Assembly: GCA_030248065.1 (NCBI GenBank)
Contig: JASAMV010007337.1
Span: 23,066 to 87,065, forward strand
From: Rhynchonema sp. JSB1_4
Lineage: Eukaryota; Nematoda; Chromadorea; Monhysterida; Xyalidae
DNA: 64,000 nucleotides
Direction of reading: 5' to 3'
This document shows, one piece after another, positions 1-64,000 of this stretch; positions within the stretch are counted from its first letter, which is position 1, and the number at the start of each line of letters is the position of its first letter. The translations under genes were made by a program, and so were the position numbers. The notes under the pieces are model-generated. The model made no database searches. It had not been told where the DNA came from and was given only the letters and a program-made list of their open reading frames with translations.

Positions 1-199
1 ATCTTGTATAGGTGTTTTATATGCGACCAGTACGATACCGAGACTCATGTCTGATTCTTGCCGTGCGACAGCAGGCATTTTTCTTCTTGTATTTTTGTTT
101 TATATCGGGTAAGCGTATTTTCTTACTCGGTTGACGGAAAATATAACTGCTTCTGGCATAATCGTAGCCTACGCGTTGAACTCCTTCCATTTAGGCAGT

Positions 200-640
200 T
201 GTTTTACCGGTCGAATTCTTCCGGTTCTGGTCCCAAAAAGTTCCAGATTCAGAAACCAATGGTACTGTACCACTCCATTTCTCGACCCTAAAAACCCATA
301 TACCGCTCCAACTTCATGTCAGAGCAGTTTTGTGTTACTTATTCATGTGATTCAGTATTCAGTTCAGGTTCTAGTTCCGGTTCTGGCTGCGAAGCGTTCC
401 GGATTTTAAAAAACCAATGTCACCGGTTTGTTTCTCGACCCCGAAAACCTATATACCGCCCACACTGTCTTCATGATCAGACCAGTATTGTGCGACTTAT
501 TTGCATGGATAAATACTGAGTTCCGGTTCCAGTGCCGGTTCTGGCTCCGGAAAGCTCTGGATTCAAAAACCAATGTCACCGTTGGTGTTCTCGTGACCCT
601 GAAAACCTATACTTTATGATCAGTGCAATATTGTGTTACT
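200..640. repeat. Degenerate tandem repeat, about 160-bp unit, three copies
   Basis: Three successive units share a GGTTCTGG...CCGGTTCTGG segment, an AACCAATG(T)CACC segment, a CTCG(A/T)CCC(T/C)(A/G)AAAACC(C/T)ATA segment and an ATTGTG(T/C)(G/T)ACTTATT segment, with a period near 160 bp. Every frame is interrupted or low-quality, so I read it as diverged non-coding satellite-like sequence. Confidence 0.6.
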
Positions 641-764
641 CATTCGCGTGAGTCAGTTAACGTTGTTGCAATTGGTTGCCTTTGTTTATTGGCCCAAATT
701 CTCAAAAGCGCCACCGTCACCGGGGCAATTGCGCAGCAGTGTACATATTTGATATATCTGACGC

Positions 765-895
765 TCCCCACCTCGGCGCGTAAATTTCCTTTTACTCCCA
801 AAACGTGCGTGCATTTGCAACCCTGCTGTTTGCGAAAGCACGCAACAAATTGAGGTCAACCAGCTGGAAGTTGTGATCATCGTTTTTGGGTGGCG
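765..895 (+). repeat. Diverged copy of sequence in a DYNC2I1 intron
   Basis: This segment (CGCGTAA..TTCCTTTT.ACTC.CAAAAC..CGTG, then TTGAGGTCA.(C/T)CAGCTGGAA) aligns over about 125 bp with 10797-10920, inside a DYNC2I1 intron on the same strand. It may be another remnant of the segmental duplication that left a dead DYNC2I1 exon at 3917-4080. The following 896-1630 holds nothing I recognise. Confidence 0.5.
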
Positions 896-1630
896 CGACA
901 GTGTGATCAATAGTGCAACTGTGCAGTATGCGCTAAGAAAGTCTTGTTGGTTGCATGGTTTCACTAAAAAGACACATTAATAAAAGGGGGTTACACAGTG
1001 CTCCATATATATTCAATAACTAGTTCTGGGGATCGTGGCCGTTGTTTACGAAGTCGCTATGTGGATACATCGTTTATACGTCACGTTTAATAAAAAATGT
1101 CTAAGACCATATGAGTTTAAGACCAGTTTTGCTAAAGCTAAACTAAAGCATGCATCAGAGCACAGGCATCTTGCTGTGGACATTTATTTTAAGCAATTAC
1201 AACAGTGACTTTCGTTGGTTTCGCAGGATGGAATTCTCGAAAAGGTGCAGTCGATAACAGAAAAGTTTTGCGCTATACTTAAGTTAAGCGCAAACTGGGA
1301 TCCGCCCCTCTCAATTCACGCTTTCTGAGAATTGAAGCCAATGAAATATTTCTGATAACTATACATACCTATGTAGTACCCAAGAAGTGGTTGGCGCAGC
1401 AACTGCCAAGCCGCCAGAGCATCAGTCACCCCCACACCCTAACTATTAACAACTACCGTAATTCATGCACTGTCCGCGTAGACTAATTTCTGGAAACTAT
1501 GCAGTGCATTTTCGGCATACAGTATAATGCAAGTACATTATCACTGACATTTTTTTTGCTGATGGTCAAATAATAAAAATTACTTTCATTTGTCGACACC
1601 ACTTGGCTAGAAGCTAACAATCGGTGCACA

Positions 1631-2729
1631 ATGCAGTGGTCATTCATCTGTGTGCTTGTGGTGCTTGGTGCGGACCTTTGTTTGGCCAAACGTCGCCATC
1701 ACAAAGATGCAAAACGTTAGTGTGTGTTCGTGTGCGATTGAGCTCCGAAACAACCTTTGGGAGTTGTCAAGGCATAATGACCGATGTCTTATGATAACTA
1801 ACATACAGTATGTACCTGTCTTTCCACCTTTGCGTTTTACATTTTTAACGTTTTGCTACCAACCAGCCAGCAAAGGGTATTTGTCACATGATGACAGGTC
1901 ACCATGACGTTCGATTTCGTCTAAATGACGGGGAAACCCACCGTTTGCACGATGGGGAAACCCGTCTACACAACGGCGAAACCCATCGTCTACACAATGG
2001 GGAGACCCACCGTGTACGCAATGGGGAAAATCGCCGTCTGCACAATGGGGAAACCCGCCGTCTACGTAATGGGGAAACCCACCGTCTATACAATGGGGAA
2101 ACACACCGTCTACACAATGGGGAAACCCGCCGTCTGCATAATGGGGAGACCCACCGTGTACGCAATGGGGAAACCCGCCGTCTGCACAATGGGGAAACCC
2201 GCCGTCTACGTAATGGGGAAACCCACCGTCTACACAATGGGGAAACCCACCGTCTACACAACGGAGAAACCCACCGTCTACACAATGGGGAAACACACCG
2301 TCTACAGAATGGGGAAACCCACCGTAAAATACACGGTGAGTGTCAATTACGTTGGGGTTAATCATTGTTTAATATTGATTGGATTATAAAACACAACCAC
2401 GCACTATGCACTGCTGTCTTGTGGACGTGCTTTGCACAGAAGATGATAGATCAATAACGATACGATTTAGCCTTGTGGGCACGCACTGCATCCACAGATC
2501 TAACGCAATGCGTGCCCATAAGGCTAAATCGTAGCGTTATTGAACCACGCACCAGGTGTCATCATCAGCATTAGGTCCAATTGATCTAATCTAGTCCTTT
2601 CGTGCACGTTTTCCGTCCTAAGTGGTCAGATGCGAATTCAGAAAATCTACAAAAAGCGACCAGGATTGTAAAATTGGTGATGGATGTCACTCAGTACTGT
2701 TCATTTTTTATTCTTTTTGCACAGCATAA
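1631..2729 (+). CDS. Secreted 8-residue tandem-repeat protein, paralog 1
   Basis: Exons 1631-1715, 1898-2335 and a tiny last exon at 2725-2729 (stop TAA), about 175 residues. Exon 1 gives a signal peptide (MQWSFICVLVVLGADLCLAK, then RRHHKDAK) and ends in phase 1 at GTTAGT. Exon 2 enters in phase 1 after GATGACAG and encodes about 17 copies of an octapeptide, consensus NGETHRLH, ending phase 1 at CACG|GTGAGT. The gene at 5143 has an exon 1 of identical length (85 nt), the same donors and phases, and the same sequence around the second donor, so the model rests on a paralog. Rich in His and Arg, no Cys, no dibasic sites between repeats, probably disordered. The repeat is also open in other frames, but only this one fits the exon phases. 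Function unknown; the third exon is the weakest part. Confidence 0.6.
1925..2322 (+). repeat. 24-bp tandem repeat inside coding exon
   Basis: About 17 copies of a 24-bp unit (AATGGGGAAACCCACCGTCT plus 4 variable bases). A six-unit higher-order pattern is visible: the octapeptide series ending ..HRVR, ..RRLH, ..RRLR, ..HRL(Y/H), ..HRLH, ..(R/H)RLH recurs. One copy lacks a codon, keeping frame. The unit has no stop in two forward and two reverse frames. Confidence 0.9.
2452..2542. repeat. 91-bp hairpin, MITE-like
   Basis: Arms of about 38 bp (AATAACGATACGATTTAGCC... and its complement ending GGCTAAATCGTAGCGTTATT) flank a short loop. It lies in the second intron of the repeat-protein gene and has no counterpart at the paralogous position near 5800, so it probably inserted after the duplication. 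Confidence 0.7.
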
Positions 2730-3916
2730 TACCATCAAGGTGCCAATTCCAGGTGCCCGCACCTGCGTAATGCTCAGGTTCCGCTTATAGCAATATTCAA
2801 TATTTTGCTGCCTAACAAAATAAAAGATTTGTTTAGGTTTAATGATTGTCAAGCAAGCTTGACAAGAATCGGTTTCGGAAATAAAGGTGACTAAGCATAA
2901 ATAAAAGACCAAGGTCGCTGTTATTCTTAGTGAAATCTGAAGTATATAATGCACATTGGGACCTATCAAACACACGCACAGGGTATATGTACTATATACC
3001 CTATGTGTACACATTACATATGTAATAGCGGAACGGTAGTATCGCCGTTTGTGATGAACGATTGCCTGAAACAGCACGGCAGAAACAAGAAGTTAGTGCG
3101 GCGGTCAAAACAAACAAGTTTGAGGGCAAGCACTGCGACTACAGTTGCACTGCACCACGGCCAGGCAACAGGCAATTGTTCTTCAGACTGTATTTTGGCG
3201 CTGGAGCTGTTGCACCAGCTTCAGTCAGCGTACAAGTTGTTCCCTCTACCCGTGGTGTGTTCTTACGCATACATACATAGGTAGTGGGTGCATGTGTAAC
3301 CCATTCCTATCACCTGTTCCAAACCCGTATCACAAAAGACTGCCCCATTTTCGTTCGTCGCAAACACAACGAACACGACGAACAAGAATTATTTTCGAAG
3401 AAATCAAGTTGGTTGTACCAAATCCGGTTTCAAGGTGTTGCCGTGGGGAACCAGTAAACAAAGGCAGACGAATAATGGGGTAGTCTCCTTGAAGATCAGG
3501 CATTTCTTGCGTCGTCACGACATTATTATCGTACTTATTATTACGTGTGGCAAATCCTATGTTGGACAGACCTACGACCGCTACGATTGAGTTTCGCTGA
3601 GCACACCAAACAAGTGCGACACATGACTGAGCACGTGTCAGGGCTGACTGCACACTTGCGTCTTGCGTGTGTGTCCAACACACACGTCCACACAAGACCA
3701 AGTCAGAAGTGCCAATAAATCTGTGTTGTTTATCGGTCGACAAGATTCGTATTTCATAATCAGACGAACAATGTTCCAACACACCAATGCAGTTCGCATT
3801 ATAATTTATACGCAACACAAATTTGTTGCTCAGCAGGTATACGGTACCGGCTGTGCCCGTGTTGCATGGCTTCCCCACAAATTGGCTCTTCGCATTAATG
3901 AGCAGAGCGTGTAATG

Positions 3917-4080
3917 CTGAACAATTTGACACCAATCAAAATGCCCTGTTTGCCACTGGCGCGAACTGCGAAACAATTCGCCGGCGACGGCCAGTTCCAT
4001 CGAATTTATCCGCTTTTAGCAAATTCCAGATGTTGATCACTCTGATCTTGAATACTGAAAAGTGATTTTTTTGGACAAAG
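3917..4080 (-). pseudogene. Dead copy of the last DYNC2I1 exon
   Basis: About 160 bp align base for base, with scattered changes, to the terminal DYNC2I1 exon at 6947-7097 and its acceptor. The splice-acceptor region is still partly visible, but indels and substitutions break the frame of the WD-repeat peptide. No other DYNC2I1 exon is recognisable on this side, so it is a non-functional leftover of the segmental duplication. Confidence 0.75.
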
Positions 4081-5142
4081 TTAACGTTTCATGTGTTCTA
4101 TCGCTTCCGTAGATTTTGGTAGTTTTTTGTTTGGCTTGCATGGATTCTGTTTCATGTCTTGTCTACCGCTTTCTCTTTGTACGTCATAACTTGACCTTGT
4201 TCTGTACAATAGGGAAAACAGAAAGTACTGTGCAGGAGAAGTCGGGGTATGGCTACGTGATTTTACTGAAAAGAGTTGTAAAACAGCGTGACAAGAAAAT
4301 ATCAGACAGTATATGCATCAGGAAGTCTAGGTCTAGACGTCTCAATATAAACGAGGGTCGGTCAGTGCACTACGGCTCTTCTATTCATATGAGTGCGTTG
4401 TCTATTCATGACAGTTGTTTACACTCAAGAATTAATGTCCTTTCGTAATGTGGTCACAAACTGTTACACAAAAAATGCGCAACGGAGGCGTATGGGTGCC
4501 ATGATCAAATTCTCGAATTGTAACCCCAAATATTGGACAATTTTTTTAGGTCGCCTTGTTAGCTAAGGGGAAGCAAAAGAGTCTGGTTTTAGAACGAGCG
4601 CTCTTTACTTTTTTCACGATCTCCGTTCTTCCAGACTTCGCAGCTTGAATGATCTTTACCGGCTAACAAACAAATCTTTCCAATACTTTGGTCACACACA
4701 CAATTCGAGAATTTAACCACACATCAACTGGGATACTGGCATGTGGTGTGGTGTCTAGCCATTTGCTTTCAAGCAATCACTGTAGTTTCGCCCAGTTTTA
4801 AAGGTTGGACTTCCGACAAGGTGAAGTCGGTCTTGTAGCGCGTGCAAACACGGTCCAAACTTCAGTTACATGGGTACAGCATAACATAAGTACGTACAGT
4901 TTTTGGGTACGACCCTGGAAATTACAAGAATTATGGCAAAATATTCTCTGGTAAGAAACGGTCAGCGCAGCTATGTACTATGTATGTACATAACTCATTT
5001 CGCAGTCACTTTCAAAACGACTACTGTGCTGTGTATTGCTGTGGGTTGTATGGATTGCATCAGCGACTTTTGAAAAACAACGAGTCACGGCTGATTTTAA
5101 CAGAATATAATCACCACAGTCATCAGCATAAATACTCGCACG
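4081..5142. other. No recognisable gene
   Basis: About 1.06 kb between the dead exon copy and the second repeat-protein gene. Only short ORFs without family resemblance. Promoter elements for the 5143 gene should lie at the right end, but I see no diagnostic motif. Confidence 0.5.
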
Positions 5143-6115
5143 ATGCGTTGGTCACTACTTCTGTGTGTGCTTATTCTGCTGTGCGCGGACTTGGGGTTGA
5201 TGAAACGCAGTCACAAGCATACAAAACGTTAGTGAGGTCAAGCTCCAGGCACTTGTGAGCCGAAAGATCGACAGATCTCATTTATACTAACAGATTGCCT
5301 TTCCTCTTTAGTTTGTATGCGATTTCTAACTGTTCGAATAGTTTTCACCTAGTGCTACATAGTGGTATTATAGTTTTCAGGGTTCGACTTGATTTGCACT
5401 TATAGGCTTAGGCTTTTACTGCCTTAGACATGAGCCATATGAATAAGATACAATGTTTTTCATTGATTTATCTTTTAAATGGGGAAGTAGACACAACCAC
5501 GCATTTGGTGTTATTATCCGCATTAGGTCGGACTGACCAAATCCAGTCATTTCGTGCACCGTTTTCGTCCAACGAGTTCAGAAAGAATAAGCTAATTGCT
5601 TATTCAGATGCTCATCGACATCGCGAACTCGATAACATCACAAAGGAAAGACATCGACATCGCGAACTCGATAACATCACAAAGGAAAGACATCGACATC
5701 GCGAACTCGATAACATCACAAAGGAAAGACATCGACAGCGGAGACACGGTGAGTGTCAATTACGTTGGTGTAAATTATTGTTTAATGGTGATTGGATTGA
5801 GAAATACAACCACGCACTCGGTGTCATCATCCGCATAAGGTCCAATTAAGCTTATCCAGTCATTTGTGCACGTTTTCCCTCCGAGTAGTCATACTGTAAG
5901 TGTCGCATATGTATTTCAGGTCGACAACATGATTGATATTAATGTGATCAGATGCAAATTCAGAACATCTACAAGAAACGACCAGGGTGTAAAATTGGTG
6001 ATGGATGTCACTTAGTACTTGTTCATTCTTGGATTATCTTTGCACAGCATGTACCATTAAGGTGACCTATGCACTTGCGCAATGCTCCGGTTCCGCTTAT
6101 AGTAGCAATGCTTAG
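5143..6115 (+). CDS. Secreted 13-residue tandem-repeat protein, paralog 2
   Basis: Exons 5143-5227, 5608-5748 and 6048-6115, total 294 nt, 97 residues plus stop, all phase-consistent. Exon 1 is a signal peptide (MRWSLLLCVLILLCADLGLM, then KRSHKHTK), paralogous to exon 1 at 1631, with donor GTTAGT. Exon 2 encodes three near-perfect copies of RHRELDNITKERH, a charged unit unrelated to the octapeptide of its neighbour, and ends at the same CACG|GTGAGTGTCAATTACG donor context. Exon 3 (acceptor TTTGCACAG) gives a 22-residue tail with two cysteines. The shared signal peptide and exon frame but different internal repeats suggest replacement or rapid turnover of the repeat array. Function unknown. 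Confidence 0.6.
5616..5732 (+). repeat. 39-bp tandem repeat, three copies
   Basis: Three almost identical 39-bp units (13 codons, RHRELDNITKERH) within exon 2 of the second repeat-protein gene. The near identity between units indicates recent expansion or homogenisation. Confidence 0.9.
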
Positions 6116-6946
6116 GTTCCGCTTATGGCGGCAATATTCAATATCGTCTTCAATATTTTGCTGCCCAACAGAAGAAAAGATTTGCTTAGGTTTAATGATT
6201 GTCAAGCAAGCTTGACGAAAATCGGTTTAGTGTTATTCGGAAATAAAGGTGACCAGCATATAAGTAAAAGACCAAGGTCGTTGTTATTCTTATAGTGAAA
6301 TTTGAAGAATATAATGGCACACTGTGCCGTATTAAGTTTGAAGGCAATGACCGGGACTGTGGCTTCGGTTCGACAACGGCAGGGCATGCGTCCGTAGACA
6401 ACCATGTAATTTGTTGACTGCCTCAAAGCCGTAAGCTTGCGCAAAGTTATGCCTGGCAAGCGCTGCCGTAGTCCGGCCGTTTGTGCAAGTATTACAACAT
6501 GAAGAGTAAAAGCACTCGTGTTCGCGTATCACTTAATCCAATACATTCCTGATAACGCCTGTAATTGTTTGTGCTGATGTTGCACGTCCGACAGAAATGG
6601 TGTGACGTGAACGGTCGTGTCGCCGTTTTGATGACCGATTGCCTGCAACAACAAGGCGGAAACAAATGGCGGCCGCTAAATACTGCGCATATTTTAAAAA
6701 ACAATAAGTGGCCACTAAAAGGCCTTGACATTTGTTCGCCCGCTGATGAATGTTTGAATCGAATTCTTTAACAGTCCAAACACTGCCTTTAACCCAAAGA
6801 CCGAACGGGGGTGCACACAACCTGCGTTGCACCACGTGCCCGCTTTAATCAGGAGCCTGGATACGCCTTCATGTACATTTCCGCAGGTGCAGGCAGTCCT
6901 CAGTTAGCTAAGGATCGCTGCTGGTTTATAGTTCGCTAGCATGCCA

Positions 6947-9900
6947 TCAGAATTGCTTGACACCAACCAAAATGTCCTGTTTGCCACTGGCACGCACTTC
7001 GAAACATTTCGCCGGCGACGTCAGCTCCATCGAATTGATCGGCTGTTTGTCGTCTTTCAGCAAATCCCAGACATTGATCACCTGCTGGTCGTGAATGCTG
7101 AAAAGTGGTTGTTTCTTTGATCGGGACCAATTTTATTTTTGTCAGGCTATGCGTAAATTATACACATGTAATTCAAGGATGGAGGCAGAGAGTGCGTCAC
7201 AATATGTTTTCTTTCAATATTTTTTCGACAGAGGGTGAAATTTTCGAAACGTATATACATAATCGGTTCAGCCCAGTGTAAACATGAAACATTGCCTGCT
7301 GTTAACGTGGAATGTTTCATGTTTACACCTGACACCGACCGAGCCAAACTACTTACACCCAACCGAGCTTTACACCGTTTCGAAAATGCCACCCAGAGTA
7401 CTATACATAATTTCGACCAGTATAAAAGCTATTTATTTTCACTGCCGAGAAACTATTCTGCATTGCGGTCTAAGCTCATGCCACAACACAAAATGCGTCC
7501 CAAACGACAAAGATTGACAAACACCTCATATTCTGGTCTGGTTCTGGATAATTTTCTTTGTATAAGATATGCATTCTATAGTGATATAATTGGAGCCCGT
7601 CATTTTCGGCTACTATAGTAAGTTTCTAATTTCGTTGCCTCATACACTTTTACAGACGCAAGGAAACTGCGGTTCGAAGCCGAGGCAGGCAACAAGCTCA
7701 GCACACAGCCAACAAGCCACGCAGCTGGCTCATGTGCGAGTGTGTTCGAATGTTTCAGTCGCACAAGCTGTGTGGCTTGTTGACTATGTGTGTTGAGCTT
7801 GTTGCCTGCCTCGACTTCGAACGGGAGTTTCCCTGCGTCTGTAAGAATGCATGAGGCAACGAAATTAGAAACTTACTATACAGTACCAGCTGCAATTTTT
7901 GGCTGATTGAGGCCTGCGCCTGCAGAGCCTGCAGCGCCTGCAGGCTCACGAGCCTGCGCAGGCTCAATACAAAAGATAGCAGCCTGCAGAGCCTGCAGGC
8001 TCGGCGCAGGCTTCGCAGGCCCAGTGTATAAGCGGTCGCAGGCGCAGGCTCATGAGCCTGCAGCGCCTGCAGGCTCTGCAGGCTCGGCGGATGCACAGCT
8101 ACTTTTTGTGCTTTGTGATATGATTTTAAGTCAGTTTTTCTCAGTTGTTTGAAGCATTTATACAACGTTCACGCTGAAAAAAACCAAAGCGTTAAAAGAA
8201 TAAGCAATAAAACTGTCGATAAGGCCACATTTTATCCAGATTCACTGTTCAATAAGAAACAAGTTCCTTTTCGCGTTTTTTGTAAAGTTTCAGCAGAAAA
8301 CTATAACAAAGGTAATCATGTACTAATAAAACATGCAACAAATATCCATATACTAATGGCTAAATACGAGATAATACGCACTCCGTCCATAAAAGGTACA
8401 TGACTAAATGTCACAAAAACAAGCAAGCGCAGCTGTGCATCCGCCGAGCCTGCAGAGCCTGCAGGCTCATGAGCCTGCGCCTGCGACCGCTTATACACTG
8501 GGCCTGCGAAGCCTGCGCCGAGCCTGCAGGCTCTGCAGGCTGCTATCTTTTGTATTGAGCCTGCGCAGGCTCTTGAGCCTGCAGGCGCTGCAGGCGCAGG
8601 CCTCAATCAGCCAAAAATTGCAGCTGGTACTGTACCAACAATATTCACTGCACAATATGGAGAGGTAAGGTATGGTAGACTGCGGGAACAAAAATATAGT
8701 GTTTCCTTTTTTTCTTGGTCCAAGGAAACACGCGGGCCCGTGTTATAACTGAACTTCTAGTTGAGGTCGAGATTACAATTTCGATTGAATCACGCAGCTG
8801 GCAAAAACGTGTCAAAGTTTGCCTGTGGAATCTAAGAACAACAATGTTTCACATGCTCGCTGTGAGCTTTGTGCATGTGCGCTGCCAGCATGTCAATGAA
8901 ACATTTCACCATGTTTGCTGCTGAGTGTCGTGCCTGGATTAACAAGGACACATTCTTAATCTCTTTCATTGGTTTCTGAAATCTCGACTCCAAACTGGAG
9001 TTAAGTTATAACGTGGGGTAGCTTGTTTCCTTTGACTTGCATAAAAAGGAAACACTATAGCTTGTCAAAATATTCACCCTGTTGAGGATTCATCTAGATG
9101 GTCTGTTAAATGCGGGTAAGGTGGACTGTACATGCGTGGGTATCTCCAGCCACTATGCTGGGCTGACCTGTAGAAAAACGAGGCATTCGTTTTCGACCAC
9201 CTGACATGTGTGACGGATGAATGTTGTTGAGCAATCTGCAGCTCGAAGGCCGGTTGTGACATCGACACGCGGTGGATACGAATCGTGGCGTCCGTTGAAC
9301 CCGACTGAAACGAGCAACTACCCGGCTCAGACGGGGACTTGTGGGTATTCTTGATACAGTTAGAGTTAACCAACCAGCAGAACGCCGTCGTCGAACGGGG
9401 ACAGGTCAACGGATAGGATGTCGGCCGATGTTGCTGTATGAACATGAAATGTTTGTGCCGTACGCATGAGCCGAGCAAATATTTTTCTGCTTGGACGTGA
9501 AATTGTTATTTTAACGAGAAGCACAAAAAGGGGAACATAATCAACAGGTACGTACATATCTGTTACTTACCGATATCAGTACGATACGCTTTTATCCCGC
9601 CGACGGGTGTATGCTGTTTGGTTACGTGCACGATTTTGGCCAAGTCCGTGCCGACGAAGTAACTATCGCCACGCGTTGTGCCGCACAAGGCGTACCTGGA
9701 TTGGAAGAATGATTTTAGACAATGAGTCATTCCCGCAATGCAAAAATGACGTAGTCCCAGAAGAGTTAATTCTAAACAACAACAACAACAACAACAACAA
9801 CACTCACAGTGTCCGGCCGGGTGCTACATTGAGTAAACCGCGTTTCACCATTTTCACCGTCGATCCCGGTGTCAATCCCAAATCAGTCTCAGCCATGCGT

Positions 9901-12900
9901 GCACTGGCAGTCATACATTCGAACACAGTCCATACGTGCACCCGACCCGCACTGTCCAATGCACTCAGTGTGTACTCCGTGCCCGAAACATCACCAGAAC
10001 TGAAGAAGGAATGAATGGGGTATAGGCTACGTTTTGTCTGTGACCAAGGCGATATTTACGGTAAAAGTTTGCAATGCCTGAGCTGGACATAATTAAATTA
10101 CAAGGTTCATAGATGTAGCCTAGAAAAGGTTAGGCTCTGTATCGAGCTTGAACACTGGGATCGGATCGGTGCGGAATTGTTTAAGTGATAACGTGGTGAA
10201 GATCGTTTTACATTGTACTTGTTCCATGCCTATCTAGACCTCAACCAGCGCAAAGCTATCTATTAGCTAGCTGTCTGGGTAACACGTTTGCGTTCATCGG
10301 TATATCTCGAATACCACAAACGAAAAGTTGAGCAGGATGCACCGACCCGACCACCTACAGTATGGCATCCCTTTCCCTGACCTTGTCGATGTGGCCACCA
10401 TAATGACCGGACAATCGCACAGCACAACATTGTCACCAGTAGAAGCTTTGTTGTTGCTGGATAGTGACTCTATGAAGGCCGTTTGGTAGCTGGGACTGAG
10501 AGTGACAATGTCCCTGTCCCTCCAAGGGATTGTCAGGCAAAAGTCGCTGGCATTCGAATCCAGCAGACACCACGTGCACAGACTGCCGTCGTGCTGAATT
10601 ATATGTGCGCAATTTGTCAATGCAAATGCAAAAAATGAAGGAAATGGCGCGTATATGAGCGTAAACTCATTGTATAGTCCAACCACGAACTCATGAGGCG
10701 ACTTTTTTGGCTTGTGCGGATCCAATGATGTTCCGGTTCCACGTATTTCGGAAATGAAAGAAAGAGAAACGCACGTATTTTTTTAAAACACGCTCTCCAC
10801 CTTGATGCGTAACTTCCCTTTTGACTCTCAAAACATTCGTGTGTTGAACAACGTTGCTGTTCGCGTAAGCAAGCGAATAATTGAGGTCAGTCAGCTGGAA
10901 CTTGTCATCATCTCCCTCGGCCAATCTCTTTCTTTTGTTTGCGAAAACACGTGTAACCGGTGCATTTTTGACTCTGGCCAAGCAAGCTTTAAAAAAATCT
11001 CACGACTATACTCGATGTGCGGAACTAACCAGACCCGCAAACACGGTTGTATTTCGCAAAGGGCTGAAGCACACACTGGTCACTCGCTCGGTACAGTAGA
11101 GGCAACTGAAACACTTTTTAACTGAGAACAGATCAGTTACGACGTGAAACATTAGCCAATCAACGTACAAAAGTGGCGTTTTCGAATCGTTGACGTTCCA
11201 GCCGAACAAGAGGCTCGACCCGTTGACCAGCTCAATCGATGACTGCAACATTTTGCTCATAATTTTAGAAATAATAATAAATTTTAATTTTCCAGTCATG
11301 TCAAACCTGTTTTACATGAATCGCCGTTATCATTATCAGGGACTGATCGGGACTGAAGGCCAGTGCTTGAACGCTCGATGCTGAACACAAGATCAAGAGA
11401 AGTCAAACTTGAGAATCGGCATGACTGATTCAACCAGGGGCTGATGCTCATAAAGGATGTTTTGAGGCTGCATGTCTGCTTTGAAGATGATGACTATGAT
11501 TGCGAATGGTGTATATGTAGCTGCTTCCTTTTGATGTCAACCCCCGATTTAAGTCTCGTTGTCATAACCCTTTTCCCTGCTCTCTTCATAGTGACACGAT
11601 CGCTCGACGCCTGATCACTGTGAAGAACACATAATCAAAGTGTGAAATGTATCCGGAGCCGAAATATCGTTGAAAAATATTCACAGTGTAGACAAGGTAT
11701 ACATGGGTACATGTGCGATTCCACGGTTGTTGACTGTCCTGAACCAACCGTCCGCAATCGGTCCAATTCCAAACAGACTGTGTCCCACACTGATCGGTGA
11801 CTTTTTCTGTGTGTCACACTGTACGCCGGTCGATGCCCGTTCCTCCGTCATTAGATCGATCATTAACTGAAACGCGAATCGGATCATTAAGTTGATTTCA
11901 CACCACTACCATGTTTTTCAAGCAGGTTTCATGGCTTTTTACCCCGACCTACTACTTGTATATGTCTCCATAACTTTGAGGGGAACCATAACCATACCGT
12001 CGACTCTGATGAATCGTGTATTATTTCCCATATTGTAGCATAGCACTCGTCGAATCTAAGTTTATACAGAGGAACCAATATTACAAAATGGTTCATACCT
12101 GCGCCGCACTTTTCACAAATCTGCCCAACGAGACCGTATCGCGTGTGCTGAGCACTGATTGCGAGCCCACATCATAACGGGTCCAAGTCGTGTCCCGTCC
12201 AGTGCCGTCCCCACCACCGCTGACTCCTTGTTCGCAGCCGGGCATCTGTGTCCACTTGTGGTCTGAGTCGAGATCGTCCGTCTGTACGTCCGCATCAATG
12301 CGATCGTCACCCGTCTGGGTGTGTGCCTGATTTCGACGGGGGATATATTGGAATATTAGTGTCGTTCGTATAACGTTATTCAATGCACGCAAGATCTCTC
12401 CCATAGGAACAGTCACGTGCGATCAAGGGAGATCCGCTAAAAATCGATTACCAAATTCCAACCAGGCCTATACTTGCGGAAGGAAAAACGTTCAGTATAC
12501 CTGTGCAGCGTTATTCATGCCCGCGGTGGTGTGCCTTGCACTCGCAGCAGCTCTTCTCCCCGCGCTCTTCAGGTCGAATCCCACCAGTTTCACCGTGTCC
12601 ATATCAACCAGTCTGAGGATGTTGACGGCCCGTTTACCAGCCTTCTGACGAGCCCCGAGCGTACGACCATCCATTGGTTGTGATGCGGTGGCAAAGTTGA
12701 TGTGGGACGACGGGCGACGGTGCGAATGGGAATGTAGGGCCTTGTCCTTGTGTGGGGACTGCAGAACGGGTGAGGTCAGATCCGATCTTGTTCACAACTT
12801 CCTTTTTGAACATTCAAAACGACATAAATTGAGAAAAACGAAGAGCAATACCGAATGACACTTTGCCTCATGGAGGGAGATGTGTGAAACTTGTGGTGAC

Positions 12901-14731
12901 TGGTGCGGTTCGATATTGCTCAGAAGATTCAATATTCAAAGCATGATTTTGCAGTGTTACTGACGGTTATGACCAGGTTCAGCTAAGAGTCACAGCATAG
13001 GTCTTCGTCCTTCAAGCCTAAATTACTATTGGGTACAAGTTCGGCTGGCACTAACTCAAGCTGAAAATTTGGTGAAACAAAAAAGTCATAAGACTCGCTT
13101 ACATCAGCATCGGTGTTGGAAACATCATGATGATGTCTGTGATGATGTTTCGATTTCTTTTCATTGTTGTTGCTGTGCTCCCTTTGACCACCACTGGCGG
13201 TGACCGAGCTCGTCATGGACACATTGGCCAATTTGGATGCTTGTGAAACATCAGGTTCCATCTCCTCCTCCTCGCCCTGCTCATCCTCGTCAAAATCGTC
13301 CGAATAGTCCTCGAAGTCGTCCTTGCAAAATCAGGGAAGAATAGACTATAAGTGTGTCATGATTTTGATATTTGATTATAATAGACAAGCTTATGCAGCG
13401 TGTTCCCAGACGCCCAACCTAAATTCACACACCGGTCACCGTCAGTGAGAATGCGCTATGGCCGCACATGACCCCAGAGCACCTATGCCCATGATGACAA
13501 GTTCCATATGACATTGGTGAGCAAGTTTCCATGCGCTCGATATGAACTGTACGCGTTCATGAGCTGCACACAGCAGGTCATTGAACCTAGAACTTTAAAG
13601 TGAACAAGCTCTACAAAAGTACCAACCTCGTAATCATACATTGCAGTCGAGTTCTCCGTGATTTGCTGCCCAGCGAGCAGTTTTTCGTTCTTTTCGATTT
13701 CGCCCCTTACCTCACCCACTGTCTTCGTCTGCGTCATTGTGATTGAAACATCACCTTTACCTTCTTTGTCTGGGCGATGTTTCGAGGACCGGTGAGATTT
13801 ATGATGTTTATTTGACGATTCTCCTTCTTCTTTTTCGTCTCGTCTTTTCTGCTCTTTCGACGACGACCTTTCCTTGTGTTTGTGCCGGTCCTCTTTTTTA
13901 TCTTCCTTATCCTTTGATCTGTGGTGCTTCTTCTCCTTTCTTCGTTCTTCGTCTTTTTCCGCTTTGTTATCTTCCTCTCTTTCTTTGTTGTTGTTCTTGT
14001 CCTTACGATGCTTATTACTGCTTGATTCCCCATCTCGATGCCGACTGCGCGAGCGATGCTTGGAGCTGAAACATCAGGTCGCATAACCACATAATTGAAG
14101 ACTCATCGCGGGCATTATCGTACACCGTACCGAACTCAGCTTGGGCTTTGTGGGAGCACTTTTCCCCGCAAAAGTTAACTTGCCTCTAAACGTCACCCAA
14201 ATTGAGTCACGGTTCCCGCAGTGGGACCATGGCCCGTTCTAAAACGTGGCCAGAAAAGCAACACCAACCTCCGCGAGGTGAGAGTCGGGCAACGGGTGAG
14301 AGGGAAGATAGCTGGTTAGTAGAAGGGGTTGATTTTATACAACTGTGGCAGGCATCCAACTTGGTGATTGGTTCAGTTCAGTCTCGGTTACGTGAATTTT
14401 TTTTGCGTTAATCACGTTTTGAGACCAGCTGATGCAAGTGATTTCCGGGGAGCTGAGTAAGATAGAGAACAATCACGCTGGTCCCAAGTGGGTAGCAACA
14501 GCAGTTAACCTCTAACCAAGGTAAGGAAAAGACGACTCCGATCACCAATTTTGATGCCCATGCCAGTCACGAAGTTTGTGAAATAGTTTGTTGGAAACCC
14601 CAAGAAACGGTTTCTAACGCGCATTATTTGAGACACGGTTTGGCCCATTCCCGCACTCACCGTGACCGTTTCTCTTCACTTTCGGTCTCTTTGCTGGACC
14701 GCCTTTTCTCTGACGACTCTCCAGATGGCAT
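6947..14731 (-). CDS. DYNC2I1: Cytoplasmic dynein 2 intermediate chain 1 (WDR60)
   Basis: Dynein-2 intermediate chain, part of the retrograde intraflagellar transport motor. Exons, 5' to 3': 14661-14731 (ATG), 13627-14065, 13103-13321, 12501-12758, 12099-12326, 11685-11866, 11169-11242, 11030-11105, 10382-10593, 9808-9999, 9571-9695, 9375-9433, 9168-9304, 6947-7097 (TGA). About 800 residues, shorter than the roughly 1,070 of vertebrates. The N-terminal third is Arg/Lys/Glu/Ser-rich, then the acidic block DDFEDYSDDFDEDEQGEEEE typical of WDR60, the motif KRAVNILRLVDMD, the DVQTDDLD...WTQMPG segment, then WD-repeat pieces (VTSVCFSPLRNTTVFAG, SALDSAGRVHVW, SVDLSPFDDGVLLSGSTDAT, IHDQQVINVWDLL). 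Exon phases agree throughout except at 11685/11242, where an acceptor or donor is misplaced, and a short exon before 12758 may be missing. Unusual donors GTTGGT (twice), GTTAGT, GTCAGG and GTCAGC. Confidence 0.9.
7281..7332. repeat. Short perfect hairpin in DYNC2I1 intron
   Basis: GTGTAAACATGAAACATT is followed after about 15 bp by its exact reverse complement. It could be a tiny foldback element or a structured intron segment; nothing else identifies it. Confidence 0.7.
7614..7880. mobile_element. Foldback MITE, family T, copy 1
   Basis: Terminal inverted repeats begin TATAGTAAGTTTCTAATTTC and extend through most of the 267-bp element, ending ...AGAAACTTACTATA, consistent with a TA target duplication (Tc1/mariner type by inference). 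A second copy at 24619-24890 acts as an intron in a gene; a lone end is at 50813-50850. No coding capacity. It abuts the next element directly. Confidence 0.85.
7881..8632. mobile_element. Foldback element with CTGCAGGC-rich 210-bp arms
   Basis: Ends CAGTACCAGCTGCAATTTTT and its complement, flanked by TA on both sides. Arms of about 210 bp (7881-8100 and 8425-8632) are almost perfect inverted copies, densely packed with the palindrome GCCTGCAGGC and variants; the unique centre is about 320 bp with no gene. Being so self-complementary it should extrude or fold strongly. Confidence 0.85.
8695..9059. mobile_element. Foldback MITE with TATAGTGTTTCC ends
   Basis: Inverted ends TATAGTGTTTCCTTTTT / AAAAAGGAAACACTATA, 365 bp, TA-type flanks. 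Some internal inverted similarity; no coding capacity. Third element in the last DYNC2I1 intron. Confidence 0.75.
9776..9802 (+). repeat. (AAC)n microsatellite
   Basis: Nine uninterrupted AAC triplets in a DYNC2I1 intron, immediately downstream, in gene orientation, of the GTGAGT donor of exon 9808-9999. Confidence 0.95.
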
Positions 14732-16256
14732 GTTAATTTTATCGAATCTGGTATTGAAATAATCACTTGGTCAAACACGATAAGTGCCTAGGACATTGTT
14801 GAAAGAAGGCGACCTTTTTGACAAGCTTTGACGATGTGAAAATTGTTTTGTGCGCCCAAGAGTGCTCCATGCGTGTGCTCATGTTTGTGTTATCATCAGT
14901 GCAGTTGCTATGGGCAACAAGCCAGTTGGGTGCGCATGGAAACACTAGCTCCGGCCCAGAGATCGGAAACGGGCCGGGTAAAGTCGGCCAGGCTCGGTCG
15001 TGAAAAGTCCGGCAAGTTTTGGCGTGAGGTCGGCCCGGCCTGGTCGGTCAGCTGTCAAGGGCCACAAAAGCTGAAAAAATCAAAAAGCTAAAAAAATGCG
15101 GGAATTGTCTGCGGAATTCTTCTTTCTTCAAAACGATGACTGGGTGAAAAGGTCTTTGAATGCGCGAAGCGCAAAATTTTTGGTTCAAAAATGGAAGTTT
15201 CCTATAAATTTAGGCGCATTTCCGATCTCTGCTCTGAACAGACAAGGGTGAAACCGTTCTCTTGCATGTTCAGGATAATTCATGTCCACATTATGAACTT
15301 CACACACCACGTCTCATCACAGATTTTATTATGATGCTGTTGCAAGAATTACAAAAATTTTAGAATTATAAATCTGACGATTGATTTTAGGTGGGATTAA
15401 AATATGCACAGAACTTCCACGAAGACAGACAAAATTAATAAAGAAAAATCCGATTTTTGACACGAGCGAAATAATTACCCATAGAATGCTCACCAACCTG
15501 GTGAATGCACTAAATTTGCAGTTAGATCTTAAACCGAAACCTTTGAAGTTAAATTATTGCCGAAAATGCAGATGCAAAACTACAAAACATGGTTAAAATG
15601 GGATCAACGCTACTCGCTGAAGAACTAACGGTGGTGGAAGAGAAGCTATTCACTGATATACATTATTAAATGGTGGTAGGTATTATTTAACAAAACAAAG
15701 AACTTGCCAACTATGTAGCCGTAACGTAAAAGCAGAGCCCATTTCCCATTTTTCGCATAAACTCTACAGATAAAAGGTGCTGCGAGGTTTCCTTTGTAGA
15801 AACATACAATTGAAGTAGCTACATTTCAGACGAATTCGAATCATGCGAAAGTTATGCCACCTGGCACCCGAAGTCTCGCCTCACCCCCAAACTAGCCCAA
15901 AAGCACACACAAATAACATCACGATGATAACAATCGAGGGCAAAAATATAAAAAAACAACAAAACAAAAAAACAATCTCTGCGACTGCGTCCGATTCGGT
16001 GCCTAAATTTGGAACATTTTCTTGTGATCGACTTTTACTTCCATAACGTTTTTGACAGACTTCTATGATCACGAAGCCTGAGTATCTCTCGGAAGCAATC
16101 GCGTGAATGCAACTATAGAGTCAAACATCGTGCCGGTATCAAACTTGCTTGATCACATCGCTTTCACACTCATTTCTTGGATTTATTTGTATCAAGTTCA
16201 ATACCAGCCATCATAATTGTCGGTCGTATCAATATTTCTAATCAACGTATGTCTGT
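14732..16256. other. Intergenic, divergent-family repeat fragment only
   Basis: About 1.5 kb between the start of DYNC2I1 and the stop of LSM12. 14945-15070 contains GGCCGGG-rich sequence resembling the GGGCCGGG MITEs of this window but without clean ends. The rest shows no gene, RNA or repeat I can support. Confidence 0.5.
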
Positions 16257-19200
16257 TCACCCTGAGCTGCCAGTCTTAGATTCAGAGGCTCTGCTGCCAG
16301 CAGATGCTGACTGCGTTGACGGCGGAGGAGCGACTGTTGGCGGTTGAGCAATGCTCGTGCCGTAATTGGCAGCAACAGCACTGGTGCTACTGTTATTATT
16401 GGCAGCAGATTGGGCAACGGACTGCGCTGGTTGGCTACTGCTGCCAGCTGGTGATTGGTCACGTGACGACGTTGATGGGTCCTTGTCTGAGACGGGGGGA
16501 TTGTTGTCGCTAGCTGCTGTTGCGCCCACCGACGACGCGCGACGGGCCTTCTGCTGTTGGTCGTCGGCGTGCTTCTCAATCTGCAACAACACGAATACAT
16601 AATGAAAGAAAGAGCTCCTGTTATGCACAGAATCATAATCAACATTTGCAGGACGCTTTGTTCGCAATTTCGTTTCGGGCGTATTTTGTGATACAGCTGA
16701 CACGCCACTACTTCAGATCAAACACTGTTGTTTAAAATTGGGACTGCAACTTTATCGCAAACTATGGCCCAAACAAAAGTCGACAAAATATGGCCTGCAA
16801 AATAAACACTGCGAAGACAAGCGCCGAACTCACAATTTTGCGAGCGAACGATAACGTATGAGCACCCTTCGAAACATCGATCAGCTGGGCGCAGTCGGCA
16901 GTGTACGGCGGACTGATAATCACTTCGTTCTTCACGCAGATCGAACTGCCTTTCCATCCAACCAGATTTTCGTCAAAGCTGCAAATCACACACGTTCTTG
17001 CTGATTAATTCTCCACTCAGACATTTTACGTGGAAACTTCGTGGCCAGGAAGCCAGAAATTAGCAACTGTTTCAATTTAGTTGAAAAGTCTGGTTTTGCC
17101 TCGCTCGGGCGCAGATCAGATCAGGGTGGTTTTAATGGCATTAGCAAATTTGGAGTTACTGATGCTGAAACGGAGCTTCTATCGGCAAACTTGATGATCG
17201 GTTCGTGCTAATCTCCCTAAAAGTGTATCGCAAGAGCCAACAGGAGTAACCAACGTTTTCTTGAGCGTGCCAAACAAAAGTCGCCCGTCCATACTGACGT
17301 TTGCGGGTGCGATACATCGTTGTTTCGCTTTTTTGGTCTTTTCGAAACGCGCCTTGGCCTGAAAACATGCAAGCCGATTTCTAAACAAGCTCACAAACAC
17401 ATATAAAAACAAATTTCTTTCGGATACTTGACAAATGACAAAAACTAAAATGTTTCAGATTTGATAAAAACGACCAAGCAACCGATTAACTAACAGCGTT
17501 GGGCAAGGCCGACGGCAGATTAGGCACAAAGTCGGGCACGGGCGCGCGCACTTCCTTCACCGATTTGACGCCGTGCAAATTCAGGATCACAATCTCGGAC
17601 GTATCATTCGTCTGACTCGTTTGCGTGCCTGAATCATCAAGGGGAGCTTGAACGTTATTTGGCCCCTGAAATTTGTGCTTATACGACGCAATCAATTTCT
17701 AATACCTTAAATCATGGTAAAACTATTATGTTGTTGTGTGTCTTTGGTGCCGTTCGTCTCTCAAAGACACACAACAACATGATTGCATTACGGCACTGCC
17801 ATCCCGGCAACATCAAAACTTTTATGAGCAAGATACGAAGAACTGGATGAAAATCTTGCACCCAACCATTATTTAGCGCAAATTACACAACGCAAAAAAT
17901 ACAAAGCAGCATGTTCTGGAAGTATTTCATTCTCAAGCCGCCGATCATGGTTACGGTCCCATGACAAAAACAGACATCATTAACCGTAACAAGTCCGAGG
18001 TACAGTGTAGTCCCTGGGGGCAGGGGGTCCCCCCTCTGGTAAAGTATATGCCTCTCAGGTGGTACATTATCCTCTATCTCCCCCTCCGGGTACACTATCT
18101 CCTCCAATTTTTGCTTAAAATAGGCATTTTAGGCCTAAAATGGACATTCTTAGGCCAAAAATGTGTGATTTTTTGGTCAACGTTCTCAAAAGTCGCCAAA
18201 ATACCCTTTTTCTGAAGAATGTTTTTTAAAAAGGGACAAAAATAGGTCAAATTTTCCACCTCAAAAAAGGACTTTTTCTTGAATTTGGGTCTTCCCGCTT
18301 CCCCCGTCGGGGGTACACCCCTCCGAAAAAAAACGGCGGGTCCGCTATCTCCCCATCCGGATCAGGAACTACACTGGGCAGGGATGCCCTTCTATTTATT
18401 TTCTTTGGCATTGATTTCTCGAGGAATAGGCAAGGAACAGCGGAAATGCTGAAGGCACGAAAGAACCGAAGCAATAGCGAGACTGCGTTCCCGCTGTTCT
18501 TTCATTCCGCCACGGAACTGTTTTGCGCAAAACGTTTTATTGGTCCTCGGAACGAGTGTACGCGCACCTTGATTTTCCCACCCCCACCCGGTCTTGTAAC
18601 TATGCTTTCATCACGTAATTTACCTGCATGATATTATGCGTCATTGGAGGGCAATAAAACAAACAAACAAACAAACTATGACGGAAGAAAAAACAAAAAG
18701 AAAGCAAATGTGAAGGTCAACTAACGCAAAGCGAGCACACGCGATTGTCGTTCGAACGTCAAAACCTCGCCCTCGTACGTCTTGTCATGGCAGGTGACGC
18801 ACTGCAATGAAACCAATTATAACATCAAGTTGATGAAGTTGTTTGTTGAATTCAAGGAAATTTTTATTTTTACATGGGCTGATCAGCAAAACAAGCACCA
18901 GAGATTGAACATCGAACCGACCGCACTCATAACTTTCAAGAATTTAGTTTTTTTAAAAGCTAGTAAATTTTCAAATTTAATAGCCTAAAAGCTACCAAAC
19001 ACATTCGAAAAAATGAATTTTAGATGAGTGTTATTCTCTCTGTAATGGTGTTTACAGGGGTTGAATCTTCACTTATTTGCCTGACTGTATCATCAATGAC
19101 TGTGTCAATGGGGTCTTGGGGTCTATTTTTGGGGTTCTGTTTTTTTTCAATAGGTCCAATTTAGTTGTTCTATTTTGGTAGGGGGTTCAATTTTTGAGGG

Positions 19201-19335
19201 GTTTCTGTTCCCGACAATATGGCACCCATTTTGAAAAAATAAACCCTGACCAACCTGCATGGTAGCACCGGTGGGGAAAACATCATTGGACGGCACTTGG
19301 GCGGGGCTTTGCGGTGCGGCGGCGTGATCATTCAT
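16257..19335 (-). CDS. LSM12: LSM12 homolog
   Basis: LSm-type RNA-binding protein; LSM12 family members bind ataxin-2-type partners and mRNA. Exons 5' to 3': 19255-19335, 18726-18801, 17495-17646, 17255-17358, 16834-16978, 16257-16580; every phase agrees, total 882 nt, 293 residues, longer than vertebrate LSM12 (about 195) because of the tail. The LSm half reads CVTCHDKTYEGEVLTFE and VLAL, then ILNLHGVKSVKEV; the anticodon-binding-domain half has KARFEKTKKAKQRC, KNEVIISPPY and FARKIIEKHADDQQQKAR. The C-terminal 85 residues are Ser/Ala/Gln/Pro-rich and low complexity. Start chosen at MNDH, nearest to the family N-terminus; an in-frame ATG six codons upstream is possible. Four of five donors are GTTGGT or GTTAGT. 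Confidence 0.92.
17727..17781. repeat. Perfect 18-bp-arm hairpin in LSM12 intron
   Basis: ATGTTGTTGTGTGTCTTT and its exact complement flank a 19-bp loop, inside LSM12 intron 2. Origin unknown. Confidence 0.75.
18003..18376. mobile_element. hAT-like MITE, family A, copy 1
   Basis: Ends CAGTGTAGTTCCTGG and CAGGAACTACACTG; internal sequence matches the other family A copies (22303-22695, 28113-28478, 39865-40246), with TTTTAGGCCTAAAA palindromes and CTATCTCCCC stretches. No matching 8-bp duplication is left at this site, so it is older or rearranged. Lies in LSM12 intron 2. Confidence 0.85.
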
Positions 19336-20025
19336 CTCCAACAGACCAGTTGTCATTTGAATCGAGAGTATGCAAGACTTTATCAATTGTTGTTCAAAAA
19401 CTGTGTTCACGAAAAATACGAAAATATCGTCTGATTAGGTGGGAACTTCTCCGCTTGTGTATTGACAGCTCTGCAACACAAAAAAATTCGTGAACAACAA
19501 AACGAGTCGAATAAAAACGGGCCACCAGCCATGCCTGAGCTGAGCATCGACTCCAAATAGTAATTTATGTTCGGAATAACTCGATTTTATCGATTTGACT
19601 GAAAACGACGGGCGAACAGCACGACATGCTGTAATATTTTGAAACTTATGCTATTTGCTTTGCAGAACTAGAAATACCACAGCAACCTTATTTTTTACGC
19701 CATATTTTAGTTTAATTGCTTCGTGATTCTCAAAAAACTCAAAAAAAATCTCAAAAAAATTCTCAAAAAAATATTTGGCGATGATTTGATTCTTTTCAAA
19801 ACCTCGATGGAGGAAGGACGCAATCAGTCAGTACTTTGGCTTTGGCAGCAGAAATGAAATCGGCCTTGCAGCTGATAACGCGCTCAAGCCTCGTAATCGT
19901 AAGTTGCGATATCAAGGTGGAGTAACCAATGTTACGATGCACATTACTATCACAATGAATAAGTTTAGTGACTTCAAAGTTGAAATCTTTAGTTTTTTTT
20001 GTCATAGAGCTCAATAACAAACAGT
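19336..20025. other. LSM12 upstream region
   Basis: No gene seen. The LSM12 promoter should lie in the left part. A-rich (CTCAAAAAAA)-type runs at 19735-19775. Confidence 0.4.
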
Positions 20026-20382
20026 CAGAGGTGGGAATCGGGCCGGGCCGGGCCGAGGTTTCCGGCCCGAACGGTCGGGGCGAGCCGGGGTGGCCGGCCC
20101 GAAAATGCCCGACATCAACAAATTTCAATAAAAAATCGTTATTTTTTTAGGCTAAATTTGCCAAAATTTCTCACGATTCTGCAAATCAGTACCGACTTCC
20201 ATTTCCATAATTATCAGGTATTTTTAAACAAAAAAACAGTAATTTTTGCACCAAAAAATTGCTTCAAGATGTTATCAGAAAAAGTCGAGCCGAAAAAATC
20301 GGGCCGGGCCAGGCCGATCCCCGGACCTCGTCGGGCCGGGCCGGGCCGAGATAACGGTAACCCGGCCCGATTCCCACCTCTG
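20026..20382. mobile_element. hAT-like MITE, GGGCCGGG family E, copy 1
   Basis: Ends CAGAGGTGGGAATCGGGCC and GGCCCGATTCCCACCTCTG, with a perfect 8-bp target duplication CAAACAGT (20018-20025 and 20383-20390). The 5'-CAG ends and 8-bp duplication are hAT hallmarks. 357 bp, GC-rich ends and AT-rich middle, no transposase. Confidence 0.92.
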
Positions 20383-20820
20383 CAAACAGTATTATTATTA
20401 TCAATCGTAACTTTGAGGTCAAGGAAATCAGCCAGAGGTCGCAATCGGGCCGGCCCGGGCCGGGCTGCTTTTTTGGGCTTTTGGCTCGGGCCGGACCGGG
20501 CCAGGCACCCCGGCCCGAAGCTTCTGAAGTGACTTATTTTACTGAAAAAGTAGGGATTTTTTTGTCAAAAAGATACTAAAATTTCTGACGGATTCGGCAT
20601 GTAAGTGATCAGTATTGTCTATCTGACGACTTTTTCATGGAAAACAATCAGTGGTGTGGCTACCCAGGCGTGCAATCAACCAACTGTACCACCAGAAAGG
20701 CCCACAGCTAGGCCTGGGCACAATACCACTTTTGACACCCAATACCAATACCCAATACCAATACCGACCCTGTACCAATACCCAATACCAATACCAAATT
20801 GGTGACCCAATACCAATACC

Positions 20821-21272
20821 CAGTGTTGGAGGTACTCTGGAGGGGGGATACCTACTGTACCGCGCTCAGAGAGGGGGGATACCTACTGTACCAGAGCCGA
20901 TGGCCTGGGGGGTTATGTACCTAGGGGGGGGGTTTGGGGGGGTTGGGGCGGGGTTAGGTTTTGGGGTGAAAATTTTTTATGTGTTTATTATGTGTGGAAT
21001 CGTGTGAAAACGTAGTATTTGCGCGCGTAGCGCGCGAATTTCGGGTAATTTGAGGTAAAAACCACTGATTTTGCACTAATTTTGGCCATTTTGGTCAAAA
21101 ATTGGCACTTTTGGGGCAAAATAGGGGGGATACCTCCTGTACCGGGGTGAAAATCGGGGGGATACCTACTGTACCATGCCAAACATCGGGGGGGGGGGGT
21201 ACCTACTGTACCAGGCGAGGGGGGATACCTACTGTACTGGGGGGGGGGCTACCCCCCCCACCTCCAACACTG
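20821..21272. mobile_element. hAT-like MITE, family C, nested in the satellite
   Basis: Ends CAGTGTTGGAGGT and ACCTCCAACACTG; 8-bp duplication CCAATACC (20813-20820 and 21273-21280). 452 bp, with repeated GGGGATACCTACTGTACC units and a GCGCGCGTAGCGCGCG hairpin. Sits inside the left arm of the GGTATTG palindrome. Confidence 0.92.
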
Positions 21273-21300
21273 CCAATACCCAATACCGGGTGAGACCCAA

Positions 21301-21740
21301 TACCGTAAAAACCTAAATAGAAGGGGGGCTCTATTAATTCACTGACCCCATTTTGGGGGGCTCTATTACGGGGGGCTCTATTCCGGGGGGGCCTGTCCTC
21401 TATTAATTCACTGACCCGAACCTGAAAAATTGTTCCCAGAAATACCCCCCAAAAACCCCTAAAAATGGGTTTGAAAGGATGTTTTTCGCTTGTAATCGCA
21501 TTTATGCGTGTCTATTCGTCAATTAGAGGCGTATTATGTGCTCTGAACGAACAACAAACGTGCATAAATGTACCTGTGCACCACTTATCAAGCCTTAATA
21601 CACTACTGTATAGGGGATGTTACTTAAGGGGGGCTCTATTCCGGGGGGGGGCTCTATTAATTCACTGACCCCTTTTTGGGGGGGGCTGTATTACGGGGGG
21701 GCTCTATTCCGGGGGGGGCTGTATTTAGGTTTTTACGGTA
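21301..21740. mobile_element. MITE family B (TACCGTAAAAACCTAAATA ends), copy 1
   Basis: Inverted ends TACCGTAAAAACCTAAATA, 440 bp, TA at each border. Interior has GGGGGGCTCTATT repeats and TTCACTGACCC. Same family at 29263-29705 with a partial tandem copy to 30054; broken ends at 22168 and 23270-23295. Confidence 0.88.
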
Positions 21741-22302
21741 TCCAATACCAATACCCAATACCAGATCAATACTACTGAAGTGCCTGGTATTGGGTTTGGT
21801 ATTGGGTTGGTATTGCTATTGAGTATTGGGTATTGGGTTGGTATTGGTATTGGGTATTGGGTATTGGTCTTAGTATTGGTTTGGTATTGGGTTTTTGGTC
21901 TGGTATTGGGTTGGTATTGGGTTTGGTATTGGTTTGGTATTGGGTTTTGAGTCAGGTATTGGGTTTGGTATTGGTTTGGTATTGGGTTTTTCAGGATTAG
22001 TATTGGGTATTGGTTTTGACCCAATACCTGGGCAAACCCAATACCAATACCAGGCCAGCTTCAATACCAATACCCAATACCAGAATTAGACACTGGTATT
22101 GGTATTGGGTGGTATTGGTATTGGGTATTGTGCCCACCCATACCCACAGCCACAATCGACCTACCTACCATAAAAACCTAAATAGAGCCCCCCTCGGAAT
22201 ATCGATTGAAAATAACACCGGATTTGGAACGCTCTCGCTTATGGGTGGGCACAATACCCAATACCCAATACCAATACCACCCAATAGTAATACCAATACC
22301 AG

Positions 22303-22695
22303 CAGTGTAGTTCCTGGTCCGGAGGGGGATAGCGGACCCCCCGTTTTTTTCGGAGGGGGAGATAGTGTACCCCCGAGGGGGGGGAAGGGGGGGGGGGAAG
22401 ACCCAAATTCGGGAAAAAGTCACTTTTTGAGGTAGAAAATTTGACCTATTTTTGCCCCTTTTTGGAAAAAATTCTTCATAAAAAGGGTATTTTAGCGACT
22501 TTTGAGAACATTGACCTGAAAATCACACATTTTAGGCCTAAAAATGCCCATTTTAGGCCTAAAAATGGCCATTTTAGGCAAAAATTGGGGGAGATAGTGT
22601 ACCCGGAGGGGGAGATAGGGGGATAGTGTACCACCCGAGGGGGAGATAGCGTACCCGAGGGGGGGACCCCCCCCTCCCCCCCAGGAACTACACTG
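22303..22695. mobile_element. hAT-like MITE, family A, copy 2, nested
   Basis: CAGTGTAGTTCCTGG ... CCAGGAACTACACTG with perfect 8-bp duplication AATACCAG (22295-22302, 22696-22703), both made of host satellite sequence. It occupies the centre of the GGTATTG palindrome. Confidence 0.93.
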
Positions 22696-23794
22696 AATAC
22701 CAGTGGTTGGTATTGGTATTGGGTCTAATTCTGGTATTGGGTATTGGGTATTGGTATTGAAGCTGGCCTGGTATTGGTATTGGGTATTGGTATTGGGTTT
22801 GCCCAGGTATTGGGTCAAAAGCAATACCCAATACTAATCCAGGAAAACCCAATACCAAACCAATACCAAACCCAATACCTGACTCAAAACCCAATACCAA
22901 ACCAATACCAACCCAATACCAGACCAAAAACCCAATACCAAACCAATACTAAGACCAATACCCAATACCCAACACCAATACCAACCCAATACCCAATACT
23001 CAACCAACCCAATACCAAATCCAATACCAGGCACTTCAGTAGTATTGATCTGGTATTGGGTATTGGTATTGGTATTGGATCTCACCCGGTATTGGTATTG
23101 GGTATTGGTATTGGGTCACCAATTTGGTATTGGTATTGGGTATTGGTACAGGGCCGGTATTGGTATTGGTATTGGGTGTCAAAAGTGGTATTGTGCCCAG
23201 GCCTACTCTCGCTGAGAAACGGGTAATTTTTTGAAAATGGGGTCAGTGAATTAATAGAGCCCCCCTGCCCCCTTGTATTTAGGTTTTTACGGTACTGTAC
23301 CGGCCGAGCTAGGGGGTGGGGGAACAAAATTTTTTGTCTAAATTTTGATGAAAATGTGCTCTAAAACGCCAATTTCGCGCGCAGCGCGCGATTTTTCGCC
23401 CATTTGGAGTGAAAAATATCGATTTTATACCATTTTGAGCCAAAAATAGCAACCTACTGTACCAGCCGGGGGCGGCTACCTACCTACCTACTGTACCGGG
23501 ATGGCGCGTCAATCTAATCTGCCTACCTACTGTACCTAAGGGGGACCCCCCCCCCAGCCACACCATTGAAAACAATTTATTTTCAACCAAAAAAAAACAG
23601 ACAACAGATTCAAAAATCGCAAAAATTATGACAAAATTGGCTTAAAATCTGAGCCAAAAATTCGGGCCGGGCCGGAGATTTGGAGGTTCGGGTCGGGCCG
23701 GGACGGGCCGGGACGGGCCGGAGATTTAGGGGCTCGGGCCGGGCCGGGCCGGCCCGCCGGCGAAACCCGGCCCGATTGCGAGTTGCGACCTCTG

Positions 23795-24496
23795 AAATCA
23801 GCGCAATTACCGTGTGTGATTGTGATTAGTTCGAGATAGGAGAGCCTAATAAAGAGCCCGAGCCAAAAGTCCAAAATCCCGGCCCGGCCCGATCCTAATC
23901 TCTGCTGCTCTGTCTGCTGGAGGACCCGTCGTGGTAGTGCAGTGCCCCCCGTCGCGCGTGTTGTTGCACGACTCGTGTTGTTGTCGTTCTTTTGGTTTGA
24001 TTTTCTAGGATCGGTCCGCGGGGAAGTTTTGAGTGCGGTACCATTTTTTTTGCTCTGGAGAAATTGGAAGAAATCGAGAGTGTTTGGGCGCCAGAAGGCA
24101 TGCCAGTCAGTTAATCAGTTAATAGGGTAGTTTGCAGTTCGTATTCTGCTGGGGTTCCTGGCGAATTTTCCATCAGATTTGCCGCTCAAAGTAGGGAAGG
24201 TTTTATTGCTGCTCGTTGTTATCAATCAATATCGCACTTGATGGATCACTGAAATCATTGATGTTGAGGACTACAAAGTTTAAGAGATTTTTATTGATTT
24301 TAGCCGCTCGTTTTTCACACGTATTTTGTTGTTATGCTGACCAATTTTCAATCCGGTTGTACATTCAAAAGTCGTCGTCGTCGCTTTTTGATCTTTCGAA
24401 AGGCAGCACGGCCGCTGTGTCTGCAAGAGCGACGCGTTAACAATGTTGATTATTAGTGATTACAAGCGATAACGTGCCCTAGCGCCTTTTCGTGAA
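23795..24496. other. Intergenic
   Basis: A GGCCCGGCC-rich scrap at 23870-23895 may be the end of another family E element. No gene or RNA seen. The 3' UTR of the membrane-protein gene (minus strand) should lie at the right end. Confidence 0.4.
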
Positions 24497-26878
24497 TTAC
24501 ACAACAATGTATTTCTCGTTGAGTTGTCCTTTCCAACCTGCTATCACAGGCTGGCGATGAACCATTTCATCGTTACTGCGAATGTACCAAATGGTCATGT
24601 AACCCGTCAAAGATGTCTTATAGTAAGTTTCTAATTTCGTTACCTCATGCATTTTTACAGACGCAGGAAAACTCCCGTTCGAAGTCGAAGCAGGCAACAA
24701 GCTCAACACACAGTTAACAAGCCACGCAGCTGGCTCGTGTGCGTTTCGAATGTTTCAGTCCCACAAACTGTGTGTGTCAGTTACGTGGCTTGTTGGTTGT
24801 GTGTTGAGCTTGTTGCCTGCTTCGACTTCGAACGGGAGTTTCCCTGCGTCTGTAAAAATGCATGAGGCAACGAAATTAGAAATTTACTATACCACTAATA
24901 GGCTTGTGTTGTTGAGATTGAGTTGGAGGTGATGGTGGGTTGTGGTGCTCAGACGTCTTTGGATCCCAATCGCTCAGCTGCGTTTTAGTGGCTGATTTGG
25001 TTGCAATGGATTTATTTGAATGGGTTGATTTGGCCTGAAAGAGGCGGTGGCATTGACAAGATGTTTTTGAAATCCGTGCAGAATACAGTCTGCTGCCCTT
25101 CTTTACGACATGTAAACAACAAAGAAAAGAAGACGGTACAACCAACTGCTTTCGGTTCGTCACTTTTCGAGCGCGACCTCGCCGAAAGTTTCTGTTTGGA
25201 TCGACGTTTCCTGAATTGCAGCACGGCGGCGGCAGCAACGGTGAGCAAAATGGCCACAGCCGCCACCAACGAGATCACGAGCACGATCCAACTGGGCACC
25301 ATTGATGAATCGTTATTGTTGGGCTTTGGGTGCGACGCTCGTCGTTTGGTCGCTTCTGAAATGAAAAGATGCGTTTGGAACTTTAGAGGACTTTGTTGTC
25401 GAATATTTTAGTCCGGCATCGATCGGTCAGTCCAATTCGGTTTGAACTTGATTATCAATAAATACCTTCTTCAATCCCCAGTTCTGAATCCAATTCCGAA
25501 AATTTGGTTGTTATGTTCTGCACAGTTGGAGTTGGAGCTGAAATGTGAATAAGCGACAATAATCGATCGACACGCTAAATTATGAAGAACCTCATTCACG
25601 GCACTGGTAAAGCTCGTGCCCAATTTAGGATTAAATTAGGCTCAGCTCAATCTTCAGCGGATGAAAAACAACCACAATCGCCAACTTGTTGCCACATTAT
25701 CTGGTGTATTTGAGGTGATAATTTCGTTTGTTGCTCGCGAAACGTTTGGTGTTCTTTTCGGTTGTTTTAGGCTGACACGATCCACAACTGGACGGGTTGC
25801 TTGGGCGGCATCGAACCAGCTGAATTTGACATTGGGCTGCATTTTGGGGACAGCGATCCCGGGACAACGAGGAAAGGCATAACGAGAAGCGACATCAATC
25901 TTGGTGATGCGATCTGTCTTGTTCAGGAGCTTTTTTGAGACCATAGCGGTAATGTTTTTTCCATATGGCTAACACAACTTTTACGCTGGTCAAAATTAGG
26001 CACTCCTTTCGATACTCGGGACCCAGTTCTCAAGAAAGGAACATCTGAGGTTTTCTTTACAGGCTTAGGCTTGGGCTTAGGCCCCCAGCCACCCCTAATA
26101 ATACATTGCGTGTAGGCCTAAGCCTAAGCCTAACAACAATGGTTGGGCCTGAAGAAAGACTAACCCTGAAATCAATGACCCAATACTGTTCCTTAACCAC
26201 AGGGTCCCGAGTATCCAAGGAGAGCCCAAAATTAATGGCATCTTATAAAATGTCCAAAGACCCTTCCGAGCGCCAAGTTTGAATGCTTGCTCGCTTTGGC
26301 GCCCACTTGGGGTGTGGATGATGTGAGAACTAACGAGACGGTGTGGCGAAACGTCACTTGAATCTAGCAGCCAAATCTTACCAATTCGTTTGATACTCGC
26401 ATTTGAATGTTGCCACGAATCCGTTTACGGTTATTTCGATGTAATCGAGTTTCCATGCTGCAAAAATAACTTGGGATTGCTGGGCTTGAGGCGAGCGCAA
26501 GCATTTTTTGCATAATAAAGCCGTTGTCAAAAAATTCACGAACGATCATTTTGTAATTTTCTGTTCTCGATCTGGATTGTAAGTGTCTTTGGTACTATGG
26601 CGTCGTCAGATGGGACTTTCAGCTCGAAAACGTCAATTTGATTTGGTTGTTCGAATGGTCTCGATAACTTTGAGTTGGCCTTGTTGAGAGTTACTTGAAA
26701 GTAATGGCTGCTTTCTGAAAATTGGTTTCAAATGAAATTGGAGCAAAATAACTATGTGGAGCCAAGTTCTCCTAACCATTCACTATCAACAATCGTATTT
26801 CTCCCAATTTTGTTCCGGCCTCAGGATCAGCAGCCGTTTTGACGACAATTCGATAATTTATCTTGTTCTTGGAGCCAT
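24497..26878 (-). CDS. Unidentified single-pass membrane protein (5' incomplete)
   Basis: Phase-consistent exons 5' to 3': 26777-26878, 26544-26714, 26382-26457, then a less certain one near 25720-25950, then 25466-25537, 25147-25355, 24888-25034 and 24497-24616 (TAA). Extracellular pieces look beta-rich (INYRIVVKTAADPEAGTKLG; VFELKVPSDDAIVPKTLTI; WKLDYIEITVNGFVATFKCE). One transmembrane helix (WIVLVISLVAAVAILLTVAA) is followed by the stop-transfer RKRRSKQK and a cytoplasmic tail of about 110 residues rich in Ser, Thr, Pro and Gln, ending QLNEKYIVV. I do not recognise the family; a receptor or adhesion protein is possible. The intron between the last two exons is a MITE (separate entry). Donors include GTTAGG, GTTCGT and GTTGGT. 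Confidence 0.65.
24619..24890. mobile_element. Foldback MITE, family T, copy 2: serves as an intron
   Basis: Same ends and arms as 7614-7880 (TATAGTAAGTTTCTAATTTC / GAAATTAGAAATTTACTATA). On the minus strand it interrupts the last exon of the membrane-protein gene. Removing 24617-24887 (starts GTAAAT, ends ATAAG) joins ...AGT GGT ATA to ACA TCT TTG in frame; without splicing, a TAA inside the element stops translation after three more codons. The donor GT lies inside the element and the acceptor AG spans its far border. Confidence 0.8.
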
Positions 26879-26896
26879 CTACAGTTTTTCAAGATT

Positions 26897-27076
26897 TATA
26901 CTCTGACAATTTTTTTGAGAGAAACTTTTCAAACGCGTTGCCTGATCCGTAAAGCGCGTTATGCGTGCACTGGCTACAGAAGTCACGTGACCGCTATAAC
27001 CAGTGCACGCATCATGCGCTTTACGGATCAGGCAACGCGTTTGAAAAGTTTCTCACAAAAGAATTGTCAGAGTATA
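26897..27076. repeat. 180-bp palindrome with CCTGATCCG arms
   Basis: Arms of about 75 bp (TATACTCTGACAATT, then AAACTTTTCAAACGCGTTGC CTGATCCG...) around a short loop. The phrase CGTTGCCTGATCCG(T/C) and its complement also form the arms of the hairpin at 35904-36118, so the two are related mobile or structural units. Confidence 0.75.
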
Positions 27077-27343
27077 GTTGCCATTTAATTAATCTGCTTA
27101 GAACCTATCCGTATGAAATAATAAATTGATCACCTGAACTCTTTGTTGATAAAACGTGTGAAGTTTGAAATATGAGCAACAGCGCAAAAAGCGACCGCCT
27201 TATGTGCAGCATTTGGCATTGGATGATGGGTTGATGATAAGTTATGACCAGTAATTTGTGTCTGCGATGAAGTTTTATGCAGTGCTAAAGAAGATTGAGA
27301 TGAAAAAAGCAGACCGCTTTTGTATTTTTTTCATTATCATATC

Positions 27344-27769
27344 CAGTGTGGTGGCAGGCCAATCGACCCAAGATACCCTAGGGGGGGGGAAGGTTTCGGA
27401 CTTACTCGAGATACCCCCCAGAGGCTACCCAAGATACCCCTATGGTCCGTCAAAAGGCGAAAAAAGGCCGTTTTTTGCATGCAATTTTACTGCAAAATTT
27501 GCCTAAAAATGGGTACTTTTTGACATTTTTGCCGAAAATTGGCCTAAAATGACCGTTTTCGGGTGTTCGCGCGATTTTTGGGGGTCCCGAGGTCGAAAAA
27601 CAGCTATTTTTGCCTTTGAAAACTATAAATCTGCTTACTCGAGATACCCTTTGGGGTCGGCTCGAGATAGATACCCTTCCCCCCCCCCATCCCCCCCTAA
27701 GGGTTGACTCGAGATAGATACCCCTTAGGGGGGGGAATCCCCCCCCCTCCCCCCCCAGCCACTACAGTG
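27344..27769. mobile_element. hAT-like MITE with CAGTGTGGTGGC ends
   Basis: Ends CAGTGTGGTGGC and GCCACTACAGTG, perfect 8-bp duplication ATCATATC (27336-27343, 27770-27777). 426 bp with CTCGAGATACCC repeats and C-runs. Related left ends at 31050 and 35515 (CAG(T/C)GTAGTGGCAGGC). Confidence 0.92.
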
Positions 27770-28112
27770 ATCATATCAAACCAGACCCAACCGAATCCGA
27801 AGCCGCACCGACGAGAAGACTCAATACAATAACCCGGATTAAACGGACCGCCAAGTGCTGGGGGAAGACTCAAAACAAATAAAGCGTGTCAAAAAATTAA
27901 CCGGATTGTAAGCCGTATTAGCCGAATCGTTGTGTGCTGAAGGCAACGGTCATTATCTAGATGGGGTGTACTTGGGGACAGTTCGCTTATATCCTGTCCT
28001 GATATCAGACGGTGTATCACCAGCCCACGAACGTTTACAAATGTGTTGCAAATCAAACAGCTTACTGAACGTTACGCGGTCTGGAGGGAAGGATCAGTAC
28101 CGTGGTATCGAG

Positions 28113-28478
28113 CAGTGTAGTTCCTGGTCTGGAGGAGGAGATAGCGGACCCCTCGTTTTTTTCGGAGGGGGAGATAGTGTACCCCCGAAGGGGGGAAGAC
28201 GCAAATTCAGGAAAAGTCACTTTTTGAGGTAGAAAATTTGACCTATTTTTGCCTCTTGGAGAAAATTCTTCACAAAAAGGTATTTTGGCGACCTTTGACA
28301 CCATTGACCTAAGAATCACACATTTTAGGCCTAAAATGCCCATTTTAGGCCTATGCCTATTTTAGGCAAAAATTGGGGAAGATAGTGTACCCAGAGGGGG
28401 AGATAGGGGGATAGTGTACCACCTGAGGGGGAGATAGCGTACCCGAGGGGGACCCACCTCCCCCCAGGAACTACACTG
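28113..28478. mobile_element. hAT-like MITE, family A, copy 3
   Basis: CAGTGTAGTTCCTGG to CTACACTG, 8-bp duplication GTATCGAG (28105-28112, 28479-28486). 366 bp. Confidence 0.93.
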
Positions 28479-28615
28479 GTATCGAGTCTTCCACCATCCT
28501 GCCACTATACCACGACCATGACCCTCAAATTCCGTTCGCTGATCGGCCCAGCAGCCGGATCAAAGAAAAAGAAAAAAATCCAAAAACGACAAAACGTTCG
28601 ATCGAAACATCGAAA

Positions 28616-28998
28616 CAGAGTTCGCAATCGGGCCGGGTTTGGCCGGTCCGAGCCCCCAAATCTCCGGTCCGGCCCGAACCGCCAAATCTCCGGCCCAGCC
28701 CGGCCCGGCCCGAATTTTTGGCTCAGATTTTAACCCAATTTTTCTCATAATTTTTGCGATGTTACCGTATTGTCGGAAATAGAACCTCCCCATTAATTGA
28801 CCCCCCCCATAAATTGATATTGAACCCCCCCCAAAATGACCCCAATGAAAAAATAGACCCCCCGGGTTCTATTTCCGACAATACGGTAACCTATTTTTTT
28901 GGTTGAAATTGAAAATTCATTGTTTGCGCCCGGCCCCGGCCCGAGCCAAAAACCCAAAATCGCGGCGCGGCCCGGCCCCGACCCGACTGCGACCCCTG
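28616..28998. mobile_element. MITE family E, copy 3, carrying a nested MITE
   Basis: Starts CAGAGTTCGCAATCGGGCC and ends ...GCGACCCCTG; flanks CATCGAAA and GTTCGAAA match at 6 of 8. Inside it, 28762-28889 is a 128-bp element with inverted ends TTACCGTATTGTCGGAAATA. The short Lys-rich ORF just upstream (28518-28615) runs into this insertion and has no recognisable family. Confidence 0.75.
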
Positions 28999-29262
28999 GT
29001 TCGAAACCAGAGGTCCGGCCCGGCTCGATTTTGGGATTCAAATTCAAATTTTATCTGCACGCTTTCGCAAAGACCTTTACACAAGATCCGGAGAAACCCT
29101 AAAAAATGAACATGAGTATTAATAAACGAAAATGTGAACATGAACGAACAAACGACAAAGAAAACGTACCGGCGAGATTCAACCAACCAAACTACTGGTA
29201 ATGAAGAGAACAAACGTAACGAGCAATAAAGTCGGCAACGAAGATGACGGAATATTGATGAT

Positions 29263-30054
29263 TACCGTAAAAACCTAAATAGAAGGGGGCTCTATTAACT
29301 CACTGACCCCATTTTGGGGGGGCTCTATTACGGGGGGGGGCTCTATTCCGGGGGGGCCTCTATTATTTCACTGACCCGAACCTGAAAAATTGTTCCCAGA
29401 AATACCCCCCAAAAACCCCTAAAAAGGGGTTTGAAAGCATGTTTTTTTCGCTTGTAATCGCATTTATTCCTGTCTATTCGTCAATTAGAGGCATATTAGG
29501 TGCTCTGAACGAACAATAATCGTGCATAAATGTACCTGTGCACCACTATCAGGTCTTAATACACTACTGTATAGGGGATGTTACTTAGGGGGGGCTCTAT
29601 TCCGTGGGGGGGGGTCTATTGATTCACTGACCCCTTTTGGGGGGCTGTCTTACTTGGGGGCTGTCTTCCGGGGGGGGGGGGGGCTGTATTTAGGTTTTTA
29701 CGGTATTAATTCACTGACCCCATTTTGGGGGGCTCTATTCCGGGGGGGGCCCTCTATTAATTCACTGACCCGAACCTGAAAAATTGTTCCCAGAAATGCC
29801 CCCAAAAACCCCTAAAAAGGGGTTTGAAAGGATGTTTTTTCGCTTGTAATCGCATTTATTCGTGTCTATTCGTCAATAAGAGGCGTATTATGTGCTCTGG
29901 ACGAACAACAAACGTGCATAAATGTACCTGTGCACCACTATCAAGCGTTAATACACCACTGTATAGGGGATGTTACTTAGGGGGGCTCTATTAATTCACT
30001 GACCCCTTTTGGGGGGGCTCTATTCCGGGGGGGCTGCATTTAGCTTTTACGGTA
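29263..30054. mobile_element. MITE family B, copy 2 plus tandem partial copy
   Basis: 29263-29705 is a full family B element (TACCGTAAAAACCTAAATA ... TATTTAGGTTTTTACGGTA). 29704-30054 repeats its interior and right end (TTTAGCTTTTACGGTA) without a left end, sharing the border GGTA, as if one arm had been duplicated by unequal exchange or a second insertion. Confidence 0.8.
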
Positions 30055-30086
30055 TCTGAAAAGCAGCAACCCAGTGACTGAGGAGA

Positions 30087-30960
30087 TCAGTCAACGACGG
30101 CTGAGAATTTTGTTGAAATATGGCGAGAAACTACGTCTCGACCACGTGAGTTTAGTTTAGATTTAAAGGCCGCAATTGAGGCAGCAGAGACGACGCCCTC
30201 TGGTAGCCTGTTCCAGAGGTCCACGACACGATAGGCCCAGTATCCGGACAAGTCTGCACCCGCGCCATGGACTCGACACAAACTGTGGGAGTGCCCTCGG
30301 GTTGGGCGGCCGGTGTCACGAGATGGAAAGAAGGATTCCTTGGTTACCCCAGGTATGAGACCACGAACGACTTTGTACACGAGCACAAGATCGTTCACGG
30401 TCCGGCGATAAATTAGAGGGTCTAAATTTAGGGCATGCAAACGCTGTTGGTAAGACAGTGTCTGCATGCCAGGTAAATAGTATGTGAACCGACGTTGAAT
30501 TTTTTCAACGTTTTTAGCTAAAGTGACATTTTGAGGGGACCAAATGGACATGGAAAATTCCAGTAAAGGGCGGACATAGGCCAAATAAAGTTTTCGGAGG
30601 AAGTCGCGATTTCGACTGTGAAAGTTTCGGCGGATGGTCTTCTCCATTCTGCTGGCGTCAGCCACAATTTTACCAATATGTGACTCAAACTTTAAGTTTT
30701 GTTGGTCTATTAAGACACCCAAGTCCCGGACATGGGGTGGTGAAATAATTTGCTCATTCCCACAAAAATAGACAGGGGGGACTTGGGGGCGATTCCCAAG
30801 CCTTACTGTGACGCTCTTATGGCTGGCAAGAGCCATGCCATTTGCAGAGAGCCAACTAATGACCGCATTTATGTGACACTGGAGGATTTTGTGATCTGCA
30901 GCACTACGGATTTCCCTGTAAATTTTGATATCATCAGCGTAGAGATAGGATCAAAGGAAA
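30087..30960 (-). mobile_element. 5'-truncated non-LTR retrotransposon, reverse transcriptase C-terminal part
   Basis: One open frame of about 285 codons to TAA/TAG at 30087. It begins inside the polymerase domain at the catalytic box YLYADDIKIY (about 30925-30948), continues with WLSANGMALASHKS, LGVLIDQQNLKFESHI (thumb-like region) and YVRPLLEFSMSIWSP, VEKIQRRFTYYLPG and WNRLPEGVV, the classic C-terminal signature of CR1/Jockey-type LINEs. Everything 5' of the YADD box is missing, as usual for dead-on-arrival insertions, yet the remaining frame is intact, so it is probably young. Confidence 0.88.
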
Positions 30961-31192
30961 AATCGCCTAAAAAAGCAAACTTTTTTTGGGGAACCATGTT
31001 TATGTTTTTGTGATTCGGTTTCTGTGAACCGGGTCCATTTGGGTCCCACCAGTGTAGTGGCAGGCCCATGTGTGGGAGCCGCGACCGTGAGCGCATTCCA
31101 GGAAAACTTCCTCTGTGTTCGCATCGCACGCATCCTAAATTGATTTGATCAGTCCCGATCCGTTTCCATTGGCTGGCGCTGGCGGACCGAAA

Positions 31193-33356
31193 ATGTCCTC
31201 AGTTTGGAATTTTATCAAACGACATCGCGGCAAGATCGTGACTGGTGGCGTAGTTGTGGGCGGCGTTTGGCTGGCAAAACGGCTGTACGACAATAATCGG
31301 GTGGCAATCGATCATTGGCTGCAACAACAACAACAGGGAGACATTGGTGGGACGACGCAGTCGCAGACGTTTTCGGTCGAGGTCGGTTATGAATGGCCCG
31401 GCTGGACCGTTCGGACCCGGCCCGAATTTTTTGGGTCACGTTTTTCCCCGATTTTATTCAAAATTTTTGCAATTTTTCTGAACCTATTTTTCGGTGAAAA
31501 ACTGATTGCTTTCAATGAGAAAGTTGTCACATGGACAAGTGTACTGATCACTTACTTGCCGAATCGGTCAGAAATCTTAGTATTTTTTGACTAAAAATCA
31601 CTATTCTTTCGGTAAAAAAGTCACTTCAGAAGCTTCGGGCCGGGCCCGGCCCGGTTGAGACCTCTGGTTGTGAAGGTTTGAAAATTACTTTCAAGGTTTC
31701 TGTGTCCCTCGCCCATGGTCCGTTGTTTCAGACCCGCAAGCACTATATTTTCGACAGTCAACAGCGAACTTGTGACGACTCAATAATGGAACTCATTCCG
31801 GACGTTGCCGCCAAAATAAAGGTTGGTTATTTTGAAAAGGTGTACCTGGGCGAAGGCTTAGCCCTTGGCCCCTTCTTGATTTTCGGCCGGCATCACGATT
31901 TCGGTCCAATTTTGAGTGGAGATCGGGCCAATTAGATTTAAAAATCAAAATTCCACAAATGCTGGAAAAAATATTCCCAGGATTATTTTTAGGAGTTGCT
32001 GGACGTAGAAAGGATCGCTGACCGCCTGAAAGAAGAAAACGGCAAAACACAAATGACGAAAAGCGAAAAGTTGGAATTGTGGAACGAGATGAAAACCGGC
32101 TGCATGGCCAGACTGGTGTTGGCCAGTCATGCATACGCTATATTGATTGTCACACTGAAAGCTCAGGTTCGGTTGATTTTTAGTTTCTCAAAAGGAGGTT
32201 GCTTCTGCAAAAACACGGTTTTATTGATTCAGGTGAGCATTCTATCAGCCGAGATTTTCACCGACTCGCAACACCACAATCAACAACGTGCGCTCAATCA
32301 ATCAACGTTCGAGTCAATAAGTCGACAATTCTGGTCAACATTGGGTTACGGTAATGATCAGGATCAGTCAGAGACTCCGATTCGCACAAGGAGTCGAACC
32401 AGCAGTGCTGCCGTCGATCCGGTATTTTGTTAAAGTTAAAAGTGTTCAGGCAAGGCAAGTTGGCGATGTTTATAAACAATTTTGTTTCTTGTGTCACAGG
32501 TGGCGCAACAACTGTTCCTGCAGTGCATTCAGTACTTCATCACTCGTGGCATTCAAACAATGAATCAAAATGTGCATGGCATTGTCGCTGAATTAATGCA
32601 GGTATGGGTGCTGTCAGCTTTTTTAATCCAATCTCTGCTAATAGTGCAGTTCAATTGATAAGCTTTTTGACAGACGAAGAATAATCCACCAAATTTGACG
32701 TTTGTTAGATCAAGTTTCAAAAAACGTGATAGCAATGGCAAGTGAATGAACCTGATGGTATTCATGTCAAAACAGTAAAACCGTCTTCGATCATGTTTGT
32801 CTCCCGTCCCATGTTCTGGGTATGCCTGATTGCGAGTTGCAAGAAAGGCTATCCTGTATTTGCAAAATGCAATAATATCCCCCAAACCAACTCATTTGCA
32901 TTGTAGCCACTCGCATTAGACGAATGTCTAACCAGCGCACGTATCGGGGAGCTCATGGTCTCGGCCCGGCACCGTCTGCGTTCAGTGCTCCCTGTCTGCA
33001 CCGGGCTTGTGGTGCCCCTGCCCTCCGACATTCAAACTTCAACGTCAAGTCTGCCCCATTACGCCGGACTACAACCATTGTTGGATCGATTGAAACATGT
33101 GTTGGAATCGAGCGAATGCGTTCAATTGATCGATCATTGTGTGATCCGATTTGAACAGGAGATCGCGCAGAATCTGTTTTCTGACAACCCTGAGTCATCA
33201 CGGCCATTAGCCAAATTGATCCCGATTCTGGCCGGCGATGGATTCGCACGTGTGTCCAGCACCGTGTTTGACTCGCCCATTCAGGACATATTGATCGGCA
33301 ATCGATTGCACAATTTCTGTGTTGCGACATTTGAGAGTGGAGTGTTGGTGTTGTGA
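31193..33356 (+). CDS. PEX3: Peroxisomal biogenesis factor 3
   Basis: Peroxisomal membrane protein that docks PEX19 and inserts membrane proteins. Exons 31193-31381, 31732-31821, 31993-32166, 32233-32421, 32500-32601, 32907-33356 (TGA); all phase 0, total 1194 nt, 397 residues (human about 373). N-terminus MSSVWNFIKRHRGK matches the PEX3 signature, followed by the membrane anchor GGVVVGGVWLA, then KHYIFDSQQRTCDDSIM (the conserved NQRTC-like block), ARLVLASHAYAILIVTLKAQVSIL, DPVAQQLFLQCIQYF, and the C-terminal RPLAKLIPILAGDG. Residues after position 45 include a Gln run. Donors GTCGGT, GTTGGT, GTTCGG, GTATTT, GTATGG: three of five are not A/G at +3. A possible poly(A) signal AATAAA lies at 33796. 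Ends 600 bp before the 1-kb foldback element. Confidence 0.95.
31378..31666. mobile_element. MITE family E, copy 4, filling PEX3 intron 1
   Basis: Right end GGGCCGGG...GAGACCTCTG matches family E; the left end is degenerate (CGAGGTCGGTTATGAATGGCCC). Interior matches 20510-20640 in reverse. No 8-bp duplication is seen. Its left border coincides with the PEX3 exon 1 donor (GAG|GTCGGT). Confidence 0.65.
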
Positions 33357-33985
33357 TTGGGTTGTTTGGTCGTCGTGTGTTGTGGTGAACGCGGTCCTCG
33401 AGCTGGCTGGTATCGGTTTTTGGTTTTTGCCTTGAGTTGAAAAGTAACGGAAATGATTTTGTACTATTTGGTTAGATCTGGTCCAAGTCCAGGGCGGCTC
33501 ATTGTGACAACCGATGTCTACGCCTGACAGGGTCCGTTTTATCACTGCCCATGATGTGGCCCAAAATTGTTCTGAATTCCAAACTTTACATATCGGGTGA
33601 TTTATTGTATCCGTGTGTGTGTGTGTGATCGCTATTCTTGCCGGTCTGATTCTCTATCGTCTCGCTACTTATTGCACAGGTCTAATTTCAGTCCCAATTC
33701 AGTTCAGTAGCCCCAGTCGAAAATGGTTGACAATTCTCTAGCCAAGCTTGGCTGATTTTCTCTCATGTCATGACTATCATGGGCCAAATATTATAAATAA
33801 AACGAGTCGGTTTGTTTTCGGTCGTATTTGTGTCAAAAAACAGTTTACGCTGTTTTCATATCTTGTGTCGGTATTTCTGTTGGTTTGGTTTATTGCTCTC
33901 AGTGACGCATAAAATCATGCACGAAAATTAGTGATAGAAGCAAAGTTACAAGATCGGGATAATGCATAATTTCCAGTTCTGTTAA
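33357..33985. other. PEX3 3' flank
   Basis: Contains a possible poly(A) signal (AATAAA, 33796) and a short GT run at 33613-33630. No gene seen. Confidence 0.5.
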
Positions 33986-35057
33986 AGCTGCTGGTCAACA
34001 ACCCATCGACCTCGCTTAATCTTGGGGGCAGTGCACATTAAGAAAGGTGGGATATCGTGTTACTCGACTCTGACTTGGAGAGTCGATTCGTTGCTTCCTG
34101 ATGTTTCACGGCCAGGTTGAAGTTTGCCCCTCAGTGAAAAAATGCAAAAGTTATGCCGGCTTCCCGTGGAAAGCACAATTTACGGCGACGTTTAAGAATT
34201 TCAGAAAATCAAGCACAAACATTTATTTCATCGGTATGATATACGGCTTTGCAGGAAACAGCTTGCATCCTAAATGAGAAAACATTTAGTTCCAAAAACC
34301 TGGTGTTTTTTGGTCACCGTTTTCTTCGTCGATAATTTTAAGCATCTGTGATTAACCAGCAAATGTGTTGATCGGACACAAAAATCCTCTAGTTACTGTC
34401 CACATATCCTGTGCTTTTGAGTTCTCTGCGCCCAACACAGCTAATACAATAATTCGGACAACATGCGCAAGTCGGTCATTATCAGCGCGCACGCTCAAAA
34501 ACAACGTGCAGATTCGAGCACTCAAAAATGTTTTGTCTTTTTTGGGGTCGCGCACGCCCATAATGACCGACTTGCGCATGTTGTCCGAATTATTGCGTTA
34601 GCTGTATTTGGTGCAAAGAACTCAAAAGCACAGGTTATGTACACAGTAATTAGAGGATTTTTGTGTCCGATCAACACATTTGCTGGTCAAACGCAGATGC
34701 TTAAAATTATCGGCGAAGAAAACGGTGACCAAAGCACACCAGGTTTTTGGAACTAAATGACTTCTCCTTCAGGATACAAACTGTTTCCTGCAAAGCTGTA
34801 TATAATACTGATGAAACAAACGTTGGTGCTTGATATTCTGAAATTATTAAACGTTGCCGCGAATTGTCCTTTCCACGGAAACCCGGCATAATTTTTGCAT
34901 TTTTTCATTGAGGGGCAAACTTCAACCCGGCCGTGAAACATCAGGAAGCAACCAATCGACTCCCCAAGTCAGGGTCGAGTAACACGATATTCCACCTTTG
35001 TTCAGGTGCACTGCCCCCCAAGATTAAACGAAGTCGATGGGTTGTTGACCAGCACCT
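33986..35057. mobile_element. 1.07-kb foldback element with TTAA target duplication
   Basis: TTAA at 33982-33985 and 35058-35061 flank inverted ends AG(C/G)TGCTGGTCAACAACCC. The arms run inward for about 500 bp each with few differences and meet near 34510, so almost the whole element is one palindrome. TTAA duplication suggests piggyBac-type mobilisation (inference). The apparent ORFs are mirror images of each other and not genes. Confidence 0.85.
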
Positions 35058-35343
35058 TTAACATGTCCTGTGATCTGTCCTGATGTCCGTGATTTTTCTC
35101 TCTCCTTGGCGCTTTTTGTAGCTTTTATTTGCTGTGGTTTTGTTACAACCAGTGTTGTAACTATTTTCATTTCGGTATTTCTGTCGTATGAATCGTGTTT
35201 GCCTCGAGTGGTCATGATAATTTTCGCTTTTCAAATTCGTGGTGAGCTCATTATTCTTCAAAGCGATCGTTGTGGTCTCTGATTCGCTGCCACTTCCATG
35301 TCAACAAAAAGCTAAAGAATATTTCAGCTAATCGCTTCGATCC

Positions 35344-37731
35344 ATGGAATTGAGTGTGCGTTTGCTGTCGTGCACCCAGTTAGATGACGCATGCACGTGT
35401 GCTGTGCTGCTGCCACACACAAGTGAACACAATGTCACCAAACATGTCGCTGTGGTGGGCACTATGAAAGGTGGGCTAAACTTGAGTCGCTGGAATTACT
35501 GTTATTCTTGTCTGCAGCGTAGTGGCAGGCAAATGGTTGTAAGGTACCCTGGGGGGATGGATCCAGATGGTGCAAGATGTCTCTACTCGACCTCCAAAAG
35601 GCTGCAAGGTACCCCTAGGCCACTATACTTTGTCTCGTTGCGATACACGCAACATTTTCGTGTGCGTTGATTGGCTCATGCGCGACCAACAGCCAATCAG
35701 CGCGTCAGAAAATGTTGCGTGTATCCCAACGAGACAAAGTATAAAGTGGCCTAAGATCCAAAAAAGTTTTGCATACGCAAAATTGGTATTTTTGCATTTT
35801 AGCCGAAAATTTGCCTGAAATGGCTATTATATGGAGGGCGCGCGATTTTTGGGCACCTGCCCTTCCCCCGTCCCATCCTACAAGGTTGGGAGGTATAGTC
35901 CAACAACAGCTAATGCAGAATTTATGTCCACTGCGTTGCCTGATCCGCCAAGCACATAACACGTGATGCAACATTATAAACACACCCACACAGCCAGCCA
36001 ACACACACAAGCTGACTGCCAGTCTGTGCTTGTAATGTTGCATCACGCGTTATGTGCTTGGCGGATCAGGCAACGCAGTGGACATAAATTCTGCATTAGC
36101 TGTTGTTGGACTATACCTATCCCTTGGGGGACCCCCAGCCACTTGACAGGTTATCTATACATGTCACTAAAAGACCGGCCAACGGTTTTCGGCCGTGCTG
36201 TGCACCAGGCCATCGTCGGCTCGTTCATATTCAGCGTGGCCACATAATCCACTTTCGATCCATACACCCAGGTGGCCTGTACGTGTTTGTGATCGCCAGC
36301 GATGTTTCACCGACAATGCATTGTGTGCACAGCAGTGCGATCACGGATGGCGGGGGCGACTGTGCTGCGGTGACGACCATCGTGTTGGGTGATGTGTTCA
36401 ATGACACTGAACCACTCAGACATGCCGACAATGCTGTGGTCAGCGCGATAGGTGCGTACGATGGTTTTTCTTGGAGCTCTTATCCAATTTATATAAGCAT
36501 AATTACGTTTTGTCACGTTTCTACGTGTTTGTATTGTCTTGCTGGGGCGAATGAATGAAGGAACATGGTAGAATGTCGTGATTTATAGCTGGTATTAAAC
36601 GCTAATGGGATCAGTTTTGTCTTGGTCCATGGCTTCTTTCTATTTACATAGGTCGGATTCAGGATCTTTTGTGATTTTATATTACCATGATTTTCCAATG
36701 TGAAATTTGTGTGTTGAACGTTTGGAGACAACCCTTGGGCTGGTCAAAATAGACGGCACCAGTGAATGAATCCTGAATGATCTTTCTTCAAAAGAGCAGC
36801 GAGAGTGCATCTGAAATTCTCTGTTCAGATCAGGCTTGAAATTCGAAGTTTCTGGATAAGTTGAGCTGCACTATTTCTCTCCAAGTAGCAATCCGCCGAA
36901 GTCACCTTGCAGCCAGCAACGGCATGCTGTACACGTACTTTGTGCACGCACACAGCGGCGCCACGCAGTTGTGTTTTCGTCAACGCATTATTTCCAACGT
37001 GTGCGCATCGTTTGTATCCGATATTGCGCATGACGGGTGCAAGCAGTTGTTCGTGTCGCTGTCGGGTTGGCTGTGCTATTTCCGTTGATTTCTTATTTGT
37101 TTGTGTTTGTTTTGGTAACCTGAATACCACACACAAGTGGCTGGCACGTGCGTGTGTTGCCTTCATCTTGGCCAACATCAATCAGCCGACCGTCTAATTT
37201 TGTACGCAACTTTTGGCCGACGCGAACATTGTGTCCGGGAATGGAGGGAACCGTAATTTGTGCCATGCAGCGTTCTCGTCTTAAACATGGATCTCTTCCA
37301 AGCTTAAAGGTTGTACGTGTTACGGTCAGAGGGGAGTCACGCACAACACCAACATTTTCGGTACCAATTGTGTTGTTCTTGCAGACCGTGTGCTGCGATC
37401 GTATCGTTTCACCACTGGCTCCTCGCCGTGTCTCATGCCTCAGGTGAGTTGCTTGCTGGACACGTGGACTGCATCATCTTTCTTCCTTCGATGTGCGAAT
37501 GTATTGACCTTTATATCTGAAACGTTGTGGTGAGTTAGTAGGACCGATTTGGACCGATCACCAAGTTTGTGATAACGGCAAAGTAACGCACGTTCACTCC
37601 GTAGGCCAAATGGGAAACGCCGGAGCAAATCACTGCGTTGGCGCACAGTGACTCGCCGTCGTACGGCACAGTGTTGTTGTCACAAATATCACCACATTTC
37701 GTGCGCCTGAGATGGCACCGAGCTAAAGAGG
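35344..37731 (+). CDS. ITFG2: ITFG2, KICSTOR subunit (3' part not resolved)
   Basis: ITFG2 is part of the lysosomal KICSTOR complex that recruits GATOR1 in amino-acid sensing (known for vertebrates). Exons 35344-35470, 36272-36451, 36913-37065, 37385-37443, 37605-37731, all phase-consistent. The product reads as FG-GAP beta-propeller blades: TKHVAVVGTMKGGLYVFVI, VTTIVLGDVFNDTEPL... (family: LGDVDNDT), NGMLYTYFV, CASFVSDIAHDGCKQLFVSL followed by SDRVLRSYRF (family: ISDIDGDGC and TDRVVRAFRW), and AKWETPEQITAL...VLLSQISPHFVRLRW. The Gly of VFNDT is changed relative to the canonical calcium loop. Downstream exons (possibly 37779 onward, 38303 onward) could not be joined with confidence. Intron 1 carries a large composite transposon. 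Donors include GTTGGC and GTTAGT. Confidence 0.75.
35515..36146. mobile_element. Composite hAT-like element with two hairpins in ITFG2 intron 1
   Basis: Left end CAGCGTAGTGGCAGGC resembles the CAGTGTGGTGGC family; right end ..CCCCCAGCCACTTGAC is weaker and no 8-bp duplication is clear. Two internal palindromes: 35630-35745 (TTTGTCTCGTTGCGATACAC arms) and 35904-36118 (CAACAACAGCTAATGCAGAA arms, including CGTTGCCTGATCCG shared with 26897-27076). Confidence 0.6.
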
Positions 37732-38302
37732 GTTAGTCATGGTGGTTGGTGATCTTATTTTCTGTTTTTTTTTTCAGGTCGTCTGGGGTATTTTGGCACC
37801 CTGATTGGATATTGGTATAATACAGTACTTGCTCTGTGACATGATAGGGCGGGACCCCGAATTCTCGATTACCATAGCGAATATTAGCTGGTGATCAGGA
37901 GGTTGACGTCAGGTCGGGGAACAAAATAGCGTTGTTGAACAATATCCACTAGGCATAGGGAGGGTTCCGCTATAAAGAATGTCACTGCAAAGACGGTATG
38001 CTGTATTTGAGCAGGCAAGGCACTCTTTAAAGATCAACTTACTTGTTTGAGAGTTTTCTTCCTTTAAACCATTAGCGATGACACCTGCTTTCAGCAAAAG
38101 TGTGTTCTCCATCCTCGTCTACCTCGAGTGTAACCTCAACCAGCCATCCATCTGGGCGGTACACGTTTTGGCACATGCGTTCCACAAACACTAGAAACTT
38201 TGTGCGTCACCCTGTTTGTAGTGAAGCCTTATATCTTGCTATTAAGCGGGTACACCTTCGTTCATAGTCGTCTAGTATTTATCAACGTGATGTTTCACAC
38301 AG

Positions 38303-40474
38303 GTGGCAGCAACGTCGATCCAAACACGCATCCATCCACCGATGGTCCGCCCCAGTCACTATCTATGGCAGCTGTTGGCCTGCCACTGGATGAACCGGCC
38401 ATTGCTGTCGAAACGTTGACGCATGAATTCAAAACGAGGTCTGCTTTGGGCAAATTGTGGATCGCTTCCACTTTTAGCTGAAAATATGCACAAAATGCTA
38501 GCGTATGTGGGCCAAGCCGGTATCACAATTGGTGATCGGATCGGTTCTGAAGATGGAACGTACATATCTTGGCTTATTTGTGACCTTTTGCGTCAAAAAT
38601 TACTGATCTGAATAATTTTTTATCGGTGTGAAAGGTTATTCATTCGCCGTATTGGAACGTCTTTATCGCCGGTCCTTATTATCAACTGAATCTAGATGTA
38701 TCCCTGACAAAAATTCAGGTGGTCATGCATGACCATGCTTGATGCCCCTTCATGGTTCGCTAGTTACTTCTTACTGCTGATCGACCGAAGATGCTGACAT
38801 TGTGTAACGCTTAACCACTTGCGTCAGTCTTTACGATTAGCACCAGCACTTTCCCCAGATACAACGTCAACGACGCGTGGGACTCGTGTGCGTTCCTACC
38901 ATGGGCGTGCAAATCCGTACGTTTCTACATGAATCTAGCCACCAAACTGTTCCTACATGAGCCCGGCTACCCCTACATTCAACTGATGTTACCCGATGGA
39001 TACCATGTTGCATATGTGAATCCACTGTCATTGGCTGTCAGCAGATTGCTAATGGTCTGTGACATGACTGGACATGCGTTGTTCTATTGGTTGGTTGGGC
39101 TGGGTGGGTGCCACGCAACTGGGTTGCTTTGACAAAATGGGTATCATTGATTGATTATTTGCCAACGTTCGGTTGTCGTGGTCTCATTGTTGACTGAAGA
39201 TGTCCGACAGATCTTCTGCGCATTTGATCGGGTTACGCCACAGATCGATTGGGCTCGTGGATACGGGTCGGCTTTTGCAACGAAACAGATGTTCGACCGT
39301 GTCAGGCTCGGTGTAGCATCGAGGGCACACGTTTTGTATGTTTGGGTCGATGCGATTGCGATGGGTATCATTCATTCATGTTCAGCAGCAGATAGTGTTG
39401 GCTGATAAGTTGATGATCGGAGGAGCCGTCTTGCTACCTCCCTTGGTCACATGACTACTTGTGCCATGGATGCATTGAGATTAAAAGTGCCACTGATCTC
39501 AATCAGTGTAAAGTTTTTTGTACACTGTGTGACTGTGTGCGTACAAGTTTCACGCTGGTCAAAGTACATGTCATTAGCAAATTTTTAAAACCCTTGCCAT
39601 GTATGTTTATTGGCCTCAACGTCGTGAATATTGTCAGGCTGGTTGGCAGTTTCAAGGACCACATTGAGAAGGCGGCCATTCATCCGATCGCACAGGCCGA
39701 ATTGACCCAGAATCTGGTACGTTATGTATTTGTGGATTTTTGTTACCTTTATGCCTTCCTGATCGTGACCACCTATGGTAGACTCCTCCAGTCCCCAAAT
39801 CGGCCATTAATTACCGTATTTCGACTTGTGTTGGGCTGCCTTGCCGAGTGCTCTGAGCACTGAGCAGTGTAGTTCCTGGGGAGGGGTCCCCCCTCGGGTA
39901 CGCTATCTCCCCCTCAGGTGGTACACTATCCCTTTGTCTCCCCATTTAGTACACTATCTCCCCCAATTTTTGCCTAAAATAGGCATTTTTAGGCCTAAAA
40001 TGGGCATTTTAGCCCTAAAATGTGTGATTTTTGGGTCAATGTTCTCAAAAGTCGCCAAAATACCCTTTTTATGAAGAATTTTTTTCCAAAAAAAGGGGCA
40101 AAAATAGGTCAAATTTTCTACCTCAAAAAGTAACTTTTTCCTGAATTTTGGTCTTCCCCCCTTCCCCCTGTCCGGGGTACGCTATCTCCCCCTCCGAAAA
40201 AAACGGAGGGTCCGCTATCTCCCCCTCCGGACCAGGAACTGCACTGGCTCTGAGAGATAGAGAGAGCAGCGCATTGTGATTTGTATGAATGTTGCAAGGG
40301 TTTTGTTGTGAAACCTTACGATCCGAAACTCCACTTCGTCTATTTTTATTTTCAGGTAACGTGCGAAGCGACGGTTGACATTCCTAACGCACGGATACAC
40401 GTGCTGGCTGCAACCACTGATCTCAATCTGTTGTTGTATGTGATTGACATTGACACGCTACTCAATATGACTTG
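38303..40474 (+). CDS. Unassigned exon cluster
   Basis: Several protein-like stretches with plausible splice sites: 38303-38440 (acceptor GTTTCACACAG; rich in Pro and Ser), 38861-39020 (after CCCCAG; NDAWDSCAFLPWACKSV and GYPYIQLMLPDGYHVAYVNP), about 39632-39717 (after TTGTCAG; GSFKDHIEKAAIHPIAQAEL, donor GTACGT) and 40356-40474 (after TTTTCAG; TCEATVDIPNARIHVLAATT, DLNLLLYVIDIDTLLNMT, stop TGA). The last two join in phase 0. A family A MITE sits in the intron between them. They may be the 3' half of ITFG2 or, more likely, a separate gene: the peptides do not resemble the ITFG2 C-terminus as I remember it, and look longin- or roadblock-like without a firm match. Confidence 0.35.
39187..39440 (-). 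pseudogene. LINE fragment, C-terminal zinc-knuckle region
   Basis: On the minus strand an open stretch reads ...DHQLISQHYLLLNMNDTHRN followed by CPRCYTEPDTVEHLFRC and ends TAA at about 39187. The CxxC...ETxEHLxxxC motif is typical of the C-terminus of Jockey/R1-type LINEs after RNase H. No reverse transcriptase is present next to it, so it is a 5'-truncated relic. Confidence 0.7.
39865..40246. mobile_element. hAT-like MITE, family A, copy 4
   Basis: CAGTGTAGTTCCTGG ... CCAGGAACTGCACTG; flanks GCACTGAG and GCTCTGAG match at 7 of 8 positions. 382 bp. Confidence 0.88.
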
Positions 40475-41208
40475 ATTGGATGTGAAACATCTCCTAATTT
40501 AATTTATTTTCAGTGGTGCATTAGTAATCCGAGGAGGGGAAGTACTCCAGAATAAATAGCCAGTTGTGAAATGAGTTTCAAAAAATGGCCCCCCACTAAA
40601 AATCATTCATTTTGCGAAATTTTTGCATAGTGCTTTCTGGGTTACATGTTGATGTTACTGTACCGTTGCATTTTTATGCATGTAGTCATTTTCGTTTGTT
40701 TTGTTGTCTCGATGGTGTTATGCAATTCAAGGCCATCTTTAATGACTTTGTCACCGAAAATGACGCATGAAGGTCATCTGTTAGAGCTCTATTTATTCAC
40801 AGTCACGTATTACAGATTATTTTGAATAAAATTTCCAAAATGATAAACAGTGTGCATTACAGTGATGAGGCTTCGTTTTTTTCTTCATTCTCCTGTGACC
40901 CTCACAGCGTCACGCTAGGTCATTCAGGGCCAAAGGTCCTATTCTGAACCTATTCAGGCTCTGCTACTTCCCCTCGCCATACGACGTTCAGATAGGTGCA
41001 TTGTTGAGGGTTTGTTTACGTAGGTGGTTACGGATTTGCATTTTCACAATGTAAAAAACCATGAGTGCAATGTGCGCTCGGCGAAAGTTTGTCATGGTCA
41101 TGCGTGGACGGCAGGTATGAGCATATTGCACGTTGGTTACCAACTGCGCAAAAAACAGGAAATTCAGCATCCAGCATGCACCTGAGCAGATGCCACTGTT
41201 GTTGTGAC
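40475..41208. other. No recognisable gene
   Basis: Follows the stop codon of the unassigned exon cluster. Short ORFs only. Confidence 0.4.
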
Positions 41209-41990
41209 CAGGGTTGGATTAAAAAATTTTTTTATTATCGAACTTTTTTTTTAAAAAAAAAACTTTTTAAAATTTTTTTTTAAAAATCACTTTTTTATAT
41301 TCCGGACCCCCAAAAAATTGGTTTCTAGAAAAATGAAATTTCTGAAATCATGTTACTTAGGTATGTTTTGAGGGACACTAAAGAGAACTTCTCCACTGAC
41401 TTGCATGTTTATGTCGATGACCTGCGATCTAGCCCATTTGGTCATAATTTGAGAACCCGCCCGAAGGTAACTCTGTGGGCATATATGACAAAGGGAAGAC
41501 CAACCTTCTGTTTGTGAATTTGGGGATAAATTTGAAGAGAGATAAAGAGTTACACCACACTCATGTTGTGTGACAAAAGCAACAAATGACAAATCCACAC
41601 AACTGCAAATAGGCGAGCAAAGTGGAGTCTGTCGATAGCTTACGTCGATTGCTCAATAACTGCACAGTATACGGTATGGGGTGTCCTATATTATACGTGC
41701 AGCGATTGTTGGGATGTCTGGGAACTGTATGAGTCCATTACAACGCCATTTTAAACTGAAATATAAGCGCCGCAGGCGATTTTTTGAGAATGATGAGCAA
41801 TAAAACGCATGAAAACATACATTTTTACCTTAAAAAAAGTGAGAAAATAACGAAAAAAAGGGGAAAAATAATAAAAAAAGTGGACTTACTTTTTAAAATT
41901 TTAAAATAAAAAAGTGGCCAACTTTTTTTTTTAAAAAAAAAATTTTTTTTTTACAAAAAAATTTTTACTTTTTTGTTTAATCCAACCCTG
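41209..41990. mobile_element. hAT-like element with CAGGGTTGG ends, copy 1
   Basis: Ends CAGGGTTGGATTAAA and TTTAATCCAACCCTG, perfect 8-bp duplication GTTGTGAC (41201-41208, 41991-41998). The sub-terminal 80 bp are extreme A/T homopolymer runs (TTTTTTTAAAAAAAA). 782 bp; the internal ORF is short and has no transposase motif. Same family at 59721-60478. Confidence 0.93.
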
Positions 41991-41998
41991 GTTGTGAC

Positions 41999-44413
41999 GT
42001 GGTACATTCTGATAAATAGCGGATTCGGGACTGTTATCAAATGGTTACGACTCTGGATTCGAAGTTATAGTATGTTTAGCTCGGCATGAGAGGGCTACTC
42101 AATTTATAAAATTCCGGATCCGATGTTCTGTTTCACTGCATGCATTTGCCGACTTGTGTTGTGTATGCGTGCATGCGTTGTTGCTTTGCGGTGACGACGC
42201 TCACTCACCTCACCCCATCGTTGAAGTGGGCACGCAATTGGCTGTCGCAGTTTGTGGCCTGAGCTTCAATCTGTCAAGTGTGTGGGTAGTTGGAGGAGTG
42301 TCAGGAACGGGGGAAAGCTAGTTTCTTCCTGCCTGGAACGGACGGTGCACCGGCTCATCGTCAGAATGCTGATCCACTAGCTGACTATCTCAAATCTCAC
42401 AACCTAATATCCGACGTATCTTTGACCAAAGCGCACCGGACCACGGAACTTAGAACAATCCTTGAATGCAAGCACAACAATGGCGACCATGCATAACACT
42501 TATACTGCGAGGCAACATCCGAGCACCAACACCAAAAATAATGATAACCATCCCGCCCACACAGTTACTCTTGAGTGGTGGAAATTGTTCATGTGTTGAG
42601 CCCACTCAAAAACCGGTTAATGTTCATCAGTGTTGATTTAGATGCTGAATTGCCACATACCCATTACATGTATGTGCATATGATGAGCTGCATGGTATTG
42701 AATGGGTTTACAAATAAAATTGTTATCTCCGTTTCGTTTTCTATGCTCATTTTTTTCGAAATTTCTGCGCGTGTTTTGCATCGGTGCGGGTGCGACGTCA
42801 TAATTCCACAAATTTCAGATTTTTTTGCTCAAAATGTTCCTGATCTCATCCGAGATTCTAAGCTGATGGACTATAAACTAGTACTGATGTATATCGTGAT
42901 GATTTATCGCTTCGATTGCTCATTGTTACATACTGAGCAACGAACAAAATATTTTGTTTGAGAAGCAAGAAGGTTCCCAGCCCCAGCCGTCCACTCATGC
43001 GTCAGCTATCACTATTCTTGTTTGAATCACCAACGGATCTTAGTGACTGTGTGTCTTCTTCTATTTACAGTTTCAGTTCCGTTTTATGCATTCGCAAAGC
43101 ATGTTCATGCAGGACTGTTGTGAAAAGCTTCTTTCAGTTGCATATGTCGTTGAAAAACTGGTTACTGAAAAGTATCTGTTTCGGAGCCACGGTATGCTTA
43201 TATGCTCGGTAATAATCAAATTTCGAACGTATACCTATATTGCTGTGGTTTCACGAGGCTTCAGTTATTTATTGGGCATAGTTTGATCCATCAGCTTTAC
43301 ACATTTTCTTATCGCTAAATTTCCAGCGATGACACATGGTTTATTTTTGCATAAAAAAATTATGTTGAAAAAAATCGAACAGATGTTGATGTTCATCATG
43401 TAAAATCTTGCTTATAACACTCGCTCACTCATCATTTTACCGGAGTTTTCCACAAGAGCGGATTTGGGTAAAAAGTTTTTTTTAAATCAACAAAAACGCA
43501 GGTCGATTGCTAATCCTATTAATGAATAACCCGATTAAAAAAACCTGCAGTTGTTATTGTTTTTCTACGACGGGCGTTACGCAAAATAATATTTTTGACT
43601 TTGCTCAGACGCATCAGCACCTCTTTTTTCTTGAAACGTTGAAACGGTGTTATATACACAGATATTACTACACAGCTCGTGCCGCGTCGGTGCTTGCTCC
43701 CAGTTCTAAAGTATTAGTCATTCAGTGTCCAGCCCAATTATGTAAGTTCGGACAATATTTCCCAAAAAAATACAAAAACTGACTGATACTGTATTTCTAG
43801 TCGCTCTGGTATACTGCATTCTGTGGCAAATTATTGGTGTATTTTTAACATTAAACAATAATTTTAGTTGAATGTTGTCCGATTTTCCAGCATCATTCTA
43901 ACATCACACTTGTGGTACTGACCAACAACCGCGCAAAAAAGCTTCAAAACAAACAGCATTATAAACTGGCACGCGCATTCACCCCTGGCATTTACTCTAC
44001 TTTCACTGGAACTCCTCCCCCAACACAAGTGCGTGTTGTTTTGTTTTGTATCGGACGTGTTGCTAAGGATGTCATCTGTCAGCTATGTGTACAGTATGTA
44101 TGACTCATAAACAACTAAACAATCCGTGAATATAAATTTCAGCTGGGCAGAACAAGATTTCCCGTTATAAAATTACAGCACGTTGCGCTGTGTTGAAAAC
44201 CAAAAATTACGATCGTATACTACATTTATAATCGGCTTCGGTGACTAAACCGACGCGATTACTCATCCTTCCGACCAAAAAATATCAAGACTTTTTTTTT
44301 AGTCACGCCCTGACTCTGCCATCACTTGTCTCATCTCATCCGCACTGGATATTGCTGTTTCCATCTGATCTCAAATTGACATTTCCGAAAAAAACAATAA
44401 ACTCGCCGAAAAC
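41999..44413. other. Region with exon-like ORFs, no gene resolved
   Basis: Open stretches near 42810-42890, 43070-43200 and 43893-44030 follow plausible acceptors (AAATTTCAG, TATTTACAG, TTTTCCAG) on the plus strand, but I could not chain them in phase or recognise a family. 42341-42365 carries an inverted copy of the dispersed GACGATGACCTG motif. Possible remnants of a degenerate gene. Confidence 0.3.
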
Positions 44414-44955
44414 ATGAAACTATCAACGAGTTCTATTTTGTTTGTTGTCCTGCTGCACGGTGTTGGCGCACGACCACGAATGGACGCGTTGTTTGTGGGC
44501 ACACATGAATCTGTCACCAGGACTGATGTGAGTTAGTTTTGATATTCGTTTGTAATTTCACAAAGGTTCGCATTGTACCACCCTCTTTGTTGTGACTCTA
44601 CAATCCCTTTGCATGGTGAATGTTTTTTATGATATTTTGTTGTGGTTCCCGCTTGCCATTTGCCGTAATGACCATTTGTTATGAATATTCTGCTGGTAGA
44701 ATAAAAAATGCCACGTCCCCCCGATTAAGTTACCACAAAGAGGGTAGACTGTGTTTACGTTGTTCATGGGGCTGGGGGATCACTGTTCATGGCTCATGCA
44801 CGTGAGATTTTAGCCGCCACAAGTTGAATAAAGTTGTGGGTCACTGTGTTAATTCGCTCCTGTTTCTTGTTGGTCAACCTTTTTTTAGCACTGTGCACTG
44901 GGTGTGCATGCACCCAACAAAAATCATACGGTCTGCTCTGAGATGGTGTGTGTTT

Positions 44956-44993
<38 letters not shown>

Positions 44994-47900
44994 ATTATTC
45001 GAAACGCAACGTAGGTAGTATCTTTCACCCACTTGCGCTGTCTGCTTATGTTTCACGCGCGAATGACATCTGGGCAAGTGGCTGTCTCGTAAACTAACCT
45101 GGCGGGGTGTGTACCCGTGATCATTGAGACGGGACCGCTGGGGTGAGACTAGTCCATTGCACTTCGGGGCTGGTTGACCTCCATCGCTACTCCGAGTTGG
45201 GGTAAGCGGACCGCGAACTTTTTGCGTAGCGGGGCTGCGTTCGCGCGGCCCTGGTCTGGCTATCTATTGTCGTGAAATTCGTTGTGGTGATCCGAAAATG
45301 TGGCGGTCGTGTCACTGTAACTTTTAAGGTAAAATTTTCCAATCGCAATTTTGTGTAGGTGATCGACGACAGCGTGAGTGCGTCCGAATTCACGAGCCTG
45401 TCGGTCGACGACTTTCAACGTGCCGAAACCGTCGAATCGGTGAACCTTCGAGAACTCGGATTTGAAGTTCCTGATGATCCGTTGTTAGCAGCGGGAAAGA
45501 GTGAAGGTAAATGGCAGACTTTTTATTTTGTAGGCCCAGGGAATTTTGATGGTTGACTTTAAACGATAGCTATCTATTACTTTAGCACCTGAATAAAGCA
45601 TGACCACGTTTCTGTCGTCTCTTGATCACGTGACTTATGTATTCAGGATTTTTTTGGTTTGACTGTCAAACCAAGAACTCATGTGACCAAAACAAGTCAG
45701 ATCGCAAAGCTTTATGCCGCTCAGAGAAACTTATCTAATCCCATTTTATTAAAATTTTATTCAAAATCCTAATCCTGATTCATTCAGGTGACATTGCAAT
45801 CGACGATCTCCAGCGTTTCGTCAAGGAGTCCAATCAAGTTGCCCGTAACGCCGTCCGTCTTTCCTACCGTCTGTGGCCGGACGGTCGCATTCCGTACATC
45901 CTATCCTCCAAGTACGGGCCGTATTCACGAAGCATCATTGCGAAGGTGCGTGTGTGAGGTCGGATCCAAAATTGATGGTCGAATACGATCCGACCGGCCT
46001 AGCTGCTAGTCAAATGAGACATTTTCCGATCTGATCCGATCAAGTTGATTTGATCGATTCGATTCAGTCATAAAACTTATTGGTGATTCAAAATTGGAAA
46101 CGGGCCGATCACCAACCTTGACACGCACAACCTCCCAGATCATACATAAATTTCAAAAATTTGGACAATTGTCAAATTTGATCACGTGTAAAAGGCAAAA
46201 TCACAATAATTTCGACTCAATGACAACAATCTATCGTGAACCGTCCCACCCATTGCAGGCAATGCAACGTTTCCACGAGGAGACGTGCATTCAGTTTGTG
46301 CCGAAGACCAGCTATGACGATGACTATCTCAAGATCATACCTGACGACGGCTGTTACTCGTTGGTCGGACGCACGGGGGGCTCGCAACCGCTCAGTTTGA
46401 CTGCCGGTTGGTGGAATATAATGGTGTTTTGCGTCTTGTGCTGGCTATCTGGAACATCCCTGGCGTACTGACAGTGACCTACACAATCTGTGAAAACATG
46501 ACGCAACCACGGGAACCAAAAACACGTCACACCACTGTATTAGATGTGCTATACGATTGTGTGTGTGTCAGATACGGTACCCGACCCAATCACCAGTATC
46601 AAACTATCGGCAGTGATCGGGTCGGATCTGCCTTGTCACGTGACCTTTTGTGTTCTCAACACTGAAGCAAATTGTGACTTTCTTCCGACCAAATATCGGT
46701 CACAAGCTGTTAGATAACGTTCATTCACTTCTTTATCATATAGGATTTTCCCATTTCGTCACTCAAGTGTTCAGACGTAGTCTAGCTAGATGATGTTTCA
46801 CAGGTTGTATCGACACGGGCACCATTGTTCACGAGCTGATGCACAGTGTCGGTTTCTTTCACGAACAATCCCGATCCGACCGTGATGATTGGATAGACAT
46901 CCAGTGGTCGAATGTGATGTACGGCGCCAAGGACCAATTCGAAAAGTACAGTCTGTACACGATCACACATTTGGATGAGGAGTATGATTATGGAAGGTGC
47001 GATGCGATCATATTGGTTATTATTTTCCGACTTTAAAATGTAGCTGATCGGATAGAACTGGTCTGGTCACGGTTTGAAAATGCCGTGTTTATAACCACCC
47101 CAACCTGATGTTTCAGCATCATGCACTACAGTCCGTACGCGTTCAGCCGTAATGGACGCAAGACAATCGTCGCTCTGAAATCGGGCGGCTCAGCGATGGG
47201 CCAACGACGGGACTTCAGCTCGACCGACATCCGTAAAGTCAACAAACTCTATAAGTGCCCGTCATCGTCCGGCTCCGGGCCCGTCACCCAGGGTCCGTCA
47301 CGCACCACCACCCCCACCCCGTCAGTTAGCACCAAGGAGTGTGAGGATCAGGCCAGTGCTGCACGCTGTGTGATATGGAGCTTCCTCGGTTACTGCAGGA
47401 GACGGGATGACGTCAGGGCCCTGTGTCCCTACACGTGTGGCGCGTGTGATGAAGTAAAGGTACGGACACCTGTGTTATGATCTTGGCATGTTCTTCTGCG
47501 TGTCAAGCATTGCGCGCTTTATTCAGTAATATCTGCGCCAGTCAGCCTGATGCATTATCGATTTTTGCGCGTTTGTAGAGGTGTGCATCGCAAACCGGCC
47601 AAGCAATCGTGAATATTTATATATTGATAGTACGGGCTATGCTACAACACATGAAATCATTATTTCAGACTGAGACGACGACCAGGTCGACCACCACCAA
47701 GCGTCCAACAACAACAACTACTGCCCGTCCGATCACTCCCGTGGTGGTTGTCAAACCGACCCCCGACGCAGACAGCACGTCAAGCGATTGTTACGACAAA
47801 AACAAGTCATGCGCCAGATGGGCCGCGATGGATTACTGTAACTCGGGCGCCTACTCAGTGTTCATGACGGTGACGTGTCCCCGTTCGTGTGGCAGATGTG

Positions 47901-48085
47901 GCCAGGAACAGATCAACGTCGTCGAAGTCGTCACCAAAGAAACGCTTTCGCATAAAATCACGAAATCCTGCGAAGATCAGAGCAGCATGTGCATGTTGGC
48001 CGAGTGGTCGGGGCTGTGTGACAAGAACAGGATCACGGAGTATGTGAGGAAGAATTGTAAGAAAACGTGTGATTTGGCCTGCTAA
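44414..48085 (+). CDS. Secreted astacin (M12A) metalloprotease with three ShKT domains
   Basis: Zinc endopeptidase, secreted. Exons 44414-44527, 45359-45506, 45788-45945, 46259-46406, 46804-46996, 47117-47459, 47669-48085; all phases agree, 1521 nt, 506 residues. Signal peptide [19 protein letters not shown]; propeptide with the EGDI switch motif (Asp as zinc ligand in the latent form); catalytic domain from [14 protein letters not shown]; zinc site [12 protein letters not shown] (HExxHxxGFxHE intact); Met-turn [11 protein letters not shown]; then Ser/Thr/Pro linkers and three six-cysteine ShKT modules starting [21 protein letters not shown] and [10 protein letters not shown]. Astacin plus C-terminal ShKT modules is common in nematodes and other invertebrates. 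No EGF or CUB domain. A U1 snRNA gene lies in intron 1 on the same strand. Two acceptors carry the TGATGTTTC(AC)AG motif. Confidence 0.95.
44959..44991 (+). repeat. (CA)n microsatellite
   Basis: Sixteen CA dinucleotides in astacin intron 1, about 100 bp before the U1 snRNA gene. Confidence 0.95.
45091..45254 (+). ncRNA. U1: U1 spliceosomal snRNA, variant 5' end
   Basis: Length 164 nt, equal to human U1. The 5' end reads AAACTAACCTGG; canonical animal U1 is A(U/A)ACUUACCUGG, so nucleotide 6 is A instead of U. Stem-loop I: CCCGT/ACGGG around GATCATTGAG (U1-70K loop consensus GAUCANGAAG). Stem-loop II: loop ATTGCACTTC (U1A site), arms GACTAGTCC/GGGGCTGGTT pair including G-U. Stem-loop III: CGCTACTCC/GGGGTAAGCG. 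Sm site AACTTTTTGCG. Stem-loop IV: GCGGGGCTGCG TTCG CGCGGCCC. All stems are intact with lineage-specific compensations, so it is not a decayed pseudogene. It is nested in intron 1 of the astacin gene, same strand. I saw no PSE or TATA I could name upstream, and no 3' box. Confidence 0.93.
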
Positions 48086-49292
48086 ATATTGATGTTGTGC
48101 ACCGCATTCACAAAAGGAGATCCTGATGGTAATGGCTTGACATTCTATGTCTTGTGAATGTGGTTCATCGTTTCCTTCAAGCAATTTAGAGCTGAAAAAT
48201 TGCCATATGGTTTTCGTTTTGATTTTCAACAAGTTATTTGTTCTGCTGGAAAATGTGAAATTCGTAGTCCCACCGAACCCCAAGGGGTGTACTGTATCTC
48301 GGATAATTTTTTTCTCCGAAATCTCAAATCCGAGCCAAATTGATTCGACTAATGAGTGATCGGCTTCCTCTGATTTACGGTACCTGGTATTCCCTCCTGA
48401 CCCGGTTTCTTTTATTCCTGTGCCCCCTTCTTGATCTTTTTGTTGTTGATTTTATTTTACACCGCGTGAGTGTGCTATGCATCGCCCACCATTGTTGACC
48501 ACAAGAATGTTGTTATTGTAAATAGTTAGGTAAGTTAGTTTTCTGGTCAGCAGTTGTCATTGCGCTACACTACCGATGCAATACAATACGAGTAATTTAG
48601 AAACCAATCTTGTACTTATTGAGCGATTGACTTTTTGTTTATTTTACCAGCACTCTCCGTTTATGTTGTATTTGTCACGTGCGAGCACCGTGAAATATAC
48701 CCAGGTGCGATTGTATATCTCTATCAAACATAAAAAATAAATTATCATTTGTTAAAATGGATACAAGGGGTACGTGACAGCTTCATAGCTAGAACAGCGC
48801 TCACATTTATTTCAGAGTTTTTTTATTCAAGTCAAAACTCATTCACGAACAAGCTGTGTTGTAAATGCAATTTTAACACAAAAATAAAAGCAAGTGGGTA
48901 TATTGAGATCATGACATGGAATTTTTGACTTGAAACATTTCCACATTCGTTGCAAGAGAAACTGTAGAATACACGCGTTTACTAACTCACCGAAAAAAAA
49001 ACAATCAAAAAATGCAGAATGCGCAGAAAATACCATGACGAGGCTGTGTAGATTCAGACTATCGGTGCAGTGCTCAAAAGCACCGCGCTTATCGCTGCCA
49101 AACTGTCAATAGGTATTCAGGTCTCAGGACGAGCCACCTGGTGCATAAGCACTGACGATGACCTGGTCCACCAAAACAGATCGAAACGGACGTGTGGTGT
49201 GGCAAGCGGTTGGCTTAGCACTGCACCAATATTCGGACATTCAAAACAACAAATTCTCAAAATGCAGCAATTATCACTAAATAAAGTCACAC
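48086..49292. other. Astacin 3' UTR and intergenic
   Basis: Poly(A) signal AATAAA at 48736-48741, about 650 bp after the stop. On the minus strand, 48980-49085 after a TTGACAG acceptor is an open stretch that could be a further 3' exon of the cysteine-rich gene beginning upstream at 49985, unproven. Confidence 0.45.
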
Positions 49293-49985
49293 CTGATTCA
49301 TGAATATACAGTCACTGACCACGTCATCGTAATAGTCGCACACTTTTGTCTCCGCTGCCCGGCCGTGAATGCGGGATCGACAGCATAAACCGCTCGCGAA
49401 CTCGCAGTCCAACGTCGTTTTGCATTTCTCGTCTGAATTTGTTTTTTGGTTTGTAGTATTTTCTATTTTCGGTAATGAACTTTTATTGGGAATTCTTTCG
49501 TATCTCGGAATCCTCAGTATACAAAATTGAATTTGATTTGTGGGAGACGGGCGGCGTCAGGCCCTGAGGCTTGCCGGCCCGACGACAAACAGATTTACTA
49601 ATGTCAAATTCGAACATAGAGAAAGCGTCGTTTTTTTTGTTGTCAGAGAAAAACGTTACGGTTGAGTTCAGCGACATGCTAAATCAATTTCTATCGTTGA
49701 TATTTACAAAGAAAAATATGAAAGCAAAGCCAAGTGCGACCCGATCACCAAGTTTGAAATGAAAAATTTTATCTCCAGAAACTGTAAGTCAGATCAGAGC
49801 ATACCAACCAGCAGCCCTGTTTTTGTAGTTCGATCCCGGCTGGACACACATGCCCAATGAACGTGCACTTTGCGATTCGCTGATTGGCTGACACAACATG
49901 CCACGTTGACACGAAGGTGGACCCTGACCCAGCAAGCACAGTCCGCCTTCGGGCTGACCGACCAAGTGTGTGCAACGCCCGAGTG
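49293..49985 (-). CDS. Cysteine-rich secreted protein, colipase/Dickkopf-like fold (partial)
   Basis: Two linked exons, 49809-49985 and 49293-49432, joined in phase 1 (donor GCTG|GTTGGT, acceptor AAATTCAG). First exon: CTHLVGQPEGGLC, then CQRGMLC and MCVQPG. Second: DEKCKTTLDCEFASGLCC, then KVCDYYDDVVSDC. The CxxxxDCxxxxxxCC spacing resembles the disulfide-rich repeats of colipase, prokineticin and Dickkopf proteins (inference from spacing only). The signal-peptide exon upstream and the 3' end were not found. A dispersed GACGATGACCTG motif copy lies in the introns on either side (49149 and 50094). Confidence 0.5.
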
Positions 49986-51499
49986 CTGGAACCACAACTG
50001 TTGCTGTGCCCAGCCTGATATCAGGCCTGGGCTTTAGCTCAATTTTACAGGACAAGCCCAAAAATGAACGACCGCCCAAACACCTTAATTCGCACTGACG
50101 ATGACCTGGGGCACCGCCCGTCTGCGAAAGCAGGTGAAATGGGCCATTATCTGAAATCGTCTTGCTATGCATTTCTTATTTTATACATTGGGAACTGAAG
50201 ATATTACACATATCAGAAGCATATAACTTTATTCGCTGTTGTGATTTTCAGATGGTGTCTAAAATTACATAGCTTTATCTTCGTGCAACTTTGCCACTAT
50301 CAAGTGATCTATTTACCACCCCGTTTTGCAGTAAAAAGAAAACGGAGCTCCAGAAACAGCAAATAATGGATTTTAATTGCAAGCTTAACGCAAAGAATCC
50401 ACAAAAGATCCGGAATACTAGCTTGCGCACTGCTGCAACATTTATAGCACGCGTAAAACATCAGCGTTTTTGTGTACGTTTGCTCACTGTTTGCTGCATG
50501 TGTTGGACCTGACATGTTGGACATGATGGACATGGGCATGGGCTAACCGCATGCTTGACGCAAAATATGCCTGATATCGCAAGGGCGGTTATTTGAAAGT
50601 GAAAGTGGAACAAGTCAGAGGATTGTAGCTGTGATGAAGAAATAATGTTTCAAAATTGTTGAACTGTAAAATATATGAAAGTGCAGCAGCATTTAGGGAA
50701 ATCAGCAGTGAATCGGTGCATTCGTGAATTTTTTCATCAAATGGACACGACAGAGGGACGAAGGTTTCGAATTTACGCTTATTTTTGCGGAAAATCAGCA
50801 ATTTGGGTCGTCGTATAGTAAATTTCTGCTTTCGTTGCCTCGTTTTCTGCGCGCGCAGCCAGAATGGTTGCGTTCTTTTTGAGGTTAAGCTTGTGTGTGA
50901 TTATTACGAGAGTGGGCGATTAAATGACGTATAGAACGGGGTTCAGTTTGTAGCTTTGAGAGGCGCTTTGTTACGTTCTGAGAACGGTTGATTGTGTTGG
51001 TGCGCATTGACCTGCTGGGCATCGCTTATTATTTGGAGACCGTCCACGAGCGCGGCCATTTTGACACACCGTGGAGTGAGCTGGTGCACTGACGTTCTCA
51101 CCATCGATTATTATTCAGTTTATCTGCCGAGTCCGCAGCAGTCCGGCTCTGGCGAGTCCGGCATTTGGGCCAACTGTCTCCAAGAACTTTTCACCAAAAG
51201 GAGTTTTGAGAACGGTTGACTGAGATGCCGTGAATTGACATGATGGGCTTCAATTATTATTTAGAAACCGTCAACTAACCCAAGCAGCTTGAGACTGTGG
51301 CTTTGAGAACGATCGACTGAGGTAATGTGAAATGACAAGCTGGGGCTCTAGCTACAATATGTTATAAAATTGTTGAAAAGGAGGCTAAAACAGGTGAAAA
51401 CAACACCTTTTGGTCCCAAAGGCGTACACGCGGCGTTTGTTAACCCATAAACAAGCCAAAAAATTGGCTAAAAGTAAGTGTTTCGCCCTTCCGCATCCC
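49986..51499. other. No gene resolved; one MITE end
   Basis: 50813-50850 is a lone, diverged end of MITE family T (TATAGTAAATTTCTGCTTTCG). The 5' exon of the cysteine-rich gene should lie here on the minus strand but I could not identify it. 50980-51340 repeats a ~150-bp unit (AGAACG(G/A)TTGA(T/C)TG.. CATT/ATTATT..GA.ACCGTC). Confidence 0.4.
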
Positions 51500-51503
51500 T
51501 TAA

Positions 51504-53159
51504 AGGGCTCGGGACATAACCGAAAGAAGGGTAGCAGGACATATTGTTACATACCGTTGTAAAGCATCCCGACAGCCTACGTCACGCACAAATTTTAAGC
51601 TCCTTGGAGATTCGCTATCTCTTGGTAGAGGGACTTTTCGTTCCAGAAAAAACAGAATTTTTGCACAAATTGGAACGACCGGTGCAGAAACCCCAAATGA
51701 GTTAAAGGTCAAGTAACACGTGGATAGGATTACAACAGCTTCGGAATAACTTACAATCACAACTTCAGTCGCTCAAACCATTGCTTCACATGGTGAGGGT
51801 GCGAAACGTTCCAAAAATCAGCCTTATTTTTCGATAACACAAGTTTGTCCCTAAATTTTGAGGTCACGCTCAGCGCTGCGGAAATAAAAATGCAATGGGG
51901 AAATAGAGCATCGTCGAAAGTACCAGAAAATAAGGTTTTTAAATTTTTTAACTCGTGGCTGGCTCCGCGACAGGCCTAAAAATCCATTAAATTGCCGCTC
52001 AATTAGGTGGTTACATTCATGGCCAGAATTATGACACATAAAGGCCACAGATTGTATCGGATTCGAAGCAAAAAAATGAGAGAAACGTCTGGTTTAACAA
52101 CCTATCAAGGTCCGAAACCCCCAAGGTCTACAGATCTCTCGGGGCAGCCATACTAACCTGAATATGATATTCAGCTATAAATGCTTCTTGTTAACAGCTA
52201 TTGTAAATGTGACAGCACCAAACAATGTATCTCGAAATTAGCTTTCGAATGATATATAACAAGCCCCAATAAATTCTTACGCTTAAGGGCAGAGGTTAAA
52301 AAATTGCTTTTTTGACGATTCTGGAATGAACCGTCACGTCACCGTGTGCGATTTCGGAATTTTGACCGTTTCTTGTCCATAGTAAGAGATAGTATGTGCA
52401 TGTTATATATCGTTCGATAGCTACGCTGAAGCTACATCGTTTGATGCTATCAAATGTGCAATAATCTTTAACAGTAACGACTTATAGCCTAATATCTTAT
52501 TCAGGCTGGCATGGCTGCAGCAGCCGGACCATGGAGTTTGAAGTCTTTAAACTCGTCTAGATTGTTGGACTGTGCGTTTATCTGACTTTCTCGTTTCCAA
52601 TGCAATGCAATACGTGGCTTATTTACATCATATTTCCGTCAATGAATGCAGCTATGCAGTTTAGGGGCAATTTTTAGGTCTTTTTCGGCCTGTCACGCCG
52701 TTATCTAAGTGTTTCCAAATTTAAAAACCTTATTTTCTGGTACTTTCGAAAATGCTCTATTTTTCTATTACATTTTCGTTTCTGCAACACAAAGCGCAGC
52801 TTCAAAATTTAGAGGCAAACTTGTGTTTTCGAAAAATAAGGCCGATTTTTGGTACGTTTCGCACCCTCACCGAGTGAAGCAATGCTTTGAGCGACTGAAG
52901 CTCTCATGATAAGTTATCCAGAAGCTGTTGTAATCCTATAAACGTGTTACGTGACTTTCAACTCATTTGGGGTTTCTGCACCGGTCGTTTCAAGTTGTGA
53001 AAAAATTCACTTTTTTCTGGAACGAAAAGTCACTCTACCAAGAGATAGCAAATATCTAAGGAGCTTAACATTTGTGCGTGACATATGCTGTCACAGTGCT
53101 TTCCAACGATGTGTAACACTGCGCTCTGCTGCCCTTCCTTCGGTTGTGTCCCGAGCCCT
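51504..53159. mobile_element. 1.66-kb foldback element with TTAA target duplication
   Basis: TTAA at 51500-51503 and 53160-53163; inverted ends AGGGCTCGGGACA; arms of roughly 480-500 bp (51504-51990 and 52670-53159) are diverged inverted copies (for example the CTCTTGGTAGAG...TTCGTTCCAGAAAAAA region). The 680-bp centre is unique and without a transposase. Larger and more diverged than the TTAA element at 33986. Confidence 0.8.
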
Positions 53160-53636
53160 TTAAGTAATGGTAATTCATTTAAAAAACCGGTAGCTGATTA
53201 TTCACCCGTTCCTTGCCCCTCCGATCCCAACCCGTCGTAACGTGCCACTTCGATGTCTGTCACAAGCAGAGTGGAGGATCACCAAATTTTTAAAAGTTTG
53301 AATTTTGCGTTAAGCATGCATTCGCGTTAGGCATGTGTAACCATTAACCTCACGCTTTTATTCTGTGGCCTTGAGTTCAAAACATGCCTCAAGCTAAACA
53401 CATTGACCAATTAACATGATGATCCGGTCAATTCTATCTTGATCATGTGACTTTTGATCTAGGTAATCAAGAAGATTTTCGTTATTTTGTCAATGCCAAG
53501 TTTGGACTTGCGTAGAAATTATTCGAACATCTCAAATGAATAACTTGTAAAATAAATTGTTGGTCAAAATTAATGGCATCTGATTCAAGAAAGTCACACG
53601 GCCATAACAGATCAGAACCGTCCACCAAGTGCTGCT

Positions 53637-54056
53637 CTAGAACCTGGTTAGCAAAATCAGAAATTCTCTTCCAAAACAGGACCAACTTTCACCCTCTTTC
53701 TTGATGCATGCCGTGTGCGTGCAGCATTCTTCCTGCGTGTAACACGGTGAACCAGTGCAGTAGTTGAATGCGTTAGACTTGACTTCGTAGCCTTCGTCCG
53801 AAAACTGAAATGAAAGATTTTGGTCTGGTACATTCACACTTGCGATGTCCTGGTGCACCGACCGTCTGTGAAAAAGGTTGAAATGAATGAAACTCACTGC
53901 TATTGTGGCCACATCGCCATTAGGTTTGTGAAAGATATTTTGATCAAAATGAAATTGATTAGGTTGCAAATATATTCTTACCATATCGAACGCAGCTAGG
54001 CCAGGGTGAATGAGCAGCGTGGCAAGGCAACAACTAGTGATGAGTGAATATTGCAT
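53637..54056 (-). CDS. Small cysteine-rich secreted protein
   Basis: Exons 53982-54056 and 53637-53804 (TAG), 80 residues, phase 0 junction (donor ATG|GTAAGA, acceptor CATTTCAG). Signal peptide MQYSLITSCCLATLLIHPGL, mature part with six cysteines in the order C-x4-C-x5-CC-x4-C-x9-C (CTGSPCYTQEECCTHTAC), the spacing of inhibitor-cystine-knot or colipase-like folds. Small size and signal peptide suggest a secreted effector, hormone or defence peptide; nothing in the sequence decides which. Its intron contains a copy of the dispersed GACGATGACCTG motif (53836-53872). Confidence 0.6.
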   Translation of the reverse strand: MQYSLITSCCLATLLIHPGLAAFDMVRIYLQPNQFHFDQNIFHKPNGDVATIAVSFIHFNLFHRRSVHQDIASVNVPDQNLSFQFSDEGYEVKSNAFNYCTGSPCYTQEECCTHTACIKKEGESWSCFGREFLILLTRF

Positions 54057-54209
54057 AGCGATCGATCGATCGATGTACTGAATTGTTCGGTGTGCACCAG
54101 TGCAAAAACGAAAGGTCGATAAACAACTTTTGAAATCTACTTATCACGCGATCGGAAAACTCACATTGTGCCGAAACGCTGAAAGGCATAGAATCGTGGC
54201 ATGATGTTA

Positions 54210-55328
54210 GGCGGCCTTCACAATGCATGCGGGTTGCGGGTTGCGGGCCACATCGGGCCCCAACCCGCACTGTGCATTGTGAAGACACAAGAAATGCGGG
54301 TTGCGGGTCGCGGATGGCGGGCCGAGCCCGGCCCGCAACCCGCAACCCGCACGCAGAGTGTCCTTCACATAGCAGCGTGCGGATTGCGGGTTGCGGGCCA
54401 AATCGGCCCGCAACCCGCATTTTCTCGATTAGAACTGATCCTATTTTTTTGCGGGTTTGGGTCCTCAGCGCATGCTCTGATGGTTGATTTTTGTTGACCC
54501 ATTGCTCAGAGAGCACAGGTTTTCGACTCTATATGTTTTCGATGTTGCAGAATTCGAGGAACAGTGTGTCAAGCATAACATGCTTATCTTTATTTGCGCA
54601 ATCAATTTGCATGCTAAATTTGTACAGGTTTCTTCAGAAACTTTCGTACTCAGCTTTCCAAACAACTGAAAACAACGAGAATCTTGCAATCCCATTGTGT
54701 CCAAAACGGATTGCACGTTTTTATATGTGTGTCGGTATTATTATTAGTTAGCGGTTAATGTTTGCGAAATGCGAAATGACCATATAAGAATTCATCAAAT
54801 CATTCCTGATTTTCACGTTCAGTCACTCTTAACCGCTGTGCTACTTGTGACTCTCCACAAAACATTTTCACCTGAAAATAAACCAGATGAGCACCTAATT
54901 GCTGCGGGTCTGAAACATTTTGTAAGCTGCATGCCTCGTGTGCAATCGCGCAACGCAACGTCACTGCCCCGTCACTATCCTGCTACACGACTCAGGAAAT
55001 AAATTTGACCAATTCTTGTAAACTTATTGTGCGACCAGTACCTGAACAAGTTTTCGAAGTCAGTATTGACAAAGAAGAGCTCATGAATGTTATTCTTTGT
55101 GACATATTTCCTAAACTCCTCTTCGCCCGCAACCCGCATTTTTTGGTTTCACAATGCACCCGCATGCGGGCTGGGCACTGCGGGTTGCGGGTTTGCTACA
55201 ATTAGAACTTCTGGCCCGCAATCCGCACATTGCATTGTGAAACCTAGTGCGGGTTCAATTTTTGCGGGTCCGCATTACCTCGGCCCGCAACCCGCAACCC
55301 GCAACCCGCATGCATTGTGAAGGCCGCC
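54210..55328. mobile_element. Foldback element with GGGTTGCGGGTTGCGGG arms and TTA duplication
   Basis: Ends GGCGGCCTTCACAATGCATG inverted, flanked by TTA on both sides (54207-54209, 55329-55331); a 3-bp TWA duplication is typical of PIF/Harbinger elements (inference). The arms are built from short direct and inverted units: ACAATGCA followed by GCGGGTTGCGGGTTGCGGGCC, repeated several times in both orientations. The central 640 bp (about 54490-55125) is unique, with no transposase motif. Confidence 0.8.
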
Positions 55329-55331
55329 TTA

Positions 55332-58300
55332 GCGATTTTTAAGCGAAAAAAAAACGCGAAGGATAACTGCAGAAAACGCAACGCCTGGGGTTCATCTCCA
55401 CTGATACAAAAAGGTGCCTGTTGCCTTCTGTCGTGCACCAACGCATGCACTTACAGTGTAAGAACGGTGAGCGCAATGTACGAAGCAGCGGCCCTGGCGG
55501 AGGACCTGGGTTCGAATCGCAGTCGAAGAAAGCGTTTTTCTTCACAAAAGAGTTTGGAATGTATCCCTGGTAATGTATTATCGTCTGTAGTCACAAAGCA
55601 AACTTACATTACTTACAGGACACGATGGACCGAGGTGTCTTCCTCTACATGCAATATAAGCAATAAGCAAGCAGTGGCCCAATTCAGCAATATTACGTGC
55701 ATATCATAAACGAGCGAGCGCAAACAGTAATATTCGAAGAGCGCCCAAGCATGAACAGCAAAAAGCACTCAATTCCCACGTTCACGCACACTCTGGGCTA
55801 CGCGAAGATGAAACCTGACGCTTGCTTGACAGAGCTGGACAACATGGCATACTTTGGGTTATCAGCTGCTCACATGCTGGGACTGAAAACCGCAGTACAA
55901 GCACACAAACACGCAAGGGCAAGATTATCAAATTTGTCTCATGCTCGTGTTCACTACCAAGTTTAGGTTTGGTATATGTACAGTATGTATATTGCTTGTG
56001 GTACTGTAGGTAGCCCACTGCGCGGTCGTTTGAGTGACTTGCTTGCTTGCAGCGCAAGCATACACACGCACTTGCTGCACGTTTGTGAAGCGTGGGCTTG
56101 TGCGCGAAACAAGCGTGCCTGCTGCCTGCATTTCAAGCCAGAAAGTTATTGGGAGCCCGGTTCCAAACGTTCCTTATCATGTGTAGAAATAGTTGGTTCC
56201 ATACAAAAATTGCTGGAAAGTTTTTCTCAAAGCGAAAACAGCGCACAGATAGTATATCTATGGAACCTATACCAGAGAGAGGCTGCACACGATACTTTTT
56301 TTGGAATGCTGTTGCGGTTGCGGCGGTGCTTTTGCTTCCGAACCAGAAACTGCGCATCGATTGCTTTCAGTGCATTGTGGTTGTGGTCCCTCTTTTTTTG
56401 GCTCCTTGTTGTAGGGTTCTTCCGGTTTGTCCATGGTCACACGCCATATTTCAAATCTCAAGATTTTCCTGACGCCACTGAATTCTCACTACAGATGCAG
56501 TACACCGAACAAGTTGTGAGCTGGTGGACCACACCACGAGGGCCGGTTCGCGTACATTTTCATACTTGAGTTCCCAGTTTTCAGGTTGTAAACGTGTGGA
56601 TTTGCTTTGTGGCTGTGCACGATATTGTATAATCCGAATACAACCCGAATGGGCACAATCCGAAATCCGATTCGATTTCGGAGTACAAGCGCGTTTCCGT
56701 TGTTATTTTTTTCGTGTTGTTCGCTCGGAACCCGCAATATTATGAAATACTTTTATGTTTTGGTCGCAAACTTCGCCACATGCACATACATAGGTATTTC
56801 AAAAGAGTATTCGGGAAGCAAATAAACAACTACCTAATCAGGAAAGCAATTATCAATGACACTCACCAACACAACGAATGATCAGCTCTGCATTGTCGCA
56901 AAACATTGATGGGGTACTGGTAGCAGTCACGCAAGACCTGGAATAAGCTCGTGACTTCGGCTTAGACCTACGCTTGATTTAAAACCAAGTCAAAGCCCAA
57001 GCCTGCGTATATGCACCTCAACTACAGCCTTCATGCCGCATGATAATCGTATTAGTGTCTAGGTATATGGGCCCGACGCCAAGTCTGAATCAGCATTTGG
57101 CGCAAGTTACACTAGTACTATACACATCGGTAGCCCAGCGGCACGTTGAGCGTGTGTGTATTTCTGAAACCGGTTTGGTTCACACACACACACACACACA
57201 CGCATGCATGCAGCTGATGCTCATGAACAGACAGAGTGACTCAAAAGAGAGTCAACATGTTGCACGTTACGCTCAACCAGTTTGGCACAGTGACAACTTT
57301 ACATAGGGTATTATGTTGCCGTTAAAAATCAACATGAAGCATCCGGAATTAAGAAAGCCACTGCTTCAAGATTATTTCGGAACATTCGGAATCACGGTTT
57401 AAAAAATATTTGTTGGGACACCCTCACCCAGTGCTCGGTTCGGTTCATCCACGTATTATCTGGTAGGTATGTACTGTATATCAATATCATGTACATGCGC
57501 AGGCCCACGCAATTCCATGAAAAAGGGCAAAAACGGAAAATTATGCAGCTGTGCACTGTACCCATCCGTTGCTGACAGACTGCACAGTGGCATGCAGTTG
57601 ATACTGCAGCATGCCATTTGAAGTTTGCAAAAAAAATCACAAAAATAAGCACAAAACAGCATTTGTGCGCGAGCGTGGAGTTGTGGATGCACAACAGTGT
57701 TGAAATTGTATAGTATCACACGGCACATTTTTCATTTATTCATATTAGAACTGCAAACTGTGCGCAGCAAATAAATTGGCGATCTCTGTACCAAGCTTGA
57801 TAAACAAACCGTTTAACTTTTGCTTTCGAATAAGTTTAATGTCAGTGCCTTTTCTGAATTTCTGTTCGTTTATTGCGAAATATATCTTGCCTCGCCTCGA
57901 ACGTCAGTCAGCAGCAAACATGCCGGCAACAAAAAATTTGTTTCAAAAAATAGTTTTCAGCATGTTACTTTTGTGTGGTTTTATGTGTTCAAACTTCAAA
58001 ACATAGCTTGCGTCATTCAAACTAGAACGATTTGACCGCCATCAACAGGCTGCATGGCGTTCGATCTGTGTAAAATTGTGCACTTGTAGTACAGCACTGA
58101 TTTTGCACTGCTCCAAAGATGATTCATCAATGATGTTTACGCGGGCAAACAGTTTATGACGTGTATTACCATCAGTTTGTGTTGACAGCTTCCTCTTGCT
58201 TTTTGCTGAACATCAATCACAACAACAAGTCATAGTGTAGTGCAAACTTCGACTGCTCATAGTCATAACTGCCTTCTGGCTGCTCGGTACGTAGCGATAC

Positions 58301-58417
58301 CACTTTGCTGACGATGCCCTGACGCACCGTCCGCCGTGTTGAATACATTCAGCAGCAAAGCACAAGTACTGGCAAACCCATCAACCATAAATCACACAGG
58401 ACATAATATATGGATCA
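55332..58417. other. Long region without a supported gene
   Basis: Contains one unusually long open frame (55976-56569, 197 codons, Cys- and Trp-rich, no recognisable domain, no splice context), a (CA)n run at 57180-57200 and a motif copy at 58306-58338. I treat the ORF as unproven. Confidence 0.35.
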
Positions 58418-59713
58418 ATGCGATCATGCCCAGCCGTTCTCACGACCCATCACCAGAGGTCGGCAAGAGATCGAATCCGATCCCCAAGTCCACCAAGCGC
58501 GTGCACTCGTCACAATGCCGTTTCTACACACTGGTCTTGGTGACGTGTACCCTGATGGCAGTGTTTGCTGCGTATTTGATTATCTTCAATGAGCTGTTCA
58601 AACGATGCGATCTGATCAAAAAGCGTAAATCATCATCGTTATCTGATGATGGCGATTACGTATGCGAACATCGGCCCGGATTGCATATGCTCGGATTGGT
58701 GCTGTTCATTGCTCCCATGTTCGTGCTCAACTTCTGATGTTTGTCATTTTTTGTCAGCTGTGTGCACGCGTGCAACAGCGGTAGTCGCAATAAATGCGCC
58801 AAGCACGATCGATTTTGAGCAATACGCGCAACGCACGATGTTTTATAGCTCTGCTAGGCCAGAGCGACCGAAACACAAGTGCTGAGCTGAGCTTTAACGC
58901 ATAAATTTGCTGTTTTTGTGGAACATGCTGATCAAGACAACGATAAAGTTTATTCTGAGATTGTTCTTTCAGAATTTCGTGCACGATCATGTTGTGTGTG
59001 ATGCTTCAGCTGAGGACTAGGAAGCAAGAGGAAGCACGCAAAGCGTTGGAGGTAAAGTTTCCGAACTGTCCTACAGTTCGCACTGATGATGATCTGATGC
59101 ACCGCCGGTCTAAGACGGTGGTCAAACAGAACACGCAAACTGCAGCTGCATTCAATTAGCGATCACCGTACAGGCGCTTTCGATGCATATTAGGAATGAT
59201 GTTTCAGTATCCATTCCCCTGACAACCATCGATCTATTCCTTGGTCGGTTCCTAACCCGATCATGTCATTAGAAAGATGGCAGTCATTCAGTTATTGAAA
59301 CGCAACCCTATCCTTTACAGGAGGTCGGTCAACTAAACCCCACTCGCCAAGGTCTGATTTTGATCCGTCGCACCTCAAGCTCCCCCAATGGGGGCAGTCT
59401 CGCCCGAAGCAACAGCAGTACATCCACACCCAAAATGTCAGTGGCGGTCATCGATCCTTCAGTCGACCGGCTGTCAACCATTTTCGGTCCGGCTCGACTC
59501 AATCCCCGACGCACAAAGTCAACAATCAGCAGCCCCCCGATTAGCCCGATTCCACCACCGAGTCCTTGTCCTTGCTCGGGTGCCAGCCCCACGTCACCGC
59601 CAGTGAATGTACCGAAACGCACACCACCACCGGTTGCGCCAAGACCCAAACATCCCCATAAGGTGTACCCCAGTAGTCTGGTGCAGAATGGCGCGATAGT
59701 TACTGTGTTGTGA
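58418..59713 (+). CDS. Putative membrane protein with proline-rich tail (tentative)
   Basis: Three candidate exons: 58418 to about 58733 (start MPSRSHDPSPEVGKR; hydrophobic YTLVLVTCTLMAVFAAYLII and GLHMLGLVLFIAPMFVLNF), 58973-59051 (IMLCVMLQLRTRKQEEARKA) and 59321-59713. The last two join in phase 0 (donor GGAG|GTAAAG, acceptor TTTACAG) and give LEEVGQLNPTRQG, a Ser/Thr-rich stretch and a proline-rich end with SH3-type PxxP (KRTPPPVAPRPKHP) and final residues IVTVL, a possible PDZ ligand. The link from the first exon is not established. Family unknown. An hAT-like element inserted exactly at the stop codon: the A of TGA begins the target duplication. Confidence 0.45.
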
Positions 59714-59720
59714 TTGCGAG

Positions 59721-60478
59721 CAGGGTTGGGCAAAAAAAACAAAAAATTTTAAAAAAACACGTGTTTTTTTTAAAAAAAACACGGTTTTAAAAAATAATTT
59801 TTTTTTAAAAATAATATTTTTTTTAAAAATTTGGCCGGGGAACAATAATGTCTAAAAAGTTCAAAAATGGCCTTTTTCGAGCTTAAAATTGGTAATTTTT
59901 TCCCAGGGTGCGTGATGGTTTCTTCACAAAAGTGCGTGCGGCGCTTGTTTTTCACACCTTGGCGCCTCTGAAAGCGTTTACCATGTGCCTTGATGTAAAA
60001 CACAAGGTATTATACATGTGTTTCTTTCGCCAGTAATTCACGGATGACGAGCTTCATCAGAGCAATCAAAGTTGTTTAGACAACCAATATTCAGGACAAA
60101 CAGCAAAATATCTGGTTTCTGTATAGGCAACCTACGTTATCACGTAAATATACCTCATTTGGTCATCTCTGATGCATACATGCAGCAACACCCAGAGACA
60201 GAATATTTGTCAGTGGCCCACGTGGGCTTCAGCCCCCATCGGTTGCTGGAAGGGCACAAATACTGTATAACACAGGAAAACTCGCCAATAAGTCACATTC
60301 AGCAAGTATAATTGCTCATCGTGTATTTTATTAGCCATTTTTTGCATTCGTCTCTTATTTTTGCAAAAAATTAGAATCATTTTTTGCCATCTTCGAAAAT
60401 TTAAAAAAAAATTTTTATTTTAAAAAATATTTTTTTCTAAAAAAAAATTTCATTAAAAACTTTTTTTCCCCAACCCTG
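59721..60478. mobile_element. hAT-like element with CAGGGTTGG ends, copy 2
   Basis: CAGGGTTGGG ... CCAACCCTG, flanked by ATTGCGAG (59713-59720) and ATTGTGAG (60479-60486), 7 of 8 matching. Same A/T homopolymer sub-terminal runs as 41209-41990. 758 bp, no transposase recognised. Confidence 0.9.
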
Positions 60479-60486
60479 ATTGTGAG

Positions 60487-61888
60487 AGTCACATCTTGGC
60501 TTTTTTGTTGTATTTTCTGGGTATGGTCTGAGAGCACGGACAAACTGTGTCATTTGTAACTCTTGGTGCTCAGGGTCATCGTCAGAGACGAAATATTTAT
60601 GATTGCCTCAAATCAACGTTTTGTGCACCATGCCTCAACGCTCTCGGACCATCCCACCCCGCATTCAATAGTTAATCTAGTACACGTTTTGGACAAGGTA
60701 CAGCATATATGTTACCGACGTTAATGTTGTCGTACAACTTTGACTTACTACTGTACCTTGGGCCCACTTACTACTGTACCTTGGGCCCACTTCGGAAACT
60801 TCGGCAATTTTTACCAGCATTTTTTACTTGCTTGTTTGTTACACGTACAGTCGACTCTCTGCTCTTGAATCGATCGGGGTACTCATTTTTGTTCAGTATG
60901 CAATGTTCACTCACAGAACAGCAACAAGGAGGTTAACGGTAGATTGGGGCCCAAGAACACGTTCACCATATAGAGAATTCACTGTGTGGGGGTTCACTAT
61001 GGAGAGAGTCGACTGTATGTATTTATGTCCATGTCAGTTCGTGTTCAGTTAGAGTTTGTGGTTACAGTGAACGCGCTGCCATATACACTCAAGACAACAT
61101 CCTGCTTGTTTTTTTGTGTTCAAAGTGCTTTTATTTGCTAGAATTGTCGTCAATACATAGTAGTATGTCATAAGTGTTTCGAGTCACTACGGGTTAACGC
61201 GCAAGCAGGTCCACTCTGTACAGTCTGGCAATAGTGAACAGCCCAATACAGTATGTAGTATAATGTTGTAGTCCTACATTATAGGTCATTGTAATTTCTT
61301 CGGGTGCAGCAAATGCAGGGTGCTTTTGTTTCGCTCACTCACGAAATTGTGTATTTATTGCACAGAGATGGAAATCACATTCTATATTTGTGTGCGTCAG
61401 AACAGGATAAAGGTCAGATAAAGAAAATATTTGCCAATCAGAGATGAATGAAAAAAAAAGCAAGTGCGTCACCCGAGCAGGCCCATGTTGCGCGTTGCAG
61501 TGCAGCTTCGAATTGCGTCAACCAAAAGTAATGAGAGCAGCAAAATGTTGCAACGTTTTCAACCGGCTAGTGTCTTGCCAACATTTTACGCACTGAAGTC
61601 AGATGAAAGGAAGAACGTTGCTTTGGTTGATCATAATCACCACCAAGTCAAATTTATTTGATAAATCTATTGGAGCAAAAAGCTTATAAAATGACATGAA
61701 ATCAAAATATAATATACAATATCAACTCAAATGTGCAGTATTTTAAATCACAGCGATTACAAAGTCGTTTTTCCATGAGCGTTTCGATCCGTCGTGGGCT
61801 CGAAGAAAGTAGCAACAATTTTGTAAAAGTTGTATGCGCTAACGACTTTTTATAGGGACCTGTGCATCAACCACCTTTCAATCGGCCA
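60487..61888. other. Intergenic
   Basis: 60743-60790 is a 23-bp direct repeat in two copies (ACTTACTACTGTACCTTGGG). The 3' UTR of the acyltransferase gene (minus strand) should lie at the right end. No gene seen. Confidence 0.45.
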
Positions 61889-63890
61889 TCAAAGTTTGGA
61901 CACGATCGGTATGAATGCTTGAATGTCGCATAACGCAGAGTGCAGTTCCCGACGAAAACGTGCCACATCCGTAACCGTGCTGCTTTTGTACGCCGTCATC
62001 GTGAATGTGATGCTGGAAGGGAAAGGCGCAAATTCGGTTTTCCGTCAATCAGTGAGTGGTTAGATGGCAAACACATAACATCGTGTTTCCAAACAAAGGG
62101 AACGTCCGGTGTATATAAACGGCAGATCGGGCCCGGCGTTTGGAATCCGATCAAGAGGGGCCCGGTCCAATTGTCGTTTAGACTCAGATTATATGCTAGG
62201 CTCGGGGCGGAGGAGATGAAGGGTGATTGGGTTTGGCCGCGTTTGATCGGGCTCCAATTTTTCGGCCCTACTTGACCGGGCCGATCAGAATGCACCAGGC
62301 CATGTTGGAACATCATGTTCAAAGTGTCGAATGACTCTAACGACACGCCGAAACCACGTCAACAACAGCCAAAACTTACGCATTGGCCTGTATGTTGTAG
62401 AAACAGCCATACCCATCTGCGCACATGGGCACCACGCCCCCGAAATTGCGCGAGTACCCTGAAACATTACTACATTTTAATTAAAGTTTCGTTTTGTAAA
62501 TATGACCCATAATTATACACATAAACCTCAAACAAACCAAGAAAACTGGTTGAAAGAATGTAGTTTCCGTCACCACCGCTCAGTTTCCAGGCTGGATCAC
62601 TGAAGAGGGCTGGGTCCGGACACCCGAGCTCCTCAGCAATGCATCTTAAGCCGAGCAGGTGTCTGTCGATGCCTGAGTACAGAAACTGAATCACATATTA
62701 CCCTCTTCATGGTGAAACCTCTATACAATTGCGAATACGATACTTCTAAACACCATTTTGGTTCGCTGTCTTGACGTTCACCTCCCCAGTTGTCTGTACC
62801 ACTCTACATTCTGGCTGGCGATGAAAAGTGTGCGTGTTCCGATTATGTCACTGTCTAAGGGACAGACCGCACCAACAAACTGCAAAGTCAACTTGATACG
62901 TATACCTTGTCCATTCTGCGCATCTTCCAACATTTGATTGTGTCGGTTGTAAGCGCTCTTGAACGCCGCCTGTCTGTTTTCCAGCTGCAATCTTTTATTA
63001 AGATTCGCATTTCACTCTAAATCTCTTATTATCCTTGCATGGAGCCGAATTGTGCATACACAGTAACCAATTAAGTTACCGTGTCCCGGTGATTGACCAT
63101 AGTCCTAATCCATTCTATGGCCTCCTCACTGCATGACCGTATGGTTTCTGTCCGACCGTGGTAGAACTTTCGAGCTGATGCTGTCTCATACACTGGCGCT
63201 GGCCTGCACCAGATGATGTTTCATGCAACGTATGAATTATGATGAATATGGCGAAAGACGCACTTTGAGTGTATTCTGTAGTAGGCCAATTGTATGGCCA
63301 ACTGCGCAATCGTGTCGCCGTAGACTTTGGCCTGGCGGAACCTGTCGTTGGCAAATTCAGTGAACACGAGCAGCCGATGATCGACGTCGTTGATCTGAAT
63401 CAAACAATCAATCGAAAAATGAATCATTAAAAGATCACGGAATCATACAATCGACTAACATAGCCACGAGCTGTGTTGGTCGCAGTCTGTATGGCACCTT
63501 TGATGGTCGGATCGAAGACAAATTTGAGTTCAGTTGGCAATAGTTCAGGTAGACCGGTGTTCTCGAATGCTGAGAACTGAAAATCAAAATCGTCGATTTG
63601 ATATGTATGTAGAATTCACGAAATCTAATCAGTCATTCGCACCCTGGGTGGATTTTGGACGAGCTGTTGATCGACCCAGTGCATCATTGTGATCTCAGTG
63701 ATCGCGTCAAACAGACCGTGCTGAAACGTGTTGAGTTCGTGAAATGTGGTTGGAAAAAAGAACGGAACAAGAAAAATCACACACTCACATCACAATTGAG
63801 CGTCGCACGTGCATTCGCGTGGTAGTGGAACGTCATGGACTTGTCAGCCCAAGTGTACGTCGGGTCACCAATCATGCCAAAACGCGCTGC
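61889..63890 (-). CDS. Carnitine O-acyltransferase with peroxisomal SKL end (5' partial)
   Basis: Choline/carnitine acyltransferase family: moves acyl groups between CoA and carnitine. Exons 5' to 3': 63789-63890, 63643-63720, 63460-63576, 63264-63394, 63080-63203, 62906-62984, 62538-62672, 62380-62458, 61889-62012; all phases agree, 281 codons to the stop. Family landmarks: VVDHRLL-like DVDHRLLVFTEFANDRF, the LAIQLAYYRIH helix, PAPVYETASARKFYHGRTET followed by IRSCSEEAIEW, GQGIDRHLLGL, LSTSFLGYSRNFGG and GYGCFYNIQANAITF. The protein ends VSKL, a canonical PTS1 signal, so at least one isoform is peroxisomal; CRAT and CROT are the candidates and I cannot separate them here. The catalytic His and the N-terminal half lie beyond the right edge. 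Donors include GTTAGT and GTTTGT. Confidence 0.93.
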
Positions 63891-64000
63891 CTGAATTGTA
63901 AAGGTAGGTCATAAAAGAGTTGAAAAACATTGACTGGTGTTAGCATTAGAAACATCAGAAGAACTGAAGATGGGCTCAAAGTACGAGTTAAAAACGTCCA
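63891..64000. other. Acyltransferase intron and possible exon edge
   Basis: Minus strand upstream of the exon at 63789-63890. It should hold the preceding intron; the last 30 bases could be the end of another exon but no donor is clear. Confidence 0.3.

What the first reader, a model, noticed from the sequence alone, without database searches (positions are those of the whole stretch)
45091..45254. U1 snRNA with U6-to-A change, matched by GTTRGT 5' splice sites in the same genome
The U1 RNA is full length, all four stem-loops and the Sm site are intact, and the 5' end reads AAACTAACCTGG. Nucleotide 6, which pairs with intron +3, is A instead of the near-universal (pseudo)U. Such a U1 would pair perfectly with CAG|GTTAGT. 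I tallied 41 introns in six genes whose exons are anchored by homology and phase (DYNC2I1, LSM12, PEX3, ITFG2, astacin, acyltransferase): +3 is T in 14, A in 12, G in 12, C in 3. Eleven of the 14 T cases are GTTAGT or GTTGGT; four of five LSM12 donors have T. In most animals +3 T is only a few percent. Both halves of the base pair therefore appear shifted together: a compensatory U1/5' splice site system. Hand tally; the direction is strong, the exact percentages are not.
Basis: partly seen in the sequence, partly recalled or inferred. Interest (0 to 1): 0.95.

Follow-up and report, generated by a model that had tools for sequence, protein, structure and literature searches.

The report
Second U1 RNA beside unusual introns
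In an unnamed nematode genome, two U1 splicing-RNA genes carry a changed letter in the part that reads intron starts, and the intron starts sampled have largely lost the usual letter preference there; the two facts fit together, but whether one caused the other is not shown.

Summary
The U1 gene at 45091-45254 is real and its nucleotide 6 is A. It is not the only U1: of 10 hits, 8 have the usual U6 and 2 (this one and a paralogue on contig C137) have A6. Both A6 genes have an upstream block like that of other U1 genes. This copy has one change in its Sm heptad; the C137 copy has none. Proteins place the animal among nematodes.

The intron claim holds in an independent set: 58 of 147 donors in 16 conserved gene loci have +3 T. 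But T is near intronic background: +3 has lost constraint (0.05 bit) rather than shifted to T. GURAG donors are 17 of 147, GTAAGT 1, GTTGGT 24.

Tests of the compensatory reading are mixed. For: T is favoured over C twofold (p=0.008), T sites need less support elsewhere than C sites, and 30 donors pair fully at +1..+6 with A6 U1 against 17 with canonical U1. Against: T sites need +5G as much as G and C sites do; +4G is unexplained; the model tests depend on the model.

Best reading: A6 is a minor second U1 that widens +3 tolerance. Expression is untested.

The parts
45091..45254 (+). U1 snRNA gene, A6 variant
   Evidence: Rfam RF00003, 106.9 bits, full model 1-166, E 6.1e-26
45096..45096 (+). 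nt 6 of U1, A instead of U; faces intron position +3
   Evidence: sequence AAACTAACC; 8 of 10 hits in the assembly have T here, 2 have A
45045..45070 (+). proximal-sequence-element-like block, -46 to -21
   Evidence: CTTATGTTTCACGCGCGAATGACATC, like the block at the same distance before other U1 copies and, more loosely, before U2 copies (compared by eye); function inferred
45119..45128 (+). stem-loop I loop GATCATTGAG (U1-70K site), altered; same in both A6 copies
   Evidence: alignment A1; consensus recalled and visible in the Rfam line
45156..45162 (+). stem-loop II loop ATTGCAC (U1A site), intact
45218..45224 (+). Sm heptad CTTTTTG, first A replaced by C
   Evidence: sequence; 7 of the other 9 copies read ATTTTTG
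18720..18725 (-). LSM12 donor GTTAGT (+3 T)
   Evidence: spliced alignment to human LSM12, one flank weak
17489..17494 (-). LSM12 donor GTTAGT (+3 T)
   Evidence: spliced alignment to human LSM12, one flank weak
17249..17254 (-). LSM12 donor GTTGGT (+3 T)
   Evidence: spliced alignment to human LSM12, one flank weak
31822..31827 (+). PEX3 donor GTTGGT (+3 T)
   Evidence: spliced alignment to human PEX3, weak flanks

Best explanation
The nematode carries two classes of U1 snRNA: a majority with the usual ACUUACC reading end and a minority (this gene and a paralogue on contig C137) with ACUAACC. A6 can pair with U at intron position +3. Canonical U1 reads +3 A (Watson-Crick) and +3 G (wobble); the A6 U1 adds +3 U; +3 C is read by neither. 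Together they let +3 drift to near background composition, so donors such as GTTGGT and GTTAGT became common and GURAG rare. Shown: the genes, their promoter-like blocks, the donor statistics, the complementarity. Inferred: that A6 U1 RNAs are made, assemble with Sm, 70K and U1C proteins, and bind +3 U donors in the cell; and that A6 came before or with the relaxation.
For: Two A6 loci, identical at 139 of 164 aligned columns, keep nt 6 A and the same altered stem-loop I loop, which speaks against a sequencing error; the tree leaves their relation unresolved. Both have the promoter-like block, while U6-type copies C5667 and C1907a have a clearly degraded one. C137 has a standard Sm heptad and U1A loop.

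Donors, 147 GT in 16 gene loci: +3 A31 C15 G43 T58 against 25.4, 29.1, 39.7, 52.8 expected from GT inside the same introns; only C falls short; T against C OR 2.13, p=0.008. Mean support at -2A,-1G,+4R,+5G,+6T: A 2.77, G 3.60, T 3.74, C 4.13; T against C p=0.046, G against T p=0.36. Donors without -1G: GTTAG 6 of 10, GTCAG 0 of 9, p=0.011 in the lenient set; 3 of 7 against 0 of 7, p=0.19, in the strict set. Full pairing at +1..+6, wobble allowed: A6 30, canonical 17 of 147. In a canonical-plus-one-variant mixture with Turner energies on 138 donors, U6A ranks first of 33 single changes, gain 29.7 log units, next 17.1.
Against: T is hardly above background (58 against 52.8). +3 T donors depend on +5G like G and C donors, unlike A. 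The mixture result depends on the model: with additive pairing U6A gains 1.3 and ranks 8th; with pairs plus stacks 3rd, behind two changes at nt 11 that fit exon base -3; with stacks only 1st, 29.0 against 27.6 for U6G. With free +3 terms added, U6G (27.1), U5G (26.1) and A2G (13.3) all gain more than U6A (12.2). By count, imagined U1 with nt 5-6 UG pairs fully with 41 donors and CG with 30. The strong +4 G, and the rule that +3 C or T goes with +4 A or G (T 38 of 51, C 15 of 15), are not predicted by A6. This copy has a changed Sm heptad and both A6 copies an altered 70K loop. Many tests were run and p-values are not corrected. No RNA data and no comparator nematode genome.
Confidence: 0.45

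Rival explanations
1. Plain loss of constraint at +3. Canonical U1 reads all donors through -1G, +5G and +6T and tolerates any +3 base; the A6 copies are incidental variant U1 genes. T beats C because a U-U mismatch is better tolerated than U-C, or because of unseen composition effects.
For: T is near background and +3 carries 0.05 bit, while -1 and +5 carry 1.28 and 1.23 bits. +5G dependence of T equals that of C and G. Under an additive model A6 adds almost nothing. U6-type U1 genes are the majority of hits.
Against: C is depleted and stricter than T. GTTAG donors tolerate loss of -1G and GTCAG donors do not, in the lenient set only, p=0.011.
Confidence: 0.37
2. The +3/+4 pattern is set at the U6, U5 or protein stage (U6 ACAGA box, its m6A, SNRNP27K, U1C), not by U1 sequence.
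For: +4 shifts to G and +3 covaries with +4, which A6 does not explain; +4 preference is tied to METTL16 and SNRNP27K in yeasts (PMC10581693, passages) and two donor classes to U5 and U6 (PMC11732430, passages).
Against: The two full-length U6 copies keep ACAGAGA. Exons of the METTL16 family (PF05971; that family also rings in 5 of 14 prokaryote controls), one SNRNP27 match and a U1C gene with 30 of its first 40 residues as in human are present. Presence is not activity: modification state is unknown, and U5 was not looked at.
Confidence: 0.12
3. The A6 copies are unexpressed or degraded variant U1 genes, and matter for nothing.
For: Sm heptad change in this copy and altered 70K loop in both; that human variant U1 RNAs can be unstable is recalled, with related titles and abstract starts seen.
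Against: Promoter-like block kept, U1A loop kept, a stem pair kept through a change on both sides at columns 24-43, C137 Sm heptad normal.
Confidence: 0.06

Closest known systems
Human variant U1 snRNAs (vU1.3/.4, vU1.8)
   Same: Natural U1 paralogues; vU1.3/.4 carry a change in the 5' splice-site reading end, and knockout of either variant alters splicing (PMC13172311, passages).
   Different: The change there is C-to-T and could let it read AT donors; here the change is U6A and donor position +3 is nearly unconstrained across the genes sampled.
Alternative U1 of the diplonemid S. specki
   Same: A second U1 gene with a changed reading end, which its authors say may be an adaptation to degenerate 5' splice sites (PMC12621601, passages).
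   Different: A run of C at the 5' end in a protist; here a single base change in an animal.
Fritillaria borealis non-canonical splicing
   Same: An animal whose introns left the usual rule on a large scale (PMC13326754, abstract and passages).
   Different: Its two U1 versions have identical 5' ends; the authors credit U2AF duplication and m6A and say that a changed U1 was not the route taken.
Saccharomycotina +4 switches
   Same: Lineage-wide change of a donor position.
   Different: U1 ACUUACC was invariant wherever U1 was found (227 of 230 species plus 9 of 10 outgroups); the switch is not linked to U1 or U6 sequence (PMC10581693, passages).
Compensatory U1 suppressors (Zhuang and Weiner 1986; C. 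elegans, Zahler 2004)
   Same: A U1 base change compensates a changed donor base, also in a nematode.
   Different: Laboratory mutations against single donor mutations. Seen only as titles in the reference list of PMC11347140; Zahler 2004 is not held.

Membership tests
U1 snRNA family (RF00003) | Sequence and structure score over the family cut-off | tested here: met
   106.9 bits against 69.5, full model
U1 snRNA family (RF00003) | Stem-loops I to IV | tested here: met
   the whole model is aligned with few non-standard pairs
U1 snRNA family (RF00003) | Sm site A-U5-G | tested here: inconclusive
   window CTTTTTG, C137 ATTTTTG; effect on assembly unknown
U1 snRNA family (RF00003) | U1A loop AUUGCAC | tested here: met
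U1 snRNA family (RF00003) | snRNA-type promoter | tested here: met
   block at -46 to -21 shared by eye with other U1 and, loosely, U2 copies; no statistical motif test made
U1 snRNA family (RF00003) | Expressed, capped, in snRNPs | not testable with these tools
   no RNA data
Canonical U1 (as against variant U1) | 5' end ACUUACC | tested here: not met
   ACUAACC, one base changed; so not a canonical U1 but a variant within the family
Canonical U1 (as against variant U1) | U1-70K loop GAUCANGAAG | tested here: not met
   GAUCAUUGAG in both A6 copies; most U6-type copies here also deviate, GACCACGAAG
Compensatory U1 / 5' splice site system | Changed U1 base and matching donor base both present | tested here: met
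   A6 in 2 of 10 U1 hits; +3 T in 58 of 147 donors
Compensatory U1 / 5' splice site system | Matching donor base enriched over background | tested here: not met
   58 against 52.8 expected
Compensatory U1 / 5' splice site system | Matching donor base treated as paired | tested here: inconclusive
   T less strict than C (p=0.046) but +5G dependence equal to C and G; strict-set -1G test p=0.19
Compensatory U1 / 5' splice site system | Both changes arose together in the lineage | not tested
   no nematode relative's DNA was reachable

The most novel reading that the evidence does not exclude
A natural two-isoform U1 system in an animal: an A6 U1 paralogue, maintained beside canonical U1, opened intron position +3 to U and let a whole genome drift from GURAG donors to GTTGGT-like donors, an evolutionary compensatory change in U1 of the kind that the yeast survey did not find.
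Probability: 0.33. Interest if true: 0.92.

Novelty: new variant of a known kind. Interest (0 to 1): 0.7.

Why it matters
The U1 reading end is highly conserved, and two lineage-wide donor shifts studied so far were not matched by U1 sequence changes (PMC10581693 and PMC13326754, passages). If A6 U1 is made and used here, it would be a natural case of donor and U1 changing together, testable with one small-RNA library. Even without that, an animal whose +3 carries 0.05 bit in 147 donors and whose donors are GURAG in only 17 of 147 cases (the two donor classes are put at about 1:1 in metazoans in PMC11732430, passage) is unusual and bears on how little a donor needs.

Tried and rejected
Introner origin of GTTGGT: 92 introns compared all against all (blastn, E<=1e-3) share internal repeats but none of the matches starts at an intron end. 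Further U1 variants at nt 5-6: pattern AAACNNACCTGGCKGG gave 10 places, 8 of them U1 copies with TT or TA; the other two are not U1 by reading. Chaetognath origin: a guess, dropped when CCT1 pointed to nematodes. Loss of METTL16 or SNRNP27K: matches to both families found. GTTGGT in print: one search listed 20 of 21 papers with GTTGGT, splice site and intron; by titles and abstract starts none concerned a genome-wide GTTGGT donor. For A6 U1 or an altered +3 in nematodes, the listings (18 of 18; 20 of 33; 4 of 4; 2 of 2; 15 of 46; 11 of 11) showed no report by title and abstract start; most subscription journals are not held. The protein query EEF2+VCP+CLTC and families PF00063, PF01602, PF00225, PF00183 and RF01960 did not complete, so no 18S placement was made. 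ITFG2 was not recovered in the window.

Rows dropped before counts: of 234 introns called, 31 on duplicate contigs, then 55 for weak or gapped flanks or an ambiguous junction, then 1 GC donor, leaving 147. Contigs C1379 (like C613) and C950 (like C3165) were not fetched; C5359 (a third RPB2-like gene) was asked for and not obtained. Earlier versions of the same growing set: 104 (duplicates still in), 92, 138. The model tests used the 138 set and were not rerun on 147.

Full report
What is at the locus. Rfam's U1 model matches 45091-45254 over its full length with 106.9 bits. The 5' end is AAACTAACCTGG, so nt 6 is A. The Sm heptad is CTTTTTG, the stem-loop I loop GATCATTGAG, the U1A loop ATTGCAC. 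So the U1 is full length and fits the fold, but 'all intact' needs the two exceptions named.

How many U1 genes. The 204-Mb assembly gave 10 U1 hits, 9 over the cut-off (41 of 4243 candidates were scored, so this is a lower bound). Read at nt 6: T in 8, A in 2, the window copy and C137:40934-41096. A pattern scan that left nt 5-6 free found no other kind of U1. The two A6 copies are identical at 139 of 164 aligned columns, no closer to each other than to C1676 (142 of 163 and 143 of 164), and the tree does not resolve their relation; their shared stem-loop I loop suggests one origin or gene conversion. Several U6-type copies look imperfect: C1907a and C1907b read ATGGCAC in the U1A loop, C1676 has ATTTTTT at the Sm site, C3984 has a change at nt 9 of the reading end, C2996 is below the cut-off, and C5667 and C1907a have a degraded upstream block. 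C1349 and C2871 are identical over the RNA. The A6 copy on C137 is thus among the better-looking U1 genes here. That is judgement from sequence, not expression.

Promoters. Before both A6 copies lies a block like that of U6-type copies at the same distance, and the five U2 copies looked at have a loosely similar block there. This was compared by eye.

Which animal. A CCT1 protein joined from the genome finds nematodes first (Ascaris suum 80% identity; 120 of 7993 hits listed). CCT6 finds, after two long plant and fish records that score higher at 61-64% identity, Plectus sambesii at 75% (120 of 1964 listed). No listed hit passes 80%, so neither search shows the species itself or a near relative. 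The 3' splice sites are TTTCAG- or TTGCAG-like, in line with UUUCAG in C. elegans (PMC11347140, passage).

Donor sites. In all, 234 introns were called; 31 on duplicate contigs were dropped, leaving 203; 148 passed flank and ambiguity filters; 147 are GT, in 16 gene loci: CCT1-8, HSPD1, MCM2, 3, 5, 6, 7 and two loci aligned to POLR2B that may be its paralogues. Background is GT inside the same introns, away from their ends. Results: +3 A31 C15 G43 T58 (expected 25.4, 29.1, 39.7, 52.8; 0.05 bit; p=0.031); +4 A38 C27 G58 T24 (p=7e-7); +5 G 123; +6 T 93; -1 G 124. Hexamers: GTTGGT 24, GTGCGT 9, GTGAGT 9, GTTAGT 6, GTCGGT 6, GTAAGT 1. GURAG donors are 17, AG//GU 68, both 5, neither 67; PMC11732430 puts the two classes at about 1:1 in metazoans and names C. 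elegans among the species analysed (passage). The high-T observation holds at stricter flank thresholds (43 of 118, 31 of 87 and 22 of 66, on subsets of the 138).

Tests of the A6 idea. (a) T against C: 58:15 seen, 1056:582 background, OR 2.13, p=0.008. (b) Mean support at other positions: A 2.77, G 3.60, T 3.74, C 4.13; T against C p=0.046, A against T p=1.5e-5; in the earlier strict and lenient sets T against C p=0.033 and 0.002. The order A, then G and T, then C is what two U1 isoforms with A6 as the minor one would give. (c) +5G: A 18/31, G 39/43, T 52/58, C 14/15: T is not treated like A. This is the clearest result against A6 being a main reader. (d) -1G: GTTAG donors lack it in 3 of 7, GTCAG in 0 of 7, p=0.19 (strict); 6 of 10 and 0 of 9, p=0.011 (lenient). 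(e) Full pairing at +1..+6 with wobble: A6 30, canonical 17 of 147, background rates 1.2% and 0.9%; other imagined nt 5-6 pairs such as UG (41) and CG (30) do as well or better by count. (f) Mixture models on the 138 set: with Turner energies U6A is first of 33 (29.7 against 17.1), but this depends on the energy model (1st, 3rd or 8th), and with free +3 terms three other changes gain more. I count (f) as weak.

What A6 does not explain. Given +3 T, +4 is G in 30 of 51 against 27% in background; +3 C or T goes with +4 A or G (15 of 15 and 38 of 51); +3 A goes with +4 T or C (19 of 30) and +7 T in 14 of 30. +3 and +4 are not independent (p=3.5e-5). This may reflect helix continuity, U6 contacts, or something unseen.

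Other parts of the machine. The two full-length U6 copies keep ACAGAGA. Exons of the METTL16 family, SNRNP27 and U1C are present. The control genomes also ring for PF05971 (5 of 14) and for the U1C zinc finger (1 of 14), so those two families alone are not specific; the U1C gene was read and 30 of its first 40 residues equal human. The first intron of that gene starts GTTAGT.

Conclusion. The link between them is plausible, favoured by some tests and opposed by one good test. I put it at 0.45, against 0.37 for plain relaxation. No comparator nematode genome and no RNA data were reachable, and p-values are uncorrected for the number of tests.

Noticed in passing
L092 (C5047), U1C gene: The first intron of the gene for U1C, the protein that steadies U1 on donors, starts GTTAGT, a full match to A6 U1; the second starts GTAAGT.
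   Followed up: partly
CCT and MCM introns, positions +3 and +4: +3 and +4 are strongly dependent: C or T at +3 goes with A or G at +4, A at +3 goes with T or C at +4 and often T at +7 (GTATGTTT). Not explained.
   Followed up: partly
C2090, C1465, C5537 (CCT7); C3046, C768 (CCT6); L082, L089 (MCM2): Near-identical gene copies on several contigs, perhaps uncollapsed haplotypes or recent duplicates; one MCM2 intron start differs at +3 between copies (GTTCGT and GTACGT). The L089 copy aligns with a frameshift.
   Followed up: partly
C264:3003-7861 and 15675-20043: CCT8 occurs twice in inverted orientation on one contig, perhaps an assembly palindrome.
   Followed up: no
C933, C478, C3247, C5728: Truncated U6 copies: two that keep the upstream region and match model positions 1-59, one 5' piece (C3247) and one 3' piece (C5728, weak match), beside two full-length U6 genes.
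   Followed up: no
window 30087-30950 (-): Open frame of 287 aa that reads like the end of a retrotransposon reverse transcriptase (by eye).
   Followed up: no
window about 20600-23400: Repeated tracts whose frames read as runs such as WYWVLVLG and NTQYQYQ, probably a satellite or mobile-element family; a second phrase there (GGGDSVPP) recurs near 27900-28500 (by eye).
   Followed up: no
C2090, CCT7 intron at protein position 305: About 20 tandem copies of a 31-base unit inside one intron; matching sequence also occurs in a CCT5 and a CCT2 intron.
   Followed up: no
L016 (C2996:7288-7450): A divergent U1-like gene with U6, a changed stem-loop II loop and 64.3 bits, below the cut-off; its first ten bases are as in the other U6-type copies.
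   Followed up: no
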